A DNA stretch of 64,000 nt from Flavobacterium sp. (GTDB lineage Bacteria > Bacteroidota > Bacteroidia > Flavobacteriales > Flavobacteriaceae), in assembly GCF_017985075.1 (NCBI RefSeq), contig NZ_JAGNYF010000001.1, forward strand, positions 62,001 through 126,000, written 5' to 3'. The translations under genes and the position numbers were made by a program. The notes under the pieces are model-generated. The model saw only the letters and a list, made by a program, of their open reading frames with translations, made no database searches and had not been told where the DNA came from. Every line of letters begins with the position of its first letter. Position 1 is the stretch's first letter. This document shows positions 1 through 64,000 of this stretch, piece after piece.

Positions 1-979
1 GAACGAATCTTTGGGCGTTTATACAGAAATTGGAGTTAGCAAAGCATACAAAGACAAAGTTGGTAATGTAGCAGAAATAAATTTAACTTTAATAGCGATG
101 CTGCGTAAAGCAGGTTTAAATGCCAACCCTATTGTTTTAACAACTCGAAGTCAACCAATAAATTTATACCCATCAACTACAGCTTTTAATTATGTAATTT
201 GTGGTGTAGAGATTGGTGAAGAAATTATATTTTTAGACGCTACTGAAAAAATGTTAAAACCAGGTTTATTGCCCAATAGAGCCTTAAATTATATTGGAAG
301 ACTTATTAGACAAAATAGTACTTCAATAGAGGTTGATTTATCTCCAAAATCAATTTCAAAAAAAACAGTTATGATTTTTGCTTCTATCGAAAATAAAACC
401 ATAAAAGGAAATATTAAAGAAACTTTAACCGAAAACAAAGCGTATAATTTTAGAATAAAAAATAATTTAATTTTAGAAGATACTTATCTGGAAAATATTG
501 AAAAAAGTATGCCAGGCTTTGAAATTTCAGATTATAAAGTGGAGAATAAAACTACCCCAGAAGAACCCTTAAAAGAAGATTATTATTTTACGGCTGAAAA
601 CGAAATTGAAATTATTAATGATAAAATATTTTTTAAACCATTAATGTTTTTTGCTTTAGATGAGAATCCTTTTAAACAAGCAACTCGGGAATATCCAATT
701 GATTTTAAATTCCCAACCAGTGATAATTATACAATTACTTACAATCTACCAGCTGGATATGTTGTAGAATCTCTGCCAGAAAAAATAAACATAACAACTG
801 AAGATAATTTAGCTAGTTTTTCTTTTTTGATTGGAGATATGGGAAATAAAGTTCAAATTATTTCTAGTTTTAAAATTAATGCGTCATTAGTTTCTTCAGA
901 TTATTACGAATCAATTAAGGCTTTTTTTAATCAAGTATATCTAAAAATGAATGAAAAAATTGTATTAAAAAAACAATAA
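1..979 (+). CDS. Transglutaminase-like (DUF3857-type) protein, C-terminal part
   Basis: The frame is open from base 2 to the TAA at 977-979, so the gene starts left of the window and only about 325 C-terminal residues are seen. The segment GNVAEINLTLIAMLRKAG followed by NPIVLTTRS matches the core of transglutaminase-like domains that accompany DUF3857 in Bacteroidota. The position usually held by the catalytic cysteine (G-N/D-C) is valine here, so enzyme activity is doubtful. The remainder looks like beta-rich sequence with no membrane helix. Probably an exported or periplasmic protein of unknown role. The family call is by recognition of the motif; the non-catalytic reading is inference. Confidence 0.6.
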   Translation, partial: NESLGVYTEIGVSKAYKDKVGNVAEINLTLIAMLRKAGLNANPIVLTTRSQPINLYPSTTAFNYVICGVEIGEEIIFLDATEKMLKPGLLPNRALNYIGRLIRQNSTSIEVDLSPKSISKKTVMIFASIENKTIKGNIKETLTENKAYNFRIKNNLILEDTYLENIEKSMPGFEISDYKVENKTTPEEPLKEDYYFTAENEIEIINDKIFFKPLMFFALDENPFKQATREYPIDFKFPTSDNYTITYNLPAGYVVESLPEKINITTEDNLASFSFLIGDMGNKVQIISSFKINASLVSSDYYESIKAFFNQVYLKMNEKIVLKKQ

Positions 980-988
980 ATTGAAATT

Positions 989-1165
989 ATGAAAAACAAA
1001 TTAATAGAATTTTTAGCTAAATTTATACTTCATAGTACGATTTTTGGCGTCTTGCTCTTTTTTCTAAACGATTTAACTATCGAAAAAACCGTACTTACAG
1101 CATGTAGTTTCGGACTTATGTTGTCTTTGTTTAATATGTATCAAAATCACAAAAAAAAGAAGTAA
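989..1165 (+). CDS. Small membrane protein, 58 aa, unknown
   Basis: ATG at 989 and TAA at 1163-1165 give a 58-residue protein. It has a hydrophobic stretch (roughly residues 12-26, FILHSTIFGVLLFFL), a second moderately hydrophobic helix near 36-48, and a lysine-rich end (NHKKKK), which suggests one or two membrane helices with a cytoplasmic tail. It starts 9 bases after the preceding gene, and its TAA directly abuts the ATG of the MazG-type gene at 1166. That tight packing is the main reason to accept it as real. Function unknown. Confidence 0.55.
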   Translation: MKNKLIEFLAKFILHSTIFGVLLFFLNDLTIEKTVLTACSFGLMLSLFNMYQNHKKKK

Positions 1166-1492
1166 ATGGACATACAAAATGCACAACTTGACGTTGATAA
1201 TTGGATAAAAAACCACGGTGTTCGTTATTTTAACGAATTGACCAACATGGCTCAGCTTACTGAAGAAGTAGGTGAGGTAGCCCGAATTATAGCAAGAAGA
1301 TACGGAGAACAATCTGAAAAAGAATCGGATAAAAATAAAGATTTAGGCGAAGAATTAGCAGATGTAGTATTTGTCGTTTTATGTTTAGCCAATCAAACTG
1401 GAATTAATTTGCAAGAAGCTTTTGATAAAAAACTCGACTTAAAAACCAATAGAGACCACGATCGCCATCAAAATAATGAAAAACTTAAATAA
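1166..1492 (+). CDS. MazG-type nucleotide pyrophosphohydrolase
   Basis: A 108-residue all-alpha NTP pyrophosphohydrolase of the MazG/dUTPase-like superfamily. The metal-binding motif is complete: E33-E34-x-x-E37 in LTEEVGEVARI and E63-x-x-D66 in LGEELADVVF. Such enzymes hydrolyse (d)NTPs to the monophosphate and pyrophosphate and usually clean up non-canonical nucleotides; the substrate cannot be read from the sequence. The length is normal for single-domain members. The ATG abuts the stop of the upstream small gene, and aroA begins 2 bases after its stop, which points to one transcript. Confidence 0.88.
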   Translation: MDIQNAQLDVDNWIKNHGVRYFNELTNMAQLTEEVGEVARIIARRYGEQSEKESDKNKDLGEELADVVFVVLCLANQTGINLQEAFDKKLDLKTNRDHDRHQNNEKLK

Positions 1493-1494
1493 TT

Positions 1495-2751
1495 GTGAAT
1501 TTAAAACTTAGTTATAAGCTTCAAACTTCAAACTTCAAACTAAAAATTTCTGGGTCCAAATCAGAAACAAATAGGTTATTAGTTTTACAAGCATTATATC
1601 CAAATTTAGTTTTAGAAAACTCATCAACTTCCGATGATTCTGAAGTTATGATAGAAGCTTTGGCTACCCAATACCTAATACCCAAAACCCAATACCCAAA
1701 AATAGATGTTCACCACGCTGGAACAGCAATGCGATTTTTAACTGCCTACTTTGCTGCACAAGACGGATTTGAAGTCCAACTTACAGGTTCTTCAAGAATG
1801 AAAGAACGTCCAATTAAAATTTTAGTTGATGCACTAAATCAATTGGGAGCTGAAATCACATATTTTGAAAAAGAAGGATTTCCACCATTAAAAATCAAAG
1901 GGAAAAAACTTACAGAAAACAAAGTTTCACTTCAATCAAATGTTAGTAGTCAATATATTTCGGCATTATTGTTAATCGCACCAAAATTAGAAAACGGATT
2001 GGAATTAACTCTGGAAGGAGAAATCACATCGGTTTCTTACATTAAAATGACATTGGCGATATTAAATGAAATTGGTATAGAAACATTATTTGTAGAAAAT
2101 AAAATTACAGTAAAACCACAATCTGCAATTCAAAATTCTAAATTTACTATTGAATCCGATTGGTCTTCAGCATCGTATTGGTATTCTATTGTCGCGCTTT
2201 CTGAAATTGGTACGCAAATTACCTTATCAAGTTTTAAAGAAAATAGTTTACAAGGCGATTTTGCTTTAGTAGAAATATATAAAATTTTTGGAGTAGAAAC
2301 GGTTTTTAATACTAATCATATGCTTTTACGTAAAGTTGAGAACTTGAAACCTGAAACCTTAAACCTTAAACTTAACAATAGTCCAGACATTGCACAAACT
2401 ATTGCAGTAACTTGTTTTGGATTAGGAATTAGTTGTCATTTAACAGGTTTACACACGCTGAAAATTAAAGAAACCGACCGACTTGAAGCTTTAAAAATAG
2501 AATTAACCAAATTGGGTGCACCAATTTCTGTTACAAACGATTCATTAACTCTAGAACAATCAGAAAATATAAATCTTAACGTTAGGATTTCTACCTATCA
2601 AGATCACAGAATGGCTATGGCTTTTGCTCCTTTAGCTTTAAAAGTGCCAATTATTATTGAAAATGCTGAGGTAGTTTCAAAATCGTATCCTACTTTTTGG
2701 GAAGATTTTAAGCAATTCGGTTTTTCAATAGAAGAAAACGCATCTAATTAG
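1495..2751 (+). CDS. aroA: 3-phosphoshikimate 1-carboxyvinyltransferase (EPSP synthase)
   Basis: EPSP synthase transfers the enolpyruvyl group of PEP to shikimate-3-phosphate in chorismate synthesis. Hallmarks seen are SGSKSETNRLL near residues 19-29, HHAGTAMRFLTAYFA, GSSRMKERPIK, ESDWSSASYWY, LKIKETDRLEAL and YQDHRMAMAFAPLAL. The GTG at 1495 is the likely start because it follows the previous stop by 2 bases. The protein is 418 aa, normal for the family. Unusually, the gene contains several short-period repeat tracts (1519-1541, 1665-1701, 2341-2374) that translate to NFKLK, PKTQYPK and NLKPETLNLKL-type segments and look like intergenic microsatellites that have entered the coding sequence. 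It overlaps the convergent ABC ATPase gene by 4 bases. Confidence 0.96.
   Translation: MNLKLSYKLQTSNFKLKISGSKSETNRLLVLQALYPNLVLENSSTSDDSEVMIEALATQYLIPKTQYPKIDVHHAGTAMRFLTAYFAAQDGFEVQLTGSSRMKERPIKILVDALNQLGAEITYFEKEGFPPLKIKGKKLTENKVSLQSNVSSQYISALLLIAPKLENGLELTLEGEITSVSYIKMTLAILNEIGIETLFVENKITVKPQSAIQNSKFTIESDWSSASYWYSIVALSEIGTQITLSSFKENSLQGDFALVEIYKIFGVETVFNTNHMLLRKVENLKPETLNLKLNNSPDIAQTIAVTCFGLGISCHLTGLHTLKIKETDRLEALKIELTKLGAPISVTNDSLTLEQSENINLNVRISTYQDHRMAMAFAPLALKVPIIIENAEVVSKSYPTFWEDFKQFGFSIEENASN
1519..1541 (+). repeat. Heptamer-like tandem repeat inside aroA (CTTCAAA x3)
   Basis: Three near-perfect copies of a 7-base unit CTTCAAA lie in the N-terminal coding region. Related periodic tracts recur in the same gene at 1665-1701 (ACCCAAT/ACCCAAA units) and 2341-2374 (GAAACCT/TAAACCT units). 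Similar tracts are intergenic elsewhere in the window, for example at 5229-5262 (GGGATTT units). Confidence 0.7.
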
Positions 2752-3515
2752 ATATCATCTTCTAAATACATTTTTCGTACACGTTTAAATAATTCGCTCG
2801 AATATACAAAGTCGGTAACAGCGGCGTTATCGGTTTTAAAAATTTCTTTGTTAGAACCTTCCCATTCTAATAAACCGTTTTTTAGAAACACAATTTTTTC
2901 TCCAATTTCCATTACAGAATTCATATCGTGCGTGTTTATCACAGTAGTAATGTTATATTCTTTAGTAATTTCTTGAATTAAATTATCAATTACAATTGCC
3001 GTTTTTGGGTCTAAACCAGAATTTGGTTCATCACAAAATAAATATTTTGGATTGTTTACAATCGCTCTTGCAATCGCCACACGTTTTTGCATTCCTCCAG
3101 AAATTTCTGATGGTTTTTTATGATTGGCATTAACCAAATTCACTCTATCAATAACAAAATTTACTCGTTCTTTAATTTCAGAGGGCGATTTATTAGTGAA
3201 CATTTTTAATGGAAAACCTATATTTTCTTCCACCGTCATACTATCAAATAAAGCACTTCCTTGAAAAACCATTCCAATTTCGGTACGAATGTCTCGTTTT
3301 TCATCTTTATTTAACTCTTTATAAATTCGATTATCGAACGAAATATAACCGCTATCAATTTCGTGAACGCCTAATAATGATTTTATAAAAACTGTTTTCC
3401 CAGAACCACTTTGACCAATGACTAAACTGGTTTTGCCAGCTTCAAAACTTGTCGAAATGCCTTTCAGAATCATTTGATCACCAAAACTTTTTTGAATGTT
3501 ATGTACTTCAATCAT
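2748..3515 (-). CDS. MlaF-type ABC transporter ATP-binding protein
   Basis: ATPase of an Mla-type lipid ABC transporter. Walker A is GQSGSGKT, the Q-loop is MVFQGSALFDS, the signature is SGGMQKRVAIARA, Walker B is YLFCDEPNSGLD, and the switch histidine is in INTHDM. I place the start at the ATG at 3515 (MIEVHNIQKSFG, 255 aa) rather than farther upstream. This ATG overlaps the permease stop by one base (TAATG), a usual arrangement for translational coupling. The enzyme would power phospholipid movement between outer and inner membranes together with the MlaE-like permease. The substrate-binding MlaD partner is not in this window. Confidence 0.9.
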   Translation of the reverse strand: MIEVHNIQKSFGDQMILKGISTSFEAGKTSLVIGQSGSGKTVFIKSLLGVHEIDSGYISFDNRIYKELNKDEKRDIRTEIGMVFQGSALFDSMTVEENIGFPLKMFTNKSPSEIKERVNFVIDRVNLVNANHKKPSEISGGMQKRVAIARAIVNNPKYLFCDEPNSGLDPKTAIVIDNLIQEITKEYNITTVINTHDMNSVMEIGEKIVFLKNGLLEWEGSNKEIFKTDNAAVTDFVYSSELFKRVRKMYLEDDI

Positions 3516-4261
3516 TAGCTTAAAAGTAATTGGGTTAAAATATAGTTCATTAAAATAATTACTACAGAGGTCCAAACAAACGAAACGGTGCTGGCTTTAC
3601 CCACTTCTAATGCACCACCTTTCATGTAAAAGCCGTGAAAGGAAGGAATTGTAGCCAACAAAAAGGCAAATATTAAAGTTTTAATAAACGCATAAACAAT
3701 ATGGAAAGGAATAAATTCTTTTTGAAGTCCAATAATAAAATCTGTACTTGAAGTAAAATCGCCATAAACGCCTGCTAAATAGCCGCCAAAAATACCTAAA
3801 AACATAGCAATTCCAATTACGAAAGGATATAATAAAACCGCTATCATTTTTGGAAAAACTAAATAATTTAACGCGTTTACACCCATAACTTCTAAAGCCT
3901 CTATTTGTTCCGTAACGCGCATAGATCCAATACTCGACGTTATAAACGAACCCATTTTCCCCGCCATAATTATCGAAATAAACGTAGGTGCAAATTCTAA
4001 CACGATTGATTGCCGTGTTGCAAAACCAATTAAATATTTTGGTATCAGTGGATTGGTTAAGTTTAATGCCGTTTGAATTGCTACAACACCACCCACAAAA
4101 AACGAAATGAAACAAACAATTCCCAAAGAATCAATAATCAAATCGTCAATTTCTTTTAGGATAAGTTGTTTCATCACAGACCATTTTACTGGACGATTAA
4201 ACACCTCTTTCAACATTATGAAATAACGACCAATTTGCGATAAATATCTTATGAGCATCAT
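3515..4261 (-). CDS. MlaE-type ABC transporter permease
   Basis: A 248-residue permease of the MlaE/TRIC-like family with about five membrane helices. Typical segments are GIVCFISFFVGGVVAIQTALNL, EFAPTFISIIMAGKMGSFITSS, MRVTEQIEALEVMGVNAL and a glycine-rich helix IGIAMFLGIFGGYLAGVYG. It belongs to the inner-membrane complex that moves phospholipids to keep outer-membrane asymmetry. Its stop overlaps the ATPase start by one base, and the glycosyltransferase gene lies 67 bases upstream on the same strand. Confidence 0.92.
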   Translation of the reverse strand: MMLIRYLSQIGRYFIMLKEVFNRPVKWSVMKQLILKEIDDLIIDSLGIVCFISFFVGGVVAIQTALNLTNPLIPKYLIGFATRQSIVLEFAPTFISIIMAGKMGSFITSSIGSMRVTEQIEALEVMGVNALNYLVFPKMIAVLLYPFVIGIAMFLGIFGGYLAGVYGDFTSSTDFIIGLQKEFIPFHIVYAFIKTLIFAFLLATIPSFHGFYMKGGALEVGKASTVSFVWTSVVIILMNYILTQLLLS

Positions 4262-4328
4262 TAATTAGGGTACGATTTATTTGTTTTAGTATTCAGTAAA
4301 AATACTGTTTTAATTTTATTTTAATAGA

Positions 4329-5177
4329 TTAAAACAACTTTTCTTTCATTTTTTTCCATCTGTATTTTCTTATCCATTTGGCTTGTTCTGGATTAACAAA
4401 TAAAGGTTTTCCTGAAGATTTAGCTTTCAAAAATCCTAAAATATAATCGATAAATAAAAAAGGTTTTCCTTTTCTTGAAGCTAATTTTAAAGAGGCAACT
4501 GCGGTTATAATAAATCCATAACCTAAACTGTAAAAGGCCTCACCTTGCTTATATCTTGCAGCTTTAGTATAACTGGCTCCAGTTGGTTTTAAGTGCTTTA
4601 CGTGTAAACTTTCATCAGTAAGGACTTTCCAATTGTGAAATTTACATAATAATTCGTCTACAGTGTCCCAACCCATAGCTGGTTTTAATCCGCCAATTTG
4701 CTTATACGTTTCTTTTCTATACGCTTTTAAAGCCCCTCTAATATGGTCTTTATCGGTTAAGTTTTCTAAAATCCAATCGCCATTTTTTTCAATATAGCAG
4801 AAACCGCCAACCATTCCGATACTACTATCAGATTGAAAATGTTTTATAATGGTTTCGAAATAATTATTTGGAAAAATCAAATCGGCATCCACTTTTACAA
4901 TAATATCGTATTGGTTATCAATGTGTTTTTCGCCTTCTTGAAACGCTTGAATTACTTTGCTTCCAGGAAGATGAATGGCATCAGATTTTTTATTTACTAA
5001 AGAAATAAACGGATATTTTTCAGAAAATTGAGTTACTATTTCAGCGGTACTATCAGTAGAATTATCATTAACCACTACAATTTTCGTTGGCAAAACGGTT
5101 TGCGCTATCAAAGATTGTAACGTTAAAGCCATAAAAGCTTCTTCATTGTAAGCAGGAATGATAATGTAGTATTTCAT
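4329..5177 (-). CDS. Glycosyltransferase family 2
   Basis: A GT-A fold family 2 glycosyltransferase. The N-terminus YIIIPAYNEEAFMALTLQSL is the nucleotide-binding start of the fold. VNDNSTDST and the DxD-type motif KVDADLIFP follow, and AMGWDTVDELLCKFHNWK is the acceptor-side motif. I chose the ATG at 5177 because the fold begins two residues later; the frame is open farther upstream, but those 12 codons do not belong to the family. No membrane helix is evident. It sits between the methyltransferase and the Mla-type genes and may act on a lipid or envelope glycan; the acceptor is unknown. Confidence 0.88.
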   Translation of the reverse strand: MKYYIIIPAYNEEAFMALTLQSLIAQTVLPTKIVVVNDNSTDSTAEIVTQFSEKYPFISLVNKKSDAIHLPGSKVIQAFQEGEKHIDNQYDIIVKVDADLIFPNNYFETIIKHFQSDSSIGMVGGFCYIEKNGDWILENLTDKDHIRGALKAYRKETYKQIGGLKPAMGWDTVDELLCKFHNWKVLTDESLHVKHLKPTGASYTKAARYKQGEAFYSLGYGFIITAVASLKLASRKGKPFLFIDYILGFLKAKSSGKPLFVNPEQAKWIRKYRWKKMKEKLF

Positions 5178-5228
5178 ATTGAAAAGTCCAATTTTTATAA
5201 TTCCAAATTTCAACTTAAATTATAGAGT

Positions 5229-5262
5229 AATTTGGGATTTGGGATTTATATTTTGGGATTTC
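5229..5262. repeat. Intergenic heptamer repeat (GGGATTT units)
   Basis: The short gap between the glycosyltransferase and methyltransferase genes, running into the end of the latter, carries TTTGGGATTTGGGATTT and a further TTTTGGGATTT. This is the intergenic counterpart of the period-7 tracts seen inside aroA. No function is evident. Confidence 0.55.
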
Positions 5263-5776
5263 TCTCCGCATAAACCAAATAATATCTCGGAGTAAACCAT
5301 CTCAATAAAGGACGAAAACCAATTTTTTTAACAGGATGTGTAAATTTAACACGATCTATAATTTGAAATCCTGTTTTTTCTAATAACCAGTCCAATTGCC
5401 AATCTTCAAATTCGTGATAATGTCTGTCCCATTTGTCTGTTTTACTTCGGTATGCCGATGAAAACCATAAACGTAAGGGAATAGAAATAAGAATTTTATC
5501 GCATTTTACATTTTCTAAAATGGTGTACGGATTTAATAAATGTTCGAAAATTTCAAATCCTGTAAATACGTCGTAATTTTCTTCGCGTAAAGCAGTTTGA
5601 TTGGTATCTAAGTCTTCACCCTTTGTATTAATAACCGTATACATATTTTCTACCATTATTTTCGAAAACGGATTGGGAACACCTAAATCAAAAATAGTTT
5701 CAGATGTTGAAATATTTTTTTTTAGAAATTCTAACGTAATATTGAATCGTTTGCTTGGATAAGTTTTTTCGTACAT
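5246..5776 (-). CDS. SAM-dependent methyltransferase-like protein
   Basis: A 176-residue protein with a class I methyltransferase pattern. The motif I region is degenerate (IFDLGVPNPFSKIM instead of a glycine-rich loop). The aspartate region VINTKGEDLDTN is followed by YDVFTGFEIFEHLLNP, the hallmark of Methyltransf_11/23-type enzymes (F-E-V-x-E-H), and then KILISIPLRLW. It is shorter than many relatives but starts and ends cleanly. It lies between the ketoacyl synthase-like gene and the glycosyltransferase, all on the minus strand with small gaps, so a shared lipid or glycolipid pathway is plausible. The substrate is unknown. Confidence 0.75.
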   Translation of the reverse strand: MYEKTYPSKRFNITLEFLKKNISTSETIFDLGVPNPFSKIMVENMYTVINTKGEDLDTNQTALREENYDVFTGFEIFEHLLNPYTILENVKCDKILISIPLRLWFSSAYRSKTDKWDRHYHEFEDWQLDWLLEKTGFQIIDRVKFTHPVKKIGFRPLLRWFTPRYYLVYAERNPKI

Positions 5777-5854
5777 TAATATAAGCTTGATAGTAATTTA
5801 TAAATGCAAAATTAACGATAAACACGAAACATTTATCAATAAATTTAAAAAATA

Positions 5855-6913
5855 TTATAATTGATATACGATTGCATTAATATTCATTCCGGCTCCAACC
5901 GATGCAAATAAAATGATATCCCCTTTGTGAATTTCTTGATTTTCAATTTCTCCTTTTAGTAAAGCATCGTATAAAGTAGGAACCGTGGCTACACTTGAGT
6001 TTCCAAGTTTGTGAATGGTCATTGGCATAATGCCTTCTGGTGGAGTTTGATTGTAAAGTTTGTAAAACCTTTGAATAATGGCTTCATCCATTTTTTCATT
6101 GGCTTGATGAATTAGTATTTTTTTAATTTGATCAATTTTAATACCACTCGCATCCAAACAGGCAGCCATAGCTTTTGGCACGTTGTTCAAGGCAAATTCA
6201 TATATTTTTCGACCATGCATTTTTATGTATCTCACATTTGGGTCGTGTTCTTTATTAAAGGAATTTCCAAAAAACAAATAATTTGCTTCTTCGTATGTGA
6301 AAGATGCCGATTCATGCGCTAAAACTCCACCGTTTTCATCACTTGCTTCAAGTATTGTAGCGCCTGCGCCATCAGAATAAATCATGGAATCTCTATCATG
6401 CGGATCAACTACTCGAGAAAGCGTTTCGGCACCTATGATAAGGCATTTTTTTGCCATGCCAGCTTTAATAAATGCCGTAGCTTGAATCATACCTTCAACC
6501 CAGCCAGGACAACCAAAAAGCACATCATAAGCCACACATTTAGGGTTTTTTATGCCTAAATTACGCTTTGTTTTTGAAGCCAAACTAGGCAACATATCTC
6601 CTTGAATGGCGCCTTTTTTTACATCTCCAAAATTATGAGCAAATATAATATAGTCTAAAGTTTCAGGATCTATGTTGGCATTTTCTATAGCTCGTTTTGC
6701 GGCTATTGTTGCCATGTCGGAAGTTTGAAAACCGGTATGCGCATATTTACGTTCTTCAATTCCTGTAATGCCATAAAATTTTTCAGTGATTACGTCATTT
6801 GATAATGGAAACGAAGTGCCGTCTTCATTTAAAAAAATATGAGAAGAAAAATCTTTATTAGTTACTGTTTCTGTAGGAATATAACTTCCAGAGCCTGTTA
6901 TTTTTATTGTCAT
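5855..6913 (-). CDS. 3-oxoacyl-ACP synthase III-like protein (KAS III family)
   Basis: A 352-residue thiolase-fold condensing enzyme. The nucleophile is Cys135 in DVLFGCPGWVEGM, and the His and Asn of the catalytic triad lie in ILIHQANEKMDEA and HKLGNSSVATVPTLYD. FASVGAGMNINAIVYQL closes the fold. FabH condenses acyl-CoA with malonyl-ACP to start fatty-acid synthesis. This protein is longer than housekeeping FabH and sits with a methyltransferase and a glycosyltransferase, so it may instead start a special lipid or secondary product. A shared minus-strand transcript with the next two genes is likely, since the gaps are 78 and 68 bases. Confidence 0.85.
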   Translation of the reverse strand: MTIKITGSGSYIPTETVTNKDFSSHIFLNEDGTSFPLSNDVITEKFYGITGIEERKYAHTGFQTSDMATIAAKRAIENANIDPETLDYIIFAHNFGDVKKGAIQGDMLPSLASKTKRNLGIKNPKCVAYDVLFGCPGWVEGMIQATAFIKAGMAKKCLIIGAETLSRVVDPHDRDSMIYSDGAGATILEASDENGGVLAHESASFTYEEANYLFFGNSFNKEHDPNVRYIKMHGRKIYEFALNNVPKAMAACLDASGIKIDQIKKILIHQANEKMDEAIIQRFYKLYNQTPPEGIMPMTIHKLGNSSVATVPTLYDALLKGEIENQEIHKGDIILFASVGAGMNINAIVYQL

Positions 6914-7085
6914 TTTTTAAATTTATTATAGTTTTAAAACGTATAAATCTATTTTTTAACTTTCTGATTTCAGAATTTAATACTAAAATAGTAAATTGAA
7001 ATTCAAAAGCGGTATAACAAATTGTAAATTAAATAATTATTACGAATTTGTTAAAATATTTGCATTTTTTTGTCAATTTCAGAAT

Positions 7086-7457
7086 TTATTGAAATTTTAT
7101 TTTCATTACAGTTGCCATATTTAATGCCATTGTTTTCATTTGATCAGCTCTATTTCCTTCAAAATTTTCAGTTATAGCAGTGTATAAATGGTCTAACCAA
7201 ATTTCAAAATGTTCGTGTGTGAAAGGATGCTTATCATGAATGTCTTTATGTATTTGGAACATATTATTGCTATAACCTCCTTTTAAAAATAAACCTTGCT
7301 CCCAAAATGTAGCTAAAACATCAAAATGCTCCTCTAAATTTTGGTCAACATGTGTAGCCTTTGTAAAATAGAAATTTATGGATTGATCTTTTAATAAACT
7401 ATCATAAAAATTTCGTATTATTAAAAGAATGTCTTCACGGGTTTCTATATCTCTCAT
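7086..7457 (-). CDS. Group III truncated hemoglobin
   Basis: A 123-residue protein beginning MRDIETREDILLIIRNFYDSLL and continuing FDVLATFWEQGLFLKGGY and FQIHKDIHDKHPFTHEHFEIWL, which is the characteristic pattern of group III truncated hemoglobins. The proximal histidine is expected in the HKDIHDKHPFT stretch. These small heme proteins bind oxygen or nitric oxide. The start at 7457 was chosen because the family begins at this methionine; the frame is open 8 codons farther upstream. A TAAATTTG promoter element lies 22 bases upstream. Confidence 0.88.
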   Translation of the reverse strand: MRDIETREDILLIIRNFYDSLLKDQSINFYFTKATHVDQNLEEHFDVLATFWEQGLFLKGGYSNNMFQIHKDIHDKHPFTHEHFEIWLDHLYTAITENFEGNRADQMKTMALNMATVMKIKFQ

Positions 7458-7478
7458 TGTGATGAATTTTTTGCACTT

Positions 7479-7486
7479 CAAATTTA
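7479..7486 (-). promoter_or_regulatory. Promoter -7 element for the truncated hemoglobin gene
   Basis: TAAATTTG on the minus strand matches the Bacteroidota -7 consensus TAnnTTTG exactly and ends 22 bases before the chosen ATG. No clear -33 TTTG is seen at the usual distance. It also supports the start at 7457, because the upstream part of the open frame would overlap the promoter. Confidence 0.5.
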
Positions 7487-7526
7487 CAACTTTCCTTTTT
7501 GAAGAAATTGATATTTATCATATTTC

Positions 7527-7568
7527 ATAAAAAAATCTCAAATTCACAAAATCGGAATTTGAGATTTT
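7527..7568 (-). terminator. Intrinsic terminator of gcvP
   Basis: A perfect 14-base-pair inverted repeat (arms 7532-7545 and 7555-7568, 9-base loop) is followed on the minus strand by a run of T. It lies between the gcvP stop and the hemoglobin gene, so gcvP is probably monocistronic. Confidence 0.8.
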
Positions 7569-7623
7569 AATGTTATTTGTTTTTAGACTTCGAAAATCGT
7601 AAATCTAAAATCGTAATTAAATA

Positions 7624-10467
7624 TTACATATACGCTTCAATTGGCGCACATGAACAAACTAAGTTTCTGTCTCCATACGCTTCGTCAACACGACGTACGG
7701 TTGGCCAAAATTTATTTTCAGCAATATATTCTAATGGAAATGCTGCCGCTTCTCTTGTGTATGGGAACACCCATTCGTCTGAAGTAACCATTGACAATGT
7801 GTGCGGTGCATTTTTTAAAATATTTTGAGTATCATCTTTTGAAGAAGCGCTAATTTCTTTACGAATAGCAATCATCGCATCACAAAAACGATCTAATTCT
7901 GCTAAATCTTCCGATTCTGTTGGTTCAATCATCAAAGTTCCAGCAACTGGGAAAGAAACGGTAGGGGCGTGGAAGCCATAATCCATTAGACGTTTCGCAA
8001 TATCAGTAACTTTAATACCATTATCTTCAAAAGCACGACAATCTAAAATCATTTCATGAGCGGCTCTTCCCATTTCTCCAGAATATAAAATTGGATAATG
8101 CGCTTCTAAACGCGCTTTCATATAATTAGCGTTTAAAATGGCGTGTTTTGTAGCATTTGTTAATCCTTCTGCACCTAACATGCAAATGTATCCATACGAA
8201 ATTAAGCATACTAAAGCCGAACCGTAAGGAGCTGCAGAAATAGCTGTAATAGCTTGTTCACCACCCACTTTAACAATTGGGTTAGTTGGTAAAAACGGCA
8301 CTAATTTATCATTAACACAAATTGGTCCAACACCAGGTCCGCCACCACCATGAGGAATAGCAAACGTTTTGTGTAGGTTTAAGTGGCAAACATCTGCGCC
8401 AATAGTAGCTGGATTGGTTAATCCAACTTGCGCGTTCATATTCGCGCCATCCATATAAACCAAACCACCATTTTCATGAATTAGGTTTGTAATTTCAATA
8501 ATTGAACTTTCAAAAACACCGTGAGTAGATGGATAGGTTACCATTAAAGCAGCTAAATTAGCCGAATGTAAAATGGCTTTTTCTCTTAAATCTTCTACAT
8601 CAATATTTCCTTCTGGAGTAGTTTTTGTCACGATAATATCCATTCCAGCCATAGCTGCTGAAGCTGGATTGGTTCCGTGTGCTGAAGACGGAATTAAACA
8701 AACCGTTCTGTGTTTATCGCCACGAGATAAATGGTAGGCACGAATGGTCATTAAACCGGCATATTCGCCTTGTGCACCAGAATTAGGTTGTAATGTAGTT
8801 CCTGAAAAACCAGTGACTACATTTAATTGATGCTCTAGTTTTTTAAGCATCGTAAGATATCCTTCCACTTGATCAAGTGGTGCAAATGGATGTAAATTAT
8901 TCCAATTTGCCATCGATAAAGGTAGCATTTCGGCAGCTGCATTTAATTTCATGGTACATGAGCCAAGTGAAATCATGGAGTGGTTTAACGATAAATCTTT
9001 ACGTTCTAATTTTTTAATATAACGCATCAACTGACTTTCCGAATGATTGTTATTAAATACATCGTGTTGTAAGAAAGTTGATTTTCTAATTAAATTTTCT
9101 GATATTACAGTAGTTTCTACTAATTCAGTAATAGGTTCAAATGTTTTTTCTTTGGCTTCAGCGAAAATAGCTACAATTTGATTAATATCAGAAATTGAAG
9201 TAGTTTCATTGAATGAAATTGAAATGGTATCAGCATCAATGTAGAAGAAATTTACTTCATTTTTTTCTGCAATAGCTTTCACTTTTGCAGCATCTGCTTT
9301 TACATTTATGGTATCAAAATAGGAAGTATTCGTTTGATAGACTCCAATTTTGTTTAAAGCTTCTACGGCTGTATTAGCTGAATTATGTACTTTATTTGCA
9401 ATGTATTTTAATCCTTTTGGTCCGTGATAAACCGCATACATTCCGGCCATAACTGCTAATAAAACTTGTGCGGTACAGATATTTGAAGTTGCTTTTTCAC
9501 GTTTAATATGTTGTTCACGTGTCCCTAATGCCATACGTAAGGCACGGTTTCCGTTTACGTCAATTGAAACTCCAATTATTCTTCCTGGCATCGAGCGTTT
9601 GTATTCGTCTTTTGTTGCGAAAAAAGCAGCGTGAGGTCCACCATAACCCATTGGAATTCCGAAACGTTGAGAAGTTCCTACAACTACTGAAGCGCCCATT
9701 TCTCCGGGAGGTGTTAATTTTGCTAAAGATAAAATATCTGCGGCTACGGCTACTTTAATTTCGTTTTCAGTTGCTTTTGCAATGAATGCAGTATAGTCGT
9801 GAACTTGTCCGAATTTCCCTGGATATTGAAGAATAGCTCCAAAAAAGTCCGATGAAAAATCAAATGTTTCATGATTTCCAACTACTAATTCTATATTAAG
9901 TGGTGTAGAACGCGTTTGTAAAACTGATAATGTTTGTGGTAAAATTTCTTCTGAAACAAAGAATTTAGAAACATTATTTTTCTTTTGATCTCTTGTTCTA
10001 ACATCAAACAATAAAGTCATTGCTTCAGCTGCAGCTGTTCCTTCATCTAATAAAGAAGCATTTGCAATTTCCATTCCAGTCAACTCAATAACGGTAGTTT
10101 GGTAATTTAAAATGGCTTCTAAACGACCTTGTGCAATTTCCGCTTGATACGGTGTATACGCAGTGTACCAACCTGGATTTTCAAAAACGTTTCTTTGAAT
10201 TACTGCAGGAACTATTGCTGGATGATAACCTAATCCAATATATGATTTGAAAACTTTGTTCTTTTTTCCTAATTCTTGAATATGATTTAAATATTCATAT
10301 TCAGTCATCGGTTTTTCCAGATTTAGTTCGTTTTTTAAACGAATATCTGTAGGAATAGTTTCGTAAATTAATTGATCTACTGAATCTACTCCAATAGTTT
10401 TTAACATGTGGTTTAAGTCTTTTTCACCTGTTCCAATGTGTCTTAAAGCAAAAGCATCTGTTTTCAT
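7624..10467 (-). CDS. gcvP: Glycine dehydrogenase (decarboxylating), P-protein
   Basis: Full-length single-chain P-protein of the glycine cleavage system, 947 aa, which is the normal size. The N-terminal domain starts with [17 protein letters not shown] and contains [18 protein letters not shown]-type sequence. The C-terminal catalytic half carries the PLP-lysine motif [18 protein letters not shown]. It decarboxylates glycine and passes the aminomethyl group to the H-protein lipoyl arm. The other cleavage-system genes are not adjacent. The gene has its own promoter element and terminator. Confidence 0.97.
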
Positions 10468-10502
10468 TTATATATAAAAATAGGTTGTGTTTAAATTTGA
10501 TA

Positions 10503-10510
10503 CAAAAGTA
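10503..10510 (-). promoter_or_regulatory. Promoter -7 element for gcvP
   Basis: TACTTTTG on the minus strand fits TAnnTTTG, 35 bases upstream of the gcvP ATG. No convincing -33 box. Confidence 0.45.
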
Positions 10511-10596
10511 ATTATTAATCTGCTAAAATTAATTGCTTTTTAGTTGAATTTTCATGATTTTTATCAACTAAAATAGCTTGTTATTAACACTTTTAT

Positions 10597-10604
10597 TATT
10601 TTTG
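10597..10604 (+). promoter_or_regulatory. Promoter -7 element very close to the UbiA-like start
   Basis: TATTTTTG fits TAnnTTTG and ends only 4 bases before the ATG at 10609. If used, the transcript would start at or next to the ATG, so it would be leaderless or nearly so; alternatively the true start codon is downstream. A TTG at 10578-10580 is 16 bases away, shorter than usual. Confidence 0.35.
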
Positions 10605-10608
10605 TTGA

Positions 10609-11379
10609 ATGTTAGTTTTAAAACAAATTTTCGATTTATACATCAAAAGCAGTTTACATGTTGCTTTTGCTATTTTTTCTTTAGTAAAAGTAGTGGAGCT
10701 ATCGTTAAACATTTCTTCTAACGTGTTTTTGGAAAGAGCTATTTTTTCTGGTAGTGTATTTGGCTATTCAGTTTTAAAATATTACGAATTTTGGAAATCC
10801 ACTAAGTTTTCAGTACACAAAAATAATTCTGTTTTAGGAATTACAACAGTTGCATTTTTGACTTTTGTAATTTGCTTCTTTCAATTAAAATTTTGTTTTC
10901 AAATAGCATTTTTACAAATCTTTTTTTTGGTTGTATTGTATCCGTTTTTACGAAAATATTGGTTTTTAAAAATAGCTATTGTGAGTATTTGCGTAACGTA
11001 CGTGGTGAGTTACATTCCAACGTTAGATACAAAAATGTTGTTTTTTTTCAATACAATTTTACAAGTGAAATTATTTTTCTTGATATGCGCCTTGTTAATT
11101 CCTTTTGAAATTTATGATTCGCAGCATGATGCAATTACTTTACAAACGATTCCTCAAAAATTTGGTATAAAAAAAACTAAATATTTAGGTTACTTGTTTT
11201 TAATTTGTTTTTGCATTCTGAGTTTAATATTACGGTTTGAACGTTTCGATGTGGTAATAGCAATTGTAATTGGATTTTTTATTCGATTTTCTTCCACAAA
11301 AAATAGTAAATATTACACCAGTTTTTGGGTAGAAAGTATTCCTATTTTGTGGTGGTGGTTAGTTTTGATTTTTAAATAG
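10609..11379 (+). CDS. UbiA-like prenyltransferase-family membrane protein (possibly non-catalytic)
   Basis: A 256-residue protein with about eight hydrophobic segments. The stretch LIPFEIYDSQHDAITLQTIPQKFGIKKT matches the second aspartate-rich region of the UbiA superfamily (D...D, then T-x-P-x-x-x-G-x-x-K-T), as in menaquinone or heme A prenyltransferases. The first aspartate motif (NDxxDxxxD) is not recognisable; that region reads SGSVFGYSVLKYYEFWK. It may therefore be a divergent or inactive member. It stands alone, divergent from gcvP. Confidence 0.6.
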   Translation: MLVLKQIFDLYIKSSLHVAFAIFSLVKVVELSLNISSNVFLERAIFSGSVFGYSVLKYYEFWKSTKFSVHKNNSVLGITTVAFLTFVICFFQLKFCFQIAFLQIFFLVVLYPFLRKYWFLKIAIVSICVTYVVSYIPTLDTKMLFFFNTILQVKLFFLICALLIPFEIYDSQHDAITLQTIPQKFGIKKTKYLGYLFLICFCILSLILRFERFDVVIAIVIGFFIRFSSTKNSKYYTSFWVESIPILWWWLVLIFK

Positions 11380-11604
11380 TTAATCAATTAATCTCGACTT
11401 TTTTATTATAAATACTTTATGTTTTTTATGGCTATGAACTAGATAAAGTTATATTTTAATTGTTTACTAAACTCTTAAATATGAAAATTACGTTAAATTT
11501 CTTTATTTAACTATTCTCTTGCAAAACCAAATATATATGATAATTCTTCCGATTTTTTTGTAAAATTTAAATTTTTACTTTATATTCGAAAAAAATATAT
11601 TAGT
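11380..11604. other. AT-rich intergenic stretch
   Basis: No gene or clear structure was seen. Together with 11923-12193 and the two genes that flank those gaps, this forms a patch visibly richer in A and T than the housekeeping genes on either side, which could mark an acquired insertion. Confidence 0.4.
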
Positions 11605-11922
11605 ATGCCTCCACTATATCCAATACAAAGTTATAATTATGTTTTGTCAATAAGTTTAGAAATAAATTTAGAAAATCTAATAATGTTTCATAAATATCAA
11701 TTATTAAAAGCTTATGTTTTTATTAGTCCTCTAACTATTTATGAACACAATAAGTTAATTGATGCAACTAATGAAATTGTAGATAACTTTAAAGATACTA
11801 TAAATGACCTCAAAGAATTAAATGATATAAATATTAAATGGCAATATATTGACAAAATTAAGAATGAACAAAATAGTGTTTTAGAAAAATCTATTTCTAT
11901 ATTAGATAAACTAAATTCGTAG
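11605..11922 (+). CDS. Hypothetical protein, 105 aa
   Basis: An open frame of 105 codons with no recognised domain. The C-terminal half (residues about 50-105) is rich in Lys, Glu, Asn and Ile and looks helical, possibly coiled-coil (NEIVDNFKDTINDLKELNDI). No signal peptide or membrane helix is evident. It lies alone in an AT-rich patch with long gaps on either side, so its reality is less certain than that of its neighbours. Confidence 0.4.
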   Translation: MPPLYPIQSYNYVLSISLEINLENLIMFHKYQLLKAYVFISPLTIYEHNKLIDATNEIVDNFKDTINDLKELNDINIKWQYIDKIKNEQNSVLEKSISILDKLNS

Positions 11923-12193
11923 TCTTATATGCTTTTATAACTTATAAATATGTAATTATTAGGATTTAATAATAAAACATTTGTATGATTATATAAAAAC
12001 TTTTGGTAAAGAGTCAATTTTGTGAAATTCTAATATTTTAACTACTTTATTTAAATTATTTACTGTAAGTTTAGATTTCCATTATTTATTAAATATGTCT
12101 AAAACTCTAATTATTTGTTATTAAAAATTATTTAACATTACCGTTATGATATCACTTACAAATTAAGTTGGTAAATTAAAAAGCTGTTAATAT

Positions 12194-14506
12194 TTATTTC
12201 AACTTAGAACTTTCATGACCAAATAGATCAATATAATATCCTCCAATTTCTCTAATTGTAACTAGCGCAGCTCCATTAATAAATATATTAGCATCATCGA
12301 ATTTACATTTTATGACTTCGTTTAAATCTTTATCTAAATAACCAAATTTATTATTTTTACAAACAACAATTCTATTTTCATTAAAGCGATAATATGTTTT
12401 AACAAATTTTCTGTGTTCCTCCAATTTGAATTTATTGATCTCGAAAATATCTTTTACATCTGTAAATATAAAATCTGTTTCTATTCCACTATTAAAATTT
12501 TTATATTTGATAAAACCATTTTTATTTATGATAAGAATTAATTCATTACTGTTTAAAATTCTTCGAGTGTAATTTAATTCTTTATATTCATAATTTAAAT
12601 TCATTAGATTTAATAAATCTATTTTATTTTCTCTTTCTATTTCAATTAGATTTATGTCTCCATATTCATATAAAAATAAATATTTATAATCGCATTCTAA
12701 TATGCACTTTCCATAATAATCATATAAACCTTGATTTTTATCGCAATCGTGAGTTACTATAAATTTTTTTCCAAATTCAAATTGGTTAAATTTAGAATCT
12801 ATAAAAGAATTATAGTCTTTAAAATATAAACCTATTTTATTTTTTCTATAAAGTAAATAAAAATCTAATTCTCCATTTAGATCATTACTGAGAGTATAAA
12901 TAATATTTTCATCGGATAGTTTTGATAAATTTTTACTATCTTCAATCTTATCATACTCAAGAGGTATCAATATATTTTTTTTGAACAGATATACTCCAAA
13001 TAAATTGGAGGTTATATTTTTTAATAAAATACTATCATCATCAAAACCATCAATATCGAAGTCATAATCAAATTCTAAAATTAATTCCCCTCTGTAATTT
13101 AATAAACCGTACTTTTCTTTCTTTTTATATTTGATTAATTTAGTTTCATATCTTATTAAATTACTTTCAAAATCTAAATAAGTTAAGGAATCATATATTG
13201 GACTTATAGTTTCTTTCCCATATATATCAATAATTCCTTTTTTGCCATCAACTTCAAAAAGTAAATGTTTGGGTATTTCAAAAAAATTATTAATTAGCTT
13301 ACCTTTAATGCTGAATCTATTGATAATTGTTTTATCGAAATTCATTACAGTTACAAAATCATTCTGTATTTCAATAAAAAAGTTTAGAGAGAATCCACCA
13401 TAATTTATATCGTAAAGGATATTTCTATTCTCAAAAATTATTTCACCATTTAGATTATTAATTATAGTAATTGAATCTTTTTTTAACTTAAAAACTATTA
13501 ATTTTCTGTCCTTGTTGGCTACAATCGAAATTATTTTTTTAGTATTATGTAGAAATAAGCCATTTATATAAAATGTTACATTTATAAATAGTTTTCCATT
13601 AATCCAAATTCCTGGTTCATCATTATCTCCATAAAAACCATATGAAATATTTCTATTTAATGTTTTTAGTATTTGAATTCCTCTATAGTCTATGATGTAA
13701 TATTCAGTTTCTTTATTAGTTAAACTTTTTTTAAATGAATAAAAACCCCATCTTTCGTCAATAATTAGTTCATAAATATTTTCATATAATTTGGTTTTAT
13801 TTAAATAAATGTCAAATTTATCATTTTCATTAATCTTAATAGTTAGAAATTTTACGGTTGGAAAATTATCTTTTTTAAACGGAATGTCTAATAATTCAAA
13901 TGAAATATCAGGTTTTAGATTAAGATTTTTAAAAATATTTTTTTTAAATAATATTTCATAACAAGTTTCAATAGCTTTTAAAGAGTTTTTACTGTTATTA
14001 ACATAAAACTCATTTTTTTTACCAGTTAAGTTCGTGAGTAATTCATTTAATGAAGGATATTTGTAGCCATTTTTATTTATTAATCTACATTCATCAACTC
14101 CATATTTCATTAAACATATTTTATTTTTAACATTAAGATTTTCATATCCATTTCTTAATATTTCACTTCTTAACACATTTAAATGGAAGTCTATATTATG
14201 ACCCACAAAAAAATCAACTTCATTAAATTCAGGTAATATCTTATCAAATAAATCATTAATAATTACTCCTTTGTTAATAGCTATTTCATTACTAATCTTA
14301 TGAATATTAAAAGCTTCATTTTCAATTAAAAAACCATATGGTCTAATGATATAATCACTAAATTCAGTTTTTTTTTCTAAATATTCATTAGATATGAAAT
14401 AGCTTAATGAGACCATTCTTGTCCAATTATTGAAATCAAGATAAGGAATATTATAATCTTTTTGTTGGCTGGCTGTTTGAACATATAAAAAGCAAATTTT
14501 ACTCAT
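12194..14506 (-). CDS. Degenerate DEDD-exonuclease domain fused to WG-like repeats
   Basis: A 770-residue protein. Residues 1 to about 190 align by pattern with DnaQ-type 3'-5' exonucleases: ICFLYVQTASQQKDYNIPYLDFNNW, YIIRPYGFLIENEAFNIHKIS, and FVGHNIDFHLNVLRSEILR. Residues 200-770 consist of WG/KWG-type beta repeats such as KKGIIDIYGKETISPIYDS, YGLLNYRGELILEFDYDF and FGYLDKDLNEVIKCKFDD. All acidic catalytic positions look substituted: D-x-E reads Q-T-A, HNxxFD reads HNIDFH, and the third motif lacks HxxxxD. This suggests a binding rather than a cutting domain. It starts 16 bases after the M3 peptidase stop on the same strand. The gene is notably AT-rich. Confidence 0.7.
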   Translation of the reverse strand: MSKICFLYVQTASQQKDYNIPYLDFNNWTRMVSLSYFISNEYLEKKTEFSDYIIRPYGFLIENEAFNIHKISNEIAINKGVIINDLFDKILPEFNEVDFFVGHNIDFHLNVLRSEILRNGYENLNVKNKICLMKYGVDECRLINKNGYKYPSLNELLTNLTGKKNEFYVNNSKNSLKAIETCYEILFKKNIFKNLNLKPDISFELLDIPFKKDNFPTVKFLTIKINENDKFDIYLNKTKLYENIYELIIDERWGFYSFKKSLTNKETEYYIIDYRGIQILKTLNRNISYGFYGDNDEPGIWINGKLFINVTFYINGLFLHNTKKIISIVANKDRKLIVFKLKKDSITIINNLNGEIIFENRNILYDINYGGFSLNFFIEIQNDFVTVMNFDKTIINRFSIKGKLINNFFEIPKHLLFEVDGKKGIIDIYGKETISPIYDSLTYLDFESNLIRYETKLIKYKKKEKYGLLNYRGELILEFDYDFDIDGFDDDSILLKNITSNLFGVYLFKKNILIPLEYDKIEDSKNLSKLSDENIIYTLSNDLNGELDFYLLYRKNKIGLYFKDYNSFIDSKFNQFEFGKKFIVTHDCDKNQGLYDYYGKCILECDYKYLFLYEYGDINLIEIERENKIDLLNLMNLNYEYKELNYTRRILNSNELILIINKNGFIKYKNFNSGIETDFIFTDVKDIFEINKFKLEEHRKFVKTYYRFNENRIVVCKNNKFGYLDKDLNEVIKCKFDDANIFINGAALVTIREIGGYYIDLFGHESSKLK

Positions 14507-14522
14507 AATAAATCATGTTTAT

Positions 14523-16547
14523 TTAAATCAATCCTGCTCTTTTCAGCAAAGCATCTGCATTTGGCTCTTGTCCTCTAAAGTTTTTATATAGCGTCATTGG
14601 ATGCTCGGTACCACCTTTTGACAAAACATTTTCTTTAAATTTCGTCGCGACTTCTTTATTGAAAATGCCTTTTTCTTGAAAATAGGCAAACGCATCGGCA
14701 TCCAAAACTTCCGCCCATTTATAACTGTAATATCCGGAAGAATAACCACCTTGAAAGATATGTGAAAACGAAACGCTCATACAATTTTCAGCAACATCTG
14801 GAAATAATGACGTGTCGCCCATGGCTTGTTTTTCAAACGATTTTATGTTATCAATAGGTTGGTTTTTCCCATGATATTCCATATCTAACAAACCAAAACT
14901 CAATTGGCGTAAGGTGGCCATTCCTTCTAAGAAACTTGCCGATTCTTTAATTTTCTCCACATATTCTTGTGGAATAATTTTACCTGTTTCATAATGTTTC
15001 GCAAACAAAGCCAAGGCTTCTGGTTCGTAACACCAGTTTTCCATTACTTGAGAAGGTAATTCTACAAAATCCCAAAATACTGAAGTTCCCGAAAGGCTAG
15101 GGTAGGTAGTGTTTGCTAACATACCATGCAAACCGTGACCGAATTCGTGGAATAAAGTCGTCACTTCATTGAACGTTAATAAAGAAGGTTTTGTAGCAGT
15201 CGGTGGCGTGAAATTACACACATTAGAAACGTGAGGTCTTTCATTTGTTCCGTCTTTAATATATTGAGGTTTGAAAGAGGTCATCCATGCGCCATTTCTT
15301 TTGCCTTTTCTTGGAAAGAAATCGGTGTAAAATATCGCAACTAAATTTTTATTTTCATCTAAAACTTCAAAAGTTTGCACATCAGAATGGTATTTGTCAA
15401 TGTCAAAAACTTCGTTAAATGTTATTCCAAAAAGTTTTTCTGCAATTGTAAATGCTCCGTTTAAAACATTTTCTAATTTGAAATAAGGTTTTAAAGCTTC
15501 ATCATCTAAATTGAATAATTTTTGTTTCAATTTTTCTGAATAATAGGCGCTATCCCATTTTTCTAATTGTTCAATTCCGTCTAATTCTTTTGCAAAAGCA
15601 GCTAATTGTTCAAATTCTTTTTTAGCAGCGGGTTTGGCTTTTTCTAAAATATCATTTAAAAAAGTAATTACTTTTGTTGGGTTTTGAGCCATTCGTTCTT
15701 CTAAAACAAAATGCGCATGCGTTTCGTATCCTAATAAATTAGCACGTTCGTGACGTAGCGCTACAATTTTTATAGTAATTTCTTCGTTGTTGTATTCGTT
15801 ATTTTGAAAGGCTTTTTTACCAAATGAAATTGCCATTTCTTTTCTTAATTCTCTATTTTCAATATAAGTTACAAATGGCATATAACTTGGAAAATCTAAA
15901 GTAAATAGCCAACCTGTTTTTTCTTTTGATTTGGCTAAATCAGCTGCAGCTTCTTTAGCGCCTTCAGGCAACCCATTTAAATCCTGTTCATTTGTAATGT
16001 GTAATTCAAAATTATTGGTTTCTGCTAAGGTGTTTTCACCAAAAGTCAATTGCAATTGAGCTAATTCGGTATCAATTTCCCTTAATCGAACTTTTTTATC
16101 TTCAGAAAGTAACGCTCCATTTCGAGTAAAACCTTTGTATTTTTTATCAAGTAAAGTCGCTTGTTCTGTTGTTAAATTTATATTGTTTTTATTTTCATAA
16201 ACGTATTTCACTTTTTTAAATAAATCTTCGTTTAAAGCTATGTCGTTTCCAAATTCTGTTAGTAATGGCGTAACTTCTTGTGCGATTTTTTGCATTTCAT
16301 CTGAAGTTTCCGCAGAATTTAAGTTGAAAAATATAGACGATAATCTATCTAAATTTTCACCCGAAAAATCTAATGCTTCGATAGTATTTTCAAAAGTAGG
16401 TGTTTCAGAATTCGTAATTATGGCATCAATTTCGGCTTTTGCTTTGCTAATATTTTCAATAAATGCGGGTTTGTAATCTTCTAATTTTATTTGCGAAAAT
16501 GGTGCAGTGTTATGTTTGGTATTGAATTTTGAGGTTAAGATTTTCAT
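14523..16547 (-). CDS. M3-family metallopeptidase (peptidyl-dipeptidase Dcp-like)
   Basis: A 674-residue thimet oligopeptidase-family zinc peptidase. The zinc motif HEFGHGLHGML (HExxH) is present with the downstream zinc-binding glutamate region FWDFVELPSQVMENW. The C-terminal YSYKWAEVLDADAF and GGTEHPMTLYKNFRGQEP segments are typical of the family. It removes dipeptides or short fragments from oligopeptides. It lacks a signal peptide, so a cytoplasmic role in peptide turnover is likely. The length is normal for Dcp/OpdA-type enzymes. Confidence 0.92.
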   Translation of the reverse strand: MKILTSKFNTKHNTAPFSQIKLEDYKPAFIENISKAKAEIDAIITNSETPTFENTIEALDFSGENLDRLSSIFFNLNSAETSDEMQKIAQEVTPLLTEFGNDIALNEDLFKKVKYVYENKNNINLTTEQATLLDKKYKGFTRNGALLSEDKKVRLREIDTELAQLQLTFGENTLAETNNFELHITNEQDLNGLPEGAKEAAADLAKSKEKTGWLFTLDFPSYMPFVTYIENRELRKEMAISFGKKAFQNNEYNNEEITIKIVALRHERANLLGYETHAHFVLEERMAQNPTKVITFLNDILEKAKPAAKKEFEQLAAFAKELDGIEQLEKWDSAYYSEKLKQKLFNLDDEALKPYFKLENVLNGAFTIAEKLFGITFNEVFDIDKYHSDVQTFEVLDENKNLVAIFYTDFFPRKGKRNGAWMTSFKPQYIKDGTNERPHVSNVCNFTPPTATKPSLLTFNEVTTLFHEFGHGLHGMLANTTYPSLSGTSVFWDFVELPSQVMENWCYEPEALALFAKHYETGKIIPQEYVEKIKESASFLEGMATLRQLSFGLLDMEYHGKNQPIDNIKSFEKQAMGDTSLFPDVAENCMSVSFSHIFQGGYSSGYYSYKWAEVLDADAFAYFQEKGIFNKEVATKFKENVLSKGGTEHPMTLYKNFRGQEPNADALLKRAGLI

Positions 16548-16573
16548 TATAACTAATTGTTTTTATGTTTTTT

Positions 16574-16648
16574 AACCATTAAGAGATTAAGTTTCATTAA
16601 GCAAAATGGCTAACCAAAATCTTAATTTTTCTTAATCTCTTAATGGTT
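16574..16648. repeat. Long palindrome between the M3 peptidase and purE
   Basis: AACCATTAAGAGATTAAG (16574-16591) and its exact reverse complement (16631-16648) form an 18-base-pair perfect stem with a 39-base loop. It fills the gap between two minus-strand genes. There is no long T tract, so it is not a standard terminator. Confidence 0.75.
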
Positions 16649-16653
16649 TAATT

Positions 16654-17139
16654 TTATTTTTTCAATTCAGATGCTGCTTTATTTACAGCTTCTTTCAGAC
16701 TTTCTTTATAGAAAATAATTTTATCTAATACACATTTATCTGAACTACCTATAATTTGTGCGGCTAAAATTCCAGCGTTTTTTGAACCGTTTAAAGCTAC
16801 GGTTGCTACGGGAACTCCGCCTGGCATTTGTAGAATAGATAAAACAGAATCCCATCCATCAATAGAATTACTTGATTTTACAGGCACTCCAATTACAGGA
16901 AGCGGACTCATAGACGCTACCATTCCAGGTAAATGTGCCGCACCACCTGCGCCAGCAATAATTACTGAAATTCCACGAGTGTGCGCATTTTTACTAAAAT
17001 CGAATAACTTTTCTGGTGTTCTGTGTGCCGAAACAATATCTACTTCGGTTTCAATATCAAATCCTTTTAAAATGTCTATGGCTTCTTGCATCACTGGCAT
17101 ATCCGAAATGCTTCCCATTATAATGGCTACTTTACTCAT
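16654..17139 (-). CDS. purE: 5-(carboxyamino)imidazole ribonucleotide mutase
   Basis: Class I PurE. The protein begins MSKVAIIMGSISDMPVM, and carries the family motifs SAHRTPEKLFDF, IAGAGGAAHLPGMVAS and GVPVKSSNSIDGWDSVLSI LQMP-type sequence. It converts N5-CAIR to CAIR in purine synthesis. The ATG at 17139 is the family start; the frame is open 10 codons further upstream. It follows purK on the same strand, which supplies its substrate, separated by a 74-base gap that holds a long palindrome. Confidence 0.96.
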   Translation of the reverse strand: MSKVAIIMGSISDMPVMQEAIDILKGFDIETEVDIVSAHRTPEKLFDFSKNAHTRGISVIIAGAGGAAHLPGMVASMSPLPVIGVPVKSSNSIDGWDSVLSILQMPGGVPVATVALNGSKNAGILAAQIIGSSDKCVLDKIIFYKESLKEAVNKAASELKK

Positions 17140-17155
17140 AATTTTTATTTTTTTG

Positions 17156-17214
17156 AACACAGATTTCACAGATTTTCACAGATTTAATTTGTGTTAATTT
17201 GTGAAATCTGTGTT
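17156..17214. repeat. Long imperfect palindrome between purE and purK
   Basis: Arms 17156-17174 and 17196-17214 pair over 18 of 19 positions. The core unit ACAGATTTCACAGATTTTCACAGATTT is itself an internal direct repeat. The right arm ends at the purK stop. A related element, with GCCACAGATT at the outer end, lies at 36849-36924. Confidence 0.75.
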
Positions 17215-18374
17215 TATTTTACTTCACTAATTACTCTAATTGAATTCTTTACTTCTTCGGCAATTTTTCTGGCTGCTGCCATATCTTCATTTACAATCGT
17301 AACGTGTCCCATTTTTCTGAATGGTCTTGTTTCTTTTTTACCATAAATATGAGGTGTCACGCCATCAATTGCCATTATTTTTTCGATGTTTTCATAAATT
17401 ACAGGTCCAGAAAAGCCTTCTTCACCCACCAAATTTACCATAATTCCAGCTACTTTACTATCTGTATTTCCTAAAGGTAAGTTTAACACCGAACGCAAAT
17501 GGTTTTCAAATTGCGAAGTATAACTTGCTTCAATAGTGTGATGTCCTGAATTATGTGGTCTTGGCGCGACTTCGTTTACTAAAATATCGTCGTTTTCTGT
17601 TTGAAACATTTCTACAGCTAATAAACCAATATGATTAAAGGCTTTTGAAACTTGAAGTGCTATTTCAATTGCTAATTGTGCTACTTTTTCATCAATTCTG
17701 GCTGGACAAATTACATATTCCACCTGATTGGCTTCTGGATGAAATTCCATTTCCACAACAGGATAGGTTTTAATATCACCGTATGCATTTCGGGCAACAA
17801 TCACGGCTAACTCATTTTTAAACGGTACCATTTCTTCTGCAATGCATTCTACTTCAGGTAAATGTAATAAATCCATTGTAGAACGACAAATTTTCACGCC
17901 ATTTCCATCATATCCAAATTGGGCGCATTTCCAAACAAAAGGAAATTCTAATTCGTCTTTTTCTAATGCTTTTTTTAAATCATTTAAATCTACAAAACGC
18001 TGGTGTTTTGATGTTGGAATATTGTTTTCAACATAAAAATCTTTTTGTTTTCCTTTATTCTGAATTAATCTTAAGGTTTTAGGTGATGGATATACAATAT
18101 GTCCTTCTTCTTCCAATTTTTCTAATGCGTCTAAATTTACATTTTCAATTTCAATGGTAAGGGCATCACACATTTTACCAAATTGGTAAACGGTTTCGTA
18201 ATCTAACAAACTTCCAACAAAAAATTTAGTTGCTCCATACTGCGCTGGCGCTTCGTTACTTGGGTCTAAAACGAAAGTAGTGATATCAAATTTTCGGGTT
18301 TCTGTCAAAAGCATTTTACCCAATTGACCGCCACCTAAAATACCTAATTTAAAATCTGAAGAAAAATAATTCAT
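17214..18374 (-). CDS. purK: 5-(carboxyamino)imidazole ribonucleotide synthase
   Basis: ATP-grasp PurK of 386 aa, normal length. It starts near LGILGGGQLGKMLLTETRKF (nucleotide-binding fold) and carries DYETVYQFGKMCDALTIEIENVN, FPFVWKCAQFGYDGNGVKI (ATP-grasp loop), ELAVIVARNAYGD and NEVAPRPHNSGHHTIEA. It carboxylates AIR to N5-CAIR using ATP and bicarbonate, the step before PurE. The bases immediately before its ATG are a (CAA)9 tract, so there is no ribosome-binding sequence in the normal sense. Confidence 0.97.
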   Translation of the reverse strand: MNYFSSDFKLGILGGGQLGKMLLTETRKFDITTFVLDPSNEAPAQYGATKFFVGSLLDYETVYQFGKMCDALTIEIENVNLDALEKLEEEGHIVYPSPKTLRLIQNKGKQKDFYVENNIPTSKHQRFVDLNDLKKALEKDELEFPFVWKCAQFGYDGNGVKICRSTMDLLHLPEVECIAEEMVPFKNELAVIVARNAYGDIKTYPVVEMEFHPEANQVEYVICPARIDEKVAQLAIEIALQVSKAFNHIGLLAVEMFQTENDDILVNEVAPRPHNSGHHTIEASYTSQFENHLRSVLNLPLGNTDSKVAGIMVNLVGEEGFSGPVIYENIEKIMAIDGVTPHIYGKKETRPFRKMGHVTIVNEDMAAARKIAEEVKNSIRVISEVK

Positions 18375-18377
18375 TAG

Positions 18378-18404
18378 TTGTTGTTGTTGTTGTTGTTGTT
18401 GTTG
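18378..18404 (-). repeat. (CAA)9 trinucleotide repeat directly upstream of purK
   Basis: Nine perfect TTG units on the plus strand, read as (CAA)9 on the purK strand, end 3 bases before the ATG (CAA then CTA then ATG). The tract occupies the position of a Shine-Dalgarno sequence. It gives an unstructured leader whose length could vary by slippage. Confidence 0.9.
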
Positions 18405-18449
18405 TGTTTGTGCAAAGATACTAATTTGAATTTGTTTCGCAATTAGCCG

Positions 18450-18983
18450 TTATTTTAGTTTTTCTAAAATATCTTTTGCAGCCGCTCGATACGCTGCGGA
18501 ATGTTTAAAATAGTCTTGTGAAAGTATCGTTTTTAGTGTTTCGTTAATCCATAGATGCTTTTTTCCGAAGTGATACAAAGTTCTCATAGAGTATGCCTTT
18601 GCTGCTACTTTTTCATCCCGAATTAACCAGTCTAAACAGGTTTCAATAATTTTTGTTTCTTGGTTTTCTGTTAGTTTTATTGTTTTCGATTTCGATAAAA
18701 ACAAACATATTTTAGAAACGGGTCTAATAGCAGAATGATTTTTGTATTGCCCTATTTTTTCTATAAATTCATTAATATATGGTAGAATTAGTTCTAATTT
18801 AATTTCGAAAATTAATTCTAATGACCAACACGCTTTATTATGAATTTTATCTTTTTCATTAAGACCAATTTCCAATAAATATTGCAATTTTTCTGGATGT
18901 TGAAATACATAATCGCGAATAAATTCTCGACTTATTCGATGTGCAGTACTTTCCGATAGCAGTTTATAAAATGCTTGATCCAT
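18450..18983 (-). CDS. HEAT-like helical protein, unknown function
   Basis: A 177-residue, strongly helical protein starting MDQAFYKLLSESTAHRI (the frame is open six codons farther). Repeating helical pairs such as NKACWSLELIFEIKLELILPYINEF and KVAAKAYSMRTLYHFGKKH resemble HEAT or DNA-alkylation-repair-type repeats, suggesting a scaffold or binding protein. No catalytic motif, signal or membrane segment is visible. It is divergent from adk and is upstream of purK on the same strand, with 75 bases between them. Confidence 0.6.
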   Translation of the reverse strand: MDQAFYKLLSESTAHRISREFIRDYVFQHPEKLQYLLEIGLNEKDKIHNKACWSLELIFEIKLELILPYINEFIEKIGQYKNHSAIRPVSKICLFLSKSKTIKLTENQETKIIETCLDWLIRDEKVAAKAYSMRTLYHFGKKHLWINETLKTILSQDYFKHSAAYRAAAKDILEKLK

Positions 18984-19047
18984 CGATGTAAAAATAATCA
19001 ATTTTTAAAAAAACACATAATAATGTTTTTATATGTTTAATAGTTTG

Positions 19048-19055
19048 TAAATTTG
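19048..19055 (+). promoter_or_regulatory. Promoter -7 element for adk
   Basis: TAAATTTG matches TAnnTTTG, 26 bases before the adk ATG at 19082. It supports the downstream start, because the earlier in-frame ATG-like codon at 19055 falls inside the element. Confidence 0.5.
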
Positions 19056-19081
19056 TGGTTTATTTTAACTTTAACAACACA

Positions 19082-19654
19082 ATGATTAATATTGTTTTAT
19101 TCGGAAAACCAGGCGCTGGTAAAGGAACTCAAGCAGAATTTTTAAAAGAAAAATATTCGTTAACGCATTTATCTACAGGCGATATTTTTAGATTTAACAT
19201 TAAAAACGAAACAGAATTGGGCTTATTGGCCAAAACCTATATGGATAAAGGTGATTTGGTTCCAGATTCTGTTACCATTCAAATGTTACAAAGTGAAGTA
19301 GAAAAAAACAGTCAATCAAGAGGTTTTTTGTTTGATGGTTTTCCAAGAACAATTGCTCAAGCAGAAGCTTTAGATGCTTTTTTAACGTCAAAAAACGAAG
19401 AAATTACAGCAACAGTTGCATTAGAAGCAGATGATGAAATTTTAGTAAAACGTTTGTTAGAAAGAGGAAAAACTTCAGGCAGACCAGACGATCAAGACGA
19501 AGAAAAAATTAGAAACAGATACCAAGAATATAACGAAAAAACAGCACCTTTAATGTCGTATTACGAGGCACAAGGAAAGTTTTATGCTGTAAATGGAATA
19601 GGTTCGATTGAAGAAATTACAGAACGATTAAGTACAATAATCGATAAATTTTAA
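19082..19654 (+). CDS. adk: Adenylate kinase
   Basis: A 190-residue short-type adenylate kinase. The P-loop is GKPGAGKGTQ, followed by LSTGDIFR, DGFPRTIAQAEAL and LLERGKTSGRPDDQDEEKIRNR; the LID is the short form without a zinc site. It interconverts ATP plus AMP with 2 ADP. The start at 19082 (MINIVLFGKPGAG) is the family start. The CBS/CorC gene begins 31 bases downstream, and obgE follows that. Confidence 0.97.
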   Translation: MINIVLFGKPGAGKGTQAEFLKEKYSLTHLSTGDIFRFNIKNETELGLLAKTYMDKGDLVPDSVTIQMLQSEVEKNSQSRGFLFDGFPRTIAQAEALDAFLTSKNEEITATVALEADDEILVKRLLERGKTSGRPDDQDEEKIRNRYQEYNEKTAPLMSYYEAQGKFYAVNGIGSIEEITERLSTIIDKF

Positions 19655-19685
19655 GTACATTGCATTTAATTCAACTATATAAAAA

Positions 19686-20960
19686 TTGGAAATAGTCATA
19701 ATATTCTTGTTGATACTGCTCAATGGAATTTTCTCTATGTCAGAGATCGCACTCATATCAGCAAGAAAAAATAGGTTAGAAACCGCCGCCAAAAAAGGCA
19801 ACACGAGTGCAAAAACAGCTTTAGATTTAGCCAATTCACCTAACAAATTTTTGTCTACGGTACAAATTGGTATTACCTTAATTGGTATTTTAACTGGTAT
19901 TTATTCTGGCGATAAAATAACAACAGATGTTGAAACTTTTTTTGCAACCTATACATTAACTTTTCCATATGCTCACACTTTAGCAGTTAGTGTTGTTGTT
20001 GTGATTTTAACTTTCTTTTCCTTAGTATTTGGCGAATTATTACCAAAAAGAATTGGGCTAAATTATCCTGAAACCATTGCTAAGTCTGTAGCCGTTCCAA
20101 TGAAAGTAATGTCTATTGTTACAGCACCATTTATATGGTTATTAACTACTTCTACAGATTTTATTTTAAAAATATTTAAGATAAAACCAACCGCAGATGG
20201 CAAGGTTACTGAAGAAGAAATAAAAGCCATTATTAAAGAAGGTACTGAAGTAGGAGAAGTTCAAGAAATTGAGCAAGATATTGTGGAACGCGTATTTCAT
20301 ATTGGCGATAGAAAAGTAAATTCTTTAATGACGCACAGAAAAAGCATTGTTTATTTGGCTTTAGATGAAAGTTATGAAGAATTAAAAGCAAAAATTTTAG
20401 ACGAGTTGCATTCTGTATATCCTGTTTGTAATGAAAATTTGGATGAAGTTATAGGCGTAGTTTTATTAAAAGATTTATTTGCAAATATTGAAAAAGGCGA
20501 TTTCGATTTACAGAAAATTATGATTGAGCCGGTATATTTTATTGAACATACTTCGGCTTATAAAGCATTAGAAAATTTTAAAAAGTCTAAAATTCATTAT
20601 GCATTGGTTACAGATGAATATGGCGTTTTTCAAGGAATTATTACATTAAATGACATTTTAGAAGCATTAGTAGGTGACGCAGCCGATTTTTCTGATGAAG
20701 AATATCAATTACTGGCAAGAGAAGACGGAACTTGGTTAGTGGATGGACAATATTCATTACACGATTTTATGACGTATTTCGATTTAGATGATATGCTTAA
20801 TGATTACGAGGTTACTACTGTTAGTGGTTTGATTATTACGGAATTAGGTAGTATTCCAAAACAAGGCGAAAAGCTAATATGGAATAAATTAGAATTTGAA
20901 GTGATGGATATGGATGGCGTTAAAATTGATAAAATTTTAATAAAAGCACTTACGGAATAA
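19686..20960 (+). CDS. CNNM/CorC-type (hemolysin family) membrane protein
   Basis: A 424-residue protein with an N-terminal DUF21/CNNM membrane domain (residues 1 to about 180, including NGIFSMSEIALISARKNRLE and FGELLPKRIGLNYPE), a CBS pair (about 200-330, with LMTHRKSIVYL and YALVTDEYGVFQGIITLNDIL), and a C-terminal CorC_HlyC domain (about 335-424). Relatives are linked to magnesium or cobalt handling; the hemolysin name is historical. The start is TTG at 19686, directly giving MEIVIIFLLILLNG. It sits between adk and obgE on the same strand. Confidence 0.88.
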   Translation: MEIVIIFLLILLNGIFSMSEIALISARKNRLETAAKKGNTSAKTALDLANSPNKFLSTVQIGITLIGILTGIYSGDKITTDVETFFATYTLTFPYAHTLAVSVVVVILTFFSLVFGELLPKRIGLNYPETIAKSVAVPMKVMSIVTAPFIWLLTTSTDFILKIFKIKPTADGKVTEEEIKAIIKEGTEVGEVQEIEQDIVERVFHIGDRKVNSLMTHRKSIVYLALDESYEELKAKILDELHSVYPVCNENLDEVIGVVLLKDLFANIEKGDFDLQKIMIEPVYFIEHTSAYKALENFKKSKIHYALVTDEYGVFQGIITLNDILEALVGDAADFSDEEYQLLAREDGTWLVDGQYSLHDFMTYFDLDDMLNDYEVTTVSGLIITELGSIPKQGEKLIWNKLEFEVMDMDGVKIDKILIKALTE

Positions 20961-21059
20961 GTAGTTGCATTCGCAGTTTTTAGTCTGCATAAAAATTAAA
21001 AATTAATAATTTAGAATGGTTTCAGTTGGTTTTACAACTGAAAGCTAAAATACAAGAAA

Positions 21060-22067
21060 ATGACTGAAGGAAATTTCGTAGACTACGTAAAAATATATGT
21101 TGCATCTGGTAAAGGTGGTAAGGGTTCTTCTCACTTACACAGAGAAAAATTTATTGAAAAAGGTGGTCCAGATGGTGGAGACGGTGGTCGTGGTGGTCAT
21201 GTGATTATTAAAGGTAGTAAAAATTTATGGACCTTGTTTCATTTGAAATTTTTGCGACATGTGAAATCAGGTCACGGTGGAGATGGAGGGAGCAGTAGAA
21301 GTACCGGACATGATGGAGAAGATAAATTTATAGAAGTTCCTTTAGGGACAGTAATAAAAGACAAAGAAACGGGTGAAATATTATTCGAAATTACAGAAGA
21401 TGGCGAAACAAAAATTTTAGCTCGTGGCGGTAAAGGTGGTTTAGGTAACTGGAATTTCAGAAGTTCTACTAACCAAACGCCTCGTTATGCACAACCTGGA
21501 ATACCTGGTGAGGAAGTTGATGTTATTTTAGAATTAAAAGTTCTAGCGGATGTAGGATTAGTAGGTTTTCCAAATGCTGGAAAATCGACTTTATTATCTG
21601 TTTTAACTTCTGCAAAACCAAAAATTGCAGATTATGCATTTACTACTTTAAAGCCAAATTTAGGAATTGTTGCTTACAGAGATTTTCAATCCTTTGTAAT
21701 TGCAGATATTCCTGGAATTATTGAAGGTGCAGCCGAAGGTAAAGGGTTAGGGCATTATTTTTTAAGACATATTGAAAGAAATTCTACGTTATTATTTTTA
21801 GTTCCTGCGGATGCAGATGACATAAAGAAAGAATACGAAATTCTTCTTGATGAATTAAGACGATATAATCCAGAAATGTTAGATAAAGACAGGTTGTTAG
21901 TGATTTCTAAATGCGATATGTTAGACGACGAATTACAAAAAGAAATGAAACAACAATTAGATAAAGAACTTAAAGGTTTAGATTATATGTTTATTTCATC
22001 TGTTGCCCAACAAGGATTAACAGAATTGAAAGATAAATTGTGGAAAATGTTAAATGTGGAAAATTAA
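21060..22067 (+). CDS. obgE: Obg family GTPase
   Basis: A 335-residue Obg/CgtA GTPase. The glycine-rich Obg fold (about residues 1-160, [18 protein letters not shown] and [14 protein letters not shown]) precedes the G domain with G1 [10 protein letters not shown]3 DIPGIIEGA and G4 SKCD. The variable C-terminal extension found in some relatives is short or absent. It is an essential ribosome-assembly and stress-response GTPase. A terminator follows directly. Confidence 0.97.
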
Positions 22068-22073
22068 TATTTT

Positions 22074-22105
22074 AAAAGCGATTTGGTTTTCAAAACGCTT
22101 TTTTT
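22074..22105 (+). terminator. Intrinsic terminator after obgE
   Basis: AAAAGCG and CGCTTTT arms (22074-22080 and 22096-22102) flank a 15-base loop and are followed by a T run. It begins 7 bases after the obgE stop. Confidence 0.7.
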
Positions 22106-22188
22106 ATGTAAAAAGTTAAAATTTTCTTAACAACTTTTATTGATTACATAAATTTTAGATTTTATTTTAAAAATAAAGTATATTCGCA

Positions 22189-22196
22189 TCACAAAA
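22189..22196 (+). promoter_or_regulatory. Promoter -7-like element for the S46 peptidase gene
   Basis: TATATTCG differs from TAnnTTTG at one position and lies 52 bases before the ATG. Weak support only. Confidence 0.3.
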
Positions 22197-22248
22197 AAGA
22201 AACTATTTTATAAAATCCGTAAAGATTTTAAATTTAAATTATCAAATT

Positions 22249-24396
22249 ATGAAAAAAATTATTTTATCCTTAGTTGCTGGAATTATGCTGATGCCAATGA
22301 GCGTTAAAGCAGATGAAGGTATGTGGTTTTTAATGTTCATTGAACGTTTAAATCACCGCGATATGCAAAAAATGGGATTACAATTAACTCCACAAGAAAT
22401 TTACAGCATTAACAACCACAGTTTAAAAGATGCTATTGTGCAGTTTAACGGCGGTTGTACCGCAGAATTAATCTCAAAAGATGGTTTGGTATTAACCAAT
22501 CATCACTGTGGATATGATGCGATTGCAGAATTATCATCAGCAGAAAAAAATTATTTAAAAGACGGATATTGGGCAGCAAATAGAAAAGAAGAATTAAAAC
22601 CTTCGAGTTTATTTGTGCGTTTCTTTGTTCGTATGGACGATTGTTCAAAAAGAATTTTATCAGTTGTGACACCAGGAATGAGTGAAGCTGAAAGAGAAAA
22701 AGCAATCAATCAAGAAATTGCTAAAATTGAAAAAGAAAACAATGAAGGCGGAAAATATACCGTTTCAGTTCGTCCATTTTTTCAAGGAAATGAATATTAC
22801 TATTTCGTATATCAAGATTATAAAGATGTTCGTTTAGTAGGTACGCCTCCAGAAAGCTTAGGAAAATTTGGTGGAGATACAGACAACTGGGAATGGCCAC
22901 GTCATACTGCAGATTTTTCTATGTTTAGAATTTATGCAGACGCTAACGGAAATCCAGCAGAATATTCTGTAAACAATGTTCCGTTAAACCCTAAACATCA
23001 CTTGCCAGTTAATTTAAGCGGTGTTAAAGAAAACGATTTTGCTATGATTTTAGGATATCCAGGTCGTACAAATCGTTGGATGCCAGCTGGTGGAATTGAG
23101 CAAAACGTAAAATTTGCATACCCTGCTTGGGTAGAAGGTTCTAAAACTGGAATGGACAATATGAAAAAATATATGGTTCAATCTGATGCTTTAAATTTAG
23201 TGTATGCTTCTAAATTTGCAGGAGTTGCGAATTACTGGAAAAACCGTCAAGGTATGATAGATGCCTTAACAAAATTTGGAACAGCAAAATCTAAAGCAGC
23301 TCAAGAAGCTAAATTTAATACTTGGGCAAATCAACCAGCCAATCAAGCTAAATACGGTAATGTTGTAGCTACAATCAACAAATATTATGACATGACGAAT
23401 GAAAAATCGCGTCATGACAATTATTTACAACAGTTATTCAGAACGTCTGCTTTTGGAACAATTAGCAGATCTTTAGGAAGACAATTAGAAATGTATACTA
23501 AAGCAGATGCAGCTAAACGCACTGAAATGGCTCCAGCTATTGAAGAGATGGCAAACGAAATGTTTAAGGAATTACATATTCCTGCTGAAAAAGATATATT
23601 AGCTGCTCAGTTGGCTTTATACGCTAAAAAAGCAGGTTATGCATTAGCGCCAACAGTAGAAAAATTAGCAAAAGAAAATAATGGTGATTTTACAAATTAT
23701 GTAGCTTCAGCTTTTGATGCAAGTATTTTTACTTCAATTGAAAAAATTAAAGCTTACTTAGCAAATCCAAACGATGTAACTTTAACAAGCGACCCTTTAT
23801 ATGTTTTATCAAATGATTTAACAGCACATATTGGTAAAAGAAGTGACGAGTTAATGAAAGCGCAAAACGATTTTGGTGCGTCTTTCCGTTTATTAGTTGA
23901 AGGTTTAAGAGAATCTAAAATTGGTACTACTTTATATCCAGATGCGAATTCAACGTTACGTTTAACGTATGGAAAAGTTCGTTCATTACCAGCTGATAAA
24001 AGAAATGATGCAACTGTAAATAATTACACCACTTTAGCGGGACAAGTAAAAAAATACAAAAAAGGTGATTTAGAATTCGATTTACCTTCAAAAGTATTAG
24101 ACATGAATGCTAAAAAAGAATTCGGTCGTTATGCAGATAAAGATGGTTCTTTACACGTTTGTTTCTTAACCGACAACGATATTACAGGTGGTAACTCAGG
24201 TTCTCCAGTATTAAACGGAAAAGGAGAATTAATCGGTTTGGCTTTTGATGGAAACATTGAAGCGATGGCTGGAGATGTTATTTTTGATCAAAAGTTACAA
24301 AGAACAATTAACGTAGATATTCGTTATGTGCTTTGGGTAATTGAAAATTTCTCTGGTGCAAAACACATTGTAGACGAAATGACTTTAGTGAAATAA
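22249..24396 (+). CDS. S46-family dipeptidyl-peptidase (DPP7-like)
   Basis: A 715-residue exported serine peptidase. The signal peptide MKKIILSLVAGIMLMPMSVKA precedes mature DEGMWF, the usual N-terminus of the family. The catalytic His is in LTNHHCGYDAI and the Ser in GGNSGSPVLNG; the Asp is expected in the region around FGGDTDNWEWPRHTADFS. It removes N-terminal dipeptides in the periplasm. Eighteen residues after the catalytic Ser stands Gly (GLAFDGNIEAM). As I recall, Gly here marks DPP7-type enzymes with hydrophobic P1 preference, and Arg marks acidic-specific DPP11. No type IX sorting domain is present. Confidence 0.9.
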   Translation: MKKIILSLVAGIMLMPMSVKADEGMWFLMFIERLNHRDMQKMGLQLTPQEIYSINNHSLKDAIVQFNGGCTAELISKDGLVLTNHHCGYDAIAELSSAEKNYLKDGYWAANRKEELKPSSLFVRFFVRMDDCSKRILSVVTPGMSEAEREKAINQEIAKIEKENNEGGKYTVSVRPFFQGNEYYYFVYQDYKDVRLVGTPPESLGKFGGDTDNWEWPRHTADFSMFRIYADANGNPAEYSVNNVPLNPKHHLPVNLSGVKENDFAMILGYPGRTNRWMPAGGIEQNVKFAYPAWVEGSKTGMDNMKKYMVQSDALNLVYASKFAGVANYWKNRQGMIDALTKFGTAKSKAAQEAKFNTWANQPANQAKYGNVVATINKYYDMTNEKSRHDNYLQQLFRTSAFGTISRSLGRQLEMYTKADAAKRTEMAPAIEEMANEMFKELHIPAEKDILAAQLALYAKKAGYALAPTVEKLAKENNGDFTNYVASAFDASIFTSIEKIKAYLANPNDVTLTSDPLYVLSNDLTAHIGKRSDELMKAQNDFGASFRLLVEGLRESKIGTTLYPDANSTLRLTYGKVRSLPADKRNDATVNNYTTLAGQVKKYKKGDLEFDLPSKVLDMNAKKEFGRYADKDGSLHVCFLTDNDITGGNSGSPVLNGKGELIGLAFDGNIEAMAGDVIFDQKLQRTINVDIRYVLWVIENFSGAKHIVDEMTLVK

Positions 24397-24415
24397 TTTA
24401 CTTAAAGTTACAAAT

Positions 24416-24450
24416 AAAAAAAGAGTCTCGAGAAATCGGGACTCTTTTTT
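24416..24450 (+). terminator. Intrinsic terminator after the S46 peptidase gene
   Basis: GAGTCTCGA-GAAA-TCGGGACTC forms a 9-base-pair stem with one G-T pair and a GAAA tetraloop, flanked by A and T runs. Confidence 0.85.
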
Positions 24451-24564
24451 GTTTTCTATAGTTTTAATTGTTATCCTGAGCTTGTCCAAAGATTGGGCGT
24501 TCCCTTTCAGGTCGTGCTGTCCACTATATCTTTTTAATTTTGTTGCCTTTCTTTAGTCGTAAAA

Positions 24565-24646
24565 GTTATCTTCGAGAACCTCAGATAACGTTTACTTTCA
24601 TAAATAATAGTTGTTTTGTTGCCTGAGGCACTCGAAGGCAACAAAA
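24565..24646. repeat. Pair of hairpins with a conserved loop and different stems
   Basis: Hairpin one is GTTATC-loop-GATAAC (24565-24589) with loop TTCGAGAACCTCA. Hairpin two is an 11-base-pair stem (24614-24624 with 24636-24646); its inner 13-base loop TGAGGCACTCGAA is the near-exact reverse complement of the first loop. A third copy is at 42824-42848. This is a REP/BIME-like arrangement. Confidence 0.65.
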
Positions 24647-24773
24647 TAAAAAAGGATGCCGTTCCCATCACTAACGCAAATCCGTTTTCAAAACAAAAGA
24701 AAGTCAACACAATCTTGTCATGCTGAAAGCATCTTTTTTTTCATTGAATTGTAAAACGTTTTGGAATTATTTT

Positions 24774-26687
24774 TTAAACCAAATTATCAATTTCCTCCTG
24801 AACCATTTCCCAATCTGAAAGTAGTTTATCTAATTCCGATTTTTTCTTGTTGTACGCTGTGAAAAAAGATGCGTTTTCTATATGTTTGTCGTAATTTGAA
24901 GCTAATTCTTTATCATCGCTTTGAATGTCAATTTCTAATTGTTTAATTTGACTTTCAATTTTTGATAATCTATTTTGTAACGATTTGTTTTTCTTTTGGT
25001 CTTCGTAAGAAGCTTTAGAATTTTGGTTAGCAGAATCTTCTTTTTTCTCAATATCCTTTTTTTCAACTTCACGCATGTTTTCTAAATTGCGTTGTTCTAA
25101 AAAGTAATTGATATCGCCTAAATATTCTTTAATTTTTTGATCTTTAAATTCATACACCAAATTCGACATGTCTTGTAAAAAATCCCTATCGTGAGAAACG
25201 AGTAGGAGCGTGCCTTCATATTTTTGAAGTGCGGCTTTTAAAACATTTTTTGATTTAATATCTAAGTGATTAGTTGGCTCATCCATTACCAAAACGTTAA
25301 TGGGTTGTAATAATAATTTACATAAAGCCAAACGGTTTCTTTCGCCTCCAGAAAGTACTTTTACTTTTTTCTCCACATCATCACCACGAAACAAAAACGA
25401 CCCCAGCATATCTCTAACTTTTGCTCTATTGGTATCCGTTGCGGCATCTTCCATGGTTTGCAATAACGTAATCTCACCATCTAAATACTCTGCCTGATTT
25501 TGTGCAAAATAACCCACTTGAACATTATGACCTAATTTTATGGAACCTTCAAATTCAAATTCGTTCACAATTGCTTTTATAAAAGTCGATTTTCCTTGCC
25601 CGTTCTGACCTACAAATGCAATTTTACTACCACGTTCCACTAAAAGTGAAATGTCTTTTAAAATCGTATTGTCTCCATAGGCTTTTGTTACGTGTTCGGC
25701 TTCGATAACTACTCTTCCAGGTACTTTTGAAACGGGAAATGAAATATTCATCACGGAATTGTCGTCTTCATCCACTTCAATTCGTTCTACCTTATCTAAT
25801 TTTTTTATTAAAGATTGTGCCATCGAGGCTTTAGAAGCTTTGGCTCTAAATTTTTCAATTAATTTTTCGGTTTCTTCAATTTTCTTGGCTTGATTTTTTT
25901 GAGTCGCCAATTGTTTTTCACGAATTTCATGACGTAATTCTAAATATTGCGAATACGGTTTATTGAAATCATACGCTTTTCCTAATGAAATTTCTATAGT
26001 ACGATTCGTAACATTGTCTAAAAACATTTTATCGTGCGATACAATAACTACTACTCCAGGATAATTTCGTAAAAAACTTTCCAACCAAATGATACTTTCT
26101 ATATCCAAGTGATTGGTAGGTTCATCTAATAAGAGAATATCGTTGGCTTGAAGCAATAGTTTTGCCAATTCAATACGCATACGCCATCCTCCAGAAAACG
26201 TTTCTGTTTGGTTGTTAAATACGTCTCGCTTAAATCCTAAACCTAATAATATTTTTTCTGTATCACCCACATAATTATAACCTCCTAAAAGTTCAAATCT
26301 ATGAGTGTAATCTGATAAATCTTCAATAATTTGAGAATACGCTTCACTTTCATAATCGGTTCTAGTTACCAATTGATGATTGATTTCCTCTAATTTTTTC
26401 TCAACTTCTTTAATATCTGTAAACGCTTGATACGCTTCTTCTAAAACCGTTCTTCCTGCTTCAAAATCGATATCTTGTCGTAAAAATCCAATTCTTACCT
26501 CTTTTTCTGTGGCAATTTGTCCCGAATCTGGTTTAAAATCGCCAGCTAAAATTTTCAACATGGTCGATTTTCCTGCTCCGTTTTTACCTACTAAACCGAC
26601 TCTGTCGCCAGCGCCCATTCTAAAAGTAACTTCTTCAAATAAATACGTTCCACCAAAGGAAACAGAAAGATTATGTATATTCAGCAT
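24774..26687 (-). CDS. ABC-F family ATP-binding protein
   Basis: A 637-residue soluble protein with two ABC domains and no membrane segment. Walker A motifs are GKNGAGKST and GQNGQGKST, the signatures SGGWRMRIELAKLLL and SGGERNRLALCKLLL, and the Walker B regions LLLDEPTNHLDIES and LVMDEPTNHLDIKS. The linker between the domains and a C-terminal coiled coil (about residues 540-637) are as in Uup/YdiF-type ABC-F proteins, which act on the ribosome during translation. The precise subtype is not assigned. It is divergent from the DUF983 gene. Confidence 0.93.
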   Translation of the reverse strand: MLNIHNLSVSFGGTYLFEEVTFRMGAGDRVGLVGKNGAGKSTMLKILAGDFKPDSGQIATEKEVRIGFLRQDIDFEAGRTVLEEAYQAFTDIKEVEKKLEEINHQLVTRTDYESEAYSQIIEDLSDYTHRFELLGGYNYVGDTEKILLGLGFKRDVFNNQTETFSGGWRMRIELAKLLLQANDILLLDEPTNHLDIESIIWLESFLRNYPGVVVIVSHDKMFLDNVTNRTIEISLGKAYDFNKPYSQYLELRHEIREKQLATQKNQAKKIEETEKLIEKFRAKASKASMAQSLIKKLDKVERIEVDEDDNSVMNISFPVSKVPGRVVIEAEHVTKAYGDNTILKDISLLVERGSKIAFVGQNGQGKSTFIKAIVNEFEFEGSIKLGHNVQVGYFAQNQAEYLDGEITLLQTMEDAATDTNRAKVRDMLGSFLFRGDDVEKKVKVLSGGERNRLALCKLLLQPINVLVMDEPTNHLDIKSKNVLKAALQKYEGTLLLVSHDRDFLQDMSNLVYEFKDQKIKEYLGDINYFLEQRNLENMREVEKKDIEKKEDSANQNSKASYEDQKKNKSLQNRLSKIESQIKQLEIDIQSDDKELASNYDKHIENASFFTAYNKKKSELDKLLSDWEMVQEEIDNLV

Positions 26688-26706
26688 GTTTTTTTCTAAT
26701 AAGGTG

Positions 26707-26741
26707 CAAAAGTACTATACTTATTTTACCTTTACATCAAA
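26707..26741 (-). promoter_or_regulatory. Promoter for the ABC-F gene
   Basis: TACTTTTG (26707-26714, minus strand) fits TAnnTTTG 19 bases before the ATG, with TTTG at 26738-26741 at a 23-base spacing. It overlaps the leader of the divergent DUF983 gene. Confidence 0.5.
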
Positions 26742-26750
26742 ATAGTAAAA

Positions 26751-27143
26751 ATGTTTGGTAAAGGGTCTAAAATTTATGCGATGATAACGGGTTGTTGTCC
26801 TAAATGTCATGAAGAAAGTATGTATTTAAACGCAAACCCTTTTAATATTTTGAAGATTTATGCCATGCATGAAAGATGTTCGCATTGTAAACAAGTATAT
26901 AAAATAGAGCCTTCTTTCTTTTTTGGTGCCATGTTTGTAAGTTATGGACTTGGAGTATTAATTGGAATTATTACTTTTTTAGTTTCGCATTTTGTGTTTC
27001 AAGCCAATTTAAAAACGGCTTTTATTTCAATTGTTGTTGCTTTAATTTTAAGCAATACCCTTATTATGCGAATGTCAAGAAATATCTGGATCAATATATT
27101 TATTCACTTTGATAAAAATTGGAAAGAAAACTTATCTAAATAG
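26751..27143 (+). CDS. DUF983 family membrane protein
   Basis: A 130-residue protein with two CxxC knuckles (GCCPKCHEESMY and ERCSHCKQVY) that form a zinc-ribbon-like head, followed by two membrane helices (about residues 62-85 and 92-112). This is the DUF983 layout. Function is unknown; relatives in other groups lie near respiratory genes. Its stop overlaps the convergent FAD oxidoreductase gene by 12 bases. Confidence 0.85.
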   Translation: MFGKGSKIYAMITGCCPKCHEESMYLNANPFNILKIYAMHERCSHCKQVYKIEPSFFFGAMFVSYGLGVLIGIITFLVSHFVFQANLKTAFISIVVALILSNTLIMRMSRNIWINIFIHFDKNWKENLSK

Positions 27144-28187
27144 TTTTTTATAACATCTTTCTATTGAAATTTCATTATCTAATGGGATTCCATTTTCAAT
27201 ATATTGATATAACTTATCTGATAAATACGGCGCAAAAAGCACACCACGAGTTCCTAATCCGTTTAAAATATATAAGTGGTTGTGTAGATGGTGTTTTCCT
27301 AAAAGTGGTCTTCTGTCTTTTACAGTTGGTCGTACTCCTGCTAAATGATCTATAACTTCAAAGTCGCAAGAAATCACTTCTTTTAAATGGGTAAGTAATT
27401 CTGTTTTAGCTTTTTCGGTTTTTTGATTGGTTTTGTCTTCCCAATCATATGTGGCGCCTACTTTGTATAAATGATTTCCTAAAGGTAAAATCCATATACT
27501 TGAATTTATTATCTCATTTAAATTTAGATTTTCGGATTTAATAATTAAAAGTTCTCCTTTTGTGCCATCCAAAGGTAAATTATTAAAATAGGGATTGTTA
27601 TGTAAACCAAAACCTTCTGCGAATACAATTTGTTTGGCTCTTATATCTTTATATTCAATCTGATCATCTTTGATTACTAACTTAGAATAATCTAAAGTTT
27701 CTTCTAAATAGCAATTTTCTACTACTAAGTAATTGGTATAGTTTTCTTTTAATTTTTTAGTATCCAAGAAACCTGTTTCATTCACTTTTCCGAATTTATA
27801 ATTACTTACTATAGCTTCGTTATTTAAAGTATTTAATTCACTACTTAAATAATTGGATAGGTTAGGTTTGTCAGACGCGGTAAACCAATTGTTTTGTTCT
27901 TCAATGTTATTTAATTTACGAAATAACGGAATTTCATATAAAAATGTTGTGCCTAATTTTGTTTCCAAATTTTTATAAAATGGAATTGTAATAGCCAATT
28001 GGTTTTCAGCTTCCCATATTTTTGTGAATCTTTTTAAAACAATTGGATTGTACAAACCTCCAGCTATAGTTGTTGAATTTTGAGAGGTGTCATTCACTAC
28101 CATTATTTTTTTATGGTGTAACAAACACGTTTCTGCAAAAGAAATTCCTGCTAAACCTGAACCAATAATAAGATAGTCAACTTCCAT
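27132..28187 (-). CDS. FAD-dependent amino-acid-oxidase-like oxidoreductase
   Basis: A 351-residue DAO-fold flavoprotein. The N-terminal dinucleotide motif is VDYLIIGSGLAGISFAE, followed by a second family segment TTIAGGLYNPIVLKRFTK, and the C-terminal FAD contact LYILNGLGTRGVLFAPYLSD. Related proteins include D-amino-acid dehydrogenases, ThiO and the MnmC oxidase half. The substrate is not readable. A TAAATTTG element lies 19 bases upstream. Confidence 0.85.
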   Translation of the reverse strand: MEVDYLIIGSGLAGISFAETCLLHHKKIMVVNDTSQNSTTIAGGLYNPIVLKRFTKIWEAENQLAITIPFYKNLETKLGTTFLYEIPLFRKLNNIEEQNNWFTASDKPNLSNYLSSELNTLNNEAIVSNYKFGKVNETGFLDTKKLKENYTNYLVVENCYLEETLDYSKLVIKDDQIEYKDIRAKQIVFAEGFGLHNNPYFNNLPLDGTKGELLIIKSENLNLNEIINSSIWILPLGNHLYKVGATYDWEDKTNQKTEKAKTELLTHLKEVISCDFEVIDHLAGVRPTVKDRRPLLGKHHLHNHLYILNGLGTRGVLFAPYLSDKLYQYIENGIPLDNEISIERCYKKLFR

Positions 28188-28206
28188 TTTGTTTTATATA
28201 CTGCTA

Positions 28207-28214
28207 CAAATTTA
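28207..28214 (-). promoter_or_regulatory. Promoter -7 element for the FAD oxidoreductase gene
   Basis: TAAATTTG on the minus strand matches TAnnTTTG, 19 bases before the ATG. The gldN terminator lies just upstream, so the gene is transcribed on its own. Confidence 0.5.
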
Positions 28215-28250
28215 CTTAAAATTGTATTGCCGTTTTAGTTATTAGATAAA

Positions 28251-28281
28251 AAAAAACTCTTGCCAAAGCAAGAGTTTTTTT
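28251..28281 (-). terminator. Intrinsic terminator of the gldKLMN operon
   Basis: AAACTCTTGC-CAAA-GCAAGAGTTT is a perfect 10-base-pair stem with A and T runs on the two sides, placed 20 bases after the gldN stop. Confidence 0.85.
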
Positions 28282-28301
28282 ATGATTGGAGAAATTTTTA
28301 A

Positions 28302-29201
28302 TTAGTAATTCCACATATCTAATTCGAAATTACGTATTTTTTCTTTTACTCTTTCTGATTCTAATAATTGCATTTGAGAGTTTTCTTTCATGTAATCTTT
28401 TATCTCTCTATCACCGTAAACATTTTCTTCTAAGTAAATTACCGCATGAAAGCGACGTGCATTTAACAAATGGTCAAATGTAAAAGGCATGGCAGAGTTT
28501 CTTTCATTAAAAGCTTTAGCGCTATGAAGTATATCTCTTGCTGCTGGAAAATAAATCCAAAAAAGTTCAACAGGTTCATCGTTTTTGTTTTCTTCTTTTC
28601 CCATTGTATTTACATCGGGAACCAAAGGACAAATACCTTGTAATCTGTATTTTAATTCACCTTGACGTTTGTCAAAATACCAAAAACCTTTTATTTTGTA
28701 TCCCTTAATATCATAAGCTGAAATTTCAGTTACATTAATGAATTCAGAATCTGCTTCTAATTTTTCACCAGCATTAATGATTTCTTTACCACCGTCTGTT
28801 GTGTCAATTTTTTTCAAAGACTTTTCTATTTCTTCTAAAGTTTTTTTAGTAGTAAAATATCCAGAATCATAAACTTCAGTAATCTTACCATCTCTAATTC
28901 CCTGTTTTAAAACATCATAAAGAGGTTTTCTGTCAGGGCTTAGATTTGCTTCAACTGGATAATACATTGGAAAATTTACTCTTTGGTCAACATCAATAAT
29001 TTCCCAAACGGTTTTACCCATGAATACATCTCTATCTCCTATGTAACCATAAGGCAAAGGTTTATCGTTATCTGCATTTTTTTCTGCTTCGGTTTTCTTA
29101 CCAATTTCAGCAGGTGTTTTTGCATTTAGTAAATTAGATTGTGCAAACGAAAGCGTGCTCAAACTAAATACTGCTACTAATAAAAAATTTCTCCAATTCA
29201 T
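28302..29201 (-). CDS. gldN: Gliding motility / type IX secretion protein GldN
   Basis: A 299-residue exported protein with signal peptide MNWRNFLLVAVFSLSTLSFA before QSNLLNAKTPAEIG. The conserved body contains PLPYGYIGDRDVFMGKTVWEIIDVDQRVNFP, characteristic of GldN/PorN. GldN joins the GldK ring on the periplasmic side of the outer membrane in the type IX secretion system. It is last in the gldK-L-M-N order, 20 bases after gldM, and is followed by a terminator. Confidence 0.95.
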   Translation of the reverse strand: MNWRNFLLVAVFSLSTLSFAQSNLLNAKTPAEIGKKTEAEKNADNDKPLPYGYIGDRDVFMGKTVWEIIDVDQRVNFPMYYPVEANLSPDRKPLYDVLKQGIRDGKITEVYDSGYFTTKKTLEEIEKSLKKIDTTDGGKEIINAGEKLEADSEFINVTEISAYDIKGYKIKGFWYFDKRQGELKYRLQGICPLVPDVNTMGKEENKNDEPVELFWIYFPAARDILHSAKAFNERNSAMPFTFDHLLNARRFHAVIYLEENVYGDREIKDYMKENSQMQLLESERVKEKIRNFELDMWNY

Positions 29202-29221
29202 TTTTTTATTTTATTAAAATT

Positions 29222-30760
29222 TTATTTTATTTCAAAAGAACATGGTGAAATTTGTTTTACAAGCTGTCCTTCAGCTCCTCCAACAAATTTCGCTTTAATG
29301 TCAAAAATACTTACAACATCTCCTTTTGAAGCTTTTGCTATTGCAGATTTTGCAGCAGCATCCATTTTACTTCCGCTTACAACTTTTGAAGGTTGTCCAG
29401 GAACTTTAATTGTAAATTGTGTAACTTGAGCTTTAACAGGAAAATCAAAATCTATTAAATCTGCAGTAATTGTACAAACTTCTAAATTAGATTTAGATCC
29501 TGATGCCGATACTTCTCCTCTGATTTTACCAGTTGGAGCAGGAATTCCTTTAATTCTGAATTCTTTTTTGTCAGTAACAACCTTTCCGTCAGGTAATGTT
29601 GCAGAAACTGTTACCATTACGGTATTACCTGCACCTGGTTTTAACACGTATTTACCATCTGACCCAGACATTCCAGGAGCAGAAGCTTTTACTTTATTAT
29701 TAGCAACACCTGCAAATGAAATTGTCATTGGATTTGCAACTCCACGATAAACAACATTCATTTTGTCTGCTGAAATTGTTGCTGAGTTAGGACGTGGAAC
29801 AACTACATAGTTTCCTTTAAATGGTAATGGAATTGTTTTTCCATCCTCTAAAAATGAAAAAGATCCATTAATTGTTTGCTCTCCCACAGAACCAGCTGTT
29901 AAAGATATTACTGCTTGACCATTTTCTAATCTACCTGGTCCTTGAAATGATGTAGGTTTTGTGTTTTCGTCGTAACGACCTAAAACAACTTTTCCTTTAA
30001 CATTCTCACCTTGAAAATATGCGTTTTTCTCTAAAACTACTATTGCTTGATAATTACTGTATGAAGCTGCCTGTACCGCTGCTTTTCCTAAAGCTGCACT
30101 AATAACATCTGACTCTCCTTTTTTTGCGTCATTTTGCCAAGCACTTAATTTTGCTAAAGATGCTACTGCTGGAAAGCCTTTGAAATGATAATTTAAATAT
30201 TTATCTTTTAAACCTTCTTTATTTGCAACGTCAGCTAAATCAAATTTCTTAGTTATTTCATTTAATATTGCTGAATATTTTTTCTCATTCCCTAAAGCTG
30301 CTTTCATTTCACTTTTGTAAGTTTCAATTGCTGCAATTACTTCGTTACCTCTTTTAGAGTAACCGTCACCATTGAATAAACTGTTATCTAAATTATCAGC
30401 TTTATCCATTGCTTCATAATCTAATTTACCTGTTTTTTCATTTACTTCTACACCATTTAACACTTCAGCTTTAATAGTTTCTACAAAAGCATAAAATTTC
30501 TTTGTTGCTGCTTCAACTTTATGAGCTGTAGCTGCTGCAACAGCAAATTCTCCTTTTGCTTCAGCTGCTTTTGCGTCTAATGCTGCCAACATTTGCTCGT
30601 TGGTTTGTTTAGATGTATTGTTAGCAGACTCGAATTTTTCATTCATTAATCCAAAAGCTGATAATACTTCTTTTGACATATTCATTGCCAACATTGCGAT
30701 GAAAACCAAATACATTAGGTTAATCATCTTCTGTCTAGGGGTTAATTTTCCTCCTGCCAT
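29222..30760 (-). CDS. gldM: Gliding motility / type IX secretion motor protein GldM
   Basis: A 512-residue protein. The single N-terminal membrane helix (about residues 10-30, MINLMYLVFIAMLAMNMSKEVLSAF) is followed by a long periplasmic part made of a helical domain and several beta domains, ending in CSFEIK. The length matches GldM of gliding flavobacteria. GldM and GldL form the proton-driven rotary motor that powers secretion and gliding. The gene lies between gldL and gldN with short gaps. Confidence 0.96.
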   Translation of the reverse strand: MAGGKLTPRQKMINLMYLVFIAMLAMNMSKEVLSAFGLMNEKFESANNTSKQTNEQMLAALDAKAAEAKGEFAVAAATAHKVEAATKKFYAFVETIKAEVLNGVEVNEKTGKLDYEAMDKADNLDNSLFNGDGYSKRGNEVIAAIETYKSEMKAALGNEKKYSAILNEITKKFDLADVANKEGLKDKYLNYHFKGFPAVASLAKLSAWQNDAKKGESDVISAALGKAAVQAASYSNYQAIVVLEKNAYFQGENVKGKVVLGRYDENTKPTSFQGPGRLENGQAVISLTAGSVGEQTINGSFSFLEDGKTIPLPFKGNYVVVPRPNSATISADKMNVVYRGVANPMTISFAGVANNKVKASAPGMSGSDGKYVLKPGAGNTVMVTVSATLPDGKVVTDKKEFRIKGIPAPTGKIRGEVSASGSKSNLEVCTITADLIDFDFPVKAQVTQFTIKVPGQPSKVVSGSKMDAAAKSAIAKASKGDVVSIFDIKAKFVGGAEGQLVKQISPCSFEIK

Positions 30761-30812
30761 TTTGTAATAATTAGTTTAGTTAATTAAATTAAATTTATTT
30801 TGATAAAACTAA

Positions 30813-31460
30813 TTATCCTTTGTTTTGCATTGCAGTTAACATTCCACCATATACAGCGTTTAATGAAGATATGTTTGATGTCATTGATTGCATTTGCTCT
30901 TTTAATTTAGATGCATTTTCTGCAATTTCTGCATTCGCATCTGCATTTTTCTGTGCACCATCAATTTGTGCTTTGTATAAATTGTTTAACGCTTCTAATG
31001 AAGTAGCTGCGCTAACCATTTGTTCTGCATATTTTGTTTGTGAAGCAATAGCATCAACTGTTGGAGCGATACCTTTAGCTGCACCTTCAAAGTTTTTAAT
31101 ACTATTTCCTAAGCTTGTCATTAATTCCCCATCAATTTTAGCTTCTTTTAATAAATTATCTAATTTTTGAGATAATAAACCTTGTGCTTCTTCAGGATTT
31201 TCTTTTTTACCTGATTTTGGTTTAGCTTCACCACCAGCTAATTCTGGGTAAACTAAAGACCAATCTAATTCATGTTCTACTGGTTCAAAAGCAGATAATG
31301 CAAAGATTAATGCTTCAGTTAATAATCCAACAGAAAGCATAACAGTTCCAGTTAACGGACCTAATTCAAAGTGAGTAATTTTGAAAAGTGCTCCAACGAT
31401 TACTACTGCTGCTCCCATACCGTAAGCGAAATTCATTGCTTTTTTGCTTAAAATTGCCAT
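30813..31460 (-). CDS. gldL: Gliding motility / type IX secretion motor protein GldL
   Basis: A 215-residue inner-membrane protein with two helices (about residues 9-27 and 37-58, FAYGMGAAVVIVGALFKITHFE and GTVMLSVGLLTEALIFALSAFEP) and a cytoplasmic tail that looks helical. The glutamates in and near the second helix are the expected proton-path residues in this family. It partners GldM in the motor. The gene order K-L-M-N and the spacing support the assignment. Confidence 0.96.
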   Translation of the reverse strand: MAILSKKAMNFAYGMGAAVVIVGALFKITHFELGPLTGTVMLSVGLLTEALIFALSAFEPVEHELDWSLVYPELAGGEAKPKSGKKENPEEAQGLLSQKLDNLLKEAKIDGELMTSLGNSIKNFEGAAKGIAPTVDAIASQTKYAEQMVSAATSLEALNNLYKAQIDGAQKNADANAEIAENASKLKEQMQSMTSNISSLNAVYGGMLTAMQNKG

Positions 31461-31518
31461 AATTTAAAATTTTAGTTAGTTAAGTTATAATTATTTAGTT
31501 AAGTTAAATTCTTGTTTG

Positions 31519-32901
31519 TTATTTTGCTTTGCTTCCCGTTGCTTCAGTACCCATATAATCTTGTACTGTTCTGAAACCGATATAGCTTCTTGCTGAATCT
31601 GCATATTCGAAATCACGAGTTGAAACTTGTAAGAAAAAAGCTACGTCTTTCCATGATCCACCACGAATTACTTTTCTTTGATTCGCTTTATCTGCAACAT
31701 TAGGATTCATAGTTGAAACGAATTCATATGCACCTGCATCGTAAGAAGATTCTGTCCATTCTGAAACATTTCCTGCCATGTTGTATAAGTTGAAATCATT
31801 TGGTTCATACGATTTTGCTTCAACAGTATATAAAGCACCATCTGCCGCATAATCTCCTCTCATTGGTTTGAAATTCGCTAAGAAACAACCACGGTCATTT
31901 TTAGCATATGGTCCACCCCATGGATAAGTACCTGATTCAATTCCACCTCTTGCTGCATATTCCCATTCAGCTTCAGTTGGTAAACGGAAAGAATTTACTT
32001 GATCTCTTCCTTTTTGTTTTTTAACATATGAGTTTTTGTACATCGTTCTCCAAGCACAAAATGCTTTAGCTTGTTTCCAAGAAACACCTACTACTGGATA
32101 TTCTCCATATGCTTGGTGCCAAAAATAATCATTGTGCATTGGCTCATTATACGAATATGCAAAATCTTTAATCCAAGCCGTTGTATCTGGATATATTTCT
32201 AAAGGCGGTGCATCTTCATAAAAGTTTTTACGACCTTTTTTCTTAACCGCTTTATTTAAATCTACTTGATTGTATTTGAATTTTAATTTACTTGCATCAA
32301 TCGTTTTTAACCCATTAAACGATTCTGATTCTGGTAAATACATGGAATCCATTACTTCTACATAATCCGCATCTGGATATTTAGAAGTTTCTTTAATCAA
32401 TTTTACTTTTTTATTAGTTTTTCTATTTGCATACGGATCAGCTTCTGTTCCTACACTATAATAGTTTTCATACATATATTTGTCGTATGCTGTCATCTTA
32501 GCTGGATCTGCATCAGCAAAAGCAAAATCACCAATACTTCCAGTGTTTTTTCCTCCTGCAGCTGGTTTAGCACCTGACTCTTCAGCTTTGATAGCTAAAT
32601 TTGTTCTTATAGTAGAATCTTTTACCCATTCTACGAATTGACGGTATTCACTATTTGTAATTTCTGTTTCATCCATATAAAATGAACGCACAGTAACAGT
32701 TTTAGTTGGCGCATCTTGTACATTGGCAACGTCATCATCTGACTTACCCATAATAAACGCACCTCCAGGGATAAGTGACATACCAAAAGGTTTTTCAGAA
32801 AACCATTTTTTGCCTTTAACTCCTACCAGTTCACCTTTATCGCCTTTTCCACAGCTTGTTAATAAAGCTAATGCCGCTGATAATACTAAAAACTTTTTCA
32901 T
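31519..32901 (-). CDS. gldK: Gliding motility lipoprotein GldK
   Basis: A 460-residue lipoprotein. The signal and lipobox MKKFLVLSAALALLTSCGKG place the lipidated Cys at residue 17. The remainder is a formylglycine-generating-enzyme (SUMF1/FGE-sulfatase) fold: GMSLIPGGAFIMGKSDDD, SFYMDETEITNSEYRQFVEW, FRLPTEAEWEYAARGG, NMAGNVSEWTESSYD and KVIRGGSWKD. GldK forms the periplasmic ring with GldN in the type IX secretion system and is not expected to be an enzyme. It is the first gene of the operon, with a promoter just upstream. Confidence 0.96.
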   Translation of the reverse strand: MKKFLVLSAALALLTSCGKGDKGELVGVKGKKWFSEKPFGMSLIPGGAFIMGKSDDDVANVQDAPTKTVTVRSFYMDETEITNSEYRQFVEWVKDSTIRTNLAIKAEESGAKPAAGGKNTGSIGDFAFADADPAKMTAYDKYMYENYYSVGTEADPYANRKTNKKVKLIKETSKYPDADYVEVMDSMYLPESESFNGLKTIDASKLKFKYNQVDLNKAVKKKGRKNFYEDAPPLEIYPDTTAWIKDFAYSYNEPMHNDYFWHQAYGEYPVVGVSWKQAKAFCAWRTMYKNSYVKKQKGRDQVNSFRLPTEAEWEYAARGGIESGTYPWGGPYAKNDRGCFLANFKPMRGDYAADGALYTVEAKSYEPNDFNLYNMAGNVSEWTESSYDAGAYEFVSTMNPNVADKANQRKVIRGGSWKDVAFFLQVSTRDFEYADSARSYIGFRTVQDYMGTEATGSKAK

Positions 32902-32939
32902 ATTAATTGGGTTATAAAATTTTATTTTATTTTAGGCTT

Positions 32940-32970
32940 CAAACCTATCTATTTATTTTGACATATACAA
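32940..32970 (-). promoter_or_regulatory. Promoter of gldKLMN
   Basis: On the minus strand TTG (32968-32970), a 20-base spacer and TAGGTTTG (32940-32947) fit the Bacteroidota promoter. The expected transcription start lies about 30 bases before the gldK ATG. Confidence 0.65.
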
Positions 32971-33038
32971 TAGCAAATGAAAAATAATCTAAAAAAAAGT
33001 GTATTTTATCGATTTTTGCTATGCTTTTACCGATTTTT

Positions 33039-34181
33039 TTAATAGCTTTTTCTATGTGCTTTCCACCATCTTTCGGGGATTTCAGCATTACAAGCCGCTA
33101 CATAATCATCGTTTGTACATGGTAATAACGTTTTTTTAACTGTTTTATTATAAATTGTATTGTAATTTATTTCCATCCACCATCTTTCAGATCGGTTACT
33201 TTTGTAAAAAACCAACTCTTCGTCTTCTGCTAATACTATATATCTATTATAATCTGTTTTTTCTTCAAATGGGTATTCGTAACTTCTTAAGTGATACCCT
33301 TCTATGAAATACCAAACGATTTGCGCTATAAGTAGGTTTTCATTTTTATTATAAAATTGATTGAAAATTCCAAAGGCACTAACTTTATCGCTTATACCCG
33401 CATATCTGGCTAAAGTACAAATTTCTCTTCCATCAAATCCGTTTGGATAAAATTCTGTTGTATTTCCCGAATCGGATGATTTTATAGACTTTAAATCAAG
33501 ACTTATAATATCGGCATCTCTAAAAACAGGCTCTACTATAGCAGGATTTTTACTTATTTCTCCTAATCTATACGTGTCAAAATACAATTTTTCAATTAAA
33601 TCTATTTCTTCTTGCGACGTGTAATAGGTTTGATATCCAATACTGCAAAAATTATATAAATTATTTGGCTCTTCTACAATTATTCTTGATAAATACGAAT
33701 CGGATTCTAGTTTTTCGTCTTTTGCAAAATCAAACTTATTATCTATTGCAACTAAATTCACCATTTGGTCCAATTGATCAAAAGCACGATACATAGCGTA
33801 AGTTAAATCTTGCGAACCACCAACGACCAAAGGTATAATTTTTTGTTTGATTAAACTGGCACAAATGGTTTTTAATACAAAATAAGAGTCGCTTGGTTCA
33901 TTTCCAACTAAAGCATCTCCTAAATCGGCAATTCCTTTGTTCCAATTCCCTGGAAATAATTGATAAAATGCTTTTCTAAAATCGTTAAAATTGTAATTTT
34001 CATTCTCTAAATTCGCACCTCTATTTTCGTTTACACAAATAAGTGCGATGGATATGTTTTCTAAATTAGGATAATCGGTAGCTGTATGCATTACAATTTT
34101 TTTACCTAAAGTTTGATTAGATAATTGAGTTGTAAATTCCTGAATTTCTTCAGATACAGGTTGTAAATATTCGAATATCAT
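33039..34181 (-). CDS. Arginase/ureohydrolase-fold protein with altered metal site
   Basis: A 380-residue protein of the arginase/formimidoylglutamase fold. The recognisable segments are IIPLVVGGSQDLTYAMYRAF, NLVAIDNKFDF and DADIISLDLKSIKSSDSGN. In active ureohydrolases these read GGxH, DAHxD and SxDxDxxDP. Here the first His is Gln, the middle His is Lys, and the second Asp of the last motif is Lys, so the binuclear manganese site looks lost. It lies between topA (4 bases upstream on the same strand) and gldK. I infer a non-enzymatic role. Confidence 0.7.
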   Translation of the reverse strand: MIFEYLQPVSEEIQEFTTQLSNQTLGKKIVMHTATDYPNLENISIALICVNENRGANLENENYNFNDFRKAFYQLFPGNWNKGIADLGDALVGNEPSDSYFVLKTICASLIKQKIIPLVVGGSQDLTYAMYRAFDQLDQMVNLVAIDNKFDFAKDEKLESDSYLSRIIVEEPNNLYNFCSIGYQTYYTSQEEIDLIEKLYFDTYRLGEISKNPAIVEPVFRDADIISLDLKSIKSSDSGNTTEFYPNGFDGREICTLARYAGISDKVSAFGIFNQFYNKNENLLIAQIVWYFIEGYHLRSYEYPFEEKTDYNRYIVLAEDEELVFYKSNRSERWWMEINYNTIYNKTVKKTLLPCTNDDYVAACNAEIPERWWKAHRKSY

Positions 34182-34185
34182 AAAA

Positions 34186-36687
34186 TTATTTCTTTTTAGC
34201 TACGGCTTTTTTTGCAGGCGCTTTTTTAGTCGCTGTTTTTTTAGCGGGTGTTTTTTTCTCAATCATCTCTTTTACTGTTTCAAGAGTTAATTTTGTAGCA
34301 TCTATATCTTTACTAAGTTCAATTTTAATTTTTCCTTTTGTAATTACAGATCTTCCCCAACGCGCTTTTTCTACTTTTATGCCTTCTTCTTTCCAAAAAT
34401 GAAGTACTTTTTCAATTTCTTTTTGTTGTTTATCTTCAATTAATTCATTGATATCAGCTTGCGATAAATTATCAAAATTGTACTTTTTATTTACATTGAT
34501 AAAAATACCATTCCATTTTAAGAAAGGTCCAAATCGGCCTACGCCTTTTTGAACAGGTAAATTGTCATAGGTAGCAATAGGTGCATCTGCCTTGGTTTTT
34601 TCATCAATCAATTCAATGGCTCTTTCCATTGTTACATCTAATGGTTCTTCGCCTTTTGATAGTGAAATAAATTGTGTTCCAAACTTCACATAAGGCCCAA
34701 AACGGCCATTGTTTACTTCAATTTCTTCCCCTTCATAAGTTCCTAAAGATTTTGGTAATAAAAATAAATCTAAAACTTCTTCTAATGTTATATTGCTAAG
34801 GTTTTGCTCGTTTCTTAAACTTGCAAATTGTTTTACTTCATCGTCAATAGCGCCAATTTGAGCCATTGCGCCGTATTTTCCTAATCGAACACTTACTGGT
34901 TTTCCTGTTTTTGGATCGGTTCCTAAAATGCGTTCTCCAGATTCACGTTCTGCGGTGGTTTCTACTTTGGTAACAATTGGATGAAAATGATTGTAAAATG
35001 TACTCATCATTTTGTGCCAATCTTCGTTTCCAGCTGCAATTTCATCAAAATCTTGTTCTACTTTAGCTGTAAAATTATAATCTAAAATACTTTCAAAGTT
35101 TTTTACTAAAAAGTCAGTCACAATTCCTCCAATATCTGTTGGAACTAATTTTCCTTTATCGGAACCTGAGTTTTCTTTTAACGTTTGCGATTTTATTTCT
35201 TTACCAATTAAAGTTAATTGCTCGTATTTTCTTTCTGTACCTTCAAAACTTCCTTTTTCAACATAATTTCTGTTGATAATGGTGGAAATTGTTGGCGCAT
35301 AAGTCGAAGGACGACCAATGCCTAATTCTTCTAATTTTTTTACTAAAGAAGCTTCTGTATATCTGCTTGCAGGTCTACTAAAACGTTCTGTTGCTGCAAT
35401 GAATTTATGGTTTAGTTTTTCGTTTACTTTTAAAGCGGGTAACATACCTTCTTGTTCTTCATCATCTTCATCATTACCTTCTAAATATACTTTTAAAAAG
35501 CCATCAAATTTGATTACTTCACCAGTTGCAGAAAAATATTCGTTGTGTGTATTCGCTGCAATTTTCACATTGGTTCGTTCCAGTTGCGCATCACTCATTT
35601 GCGAGGCTAAAGTACGTTTCCAAATTAAATCGTATAAACGCGCTTGGTCTCTATCGATATCAACCGTATGACGACTCATATCTGTAGGACGAATGGCTTC
35701 GTGTGCTTCTTGAGCGCCTTTAGATTTGGTATTGTAATTTCTTGGTTTGCTATATGCTGCTCCGTAATACGAAGTAATTTCCGCTTGTGCTGCAGCCATA
35801 GCGTCTTGCGAAAGATTTACACTATCCGTTCTCATATAGGTGATTAAACCGGCTTCGTACAAACGTTGTGCAATTTGCATCGTAATTCCAACAGGTAAAT
35901 ATAATTTACGAGCGGCTTCTTGTTGTAAAGTAGACGTCGTAAACGGTGCTGTTGGCGATTTTTTCGTTGGCTTGGTTTCTAAATCCGCTACATTAAAATT
36001 CGCATTTACATTCTTTTCTAAAAATGCTTGAGCTTCTTCTTTTGTATTGAAATTTTTATTTAGTTTGGCTTTTACAGTTTTTCCTGCTTCATTCGTAAAT
36101 TCAGCACTAATTGAATAACTTCCAACAGCTTTAAAATTCTGAATCTCTCTTTCACGCTCAACAATTAATCGAACAGAAACGGATTGCACACGTCCGGCAG
36201 ATAATCCGCCTTTTACTTTTTTCCAAAGCACGGGAGACAATTCGTAACCTACCAAACGGTCTAAAACTCTACGAGCTTGTTGAGCATTTACTAAATTATA
36301 ATTGATATCTCTCGGATTTTCAATTGCTTTTAAAATGGCAGTTTTTGTAATTTCGTGAAATACAATACGTTTTGTTTTGGCAGGATCTAATTTTAATTCT
36401 TCGGCTAAATGCCAAGAAATAGCTTCTCCTTCTCGGTCTTCATCGGAAGCCAACCAAACCATATCTGCTTTTTTAGATAAGTCTTTTAGTTTTTTTACTA
36501 ATGCTTTTTTATCTGTAGACACCTCATATTTAGGTTTAAAGTTATCATTTACATCTACACCAATTTCCTTTGAAGGTAAATCGGCAATATGTCCGTAACT
36601 TGATTCCACTTGGAAATCGGTTCCTAAAAATTTTTCAATGGTTTTTGCCTTTGCAGGTGACTCCACGATAACTAAATTCTTCGCCAT
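34186..36687 (-). CDS. topA: DNA topoisomerase I
   Basis: Type IA topoisomerase of 833 aa. The TOPRIM start is MAKNLVIVESPAKAKTIEKF with the DEDREGEAISWH acidic motif. The catalytic Tyr is in GLITYMRTDSVNLS. Several C-terminal glycine-rich repeats (GRFGPYVKFG, GRFGPFLKWNG) lack zinc cysteines, and the end is a Lys/Ala-rich tail (PAKKTATKKAPAKKAVAKKK) as in many Bacteroidota. The start at 36687 is preferred; an ATG two codons upstream is possible. It relaxes negatively supercoiled DNA. Confidence 0.96.
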   Translation of the reverse strand: MAKNLVIVESPAKAKTIEKFLGTDFQVESSYGHIADLPSKEIGVDVNDNFKPKYEVSTDKKALVKKLKDLSKKADMVWLASDEDREGEAISWHLAEELKLDPAKTKRIVFHEITKTAILKAIENPRDINYNLVNAQQARRVLDRLVGYELSPVLWKKVKGGLSAGRVQSVSVRLIVEREREIQNFKAVGSYSISAEFTNEAGKTVKAKLNKNFNTKEEAQAFLEKNVNANFNVADLETKPTKKSPTAPFTTSTLQQEAARKLYLPVGITMQIAQRLYEAGLITYMRTDSVNLSQDAMAAAQAEITSYYGAAYSKPRNYNTKSKGAQEAHEAIRPTDMSRHTVDIDRDQARLYDLIWKRTLASQMSDAQLERTNVKIAANTHNEYFSATGEVIKFDGFLKVYLEGNDEDDEEQEGMLPALKVNEKLNHKFIAATERFSRPASRYTEASLVKKLEELGIGRPSTYAPTISTIINRNYVEKGSFEGTERKYEQLTLIGKEIKSQTLKENSGSDKGKLVPTDIGGIVTDFLVKNFESILDYNFTAKVEQDFDEIAAGNEDWHKMMSTFYNHFHPIVTKVETTAERESGERILGTDPKTGKPVSVRLGKYGAMAQIGAIDDEVKQFASLRNEQNLSNITLEEVLDLFLLPKSLGTYEGEEIEVNNGRFGPYVKFGTQFISLSKGEEPLDVTMERAIELIDEKTKADAPIATYDNLPVQKGVGRFGPFLKWNGIFINVNKKYNFDNLSQADINELIEDKQQKEIEKVLHFWKEEGIKVEKARWGRSVITKGKIKIELSKDIDATKLTLETVKEMIEKKTPAKKTATKKAPAKKAVAKKK

Positions 36688-36706
36688 TTTCATTTATTTG
36701 ATTTGG

Positions 36707-36714
36707 CAAAAGTA
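36707..36714 (-). promoter_or_regulatory. Promoter -7 element for topA
   Basis: TACTTTTG on the minus strand fits TAnnTTTG and ends 19 bases before the ATG at 36687. Confidence 0.45.
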
Positions 36715-36848
36715 TATTATTTTTTTGATTAATATATATAGGTGTCGTTTTTTTGATTTATTAAATCGGTTTACACAAATTGTAAAAATGAGAATTCATT
36801 AATTAAAATGGCTACCATCTTAATAATATATTTGTTTCAATTTATTTT

Positions 36849-36924
36849 GCCACAGATTTAAAGGATTTCAAAGATTTTCATCATTATATTTATAAAATCG
36901 GTGCTAATCTTTATAATCAGTGGC
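36849..36924. repeat. Long-range imperfect palindrome (CCACAGATT family)
   Basis: GCCACAGATT (36849-36858) pairs with AATCAGTGGC (36915-36924) at 9 of 10 positions, with AGATTT/GATTT-rich sequence inside. It resembles the purE-purK element in composition and layout. Confidence 0.5.
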
Positions 36925-37006
36925 TTAAAAAACAAACATTTAATAAACAGAAGCCACTAAAATTTTAAAAATTATTTATTTAGAAGTGTAGGTAAATAAT
37001 TTTTTT

Positions 37007-37014
37007 TATATTTG
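37007..37014 (+). promoter_or_regulatory. Promoter -7 element for the LRR surface protein
   Basis: TATATTTG matches TAnnTTTG, 21 bases before the ATG. Confidence 0.5.
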
Positions 37015-37035
37015 TAATACACGATCTCAAATATT

Positions 37036-39339
37036 ATGAATAAAATCTACATTTTTTTAGCTGTGTTTATTACTTTTGTTACACAAGCACAAATTGTAAA
37101 CATACCAGATGCAAATTTTAAAGCTAAATTATTACAAGCTAGTTCAAGTAATCAAATTGCGTCCTCACAAACACCTGTTTATAGTCCTAATGATGATACT
37201 TGGTATATTTCTTCTTATAACGCTATCGATACAAACGGGGATGGAGAAATACAGGTTTCAGAAGCTCAAGCTATTAAATGGCTTTCTGTTAGCAGTTCTT
37301 CAATTTCAAATCTAACGGGAATTGAAGCTTTTACAAATTTACAAGTTTTGCATTGTCAAAGCAATCAATTATCGAGTTTGAATCTTTCTGGTTTAACAAA
37401 TTTAAAACAATTGAGTTGTCAACAAAATCAATTATCGAGTTTAAATGTTTCGGGTTGTACAAATTTGCAAACTTTTAGTTGTTACAATAATCTATTAACT
37501 AGTTTAAATGTTTCGGGTTTAACAAATTTGAAAAATTTGAATTGTATCTATAATCTGTTAACTAGTTTAAATGTTTCGGGTTTAACAAATTTGATTAAAT
37601 TGTATTGTAATAATAATCAATTGCCGATTTTAATTGTTTCGGGTTTAACGAATTTGCAGTATTTGTATTGTAATAATAATCAATTGCCAAATTTAAATGT
37701 TTCGGGTTGTACAAATTTGAAACATTTGTTTTGTGAATATAATCTATTAACTAGTTTAAATGTTTCGGGTTTAACAAATTTGATAAGCTTGGATTGTTCA
37801 TATAATCAATTAACGAGTTTGTTTATAAAAAATGTTAATTGGGCAGTTTTAGGTTTTTCTAATAATCCTAATCTACAATATATTTGTGCTGATGAAGAAG
37901 ATTTAGGTGTGGTGCAAAACAAAATCAATCAATCTGGTATGGGTTCAACTTGCCATGTGAATAGTTATTGTTCTTTTACTCCAGGTGGCACGTTTTATAC
38001 TGTTAATGGTAATACTCGTTTTGACAGTGATAACAATGGCTGTGAAAGTAGCGATGCTGTGTATTCAAATCTAAAAATTAATATATCAAACGGTACACAA
38101 ACAGGCAGTTTAATTGCTAATGGGACAGGAAATTATTCTATTCCAGTTCAAGCAGGTACTCATACGCTTACACCTTTACTAGAAAACCCTAGTTATTTTA
38201 ACGTTAGCCCTGCAACTACAACGTTAGTTTTTCCTTTACAAACAAGTCCTTTTACACAAAATTTTTGTATTACTCCTAATGGAGTGCACCACGATGTAGA
38301 AGTTACTTTATTTCCATTAAATCCGGCACGTCCTGGTTTTGATGCCAACTATAAAATAGTATATAAAAACAAAGGCACTTCTATTGCAAGTGGTGCTGTA
38401 GTGTTTGATTTTGATGATTGCCACCAAATTACGGATTATGTTATAGCTACCCCAACCCCTAATGCAGTAGCATATAATGGACTTACTTTTAATTATACCA
38501 ACCTGCAAACTTTTGAAAGTAGAGAAATTTTTGTTACGCTAAACGTAAATAGTCCTATGGAAACTCCAGCAGTTAATGCAGGAGATTATTTATCTATAAA
38601 TGCTACTATTTCTTGTACAAACACCGATGAAAATTTAACCAATAATGCTTTCAATATTAGGCAAATAGTGGTTAATTCTTACGATCCAAATGATAAAACG
38701 TGTTTAGAAGGATCAATAATTAATCCTTCAAAAATAGGCGATTATCTTACTTATCAAATTCGTTTTGAGAATACGGGTACTTTTCCTGCACAAAACATCG
38801 TAGTAAAAGATATGATTGATACTGCAAAATTTGATGTTTCTACGTTACAAATAATAAATAGTAGTCATACTTGTTACGCAAAAATCACAGGTAACAAAGT
38901 AGAATTTATTTTTGAAAATATCAACCTACCTTTTGCAGATGCTACAAATGATGGCTATGTAGTATTTAAAATTAAATCGTTGCCAACATTAACGGTAAAT
39001 AGTACGGTTAGTAATTCGGCATCAATTTATTTTGATTATAATTTCCCAATTATAACTAATACGGCTACTTCTACCTATCAACTTTTAAATGCTAGTAGTT
39101 TTGTTTTTGAAAATGAATTTGTTTTATATCCTAATCCAGTGAAAGACAATTTTACGATTAAGACTAAAAACAGTTTAGAAATACAATCTTTGGAAATTTA
39201 TAATACACTAGGTCAAATAGTGCTAGCTATTCCAAGATTTTCAGAAAATGTGGATGTTTCTTCGCTACAAAAAGGAACGTATTTAGTAAAAGTCAATACC
39301 GAAAAGGGTAACAGTGGTGTCACGATAATTAAAGAGTAA
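37036..39339 (+). CDS. Leucine-rich-repeat surface protein with type IX sorting domain
   Basis: A 767-residue secreted protein. The signal peptide MNKIYIFLAVFITFVTQA is followed by an EF-hand-like loop DTNGDGEIQVSEA (about residues 72-84), then eight 21-residue leucine-rich repeats (about 99-266) of the form L-x-C-x-x-N-x-L-x-x-L-x-V-S-G-x-T-N-L with one Cys in every repeat. Next are beta domains of the DUF11 or SdrD-like type (NSYDPNDKTCLEGS, LTYQIRFENTGTFPAQNIVVKD). The C-terminal type A sorting domain is EFVLYPNPVKDNFTIK to GTYLVKVNTEKG. It is a cargo of the GldKLMN system encoded nearby, cell-surface attached or released; probably adhesion. Confidence 0.92.
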   Translation: MNKIYIFLAVFITFVTQAQIVNIPDANFKAKLLQASSSNQIASSQTPVYSPNDDTWYISSYNAIDTNGDGEIQVSEAQAIKWLSVSSSSISNLTGIEAFTNLQVLHCQSNQLSSLNLSGLTNLKQLSCQQNQLSSLNVSGCTNLQTFSCYNNLLTSLNVSGLTNLKNLNCIYNLLTSLNVSGLTNLIKLYCNNNQLPILIVSGLTNLQYLYCNNNQLPNLNVSGCTNLKHLFCEYNLLTSLNVSGLTNLISLDCSYNQLTSLFIKNVNWAVLGFSNNPNLQYICADEEDLGVVQNKINQSGMGSTCHVNSYCSFTPGGTFYTVNGNTRFDSDNNGCESSDAVYSNLKINISNGTQTGSLIANGTGNYSIPVQAGTHTLTPLLENPSYFNVSPATTTLVFPLQTSPFTQNFCITPNGVHHDVEVTLFPLNPARPGFDANYKIVYKNKGTSIASGAVVFDFDDCHQITDYVIATPTPNAVAYNGLTFNYTNLQTFESREIFVTLNVNSPMETPAVNAGDYLSINATISCTNTDENLTNNAFNIRQIVVNSYDPNDKTCLEGSIINPSKIGDYLTYQIRFENTGTFPAQNIVVKDMIDTAKFDVSTLQIINSSHTCYAKITGNKVEFIFENINLPFADATNDGYVVFKIKSLPTLTVNSTVSNSASIYFDYNFPIITNTATSTYQLLNASSFVFENEFVLYPNPVKDNFTIKTKNSLEIQSLEIYNTLGQIVLAIPRFSENVDVSSLQKGTYLVKVNTEKGNSGVTIIKE
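37330..37833 (+). repeat. Tandem 63-base repeats encoding LRR units
   Basis: Eight consecutive in-frame units of 63 bases, the middle ones nearly identical (AGTTTAAATGTTTCGGGTTT and ACAAATTTG recur). High DNA identity suggests recent duplication or gene conversion, and repeat number may vary between strains. Confidence 0.85.
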
Positions 39340-39346
39340 TTAAAGG

Positions 39347-39376
39347 AAAGCAATTCGAAAGAGTTGCTTTTTTTAT
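39347..39376 (+). terminator. Intrinsic terminator after the LRR gene
   Basis: AAAGCAATTC-GAAA-GAGTTGCTTT stem (one G-T pair) with a GAAA tetraloop and a T run. Confidence 0.85.
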
Positions 39377-39403
39377 TAAATTGTGTTAAACTGATGCTGA
39401 CAA

Positions 39404-39436
39404 TTTGGCAGATAATGAAATTTAGTACTATCTTTG
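39404..39436 (+). promoter_or_regulatory. Promoter of miaB
   Basis: TTTG (39404-39407), 21 bases, then TATCTTTG (39429-39436). It lies between the LRR terminator and the miaB ATG at 39489. Confidence 0.6.
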
Positions 39437-39488
39437 CTTTCTGAATTTTTGAAAAAACAGTTTTCGAAAATAAAATTATACACCGTTT

Positions 39489-40943
39489 ATGGAAGAAAAG
39501 ATTATAGAAGAAAGTAAGCAAGGCACTTCAATGGTTTTGGAGACAAAGCAAGGAAACCAAAAGAAGTTATTTATAGAAAGCTATGGTTGCCAAATGAACT
39601 TTGCTGACAGCGAAGTTGTGGCTTCTATTTTGGCAAATGAAGGATATAATACGACTCAAGTTTTAGAAGAGGCTGATTTGGTTTTAGTTAATACTTGTTC
39701 CATAAGAGATAAAGCAGAAGTAACGGTTCGTAAACGATTACAAATGTATAATGCTGTAAAACGCGATATCAATCCGAAAATGAAGGTTGGTGTTTTAGGT
39801 TGTATGGCAGAACGGTTAAAAGAAAAATTTTTAGATGAAGAAAAAATTGTAGATATGGTTGTAGGACCAGATGCTTACAAAGACATTCCGAATTTATTAA
39901 AAGAAGTAGAAGACGGTAGAGATGCCATAAATGTGATTCTTTCTCGTGAAGAAACCTATGCAGATATTTCTCCAGTGCGGTTAAGCAGTAACGGAATTAC
40001 AGCATTTGTATCGATAACTCGTGGTTGCGATAACATGTGTACGTTTTGCGTAGTGCCTTTTACTCGTGGAAGAGAACGTAGTCGAGAACCAGAAAGTATT
40101 ATTGAAGAAATTGCTGATTTATGGAGTAAAGGGTTCAAAGAAGTAACTTTGTTAGGTCAAAATGTAGACAGTTACCTTTGGTACGGTGGTGGTTTGAAAA
40201 AAGATTTCGAAAAAGCAAGCGAAATGCAAAAAGCCACATCGGTAGATTTTGCTCAATTGTTAGATAGATGTGCTACTCAATTTCCAAAAATGCGTTTTCG
40301 TTTTTCTACATCAAATCCGCAAGATATGCATATTGAAGTAATTGAGGTTATGGCAAAACACCATAATATTTGCAATTACATTCACTTACCCGTTCAGAGC
40401 GGAAGTACCAGAATTTTAAAAGAAATGAACCGTCAACATACTCGTGAAGAATATATTACCTTGGTGGATACTATTTATAAATTAATTCCAGATATTACTT
40501 TATCGCAAGATATTATTGCTGGATTTCCAACAGAAACAGAAGCAGATCATCAAGATACGTTAAGTTTGTTAGAATATGTTAGATACGATTTCGGATTTAT
40601 GTTCTCGTATTCCGAAAGACCAGGAACGTTAGCGGCCAGAAAAATGGAAGATGACGTACCTGAAGAAATAAAGAAACGCAGGTTAAATGAAATTATCGAT
40701 TTACAGCAACGTATCGCATTAGAACGCACACAGCGTTTTATTGGTCAAACAGTTGAAGTATTAGTAGAAAAAGATTCTAAACGTTCCGACAAACAGTGGA
40801 GTGGAAGAAATTCGCAAAGTACGGTTGTAGTTTTTCCAAAAGAAAATTATAAACCAGGTGATTTTGTATTAGTAAAAATATCAGATTGTACCAGCGGAAC
40901 ATTAATAGGTGAAGCAGTAGGTTATTCTGAAATTATGAATTAA
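39489..40943 (+). CDS. miaB: tRNA-2-methylthio-N6-dimethylallyladenosine synthase
   Basis: A 484-residue radical-SAM methylthiotransferase. The N-terminal UPF0004 domain holds ESYGCQMNFADSEV with further cysteines in LVNTCSIRDKAE and GVLGCMAERLKE. The radical SAM motif is SITRGCDNMCTFCVVPFTRGRERS, and a C-terminal TRAM domain starts near RFIGQTVEVLVEKDS. It adds the methylthio group to i6A37 of tRNAs reading UNN codons. It carries its own promoter and is followed by the sigma-54 activator gene. Confidence 0.97.
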   Translation: MEEKIIEESKQGTSMVLETKQGNQKKLFIESYGCQMNFADSEVVASILANEGYNTTQVLEEADLVLVNTCSIRDKAEVTVRKRLQMYNAVKRDINPKMKVGVLGCMAERLKEKFLDEEKIVDMVVGPDAYKDIPNLLKEVEDGRDAINVILSREETYADISPVRLSSNGITAFVSITRGCDNMCTFCVVPFTRGRERSREPESIIEEIADLWSKGFKEVTLLGQNVDSYLWYGGGLKKDFEKASEMQKATSVDFAQLLDRCATQFPKMRFRFSTSNPQDMHIEVIEVMAKHHNICNYIHLPVQSGSTRILKEMNRQHTREEYITLVDTIYKLIPDITLSQDIIAGFPTETEADHQDTLSLLEYVRYDFGFMFSYSERPGTLAARKMEDDVPEEIKKRRLNEIIDLQQRIALERTQRFIGQTVEVLVEKDSKRSDKQWSGRNSQSTVVVFPKENYKPGDFVLVKISDCTSGTLIGEAVGYSEIMN

Positions 40944-41001
40944 AAATTAACAATGAAAATTTAGAATTATCAATTGTCAATTATTAATTATCAATTAAAA
41001 A

Positions 41002-42270
41002 ATGGAATCAGTTCAAAACATAAAACAACGCTTTGAGATTATTGGAAACGATCCAAAACTCAATCGTGCGGTAGAAAAAGCCATTCAGGTTTCTCCTACG
41101 GATATTTCTGTATTAGTAACTGGAGAAAGTGGCGTGGGTAAAGAAAGTATACCAAAAATTATTCATTCATTATCTCATAGAAAGCACGGAAAATACATTG
41201 CCGTAAACTGTGGTGCCATTCCAGAAGGAACAATAGATTCAGAGCTTTTTGGACACGAAAAAGGATCGTTTACGGGAGCTACAGGAACTCGTGAAGGATA
41301 TTTTGAAGTAGCCAATGGCGGAACCATTTTTTTAGACGAAGTTGGAGAACTACCTTTAACCACGCAAGTACGTTTATTACGTGTGTTGGAAAATGGCGAG
41401 TTTATTAAAGTAGGATCGTCTCAAGTACAAAAAACCAATGTTCGTATTGTTGCGGCTACTAACGTGAATATGTTGGAAGCAATTGAAAAGGGAAAATTCA
41501 GAGAAGATTTATATTATCGTTTAAGTACTGTTGAAATTAATTTGCCTGCTTTACGCGAAAGAAAAGAAGATATTCATTTGTTGTTTCGCAAATTTGCTGC
41601 AGATTTTGCACACAAATATAAAATGCCTCCAATCAAATTATCAGATGATGCTGTAAATTATTTAATGCATTATCGTTGGAGCGGAAATATTAGACAATTG
41701 CGAAATTCAGCGGAGCAAATTTCTGTATTAGAAACCAATAGAGATATCTCATTGACGGCTTTAAAATCGTATTTACCTAATATGGAAAGTAATTCGCTTC
41801 AAGTTGTTGGAGAGAAAAAAAGCACTTCCGATTTTAGTAATGAGCGCGAAATTTTGTACAAAGTACTTTTTGATATGAAAAGCGACTTAAATGATTTAAA
41901 AAAACTTACACAAGAGCTAATGCAAAATGGAAATGCTAAAGTGCAAGAAAATAACAAATCGCTTATTCAAAAAATTTATGGAAATTCTGAAGAAAAAAAC
42001 ACTATTTTTGAACAAGAAATAAAAAGAAATGTTTTACCTGTTGAAGAAGAAGTAGAACAAGAAGAGTTTGACGACGAAGACGATTTTAATAATAATTATC
42101 TCTATGCAGAAGCTATTGATGAAGTGGAAACCCTTAGTTTAGAAGCGAAAGAAATAGAATTAATTAAAAAATCGTTAGAAAAAAATAAAGGAAAAAGAAA
42201 AGCAGCTGCAGATGAATTAGGCATTTCTGAAAGAACCTTATATAGAAAAATAAAACAATTTGATTTGTAG
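41002..42270 (+). CDS. Sigma-54-dependent transcriptional activator without receiver domain
   Basis: A 422-residue activator. The AAA+ domain spans about residues 10-250: Walker A GESGVGKE, the sigma-54 contact loop GSFTGAT (GAFTGA with Ser), Walker B GGTIFLDEVGELPL and the R-finger region FREDLYYRLSTVEINLPALRERKEDI. An acidic linker (about 345-375, EEEVEQEEFDDEDDF) leads to a Fis-type helix-turn-helix at the end (KRKAAADELGISERTLYRKI). No sensory or receiver domain precedes the AAA+ part, so its signal is unknown. It heads the lptE-secG cluster. Confidence 0.93.
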   Translation: MESVQNIKQRFEIIGNDPKLNRAVEKAIQVSPTDISVLVTGESGVGKESIPKIIHSLSHRKHGKYIAVNCGAIPEGTIDSELFGHEKGSFTGATGTREGYFEVANGGTIFLDEVGELPLTTQVRLLRVLENGEFIKVGSSQVQKTNVRIVAATNVNMLEAIEKGKFREDLYYRLSTVEINLPALRERKEDIHLLFRKFAADFAHKYKMPPIKLSDDAVNYLMHYRWSGNIRQLRNSAEQISVLETNRDISLTALKSYLPNMESNSLQVVGEKKSTSDFSNEREILYKVLFDMKSDLNDLKKLTQELMQNGNAKVQENNKSLIQKIYGNSEEKNTIFEQEIKRNVLPVEEEVEQEEFDDEDDFNNNYLYAEAIDEVETLSLEAKEIELIKKSLEKNKGKRKAAADELGISERTLYRKIKQFDL

Positions 42271-42285
42271 TTTTAGAACAAAAAG

Positions 42286-42789
42286 ATGAAATTAAAAATT
42301 AAAATAATCGCAATTTTAACCTTGTTTTTACTCGTAAGTTGTAACGTGAAATACAATTTTACAGGAACAGGAAAAATTAATGCCAAAACGTTTCAGGTAA
42401 ATTATTTTCAAAATAATGCCGAAATTGTTGAAGTTGGTATAGAACGAACGTTTACGCAAAAATTACAGAATACCATACAAAATCAAACCAATTTAGATTT
42501 GGTAACTTCTGGAGGCGATTTACTATATGAGGGTGAAATTGTGGAATATCGTATTACGCCAATGGCATCAAATGCGAGTCAGCAATCTTCTCAAAACAGA
42601 ATGACAATTTCTATAAATGTTAGGTATTCAAGCAAAAATTCAGAAGATGATAATTTTGAAAAGCGTTTTTCATTTTATCATGATTATGATGCCAATTTAT
42701 TACCTTCTGTGGTTTTAAATGAAGCGTTAGAAATTATTTATGAAAGAATCACGCAAGATATTTTTAATGAATCTTTAGCAAAATGGTAG
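42286..42789 (+). CDS. lptE: LptE-like LPS-assembly lipoprotein
   Basis: A 167-residue lipoprotein. The lipobox is FLLVSCNVKYNFTGTG, with the lipidated Cys at about residue 19. The body (KTFQVNYFQNNAEIVEV, LVTSGGDLLYEGEIVEYRITPM, FSFYHDYDANLL) follows the LptE pattern of Bacteroidota. LptE plugs the LptD barrel that inserts LPS in the outer membrane. It begins 15 bases after the sigma-54 activator stop. Confidence 0.85.
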   Translation: MKLKIKIIAILTLFLLVSCNVKYNFTGTGKINAKTFQVNYFQNNAEIVEVGIERTFTQKLQNTIQNQTNLDLVTSGGDLLYEGEIVEYRITPMASNASQQSSQNRMTISINVRYSSKNSEDDNFEKRFSFYHDYDANLLPSVVLNEALEIIYERITQDIFNESLAKW

Positions 42790-42823
42790 TTTAAAATATT
42801 GTTTTTCGAGAACCCGAAGCATT

Positions 42824-42848
42824 GTTGGCTGAGGCACTCGAAGTCAAC
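42824..42848. repeat. Dispersed hairpin repeat, second location
   Basis: The 13-base loop TGAGGCACTCGAA is identical to that at 24624-24636. The stem differs by one base (GTTGGC with GTCAAC), with pairing kept by a G-T pair. TTCGAGAACC, part of the partner loop, lies just upstream at 42805-42814. Confidence 0.6.
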
Positions 42849-42871
42849 ATTGAATATTATTAAAATAAAAA

Positions 42872-43702
42872 ATGAACACAAACGATTATATAAATCTACT
42901 TAATAATTCTAAAGCAATTAACGACAAACAAACGTTAATACTTGAAACTATTGTAAATGAATTTCCATTTTACCAAAGTGCTCGTGCTTTATATTTAAAA
43001 GGATTATATAATCAAGAAAGTTTTAGATATAATTACGAATTAAAGAAAACAGCTGCTCATACAACAGATAGAAGTGTGTTGTTCGATTTTATTACTTCTG
43101 ATGATTTTAAAATTTTTCAACAAGAAGTGTATGATAAATATCAAGCTGAAATCCAGAGTATAATCGTTTCAGATTTTGAATATGTTGAAGAAGAAAAAAA
43201 GCCTTTTACTTTAGATACTAAACAAGAATCAAGCAATGTAACAGAAACAATTTCTATTTCCGAACAAAAAGAATCAAATAAAGAAGTAGAAGCAGCATTG
43301 GAAATTGGTAAACCTTTGCAATTTGAAAAAAATGAAACCCATTCCTTTTCAGAATGGCTTCAGTTGGCTAAAATCGTACCAATTGTTCGTGAAGAAGCTG
43401 AAAAACAAATCAGTGTGTCTTCAGAATTAGAAAAAAAATTCGATTTAATTGAAAAATTTATCGAATTAAATCCTAAAATTCCACAGGCAAAAGATACTAC
43501 GTCAATACCAATAAACATTGCTAAAAGCAACGAAACGCCTTCTTCAATAATGACCGAAACGTTGGCGCAAATTTATCTCGAACAAAAAAAATATACCAAA
43601 GCCATACAAGCTTATGAAATATTAATTTTGAAATATCCAGAAAAAAGTAGTTTCTTTGCAGACCGAATTAAAAATATAAAAATTTTACAACAAAATAATT
43701 AA
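42872..43702 (+). CDS. TPR-like protein, unknown function
   Basis: A 276-residue protein. The N-terminus (residues 1-90) is helical with QSARALYLKGLYNQESFRYNYELKKTAAHTTDR. The middle is charged and of low complexity. The C-terminus MTETLAQIYLEQKKYTKAIQAYEILILKYPEKSSFFADRI is one clear tetratricopeptide repeat. No signal peptide. It sits between lptE and secG, 10 bases before secG, so it may serve an envelope or secretion task. Confidence 0.65.
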   Translation: MNTNDYINLLNNSKAINDKQTLILETIVNEFPFYQSARALYLKGLYNQESFRYNYELKKTAAHTTDRSVLFDFITSDDFKIFQQEVYDKYQAEIQSIIVSDFEYVEEEKKPFTLDTKQESSNVTETISISEQKESNKEVEAALEIGKPLQFEKNETHSFSEWLQLAKIVPIVREEAEKQISVSSELEKKFDLIEKFIELNPKIPQAKDTTSIPINIAKSNETPSSIMTETLAQIYLEQKKYTKAIQAYEILILKYPEKSSFFADRIKNIKILQQNN

Positions 43703-43712
43703 TACAGAAGTT

Positions 43713-44051
43713 ATGTCATTTACAATTTTTTTAGCATTAATCATCATCGTATGTTTTTTATTAATCTTAACTATTATGGTTCAGAATCCTAAGAGTGGAG
43801 GTTTATCTTCATCTTTTGGAGGTGGAGGTCAAATGGGAGGTGTAAAAAACACAACCGACTTTTTAGAAAAAACGACTTGGGTTTTAGGAGGTTCATTAAT
43901 TGTTCTAATTTTATTATCAACTTTAAGTTTTAATAATGGTACAGGTGGATCTAAATTAGTAGACGAAAATGCTGCTCCAGCTATTGTTAAAGATGCTCCA
44001 GCTAAGCAAGCAACTACACCAGCTACAAAACCAGCAGATTCAGCAAAATAA
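43713..44051 (+). CDS. secG: Preprotein translocase subunit SecG
   Basis: A 112-residue protein with two membrane helices (about residues 3-22 and 53-70), joined by the conserved VQNPKSGGLSSSFGGGGQMGG loop, and an Ala/Pro/Lys-rich C-terminal tail. It is part of the SecYEG channel. A terminator follows immediately. Confidence 0.95.
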   Translation: MSFTIFLALIIIVCFLLILTIMVQNPKSGGLSSSFGGGGQMGGVKNTTDFLEKTTWVLGGSLIVLILLSTLSFNNGTGGSKLVDENAAPAIVKDAPAKQATTPATKPADSAK

Positions 44052-44072
44052 TTCTTGCTACATATATAATAT

Positions 44073-44101
44073 AATGCCAGCCTGTCAGTGCTGGCATTTT
44101 T
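44073..44101 (+). terminator. Intrinsic terminator after secG
   Basis: AATGCCAGC (44073-44081) and GCTGGCATT (44090-44098) with a T run. It separates the lptE-secG cluster from groES. Confidence 0.85.
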
Positions 44102-44109
44102 ATTTTAAG

Positions 44110-44146
44110 TAAATTTGTCAGAAATTGGGTTTGGCACAATTTCTGA
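44110..44146 (+). promoter_or_regulatory. groES promoter with overlapping inverted-repeat operator
   Basis: TAAATTTG (44110-44117) fits TAnnTTTG and is directly followed by TCAGAAATTG-N9-CAATTTCTGA (44118-44146), a perfect 10-base inverted repeat with a 9-base spacer. That geometry equals the CIRCE heat-shock operator, but the sequence differs. The spacer and right arm also resemble a degenerate sigma-54 -24/-12 pair (TTGGCAC then CTGA). Confidence 0.55.
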
Positions 44147-44188
44147 AATTAAATTAAGCGTTCACTAACAAACATATTCAATATAATT

Positions 44189-44464
44189 ATGGCATTAAAT
44201 ATTAAACCAATTGCAGACCGAGTAGTAATTGAACCATCTGCTGCAGAAACGACAACTGCTTCAGGAATTATTATTCCAGATACAGCAAAAGAAAAACCTC
44301 AAAAAGGAACTGTTGTTGCCGTTGGAACAGGTAAAACCGATTATACAATGACTGTAAAAATTGGTGATACCGTTTTGTATGGTAAATACGCTGGAACAGA
44401 ATTAAAATATGAAGGTAAAGATTACCTAATTATGCGTGAAGACGAAATTTATGCGATATTGTAG
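44189..44464 (+). CDS. groES: Co-chaperonin GroES
   Basis: A 91-residue GroES. It begins [18 protein letters not shown], with the mobile loop [18 protein letters not shown] and the [10 protein letters not shown] segment. It caps the GroEL ring. It is 98 bases upstream of groEL with no visible promoter or terminator between, so one operon. Confidence 0.97.
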
Positions 44465-44550
44465 CAATAGGCTTTAAGCAATTAGCTTCAACTAAATAAT
44501 ATAAAATTAACAGCAGTTGGTTTGCGTAAAGCATTAAGCCTTCTGCCTAA

Positions 44551-46188
<1,638 letters not shown>

Positions 46189-46238
46189 GTCGAGAGTTTC
46201 GACACCCAATTATTCCATCTTTGTTAATAAATTAATAT

Positions 46239-46276
46239 AAAAAATCCGTCAAGAAAACTTTTTTGACGGATTTTTT
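46239..46276 (+). terminator. Intrinsic terminator after groEL
   Basis: AAATCCGTCAA and TTGACGGATTT arms with a T run, about 50 bases after the stop. Confidence 0.85.
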
Positions 46277-46325
46277 CATTGTAAATGAAACAGTTACAAA
46301 CAAATCAATAAAATACACTTGTTTC

Positions 46326-46356
46326 TTTGGTAGTTAAGAATAAATATGTATATTTG
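46326..46356 (+). promoter_or_regulatory. Promoter of the initiator tRNA gene
   Basis: TTTG (46326-46329), exactly 19 bases, then TATATTTG (46349-46356): a perfect Bacteroidota consensus, about 60 bases before the tRNA. Confidence 0.75.
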
Positions 46357-46417
46357 CAGTCGAATTAAGTAATACATATTCTGGTTTCTAATGATAGAAA
46401 TAGAATTAAACATACAT

Positions 46418-46490
46418 CGCGGGATAGAGCAGTAGGCAGCTCGTCGGGCTCATAACCCGAAGGTCACAGGTTCGAGTCCTGTTCCCGCTA
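46418..46490 (+). tRNA. tRNA-fMet (CAT), initiator
   Basis: A complete cloverleaf: acceptor GCGGGA with TCCCGC, D arm, anticodon stem TCGGG/CCCGA around CTCATAA (anticodon CAT), and T arm ACAGG-TTCGAGT-CCTGT. Initiator marks are the three G-C pairs below the anticodon loop and the unpaired first base (C1 opposite T72). No CCA is encoded (CTA follows A73). It is the probable attachment site of the element to its right. Confidence 0.95.
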
Positions 46491-48087
46491 CTAAAGAGGA
46501 CCCATCCCATTTTTGAGGATGGGTTTTTTGTTTTTCAGAATTATAACTCTCTGAAATACATTTAGTTAACTCGAACAAAGCATTGGTTTTTGATGTTCGA
46601 TATTTTCTATTTTGGATCGAATAATGAAACCCTTCTGGAAACACCAAATATTGGAACTTTCTTTTTTTATTATAATCCAAAGAATCATAGAATTTACTAG
46701 GGTTTTGGACGATTTTTAGAAAATATTTCGTAGCATTTTCATTGTTCGATATTTTTGTTGGTAAAAAATCAAGTTCTTTTGTTTTTTCAATAATTGCGTC
46801 ATTGATTTTTTTACTTTGTCTGTCAAAAATATCTTTTGAAATTTCATTAATTGCATATCGATATTCCATTTTATCATAACTTTCTTTCAGGTTATTTAAT
46901 TCCATAGAAGCAAGTCTTTTTTTCTCAGAAAAATCAGACAATTCATTGTCGATTATTTTTTTTAATTGAGCCGAAAACAAACCTTTTAAATTATCCGAAA
47001 ATTTAAATTCGTCTAGAACCTGTTTAAATTCGTTATTTAGACCAACATTTTGAGAGCTTTTAGTGCTTTCAGCATTCACGGTTTTGTGGCAAGAATTACA
47101 TTTATAATAATGTATATTTCTGCTTTTATTTAAATAGGCGGTCATAGTATCGTCACAATCGGAACACATAGCAAATTTTGGAACAAGAGGAGTTTCTTCT
47201 TTACCTGTAATTTTTACAACACCAAACTGCTTTGAACCTTCGAGAATTCGTTGCAATTGATTATATTCTTTAACAGTTATCATTGGTTCCCAAGACCCCT
47301 TAATTATTCTACCTTCCAATAACGAATTGAATATTCTTCCAGTATAAAACGGATTGCGCCAAATCTCAGAAATCCTTTGTTTTCTCATTTGAACTCCTTT
47401 TGAATTTAACCAATGTATAATTTCAGAATCGGTGTAAGATTTATAAATTTTTAATTTGAAGGCTTCTTTTAAGAATTGACCTTCAGTACTTATCTTAATC
47501 TCTTGAAATGCTTGAACTTTAATTGGGTCTTTTACTCGTGGACCATAATGGTCGTATCCTCTTGGAGTTTTTCCAAATACTTTGCCATTTTCCAATGCGT
47601 TTATTAAACCAGGAATGACTGTGTCCTGACGATTGAAATTTTCCTTTTGAGCATAAAGTAGCTGAGTTGAAAATTCATTTTCTGCTCTTTCGTTAAACGT
47701 ATGATTATCTGTACTTACAGAATACAGAAAAACATTATATTCTTTTCTAAGTTTCACAAAAAGTTGAATATGTTCCGCTCCAGCTCTACCAAATCTACTT
47801 GGGGACCATATTAGTATCATTTTTGGGCGTTTAGAGATAGAAGTTTTCTTTATCCTATCCATAAGCTCTTTTAGCGTACTTTGCGTGTTTATTCGCTTAG
47901 AACTTTCATACTCAGCATCAAACTCTTGGGTTATGATTAATTGATTTTCCTTTGCAAAATCTTTAATTTTGTTTACTTGTGTTTCAATACTTCCATTATT
48001 TACAAATTGGTCTTTAGTGGATACCCTGGTGTAAGACCAAACAATTGCATTTTTAAAATCACTTAGTTTTAAGTTGTTGTTCTTCAT
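46453..48087 (-). CDS. Large serine recombinase (integrase of the element)
   Basis: The reading frame runs to a TGA within 46450-46452 and codes for 545 aa. The resolvase domain has the nucleophile Ser23 in YTRVSTKDQ and the segment WSPSRFGRAG. The Recombinase domain spans about 185-290, followed by a zinc ribbon (CSDCDDTMTAYL and YKCNSCHK) and a long coiled coil (about 370-460). The last residues, from SSLVAGTGLEPVTFGL, are the antisense of the tRNA-fMet gene, and the bases before them are the tRNA terminator. The natural C-terminus has thus probably been changed by integration or simply reads into host DNA. It overlaps the upstream 64-aa gene by 29 bases. Confidence 0.9.
46500..46530 (+). 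terminator. Intrinsic terminator of tRNA-fMet
   Basis: ACCCATCC (46500-46507) and GGATGGGT (46517-46524) form a perfect 8-base-pair stem followed by six T. It lies inside the 3' end of the convergent recombinase frame. Confidence 0.8.
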
Positions 48088-48253
48088 TTTTGTATTGTTC
48101 GTAAATTATTCTTGTAAATTCGTATAATTGTTTTGAAAATTCAAATGAATTTTCCTGTGTTAGTTTGTCTTTTAATGTTGGAACTATTTTTATGAGTTCT
48201 TCATAATTTAAGAAGTAGTCCGCTTCATTTGATATTAAATGTTTTTGGCCCAT
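48059..48253 (-). CDS. Small hypothetical protein upstream of the recombinase, 64 aa
   Basis: A 64-residue, helical, charged protein (FLNYEELIKIVPTLKDKL and FEFSKQLYEFTRIIYEQY). Its 3' end overlaps the recombinase start by 29 bases in another frame, which suggests coupled translation. It could be a small regulator or directionality partner of the recombinase, but no family is recognised. Confidence 0.5.
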   Translation of the reverse strand: MGQKHLISNEADYFLNYEELIKIVPTLKDKLTQENSFEFSKQLYEFTRIIYEQYKNEEQQLKTK

Positions 48254-48315
48254 ACCGTATTTGTATGTTCACGGGCTGTAATTTCAGGGACCGATTCGGT
48301 TTTACATTTTGCATA

Positions 48316-49170
48316 TTACTTTGATTTTATCGTTATTTTATAGTTGCCTTGTGGTCTTGGTTCAATCATAATTTTAGAACCTAGTGGTAATTTGTTGGTT
48401 AAAAAAAACTTGGCTAACTCTTCGGTTTTTTTATGTTCTTCGGTGATTTTGATAATTTTTGGTGATTCACCTTGTTGAACTTCAATTTCTAAGAGTTTAG
48501 GTTTGTCAAAAAACAACACTCTTCGGATTTGGTTTTCTATAGAAGATAAATACTCCAAATCTGTATTGCTCTTTCCAATTTCAATTCCAACTAATTTTGA
48601 AATTAAAGGAAGGAATGGAATAACTATTAAGGTTTCCCCAAAATACAAGTTATTCAAATCAGCTGTCAAACCAACATTGCTAAAATTAAAAGAATGTTCA
48701 CCTGTCTTAGGGCAATAAATTAATGACACAACACTTCTATTTGAAATTAAACAACTTTTGAATGCATCAGTAAAAGGATTTATTTCTTTTCTAAAAATTG
48801 TATTCATTATGGGGTCGGACTTTATTAACTCTTCTATTGATTTTTTCTCAGATAAATCTAAATCTACAGAATTAAGAGCTTCTTTAAAAACACCATCTGC
48901 ATATTTTTTTTCAAATGGAACTACCCAAATGTTATTAGAAAGACTTTGTAATTTTTTTGTGTTTACACCAATATTTGATAATTCATTAATTATTAATATC
49001 CAAAGTGCCTCCGACATATTCATATATCCTTTTTTTTCCTTTAAGAAAAAAGGCAAGACATTACAATTTCTCCAATAATTAAATTGTCTTGCGGTTATGT
49101 TTAAGTTTTCGGGCAAAAAGCAATCGTTTGATATCAATCGCCCTATTTTTATTCTCTCATTTTTGTTCAT
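48316..49170 (-). CDS. Putative MerR-like DNA-binding regulator
   Basis: A 284-residue protein. The N-terminus (about residues 22-75, ITARQFNYWRNCNVLPFF then GYMNMSEALWILIINELSNIGVNTKKL) resembles a MerR-type winged helix. The remaining 200 residues match nothing I recognise and may sense a ligand or bind a partner. It is divergent from the gene at 49270, with a perfect ACCAATTGGT palindrome in the 99-base gap. That is a usual layout for an element's control region. Confidence 0.55.
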   Translation of the reverse strand: MNKNERIKIGRLISNDCFLPENLNITARQFNYWRNCNVLPFFLKEKKGYMNMSEALWILIINELSNIGVNTKKLQSLSNNIWVVPFEKKYADGVFKEALNSVDLDLSEKKSIEELIKSDPIMNTIFRKEINPFTDAFKSCLISNRSVVSLIYCPKTGEHSFNFSNVGLTADLNNLYFGETLIVIPFLPLISKLVGIEIGKSNTDLEYLSSIENQIRRVLFFDKPKLLEIEVQQGESPKIIKITEEHKKTEELAKFFLTNKLPLGSKIMIEPRPQGNYKITIKSK

Positions 49171-49209
49171 AAATCAAATTATTTTTGTAATTTAAGTAAA
49201 TAGAAGATA

Positions 49210-49219
49210 ACCAATTGGT
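49210..49219. promoter_or_regulatory. Candidate operator palindrome ACCAATTGGT
   Basis: A perfect 10-base palindrome that overlaps the -33 region of the promoter for the 49270 gene and lies in the gap shared with the divergent MerR-like gene. Confidence 0.45.
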
Positions 49220-49246
49220 AAATATATAAATTATTTTTTATATTTG
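49215..49246 (+). promoter_or_regulatory. Promoter of the 49270 gene
   Basis: TTG (49215-49217), 21 bases, then TATATTTG (49239-49246), 23 bases before the ATG. Confidence 0.55.
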
Positions 49247-49269
49247 AAAAAAATTTAAAGGATATTTTT

Positions 49270-49707
49270 ATGATAAAGAAAAATTCAAACAGGCAAAGGT
49301 TTTCTAATAGAACCTATCCACAAAAGTTATGTAAAAAACCCGACTGCAACATGGAATTTGTACCAACAGATGGTCGACAAGTTTATTGTTCTTCTCAACA
49401 TCGCATCGATAGCAACAATGATAAAAGAAAAGTAATAGATGCAATTGAACGTAATTTCACATCAAGAGTTAAAAACAACGAAAAAATACTAATTAAAATT
49501 ATTGGTAGTCCTTTTTATATTAAAAATGGTTTTACACACACTTTTTTTCTGGAGCACGAGTATTACGATTTTGAGACTTACCACACTATAGAGTATGATG
49601 AAGCGACAAATAGAGAAATACATTTTTGTTACAATCACGGTATCTTTATAATTGACGCAGAAAAAAAATATTTAAAAATAATAATAAAAGAAAAAAATGA
49701 AGACTAG
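49270..49707 (+). CDS. Hypothetical protein with a zinc-finger-like motif, 145 aa
   Basis: The N-terminus has a possible zinc knuckle: LCKKPDCNMEFVPTDGR with QVYCSSQHRIDSNND (C-x4-C, then C-x3-H). Residues 60-145 look beta-rich and carry no known motif. It overlaps the next gene by 11 bases, so the two are likely made together. Function unknown. Confidence 0.55.
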   Translation: MIKKNSNRQRFSNRTYPQKLCKKPDCNMEFVPTDGRQVYCSSQHRIDSNNDKRKVIDAIERNFTSRVKNNEKILIKIIGSPFYIKNGFTHTFFLEHEYYDFETYHTIEYDEATNREIHFCYNHGIFIIDAEKKYLKIIIKEKNED

Positions 49708-50023
49708 AAAACCAACATTCGAAGAATTATTTCCTGTTGCCCACCAACAGGATTTGCTAAAAAAACAATCGGCACATTTTACAAACCAGTCCATTTCAAA
49801 AATGAGTATTGAAAGTGGCTATGAAAATTTGCCAACTAAATTATTTAATGAACAAGTAAACCATGATATTCCAACTCATCCAAATTCTCCAACAAAATTA
49901 TTTGACAATTATGTAAAAAACAATTGGAAGCCACTTTTATTAATGATATTATTAGGAGGTGTTTTGACATATGCACTGATTCATACAAGCAACAACAAAA
50001 AACAAAAGAAGAAACTAGATTGA
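49697..50023 (+). CDS. Hypothetical tail-anchored membrane protein, 108 aa
   Basis: A polar N-terminal 75 residues are followed by one membrane helix (WKPLLLMILLGGVLTYALIH) and a short Lys-rich tail (NNKKQKKKLD), so it is a tail-anchored protein. Its start overlaps the upstream gene by 11 bases. No family recognised. Confidence 0.5.
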   Translation: MKTRKPTFEELFPVAHQQDLLKKQSAHFTNQSISKMSIESGYENLPTKLFNEQVNHDIPTHPNSPTKLFDNYVKNNWKPLLLMILLGGVLTYALIHTSNNKKQKKKLD

Positions 50024-50049
50024 AAATCAATATAAATCAATACGAATAG

Positions 50050-50097
50050 TTACAAATAGTTACGAATCGATTCAAATCAACACGTAACTATTTGTAA
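50050..50097. repeat. Perfect 15-bp inverted repeat with internal direct repeats
   Basis: TTACAAATAGTTACG (50050-50064) and its exact reverse complement (50083-50097) flank an 18-base loop. The left side also repeats ATAGTTAC directly. It lies between convergent genes, so it may be a terminator, though without a strong T run, or a recognition site of the element. Confidence 0.65.
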
Positions 50098-50125
50098 TTT
50101 TTAATATAACATAAATCATTTAAAA

Positions 50126-50692
50126 CTACATCCATTCTAAATCAATTTCATTTAAATCAACATCAGGAAAATTGTAACTATCAATTAACTTTGACTTATT
50201 GTACTTAATTTTTTTTGGGTTAATACAAAATTGCAATATTTTCTCAATTTTCTTTAAATCTTTAATCAATAGTTTATTCGGATTATTTAACAATTTAGAG
50301 AATAAGTTAAATTCGGCAGATGTAGCATAGATATTGTCATTACATGTTACTAATTTTTGAGCCAACAATCTATAATGCAATAAGCAATAAAAAATAGTAA
50401 TAATTTCCGATGACTTTATTGTTACTATATTACTTTTAGATTTTATTTTACTCAAAAATTTGTTTGATTCTTTAAAATTGTCCCATCTTTCCGCTTGAAT
50501 GTCAGAAATAAAGCACCCGTTTTTAAAATTAATATAACTACAATGAATTTCTAATGCATTCATAAGCGCATTTATGATTTGTAGTCTATATAAACGTGGT
50601 GGATTTTCTTTAAATTTTTCTAATGACCAAGTTTCAATTTCACTATCGTAGTTATATAAATCAATAAAGGTTTTTAATAATTTTTTTTCCAT
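50126..50692 (-). CDS. Hypothetical protein, 188 aa
   Basis: A mostly helical protein without signal, membrane helix or a motif I recognise. Middle segments such as SSEIITIFYCLLHYRLLAQKL are hydrophobic but amphipathic. It is downstream of the DUF2130 gene on the same strand, with a 22-base gap, so it is likely co-transcribed with it. Confidence 0.45.
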   Translation of the reverse strand: MEKKLLKTFIDLYNYDSEIETWSLEKFKENPPRLYRLQIINALMNALEIHCSYINFKNGCFISDIQAERWDNFKESNKFLSKIKSKSNIVTIKSSEIITIFYCLLHYRLLAQKLVTCNDNIYATSAEFNLFSKLLNNPNKLLIKDLKKIEKILQFCINPKKIKYNKSKLIDSYNFPDVDLNEIDLEWM

Positions 50693-50714
50693 GCCTTAAA
50701 ATTAAAAAATGCTT

Positions 50715-51932
50715 TTAGTTTTCATCATTATTTGTGTTTAACTCATCAAATTTAGCTTTCATTGTTGGATTATTATGCGTTAATTTTTTAATTGTTAAAT
50801 CTTCTGTTTTTTCATTTGCTAGGCGTAGATTGTTTTCAGAGGATAATAATGCGGCTTTAGTTTTTTCTAACTCTTTAATTGTTTTATCAATGCCGTCAAT
50901 AGCTTCATTAAACTTTCGACTGGCTAAATCATAGTTTCTTGCAAAACCTTCTTTGAATTTATTCATTTTATCTTCAAAATGGGTAATATCGATGTTTTGA
51001 CTTCGCACTAGTGCCAATTCAGATTTGTATTGCATCGAACTCATAGCTGCATTGCGTAATAACGTTATGATTGGAATAAAAAACTGAGGACGCACCACAT
51101 ACATTTTAGGATATTTATAAGACACATCAACTATACCCGTATTATATAATTCGCTTTCCGATTCTAACATAGATACTAAAACAGCATATTCGCATTTTTT
51201 TTCAGTACGATCTTTGTCTAATTCTTTTATGAAATCATCGTTACGTTTTTTTGAAGCAGTTGTATCTGCTTCATTTTTCATTTCAAACATTATAGAGATG
51301 ATTTCATTGCCTTGTTCATCAAATTCTTTATAAATATAATCTCCTTTACTTCCGGACCTAGCGTCGTTATCTTTTTCAAAATAGGCTTTTGGAAAAGCTG
51401 TTGGTCGCAATTTGTTAAACTCATTCTCGCAATGTAATTCTAAAGTTTCACCAATCATTTTGGTAGAAAGTTTCGCTTTCATATCTTTAACACGCGCAAT
51501 TTCTTCTTCTTTGTATTTGATGATGGCTTCTTTATTTTGTAATTCAGTAGTGAATTGCTGTTTTAATGTACTCTCTAAATTTTGTTTCTCGAGTTCTTTG
51601 GTTTTAACTTCATTGGCTAATGTATCTCGTTCTTTTTCAATTTTTTGAACGGCTTCAGTAACAGAAAGTTTTTTTTGAATTTCTGCATTATCCAATTGTG
51701 CTTTAAATTGAGCAATCTCATTTTCTTTCTTTTGAATAGTATCTTGAAATGAATTTTTTATTGTAGCTTCTGCTAATTTAACGGCACTTTCTTTTTCTCT
51801 TTCAGCTATCGAAAGGCGTTTCTGAATTTCTTCTTCAAACAAATGGTCCTTAATTTGTTTAGCAATATCAGCGTAACCACTCTCGTCAATTGTAAATGGC
51901 GTTTTACAATTTGGACAGATTATTTCTTTCAT
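50715..51932 (-). CDS. DUF2130 protein, putative PD-(D/E)XK nuclease-like
   Basis: A 405-residue protein. The N-terminus has a zinc knuckle ([17 protein letters not shown]) and a long coiled coil (about residues 30-165). A central domain carries [11 protein letters not shown] and [13 protein letters not shown], which resembles the D...E-x-K core of restriction-endonuclease-like folds, and a second coiled coil follows (about 310-375). This is the DUF2130 layout. Function is not established; a DNA-cutting or DNA-binding role is inference. Confidence 0.75.
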
Positions 51933-51953
51933 AAGTTTATTTCTTTATATTAA

Positions 51954-52376
51954 TTATAATTTACTTATTAATTCTTCTTTTTCAATAACAGAAATGATAT
52001 CTGTATTTTCAATTTCTAAATTAAAATTAAAAATATGAAATCCATCCATTTCATATTTTATTTCAAGTATAAAATCACCGTTCAATATGACTTTATTTTC
52101 ATTGATATTGCATCCTTTTAAATGAATACCCAAATACAATAAATCAGAACCATTTAAAACTATATTCTTTAAATCACTGCTCACAAAGTCTTTATGTTTT
52201 CCATCAGGTGTTTCAAACTCCATTTCAATTACATATTTTCCTTCATGATTTGGTAGTAATAATTCACAATCAATACTTCTTGTTTTAGCATCGTAAACTT
52301 TCTTAAAATCTTGTTCATTATACCCTGTTTCTTTATAAGTATAATTAAATTTGCCTTTAAAATTATTTGTTTCCAT
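51954..52376 (-). CDS. Hypothetical protein, 140 aa
   Basis: A beta-rich 140-residue protein (ELLLPNHEGKYVIEMEFE and ILEIKYEMDGFHIFNFNLEIE) with no recognised domain, signal or membrane helix. It overlaps the end of the upstream membrane-protein gene by 14 bases, which suggests coupled translation. Confidence 0.45.
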   Translation of the reverse strand: METNNFKGKFNYTYKETGYNEQDFKKVYDAKTRSIDCELLLPNHEGKYVIEMEFETPDGKHKDFVSSDLKNIVLNGSDLLYLGIHLKGCNINENKVILNGDFILEIKYEMDGFHIFNFNLEIENTDIISVIEKEELISKL

Positions 52377-52698
52377 TTTTGATTGTTTTTTTAGAAGTTA
52401 AGTTGGAACTACTGATTATATCATATATTAATCCCACGACAATATACAAAAATGCTAGCAATAAATAAATTTTGTAAAAAAAACGAACCATTTCCGTTTT
52501 GCCATCAACCAAATGGTAGGTTATTACAATATAGAAAAAGGAGCCTATAAATAAGCATGTGAACAATATAAATGTCCGAGCTTTAACAACCTCTCTGTTG
52601 TTATGATTCCAAAATAATTTTACGATTCCTCGAGTGGCGAAGTAAAAGATAAAAATTATGATTAGTGAGTTCAAATAGGAACGGATAGTTTTTTCCAT
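52363..52698 (-). CDS. Hypothetical membrane protein, 111 aa
   Basis: Three likely membrane helices (SLIIIFIFYFATRGIVKLF, ARTFILFTCLFIGSFFYIVI and YKIYLLLAFLYIVVGLIYDI) with a short polar tail. It begins 5 bases after the AAA ATPase stop and overlaps the next gene by 14 bases. The AAA-membrane-unknown trio is thus one transcript. No family recognised. Confidence 0.5.
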   Translation of the reverse strand: MEKTIRSYLNSLIIIFIFYFATRGIVKLFWNHNNREVVKARTFILFTCLFIGSFFYIVITYHLVDGKTEMVRFFYKIYLLLAFLYIVVGLIYDIISSSNLTSKKTIKNGNK

Positions 52699-52703
52699 TG
52701 TTT

Positions 52704-54356
52704 CTAGTTATTAATGTTAAATCCGATTTTTTGACTGGTCTTTGTTTCTGATTCTTCTTTACAAAGTTTGATGAAAAGTTCATCTAAATTAACATCCTCA
52801 ATGATGCATTGCATGATATATTTTTTACGGATATTATAAATTTGGCCGCCTGTAAAGGAATAGTCTTCTAAAATAGTGTTGATTGTATCCTTTGAGATGT
52901 TTTGAAAAGCATTGGATAGCAAACTAAATTGCGTTTCTTTTGTAGGTTTTTCAAATTCGACTTTATAAAGAAAACGTCTTTCGAATGCTTTGTCCAATTT
53001 TTCTGCATGGTTACTGGTAACAATTGAAATTCCTGAAAATTGCTCCATTTGTTCTAACAAAATATTCTGCATGCTGTTGTGCGTTCGATCGGAGGAATGC
53101 CCCACATCAACGCGCTTTGAAAAGATACTATCTTCGTTGAAGAATAGGATAGGAGTTAGTTCACATTGATTGGAAAACTCGTAATATTCATCGAAGATTT
53201 TCTTGGTATTTTTTTCTGAATCGCCAATCCATTTGTTAGCAATTTTTTCTACATCCACACAAAATAGAGGGCGATTTGTAATTTTAGCTAAGCGTTTAGC
53301 AGTAGCCGTTTTTCCAGTACCAGAAGAGCCATTAAAAATTATAGAAATTCCTTTTGCTAATCCATTATCCATTAATTGATTTACAACTAATTGGTGCTTT
53401 TCTTTACTCAATATCTTTTCTATTGTATTGATTTGTTGCCATTCTGATTCATTGTAAAATAACTCCTCTAAAAATATATCTTCTGGCTGTAATATTGTAG
53501 CTGTTGAAAATGCTTTCTTTTTTGCTTTATTGGTTTCCTTTTGAAACAAAGCATTTTTGGATTTTTCTGTTAATCCTACAAATTCATCAAAAACAAAACC
53601 ATCTTCTTCTTTAAGAAGTAAATCGTTTGTTACTAATGAAGAAGTCTTATTTGCAATACTATCCCTAAATGCTTTTTGTTTTGAAAAATTGTCTTCAATT
53701 TGTTTAATGTGAAATTCTAAATCGATTTGTTCCTCATCTTTTTGATGGGTATAGGCAGCAAATAGAAATAGAATTTTATCCTCAAGTGTTAAATTTGAAA
53801 AACTGTTCAGCCAATTAAGTGACTCATCTTTTGTTGCAGCGTTTAATTCTCGCTCAACGAGTTTTTTTAACGTTGTAGCATCAAAACATCCATCTTTTCG
53901 CTTTCTGAAAATTTCATTTACATTTTTTAATAATTGATTGAAGTTTTCGGCAGGTTTAAATTCCAGTCTTTCTTGCTTATTTTCCAATAAAGCCTCATAG
54001 ATTTTCTCATCTACTTGAAACGTTTGTTTGATTAGGGTTTTGCTAAACTTATTTTTTGTGGTTGATACCACATATCCTTTGGAAATTAGAGAATGTAGGG
54101 CCTTATTAATATGTTTTATACCAGATAATCCACCGCCAAAGTATTCCAAAAAGGCATCAATACCCAGTTCTTCTTGGCGAATTCCACCTTCTATGAGTAT
54201 GGAAAGAACTACCAACTCATTGTAATTAATTTTAAAGAATTTTTGTAGTTCTTTAATCTCAGTTTGTTGCATGAGTGTCTCGTTGTTATTAGTGCCAAAA
54301 CTTTCTCCAACAACATACTCAATGAATTTTAATTTGTCGAATTGTAAATTACTCAT
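52704..54356 (-). CDS. AAA-family ATPase
   Basis: A 550-residue protein. The first 290 or so residues are helical with no recognised motif. The AAA domain (about 320-500) has Walker A GSSGTGKTATAKRL, Walker B PILFFNEDSIF with Asn in place of the first Asp (common in this AAA branch), sensor region SIVTSNHAEKLDKAF and arginine finger RRFLYKVEF. It probably remodels a partner using ATP. Its only plausible promoter lies beyond a tRNA-Leu-like RNA that ends 20 bases before the ATG, so that RNA would be its leader. Confidence 0.8.
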   Translation of the reverse strand: MSNLQFDKLKFIEYVVGESFGTNNNETLMQQTEIKELQKFFKINYNELVVLSILIEGGIRQEELGIDAFLEYFGGGLSGIKHINKALHSLISKGYVVSTTKNKFSKTLIKQTFQVDEKIYEALLENKQERLEFKPAENFNQLLKNVNEIFRKRKDGCFDATTLKKLVERELNAATKDESLNWLNSFSNLTLEDKILFLFAAYTHQKDEEQIDLEFHIKQIEDNFSKQKAFRDSIANKTSSLVTNDLLLKEEDGFVFDEFVGLTEKSKNALFQKETNKAKKKAFSTATILQPEDIFLEELFYNESEWQQINTIEKILSKEKHQLVVNQLMDNGLAKGISIIFNGSSGTGKTATAKRLAKITNRPLFCVDVEKIANKWIGDSEKNTKKIFDEYYEFSNQCELTPILFFNEDSIFSKRVDVGHSSDRTHNSMQNILLEQMEQFSGISIVTSNHAEKLDKAFERRFLYKVEFEKPTKETQFSLLSNAFQNISKDTINTILEDYSFTGGQIYNIRKKYIMQCIIEDVNLDELFIKLCKEESETKTSQKIGFNINN

Positions 54357-54376
54357 AGAATAGTGATTTAAATTAG

Positions 54377-54485
54377 TGCAAGAGGGAGGTCTCGCACCTC
54401 CAAGAATTAAATTAATCCACTAACACTAGGTTAGCGCGTCTACTTTTTGGTTCTGTGCACCGATACCAAATTCCGCCACTCTTGC
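54377..54485 (-). ncRNA. tRNA-Leu-like structured RNA with enlarged D-loop and 5-base anticodon loop
   Basis: On the minus strand: acceptor GCAAGAG/CTCTTGC (7 of 7 pairs), D-stem GCG/CGC with a D-loop about 22 bases longer than normal and internal TTTGGT/ACCAAA pairing, anticodon stem CTAAC/GTTAG (5 of 5) around only five bases CTAGT, a long variable arm GGATTA-ATT-TAATTC, T-stem GGAGG/CCTCC (5 of 5) with loop TGCGAGA, and A73 then CTA. It follows the tRNA-Leu frame (TGGCGGAATTTGGT and TAGACGCGC) but cannot decode normally. All stems are intact, so simple decay is unlikely. Confidence 0.7.
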
Positions 54486-54516
54486 TTTGATGGGACAAAT
54501 TTATTATATAACTTTG
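54486..54516 (+). promoter_or_regulatory. Promoter of the WYL regulator gene
   Basis: TTTG (54486-54489), exactly 19 bases, then TAACTTTG (54509-54516), 23 bases before the ATG at 54540. The -33 box directly abuts the 5' end of the tRNA-like RNA. Confidence 0.7.
54496..54503 (-). promoter_or_regulatory. Divergent promoter -7 element for the tRNA-like RNA and AAA gene
   Basis: TAAATTTG on the minus strand, 10 bases before the 5' end of the tRNA-like RNA. Candidate -33 boxes are at non-ideal spacing (TTTG at 14, TTG at 24). It lies within the 19-base spacer of the opposite promoter, so the two compete. Confidence 0.55.
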
Positions 54517-54539
54517 CCAAAAAATGTCAATCTTCTATT

Positions 54540-55583
54540 ATGAGTGATATAAAAAATGAAGCTGTACGATTAAAGATGATTCCAAGTATTATAAAAAATA
54601 ATCATGTTAATCTTAACGGACTTACAGAATTGGTGAATGAAAAATTGATTCACGACAATCTGAAAGGGGTCTCAGAAAGAACCATTTCACGTGATATTAT
54701 TGTATTAAAATCAAAAGGCTATGAAATTCTATCTAAAAAAGGTTATAAAAATAAAAACTATTATTTCATAGAATCAGTAGATGATGATTTAGATTTCTTG
54801 ACTGAAAACGAAATAAAATCACTTCCAATACTTATGGGTTTACTTAAAACAGAAGAAAATTTAAGCATTACTAAGTGGTTGAAAGATAAACTAAAAAATG
54901 AATTTAATTTTACTTCTAAAGAATTGGACCCAAGTCCTTATTTTATAAAAACTAACCCTTCAATTAACTTCAAAGAAGATTTAATGTTATTAACCGCTGA
55001 AATTTTAGAATTTATAAAGAAAGGACAGGCAATTTACTTTGAATATTTTAACTCAAAACAAAATAAATCCAAGTATATAGCTCCATTACAAGTAAGGTAT
55101 TACGACGGTAGATACTACTTATTGGGAACTGAAATAGAAGAGAATAATGACTATAATCCAAAATCATTATTAACTACATATAGTATAGATAATATTGTAA
55201 ATTTATCTGTAGTACCTGCTATAAAAGAAGAAACTCATAATCATGGTGAACACATTTTTTTTGATTATAAAAAATTATATAAAGAAAGTCATTTAGAAAT
55301 TTTGTTAAAAAATAGTTTTGGTATTATTTACAATTCCATTTTAGATCGAAATAGAATAAAAAAATACCGTTTTAAGTTTACTAACTGGGCTATAAGTTAT
55401 GTTGAAAATAAAATTTTTCATCCCTCTCAGCGAGTAATTGAAAAAACAAACGATTATATCATAATTGAACTTACCCTTTGGGAAATAATGGATAATAAAA
55501 GTCAAGGAATAGAAATATGGGACAACAAAGAGGTTGATTTTTTTGTGGGTAGATTTGGGGATAAATGTGAGAGGTTGAATTAA
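54540..55583 (+). CDS. WYL-domain transcriptional regulator
   Basis: A 347-residue regulator starting MSDIKNEAVRLKMI; the frame is open 31 codons farther left into the tRNA-like RNA, but the promoter supports 54540. An N-terminal helix-turn-helix (about residues 15-75, VSERTISRDIIVLKSKGYEI) is followed by a WYL domain (about 155-225, AIYFEYFNSKQNKSKYIAPLQVRYYDGRYYLLG) and a C-terminal WCX-like part. WYL proteins sense nucleic acid or nucleotide ligands and often repress defence genes. Here it probably controls the divergent tRNA-like/AAA unit and itself. Confidence 0.85.
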   Translation: MSDIKNEAVRLKMIPSIIKNNHVNLNGLTELVNEKLIHDNLKGVSERTISRDIIVLKSKGYEILSKKGYKNKNYYFIESVDDDLDFLTENEIKSLPILMGLLKTEENLSITKWLKDKLKNEFNFTSKELDPSPYFIKTNPSINFKEDLMLLTAEILEFIKKGQAIYFEYFNSKQNKSKYIAPLQVRYYDGRYYLLGTEIEENNDYNPKSLLTTYSIDNIVNLSVVPAIKEETHNHGEHIFFDYKKLYKESHLEILLKNSFGIIYNSILDRNRIKKYRFKFTNWAISYVENKIFHPSQRVIEKTNDYIIIELTLWEIMDNKSQGIEIWDNKEVDFFVGRFGDKCERLN

Positions 55584-56158
55584 ATATTAATTTTTGAAAT
55601 CCAATCAATTGATTTTTTGACACTTCCACCTCCATAATTTGCAGGTGTTTTAAGTAAGTTATAATTTATATTGTTTGTTTTACAATATTCCTCTATTTTA
55701 TTCCATTCAATTGCAATTTTATTTATTCCATTTAAAGTTGATCTTGTTAAATAAACACCTTTAATTGATTTATTATTTTTTATTAAATCTAAAATATTGT
55801 TTGTATTAAAATCGAGTTCATATTTATTTAAAATATTATCTGAAAATTTTTTTGTCAAATTATTAACATCAACTTCAGAAGCAATAGAAGCATTTTTTAC
55901 AGATAGAATCAAATCTGTAATACCAATTTTTTTATTTTTTAAAAAAAGTAATTTATCTTTTTTTGATTTATATTTTAAATTTTCACACCCAAAAACAATC
56001 GATACAATACTCCAAAAATTATTTCTTTTTCTCCCATAAAAATAATCCGCTTGAACTGCATTATTTTCATTCCATTCAGGATTAAAAGTTCCAACAAAAA
56101 GATGTTCTATTTCCCATTTTGGAATTAATTCTTTATAAAATCTGTGATTACATGGCAT
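55580..56158 (-). CDS. Uracil-DNA-glycosylase-superfamily-like protein
   Basis: A 192-residue protein. EHLFVGTFNPEWNENNAVQADYFYGRKRNNFWSIV fits the N-terminal pattern of the UDG/Mug superfamily (G-x-x-P then a tyrosine-rich loop and N-x-F-W). Later KIGITDLILSVKNASIASE and VYLTRSTLNGI continue the fold. Whether it removes bases is not known. It overlaps the WYL gene end by 4 bases (convergent). Confidence 0.6.
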   Translation of the reverse strand: MPCNHRFYKELIPKWEIEHLFVGTFNPEWNENNAVQADYFYGRKRNNFWSIVSIVFGCENLKYKSKKDKLLFLKNKKIGITDLILSVKNASIASEVDVNNLTKKFSDNILNKYELDFNTNNILDLIKNNKSIKGVYLTRSTLNGINKIAIEWNKIEEYCKTNNINYNLLKTPANYGGGSVKKSIDWISKINI

Positions 56159-56322
56159 GTTTTTATTTTTTTTAAAATTAATTAAAAGTTATCAATTTCA
56201 CAAATCTCCTTCAAATGCTAGTGTATCTTGAAAATGCGTTATTTCAAATCACCTTTTAGACTTCAAAATTAATATTTTTTGAAAACGTTCTCTTAGTCTT
56301 TCTTTTAATATATTTATTTTTA
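56159..56322. other. AT-rich gap
   Basis: No gene, promoter match or hairpin of note was seen here. Confidence 0.4.
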
Positions 56323-57043
56323 TTATTCACGATTTCCATTTTTTTCTTTTACCAATTCCGAGTATAACTTACCAAAAAAGTTACAATATTGACATGTATC
56401 ATTTTTATTTGGAATTCTAGGATTAGATAAACAACTGTGTAAATCATTAATAGCTTGACTTATCCAACTATCATTTCCTTCGTAAGGAATAATATGAGAG
56501 TGAAATTCAATTTTATTATTAAAGCATTCGGCATTATTATCTCCTGTGCAATAAACAAAATAAGCCGTATTGGATACTTTTAAGCCGTTTTTTCTGAGTA
56601 ACCATTGGTACACTTCCATCTGCCGCTTGTAACCTGCTGTCCAATCTGCTAATTCTGTTACAGGAGTTTCTTTAGCTGTTGCTTTGTAATCCACTATATG
56701 GTACTCTCCATCTGAATTAATCCATAAATCATCAATTCCTCCATAAATATGTAACTCTCTTTCAATGTCTTTAAATATTACCCCCATGCTGCATAGATTG
56801 TCTCCATTTATCAATCATTGGATGATTGGCAGGAATAGCATCAATATCAAACTCAATTTGTATGGGATGTTTAGTCCCAGCTTCTCGATGACGATCAAAT
56901 TCTTTTTTTAATAAGCTATCAACTGCGTTATTAAGGTTGAAAGGAAATCCTGGAGGTCTTTTTATTTTTTTTTGAATGTCTAAGTAAAAACATCTAGGGC
57001 ACTCTAAAAATAAATCTATTTTGCTGCGAGAAATTTTTATCAT
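56323..57043 (-). pseudogene. PD-(D/E)XK nuclease (Cas4/RecB-like), frameshifted
   Basis: Two overlapping frames make one protein. The first (57043 to the stop near 56771) has ISRSKIDLFLECPRCFYLD with C15 and C18. The second supplies YGGIDDLWINSDGEYHIVDYKATAKE, the nuclease core, then QMEVYQWLLRKNG and the distal cysteines TCQYCNFFG. Cysteines at both ends suggest an iron-sulphur cluster as in Cas4/AddB. Removing one G from the run of five at 56781-56785 (C on the plus strand) joins MQHG to VIFKDIE and restores about 239 residues. It is either a real frameshift, a phase-variable site, or a sequencing error. No CRISPR is nearby. Confidence 0.85.
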
Positions 57044-57107
57044 CGTTTGATTTATTTCATTATTTTAGTAAATATATATAATTTAATCTTTTTTAGAAAA
57101 ATTATGT

Positions 57108-57115
57108 TATTTTTG
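57108..57115 (+). promoter_or_regulatory. Candidate promoter -7 element of the HEPN/STAND operon
   Basis: TATTTTTG fits TAnnTTTG, 34 bases before the first ATG of the operon. No -33 TTTG at the right distance, so support is modest. Confidence 0.4.
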
Positions 57116-57149
57116 ATACTTTCTACAAAGTTTTTAAATTTTTTTATTT

Positions 57150-57941
57150 ATGAAGAAATATTATTTATGGCTATTATTAATTGCGGTACTTCCGATTCAC
57201 TCACAGATTTTAAATGTAGATAGAATTTCAGAGAATGACTCTGTTTTCAAAAAATGGACAGGATATACAGATGTATCATTTAGTTCTGATAAATTAAAAA
57301 AAAATGTACTTGATGGTAGTACAAAGTTTGAACTAAATCACTTTTTAAAAAATAATTATTTTTTTGTTTTTGCTTTGAACAATGATTTTACGCTAAATGG
57401 TAAAGACATGATTCAGAATGAGGGATTTATTCAAGTTCGTTTTAGAGACAAAGATTCAAGAGAATGGAGTAACGAATCATATGCACAATACCAATGGAAT
57501 GGAGCTTTAGGTATGGAATATAGAAAAGTAATTGGTTCGAATGTTAGAAAACGTTTCTTTGAAAAAAAGAAGTTAGATTTATATGCTGGTTTAGGTGTTT
57601 TTCACGAATCGGAGCAATGGAATTGGAGTGGCGTAACTAATTACGAACTATTAGAAACTACACCCACGCTTAATCGTGCCCTTTTTCGTTTAAATAATTA
57701 TTGGAAAATGGCTTATAAAATTAATGAGAATGTGGATATTTCAGCTATTTCTTATTTTCAATTACCTATGAATAGGGGTTTTCTTAATATGAGGTGGTTT
57801 ATGGATATAAATACATACATTAAAATGTCTAAAAATTTGAGTTTTGTCATACATTATGACCATACAATAGATAATTACAGATTAGTACCTGTAGCAAACT
57901 TTTATTATTCGTTAAACTTTGGAATTCAACTAAAATGGTAA
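57150..57941 (+). CDS. Exported beta-barrel-like protein (DUF2490/DUF481-type)
   Basis: A 263-residue protein with signal peptide MKKYYLWLLLIAVLPIHSQ. The body alternates aromatic and polar residues as in outer-membrane barrels, with segments such as GALGMEYRKVIGSNVRKRF, LDLYAGLGVFHESEQW, RLNNYWKMAYKINENVDISAISYFQLP and a terminal NFYYSLNFGIQLKW. This resembles DUF2490/DUF481 proteins. It overlaps the next gene by a few bases, so it is the first member of the operon that ends in the STAND gene. Why an outer-membrane protein would be included is unclear. Confidence 0.6.
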   Translation: MKKYYLWLLLIAVLPIHSQILNVDRISENDSVFKKWTGYTDVSFSSDKLKKNVLDGSTKFELNHFLKNNYFFVFALNNDFTLNGKDMIQNEGFIQVRFRDKDSREWSNESYAQYQWNGALGMEYRKVIGSNVRKRFFEKKKLDLYAGLGVFHESEQWNWSGVTNYELLETTPTLNRALFRLNNYWKMAYKINENVDISAISYFQLPMNRGFLNMRWFMDINTYIKMSKNLSFVIHYDHTIDNYRLVPVANFYYSLNFGIQLKW

Positions 57942-59248
57942 CTATGAGCCAAGATTATACTCAGTATACAATAGATAATTATATCCTTAAAATTACTGGG
58001 GTATTTAATTATGATAAAGATTTTCAAAAGAAAGCTAATGAAGCTACTTATGAAGAGTTGCAGTTTTCTGAAGATTCAGAAAAATTCAGTAAAGATTTTT
58101 TTTATCCTGATTTAAGAAATCAATTTTTTAATAATAATAAAAAAAGACATTCAATATTAGTTAAAAAAAATACTGAAAACTCAATTGTAGATTTATTTAC
58201 TTATCAATTTGATGGAAAAACTAAATCCAAAGAAGTTCAGTTAAAAATAATTGATAGTCGATTGGATTTATTTGAAGAAGGATTTGGATTATTTACTTTA
58301 AATATAAAAATAGAAACTGAGAAAACAGATTTATCAAAATTTTCAGATGCGGCATTTTTAGCACGTAACTTTGAAACTAACATTGAACATTCACACTATG
58401 ATAAATGGCATCAATATATTGAGAAAGAAATATTGGTTGGTGCTAGTACTAGAGGAAATTCAATTAAAGTTGATGAATATTCTGGTTCAAAGTACAAACT
58501 TTACATGATATTAGATATTCCTGAGCTTACCGAAAAAAATGAAATGAAATCGTTACTTTTTGATATTGGTACATTATCTAGAATAGGTTCTGCAATTGGA
58601 AATAACTATGATTCAATGGATAAAGATTATGTAAAGCAATTGACCAATAAAAATGCAATATCTATATTTAATAACTGGGAAGGATTGGCTTTACTTGACA
58701 CCTATACCGTAGTTGGAAATAAAATATTAGATACCGATTGGAAAAAAAGTACTTATTTAAACATTTACCATGGTATTTATCTTTATTGCTTATTTATTAA
58801 ATATAATCTATTTAAATACAATTTTGAAATTGCCGATTTAGATGAAGACAGAAGGTCTAATTTTCAAGATTTTCTGGCTAAATATTACTTTAATTATATT
58901 TCGTATAATTTTTTACCAACCGAAATTTATAATAAAATTAGGACTTCACTTGATATAGAAAAAGAACTACAATTACTTAATGAGAAAATCGTTGCAGTAG
59001 GGCAAAAAATTCAAGAGGAACAACAAGATAAAACCAATAAAATTTTAGGGATTGTTACCGTTCTTACCTCAGTATCTTCTGTACAGCCGGTTTATGATTA
59101 TTTAATTGAAGGACAAAAAATACTAGGATGGAGCTCAGAAATTTATTGGGTAACCACTATTTCAATTGTTCTAGTGCTTGGCGGAGGAGTTGGGTTTTAT
59201 GTATTTGGAAAAAATATATTGAAGTGGATTAAAAAAAGGAATAAATAA
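57935..59248 (+). CDS. Protein with C-terminal membrane helices, unknown (CorA-like layout)
   Basis: A 437-residue protein. About 350 soluble N-terminal residues contain no recognised domain. Then comes a coiled-coil-like helix (LDIEKELQLLNEKIVAVGQKIQEEQQDKTNKI) leading into a moderately hydrophobic helix (ILGIVTVLTSVSSVQPVYDYL) and a strong one (VTTISIVLVLGGGVGFYVFG) near the end, with a Lys-rich tail. The layout recalls CorA-type channels without their GMN motif. The ATG at 57944 is an alternative start. The next gene begins 3 bases after its stop. Possibly a membrane effector. Confidence 0.55.
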   Translation: MVTMSQDYTQYTIDNYILKITGVFNYDKDFQKKANEATYEELQFSEDSEKFSKDFFYPDLRNQFFNNNKKRHSILVKKNTENSIVDLFTYQFDGKTKSKEVQLKIIDSRLDLFEEGFGLFTLNIKIETEKTDLSKFSDAAFLARNFETNIEHSHYDKWHQYIEKEILVGASTRGNSIKVDEYSGSKYKLYMILDIPELTEKNEMKSLLFDIGTLSRIGSAIGNNYDSMDKDYVKQLTNKNAISIFNNWEGLALLDTYTVVGNKILDTDWKKSTYLNIYHGIYLYCLFIKYNLFKYNFEIADLDEDRRSNFQDFLAKYYFNYISYNFLPTEIYNKIRTSLDIEKELQLLNEKIVAVGQKIQEEQQDKTNKILGIVTVLTSVSSVQPVYDYLIEGQKILGWSSEIYWVTTISIVLVLGGGVGFYVFGKNILKWIKKRNK

Positions 59249-59251
59249 TAC

Positions 59252-61513
59252 ATGGAACAAATTACCTACTATAGCACTTTTCTTAAAGGTATTTTAGATG
59301 CCAATCCATGGATTTGGCATGCGCTTCAGGTATTTATGTTATTAACCTTTTTCCCTAATAAATTTTATTATACATTTCCAAAACCAATTTCAAAGTTTTT
59401 AAATTTTTTTGCAACGTACCACTATATTTATTTAATATTATTCATTTTTAATAAAATAGAAATATGGGGCTTAATTGTTTATGTCCTAGTAATTATTATT
59501 GATAAATTATTTGAAAAATCAAAAGACGAAAAAAATATAGAAACTGGAGATTATTACATATTTACAGTAATGTGGTATAGTCTCAGAATATTATTAATTT
59601 GTTCAATTGTTTTTGCATTAAAAGGAGAGTTTTCTTTAAAATATAGATTAATTATATTATTAATTCATTTATATTATTTCTTTAATCATTTTTTTATTTA
59701 TACAAGAACTAGGAAATACGAAATTCAAGAAAATTTTGTGTCTACCGGTTATTTAAGGTTTTTTTCTCCTAAGTGGATTGGTTTGGTATTAATGCCTTTT
59801 TCATGGGCTTTATGGATACTTATGATTATGAGTTTTTTTGACAAATCGGATGATGAAATACATCCAAAATTTGATTTGGCAAATAGAAACACATTAATAG
59901 ATGACTGGAAAAACAATAGTAGTCATCATACACTTTATTTTATGTTAAATGTATGTGCTATAATTTTTTTAGGTTTTAGTATAGATGCATTTGTATTAAT
60001 TGGATTAATAAATTTCATTTTATATTTCTATTATAATCGAAAATCTAATAATCCTTTAAAAGATTACATCAGTTTTTCTATAATTACGGGGAATCAAAAT
60101 TATTTAAACAATCTTGTGATTTCAAAAAAAATTACCTTTTTGGTTCAAAGAATTTTGATTAAAATTACCGAGGACAGCACTTATGGTGTGTTAGTAAGTC
60201 CATATGAAAAAGTAGTTAATTTTAATAAAGTTCAACATATTGATGAAATATCTAAAGGAGCTCATCATTTGGTGTTAATTGATGGTGGAGATGAATCTGA
60301 TAAAATTATTAGAATTGAAAATGATTTCACAAATTTTTTAGGTCGAGTAGATACAGTAATTGACTATTTTTTTATTGCAAATCAAACTATAGATACATAT
60401 TCAAAACCTATAGAAACCGAACAGGCAAATTGCATTAGAGAACGGATTGCTGTTAAACAAGCAATTATTGATGAAAAGGCATTTGTTTTAGATGATAATC
60501 CTGAAGAAGAAGCAAAAACAATTGATACATTTATCAATTCAATCAATACCGAATCGGTGCGAATTAATATGTTGGTTCGGGAATACTTTAAAGAAAATAA
60601 GACTGATTATGAGCAGTTGCAATCGGAATTGATAAATAATGGACCTTTTGAAATTAATACCCTGTTAAGACAAATGCGCGAAGGTGGTTCGGTGCCTTCT
60701 CGATTTGTAGATGCGCTTTCTATTGCCGAAATAGCAGCCAGGTATTTGTTTAGTTTAACAAATGAATTTAATAATTATTTAGAAAAAAACGAGAATAGTA
60801 TTGAAGATCGAAACTCAAAATATAGTCAATTATCCTTTGGACCATGTGTAGGTTTTTTAAGAACAATTAGCGAAAAAGGAAAACTAAATGCATTTGAGAA
60901 ATCGATAAAAGTACTTCTAAAAACAAAGTATACAGATAGTGATAATTTTGAAAGATTAAAAAAGTACTTAATTACAGATTTACATTACGACAAAAAAGTG
61001 TCTGATGAACCAATCCTATTCGATTTATTTAATTATTTGGCTTATATTCGAAATAAAACAAGAGGTCATGGAACGCCAAGTAAAGTGGAATTTGAATTTT
61101 ATGTAACCTTAGATTTAATCTCTATATTTATAGTTCATTGTATTTCGAAAATCGAAATTGAAACCTTCAGCAGACAAATAATCAACGACAAAGAATGGTT
61201 GTTGTATTATAATGCTGGTGGAAATGTTGTTTTACATCCGTTAGATACCAATGAAAATTTAGAATATTGGAAAGATTCTTTTGATTGGAAGTATCTAGAC
61301 AAAATGGAGGAAGCTAAAAACATTATTCAGAAAACTAATCAATCGGTCTATTTAAAGATTAAATATCAGGAAGAAATTCATTGGATTAAAGCAGAAACCT
61401 TTTTTAAATGTAAAGAAGGAATCATTTACATGTATGACGGCATTAATAAAGACGAAGCCGAGTGGATAAGTTTTACAACTGGTGCTGTAATTAGACCATA
61501 TAGAATTAATTAA
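59252..61513 (+). CDS. Polytopic membrane protein with C-terminal HEPN-like domain
   Basis: A 753-residue protein. The first 265 or so residues hold about eight membrane helices (for example WGLIVYVLVIIID, WYSLRILLICSIVFAL and WIGLVLMPFSWALWILMIM). Residues about 275-480 are soluble. A helical domain at about 490-650 contains R600-N-K-T-R-G-H606 in FNYLAYIRNKTRGHG, which fits the HEPN RNase motif R-x4-6-H with the usual Asn after Arg. The last 100 residues are unrecognised and look beta-rich. The STAND protein of the same operon has a similar motif. I infer a membrane-anchored toxin or sensor. Confidence 0.65.
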   Translation: MEQITYYSTFLKGILDANPWIWHALQVFMLLTFFPNKFYYTFPKPISKFLNFFATYHYIYLILFIFNKIEIWGLIVYVLVIIIDKLFEKSKDEKNIETGDYYIFTVMWYSLRILLICSIVFALKGEFSLKYRLIILLIHLYYFFNHFFIYTRTRKYEIQENFVSTGYLRFFSPKWIGLVLMPFSWALWILMIMSFFDKSDDEIHPKFDLANRNTLIDDWKNNSSHHTLYFMLNVCAIIFLGFSIDAFVLIGLINFILYFYYNRKSNNPLKDYISFSIITGNQNYLNNLVISKKITFLVQRILIKITEDSTYGVLVSPYEKVVNFNKVQHIDEISKGAHHLVLIDGGDESDKIIRIENDFTNFLGRVDTVIDYFFIANQTIDTYSKPIETEQANCIRERIAVKQAIIDEKAFVLDDNPEEEAKTIDTFINSINTESVRINMLVREYFKENKTDYEQLQSELINNGPFEINTLLRQMREGGSVPSRFVDALSIAEIAARYLFSLTNEFNNYLEKNENSIEDRNSKYSQLSFGPCVGFLRTISEKGKLNAFEKSIKVLLKTKYTDSDNFERLKKYLITDLHYDKKVSDEPILFDLFNYLAYIRNKTRGHGTPSKVEFEFYVTLDLISIFIVHCISKIEIETFSRQIINDKEWLLYYNAGGNVVLHPLDTNENLEYWKDSFDWKYLDKMEEAKNIIQKTNQSVYLKIKYQEEIHWIKAETFFKCKEGIIYMYDGINKDEAEWISFTTGAVIRPYRIN

Positions 61514-61523
61514 AAATACTCAA

Positions 61524-61742
61524 ATGATAAAAAATTATAAAGTAATGCCTTTAGGTATTAAGATAGATGAGAAAGCTAGTGCGTCTGATGTAGCAAAAAA
61601 ACTGCAAGATTTTATCAATGCAAATTCTGGAAATAAGTCAGAATTTATAAAATTTGAAACTGTTCCCGTAAAAGTTATCAATAGTGTTGATGGTGCTCAA
61701 ACTTCAAAAGAGTATACAGTTTGTATTTTTAAAGAGTTATAA
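61524..61742 (+). CDS. Small protein, 72 aa (DUF4177-like)
   Basis: A 72-residue protein, NYKVMPLGIKIDEKASASDVAKKLQDFINANSG then EFIKFETVPVKV and KEYTVCIFKEL, a beta-alpha-beta-beta pattern close to DUF4177-type proteins. It starts 10 bases after the HEPN-like gene, and its TAA abuts the ATG of the STAND gene. Likely a small partner, sensor or inhibitor in the system; this is inference. Confidence 0.6.
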   Translation: MIKNYKVMPLGIKIDEKASASDVAKKLQDFINANSGNKSEFIKFETVPVKVINSVDGAQTSKEYTVCIFKEL

Positions 61743-64000
61743 ATGAGTTTCAATTGTCAAACCCCATCTTGCGCTATTGCAATTTCTAAAGCTGAGTTTC
61801 CAGTAGCGATAAATTGTCCTGTATGTCAAACACCACTTTCGGAAGTTGTTGATTCTTTATCACAAGAAGATATAGCTTTAATTGATTCACTTCCTTATGT
61901 TATTGCTTATCCATTACAACAGACACTTTTAGAAAAAAACGCATCTCAACGGTTGAATTTTTTGAGAGATACTTTTTTGAATTACCTCAAATATTTAGGA
62001 TTGCTGACCGCCTCTGAATTCTTCAATAGTCCTTTTAAAGATCGAAAAATAGTAGATTTATTTTTACAAAATTTAGCGCAACCTTCTTTCGGTTCTTGGA
62101 ATGCTTTTACTAGAGAATGCTTATTATATTTAAAAACTCAAAAGCATGTTTTTTTCTGTCCTGATTTATTGGAATATTATGATACCGTTGAAACAGGCAA
62201 AAAAAGAAAAATATATAATGGGGAAATAGAGGTAATTGATTCTTATAATGGTGGAGAAATTAAACAAATAAAGCAAACCGCTACTGGGATTGGTATGCTT
62301 ATTAATTTTAGAAATCGCTATTTAGGTCATGGATTAACTTTGGATTCGGTAATTTCTGAAAACTTATGGAATGACTATTTTCCTATTTTTAGAACATTAT
62401 TAGAGCAACTTACTTTTAGTGAAAAGTTTCCAATGTTGAAACAAGAAGCAACAGTTTATTTTTCCTTACAAGGAATCGAAATAAAACCATTTGAAACCAA
62501 TATCACTATTGATTCTAATGTTTCTATTTACAATAGAGATACTAATGCAAGTATGCCTATTATCCCGTTTTTTATTATTCCTGGTGAATTAGCTATTGAA
62601 AGTTATGAAAAAGCCAATATTATGTCTTATGAATCTAATAACGGTAAAACTATTACTTTTTTTAGTCCTGAAGGCATAATAAAGCAAACTTCGGGAAAAC
62701 TATTAGAACGGCTTAATTTATTGTTGCGAGATAAACAAAAAGAAATTCCTTTTACTCCTGAAACTTTTACAAAAGAGGTATTTGTAGAACGCATCGCCGA
62801 AGAAAATAAATTAATGTTGAAATCATTACTTAATGAAAAAAAAGTAATCGAAGGAATTTACCAATATCGGGAAGAGATGGAAATCAAATTGCGCGAATGG
62901 ATTGGTGCTCGTGCCAATATCTTTTTTATTGCAGCTGAGGCTGGTAGTGGAAAAACCAATTTGTTAGTTGAAATGCAAAAGCAATATGTAGAACGTAATT
63001 TAACAAGTTTGTTAATTCGTGCTTCGCGCATGGAAAAATCCTCTTTAAAAGAAGAATTATGTTTCCAATTGAATATGGATTATTCTTTGGATATAGCAAG
63101 ATATACTGCATTGGCCGGAACGCAATTCGAACCTTCTTTTATTTTGATAGATGGATTAAATGAATCCTCAAATGCAGAAGCTTTTTGGCAAGAAATTCTT
63201 GAAATTTCTAGTGCTTTCGAACCAGGATGTCTTAAGTTTGTTATTACTAACAGAGCCAATACAAGAACAGATTTAGACCGCTATGTTATTACCGAAGACC
63301 AAATGCAATATATCTATGGTGAAAACAAAGGTCATGAAGCCAGAATAAGTGCTTTTACTTTTTGGTTAACGCCTCTAGATATGAAGGAAATGGAGAGTGC
63401 ATGGGATAGTTACGTTACAAAAGATAAAAATCGTTTCAAACCATTATTTTCATTTAATGACATTGCCACTTTTGATAGAGGATTATACCTGCAAATTAAC
63501 AACCCTTTGGTTTTGCGTATTTTCTTAGAAACGTATAAAGGTAAAAACCTTCCCAAAAAAGGCACGAAACACTTACACGTTTGGAAAGACTGGTTCGCAA
63601 CCTTCTCAATTGAAGAACAAAAATTTATGACTCTTTTAGCGGATGCTGTTTGGGAACAAGGCGAAAATGAATTGTTGTTGGATACGGTATTAAACAATAA
63701 AAACTTACAACTATATTTTCTAAATGATACTACTAATGCTCCATATCAACGTTTATTAACTTTAGGTTGGATAAGCCGATATATAAAAGATTTAACAGTT
63801 TATGTGAGTTTTACCGTAGAAGGGCTTTTATTGTATTTATTAGGCACAAAATTAAACCAACTAAATCCGATACTTACAACAGTTGCAATTGATGAAATAT
63901 TAGCAAAAGGAACCAAACTACAAAAATCTGCGATTGAATCTTTTTTATGCGAACAAGCCTTAGAAGGTAAAATTGATTTGATTGCACAATTAATAGATGA
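61743..64000 (+). CDS. Zinc-ribbon/HEPN-like/STAND NTPase, C-terminus beyond window
   Basis: The frame is open from ATG 61743 to the window edge (at least 752 aa). An N-terminal zinc ribbon has C5, C10, C25 and C28 (NCQTPSC and INCPVCQTPL). A helical domain at about 90-230 has R190-N-R-Y-L-G-H196 in LINFRNRYLGHG, a HEPN-like R-x5-H motif. The NTPase follows: Walker A AAEAGSGKTNL (about 397-405), Walker B FILIDGLNES with Asp470, and FVITNRANTR as the sensor strand, the pattern of STAND ATPases. Helical sequence continues to the edge. STAND proteins act as triggered oligomeric switches in anti-phage defence. Confidence 0.75.
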   Translation, partial: MSFNCQTPSCAIAISKAEFPVAINCPVCQTPLSEVVDSLSQEDIALIDSLPYVIAYPLQQTLLEKNASQRLNFLRDTFLNYLKYLGLLTASEFFNSPFKDRKIVDLFLQNLAQPSFGSWNAFTRECLLYLKTQKHVFFCPDLLEYYDTVETGKKRKIYNGEIEVIDSYNGGEIKQIKQTATGIGMLINFRNRYLGHGLTLDSVISENLWNDYFPIFRTLLEQLTFSEKFPMLKQEATVYFSLQGIEIKPFETNITIDSNVSIYNRDTNASMPIIPFFIIPGELAIESYEKANIMSYESNNGKTITFFSPEGIIKQTSGKLLERLNLLLRDKQKEIPFTPETFTKEVFVERIAEENKLMLKSLLNEKKVIEGIYQYREEMEIKLREWIGARANIFFIAAEAGSGKTNLLVEMQKQYVERNLTSLLIRASRMEKSSLKEELCFQLNMDYSLDIARYTALAGTQFEPSFILIDGLNESSNAEAFWQEILEISSAFEPGCLKFVITNRANTRTDLDRYVITEDQMQYIYGENKGHEARISAFTFWLTPLDMKEMESAWDSYVTKDKNRFKPLFSFNDIATFDRGLYLQINNPLVLRIFLETYKGKNLPKKGTKHLHVWKDWFATFSIEEQKFMTLLADAVWEQGENELLLDTVLNNKNLQLYFLNDTTNAPYQRLLTLGWISRYIKDLTVYVSFTVEGLLLYLLGTKLNQLNPILTTVAIDEILAKGTKLQKSAIESFLCEQALEGKIDLIAQLID

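Follow-up and report, generated by a model that had tools for sequence, protein, structure and literature searches.

The five plus-strand genes at the right-hand end of the analysed DNA (64,000 nucleotides, positions 62,001-126,000 of contig C89 of genome G000, hereafter the window) are part of a rare cluster, some eight genes long, all read in the same direction. Together with a convergent block of envelope genes, this cluster may form a single envelope-coupled, STAND-triggered conflict system, probably anti-phage or aimed at other invaders, a reading to which a probability of about 0.5 was assigned. The more interesting feature, the tie between the operon and the envelope block, is located mostly beyond the window edge on the 154,723-base contig.

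Within the window, the genes encode a predicted outer-membrane beta-barrel-like protein (OMP) of 263 aa (57150-57941), a CorA-like membrane protein of 437 aa (57935-59248), a polytopic membrane protein of 753 aa (59252-61513), a 72-aa product (61524-61742), and the first 752 of 1378 residues of a STAND protein (61743-63998, open at the window end). They are separated by -7, +3, +10, and 0 bases, in agreement with the first-pass annotation. A promoter-like TAnnTTTG element (TATTTTTG, plus strand, 57108-57115), a candidate recognised by pattern match, lies 42 bases upstream of the first start codon; TAnnTTTG is the Bacteroidota-type promoter consensus. Reading to the right of position 64000, which that annotation had proposed, revealed the rest of the STAND gene with its tetratricopeptide repeats (TPRs), ending at contig position 127879, and then genes on the same strand for an LRR protein (907 aa), a MoxR-like protein (385 aa), and a vWA-like protein (405 aa). 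The downstream gaps of 16, -4, and 1 bases allow the eight genes to be read as a single operon; the earlier count of five genes was therefore right for the window and resulted from the window edge cutting the operon. A search as far as the right end of the contig detected no duplicated end of a tRNA.

Seven of the eight genes are kept together in the same order in a second genome of the genus, G064 (OMP, CorA-like, membrane protein, STAND, LRR, MoxR, and vWA), where the membrane gene is doubled in tandem. The second copy is separated from the STAND gene by 3 bases, which leaves no room for the 72-aa gene; this gene, with a weak PADLOC match (0.0064), is thus absent there and not conserved. Relatives of the cluster proteins are sparse: those of MoxR were detected in 2 of 27 genomes tested, those of STAND in 3 of 35 (G000, G064, and G037), and full-length relatives of the LRR protein in 2 of 199, with the LRR matches in G014, G033, G085, and G096 taken as generic repeat similarity. 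A scan of genome contigs with two peptide patterns returned one locus, on the G064 contig. The proposal of a conflict-type operon of several genes, with a STAND NTPase that looks active, is supported.

The STAND protein opens with four cysteines (Cys4; residues 5, 10, 25, and 28), followed by a HEPN-like domain (38-246) with RNRYLGH at 190-196, Walker A (AAEAGSGKT, 397-405), and Walker B (ILIDGLNE); the position of RNRYLGH and the presence of Walker A/B are as previously annotated. Both Walker motifs are intact in all three STAND relatives, so the NTPase looks active. RNRYLGH is conserved in 3/3 members of the STAND family, and the G037 STAND, a more distant relative, has RNEYAH instead. The assumption that R-x4-6-H by itself means HEPN was rejected, since its count is at the chance level (1.5 expected by shuffling in gene 3 and 1.1 in STAND; 2 and 1 observed). 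The stricter pattern RN-x3-4-HG, present in both proteins, is rare by the same measure, being reached in 16/5000 shuffles of gene 3 and 7/5000 of STAND. The model of the STAND domain is a helical bundle in which the motif ends a long helix, and the three structures most similar to it are HEPN toxins, although this fold evidence is weak. A Foldseek search of the PDB gave nothing informative, and the window proteins had no match to Pfam HEPN families. The motif and the predicted fold thus support a HEPN-like N-terminal domain in the STAND protein, the fold being not conclusive.

The 753-aa protein encoded by gene 3 has hydrophobic segments at 58-84, 102-124, 174-197, and 226-261 and another at 614-632, just past RNKTRGHG (600-607), the first seven residues of which (600-606) had been noted near residue 600. 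The motif is identical in 3/3 copies. Among these copies, identity is 34-36% over residues 1-270 and 89-92% over residues 421-753: the membrane half has diversified, and the soluble part has stayed constant. The search of 199 related genomes matched three, namely the window genome, G064, and, weakly, G058 (28% over 160 aa, E 3.8e-4); the last match appears to fall within a SusD-like ORF and was regarded as chance. The gene 3 profile matched one of 395 genomes of the phylum, that of the window itself. No Pfam HEPN match was obtained up to E 10, profile comparison with the STAND domain detected no similarity beyond the motif (Prob 0.3), and the AlphaFold model was unusable (pLDDT 33). Weak Pfam matches (Meth_synt_1, HEAT_ECM29, VirD1, and others) were taken as chance. 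Of the two HEPN-like proteins initially proposed, both carry the motif and one, STAND, has a HEPN-like domain; the 753-aa protein is HEPN-like by motif only, and HEPN in gene 3 is a hypothesis.

The first gene encodes a signal-like N-terminus and resembles DUF481 (E 0.0028, below the family cut-off); its relatives are 68% (G064), 61% (G037), and 39% (G236) identical. The second gene product had been described as CorA-like, and both the PADLOC CorA model (1.5e-13) and profile similarity to CRISPR-type CorA agree with that. Six strong matches to it were found in 199 genomes (G000, G037, G064, G101, G174, and G185), two weak 50-aa matches (one in G039, the other at a further site in G000) having been dropped before counting; across the phylum, 2 of 395 genomes, counting the window genome, were carriers, which adds G236. 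All six relatives read match the PADLOC CorA model (2e-19 to 2.3e-8). For comparison, five CRISPR-type CorAs were taken from the best five genomes in the CorA-model search (3.5e-69 to 1.1e-120); most other genomes, among the matches listed, aligned with roughly the last 100 model positions only. Similarity between the two groups (E 1.6e-7) covers only the C-terminal 154 columns, which include the coiled coil and membrane segments, and leaves the N-terminal part outside the alignment. GMN near the C-terminus, after the first membrane helix, is absent in the window protein and in 6/6 relatives (G174 has GIN), which, together with those short model matches, led to the rejection of an ordinary Mg2+ transporter; GMN or GLN is present in 3/5 CRISPR-type CorAs. 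Cmr2 lies beside CorA in both CRISPR-type genomes tested (G533 and G210), and ORF listings of the remaining three, judged by eye, are Cmr-like. The profile TIGR02577, for Cas10 of the Cmr2 rather than the Csm1 type, matched 0/7 CorA-like carriers, 4/7 of whose assemblies are <90% complete, and 2/2 positive controls. None of the proteins of the operon could be recognised as a cyclase, NrN, or lyase. As no Cmr2 was found, the CorA-like protein is probably activated by a protein partner rather than by SAM-AMP.

The right-hand part of the operon includes the LRR protein (LRR_EndoS, 9e-9) and adjacent genes for a MoxR-type AAA+ ATPase (AAA_5, 2.1e-5) and the 405-aa protein. The latter has a metallopeptidase-like N-terminus with HELLH (DUF2201_N, 4e-17) and a vWA-like domain at 281-404 (DUF2201, 8e-18); since this domain ends at residue 404 of 405, there is no C-terminal effector domain.

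The envelope block is convergent to the operon and begins about 1.5 kb past the vWA gene with DUF350 (2e-11), followed by transglutaminase-like, OmpA, DUF4407-like, DUF4407, and 213-aa genes. The transglutaminase-like protein has a weak match to DUF553 (0.001, below the cut-off) and retains GDC and GHS in 4/4 relatives read. The OmpA protein matches OmpA (7e-23) and ZorB models (1e-11), the DUF4407-like protein scored 0.002 (below the cut-off), and the next protein matched DUF4407 at 5e-57. Full-length block OmpA was found in 4/7 CorA-like carriers (G000, 975 bits; G064, 587; G037, 627; and G236, 296), exactly those where the OMP gene was found, the OMP in G101, G174, and G185 having been sought in the gene neighbourhood only (G101 by eye). 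No full-length block OmpA was detected in G101, G185, or G174, nor in any of 39 same-genus controls, while OmpA-domain-only matches at 1e-20 occurred in G174 and 4/39 controls. The Fisher test (4/7 versus 0/39) gave p = 2e-4, a value that ignores relatedness and incomplete assemblies and comes from a test picked after the linkage had been noticed in G000 and G236.

In G236, which belongs to a different family, the OMP and CorA-like genes adjoin the block. In G037, a STAND protein 41% identical to that of the window is encoded on the contig carrying the block. The contig ends of G037 carry common 31-aa repeats (81-91% DNA identity, no exact overlap) and those of G064 appear IS-like by eye, so that in these two genomes the convergent layout is only likely. 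The block contigs of G064 and G236 also encode a protein set opening with an HLEPxYLRYIYDG-like stretch, with two HEPN-motif proteins; this set is found in G174 as well, and the two HEPN-motif proteins are 43-53% identical. The first proteins of this type in G064 matched no Pfam, PADLOC, or NCBIfam family. The block may thus serve as a chassis for exchangeable STAND/HEPN cassettes.

In G037, the neighbour of the CorA-like gene is a STAND gene with a HEPN-like N-terminus, and in G185 it encodes a DUF4145 protein (1.7e-5), DUF4145 being a HEPN relative. In G174, transglutaminase-like and DUF350-like genes are followed by convergent HEPN-motif and NTPase genes. In G236, the OMP and a GNAT-type protein are encoded close by, with HEPN-motif genes farther along the contig, and in G101 the CorA-like gene runs past the contig end.

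In the proposed mechanism, the TPRs of STAND and the repeats of the LRR protein would recognise an infection-associated ligand, and ATP-driven STAND assembly would activate the HEPN-like domain, probably an RNase. The MoxR AAA+ and the vWA/metallopeptidase-like pair may serve to fix the threshold or to remodel the assembly. The CorA-like and 753-aa proteins would act as membrane effectors, the former damaging the membrane, probably in response to a protein partner instead of SAM-AMP. The OMP and the OmpA/DUF4407/transglutaminase-like/DUF350 block may tie the machine to the peptidoglycan and outer membrane, with the envelope part either sensing an envelope breach or carrying out the damage. The earlier suggestion of two matched HEPN halves covers too little of the cluster, since the LRR-MoxR-vWA part and the envelope block lie beyond the window edge. 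A fully specified version, judged rather unlikely, would be a CRISPR-free trans-envelope immune machine with an NLR-like HEPN-STAND-TPR sensor-RNase, LRR and MoxR-vWA regulators, a CorA-type pore, a polytopic HEPN-like membrane effector, and an OmpA/DUF4407/transglutaminase-like chassis tied to the peptidoglycan/outer membrane and serving exchangeable STAND/HEPN cassettes.

The island might instead contain two independent systems: a cytoplasmic one, consisting of the STAND/LRR/MoxR-vWA operon and its membrane effectors, and an envelope-maintenance or stress cluster (DUF4407/OmpA/transglutaminase-like/DUF350) that only happens to lie next to it. This was considered rather unlikely. The opposite strands of operon and block in the window genome are in line with it, as is the G236 block, which has OMP and CorA-like genes without STAND-LRR-MoxR-vWA relatives; passages of PMC11237479 also place DUF350 and OmpA in envelope-stress operons. 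Against this separation stand the restriction of full-length block OmpA to the four OMP-bearing carriers, with none among the controls, the adjacency of the block in two families, and the G037 STAND of the same family on the block's contig. Many of the genes encode envelope proteins, and according to PMC7159879 several known systems use MoxR-vWA pairs as chaperones for assembly, which would suit a non-immune machine for envelope stress or remodelling, with STAND, LRR, and MoxR-vWA as sensor and chaperones for membrane or outer-membrane protein assembly. Such a machine is improbable: the very patchy presence, the HEPN-type motifs, the exchangeable STAND/HEPN cassettes, and the diversified N-terminal half of gene 3 all resemble features of conflict genes. 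Least probable, and very unlikely, is gating of the CorA-like protein by SAM-AMP, in the manner of the type III CRISPR effector, with the cluster borrowing or making the nucleotide signal; the PADLOC matches of all six relatives read and the profile similarity to CRISPR-type CorA speak for it, and the confinement of that similarity to the C-terminal part, the Cmr2 result, and the lack of a recognised cyclase, NrN, or lyase speak against it.

If the single-system reading is true, CorA-type immune effectors would work outside CRISPR, coupled to NLR-like STAND sensors, an envelope-anchored immune architecture would be added beside Zorya, and the DUF4407-OmpA-transglutaminase-like-DUF350 block would be placed in a conflict setting. 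It also raises the question of whether a cytoplasmic STAND sensor can act via a machine anchored in both peptidoglycan and outer membrane.

The first-pass annotation had placed the first two genes in no named system, and the PADLOC, Pfam, and NCBIfam scans gave no whole-length match to one. In the open-licence PMC literature searched, no account of this gene combination was recognised and none of the envelope block was found. PDB sequence searches with the CorA-like, HEPN-like, MoxR, and OMP proteins returned no match, and STAND matched TPR structures only, among the matches listed. Scans of viral contigs, and plasmid and phage searches with gene 3 or with residues 1-751 of STAND, gave nothing of use; full-length STAND matched plasmids in the TPR region, among the matches listed.

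With HEPN ribonucleases, the STAND protein shares the RN-x4-H motif, which in the predicted model closes a long helix of a helical bundle, and it differs in the NTPase fusion, the lack of a Pfam HEPN match, and the weak fold evidence. Avs and other STAND-NACHT proteins have in common with it the NTPase, an N-terminal effector-like domain, and C-terminal repeats. Against Avs2 models, the NTPase scored 1.4e-7 (window part) and 3e-12 (G064), over only about 110-150 of 1500 residues; the whole Avs architecture is not reproduced, and the full-length window STAND matched no PADLOC family at E 0.01; unlike Avs, it combines TPRs with a HEPN-like N-terminus and shares its operon with seven other genes. 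Zorya shares the idea of envelope-anchored defence and the ZorB match of the block OmpA protein. This match is confined to the OmpA domain and its lead-in, and the partner is DUF4407 rather than a recognised ZorA; the neighbour scanned with PADLOC, DUF4407, matched no family there, and ZorC or ZorD was not identified.

The CorA effector of type III-B CRISPR, as presented in parts of PMC10600005 and PMC12255297, shares the C-terminal coiled-coil/membrane part and the PADLOC CorA match, and differs in its Cmr2, GMN, and N-terminal part, which are respectively not found in the carriers, absent, and not covered by the profile alignment here. According to passages of PMC10600005, that effector pairs with NrN or other SAM-AMP-degrading enzymes; no such enzyme was recognised here, where the partners are STAND, HEPN-like, and OMP proteins. 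The MoxR-vWA ternary conflict systems resemble the cluster in the adjacent MoxR AAA+ and vWA genes with a STAND-type protein in one operon, and in the repeats. As outlined in parts of PMC7159879, their third component is an inactive STAND (iSTAND) or VMAP, and some of them have OmpA or PEGA; envelope domains such as OmpA in some iSTAND systems are a further likeness. The cluster described here differs in its STAND with intact Walker motifs and in its DUF2201-type vWA protein, which has a metallopeptidase-like domain at the N-terminus and lacks an effector at the C-terminus, and it adds the CorA-like, OMP, and 753-aa membrane genes to the ternary arrangement.

The STAND protein of the operon has a tetratricopeptide repeat (TPR) array that has drifted in the window copy, whereas the array of the STAND protein in G064, a genome that keeps seven of the eight operon genes, consists of near-identical 42-residue repeats (L007:5300-9514; self-identity 0.63; L-numbered coordinates are local to each stretch). 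A STAND gene of G037, another genome carrying the CorA-like gene, has tandem repeats of 31 aa at its end (L026:14880-14958 and L080:13985-14986), which reappear at another contig end with a DNA identity of 81-91% and are another fast-amplifying repeat surface.

A second recurrent gene set was observed in three genomes (L081:1595-10410, L082:1-9605, and L029:12435-19998), comprising proteins with an HLEPxYLRYIYDG-like start, a protein of about 510 aa with an RNxVMH motif, and a HEPN-motif/NTPase protein of about 497 aa; transglutaminase-like and DUF350 genes were found near it in these genomes. In the G064 copy, three of the four proteins had no family match in Pfam, PADLOC, or NCBIfam.

A plausible left edge of a mobile element lies at the tRNA-Met gene (window 46418-46491) and a minus-strand large serine recombinase-like gene (46450-48087; Resolvase, 6e-14; Recombinase, 2e-8), whose end overlaps the tRNA (together 46418-48087). 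No second copy of the tRNA end was detected rightward as far as the contig end. The same island as the operon encodes a DUF2130 protein (50715-51932; 1e-89). Immediately upstream of the operon, two overlapping minus-strand ORFs (56323-57043) appear by eye to be fragments of a single nuclease-like gene split over two frames. A 551-aa AAA protein encoded beyond the window on the same contig (L009:14265-15920) resembles, by eye, a 550-aa ATPase encoded in the window (52704-54356), which matches the models of the anti-phage protein IetA (8e-25).
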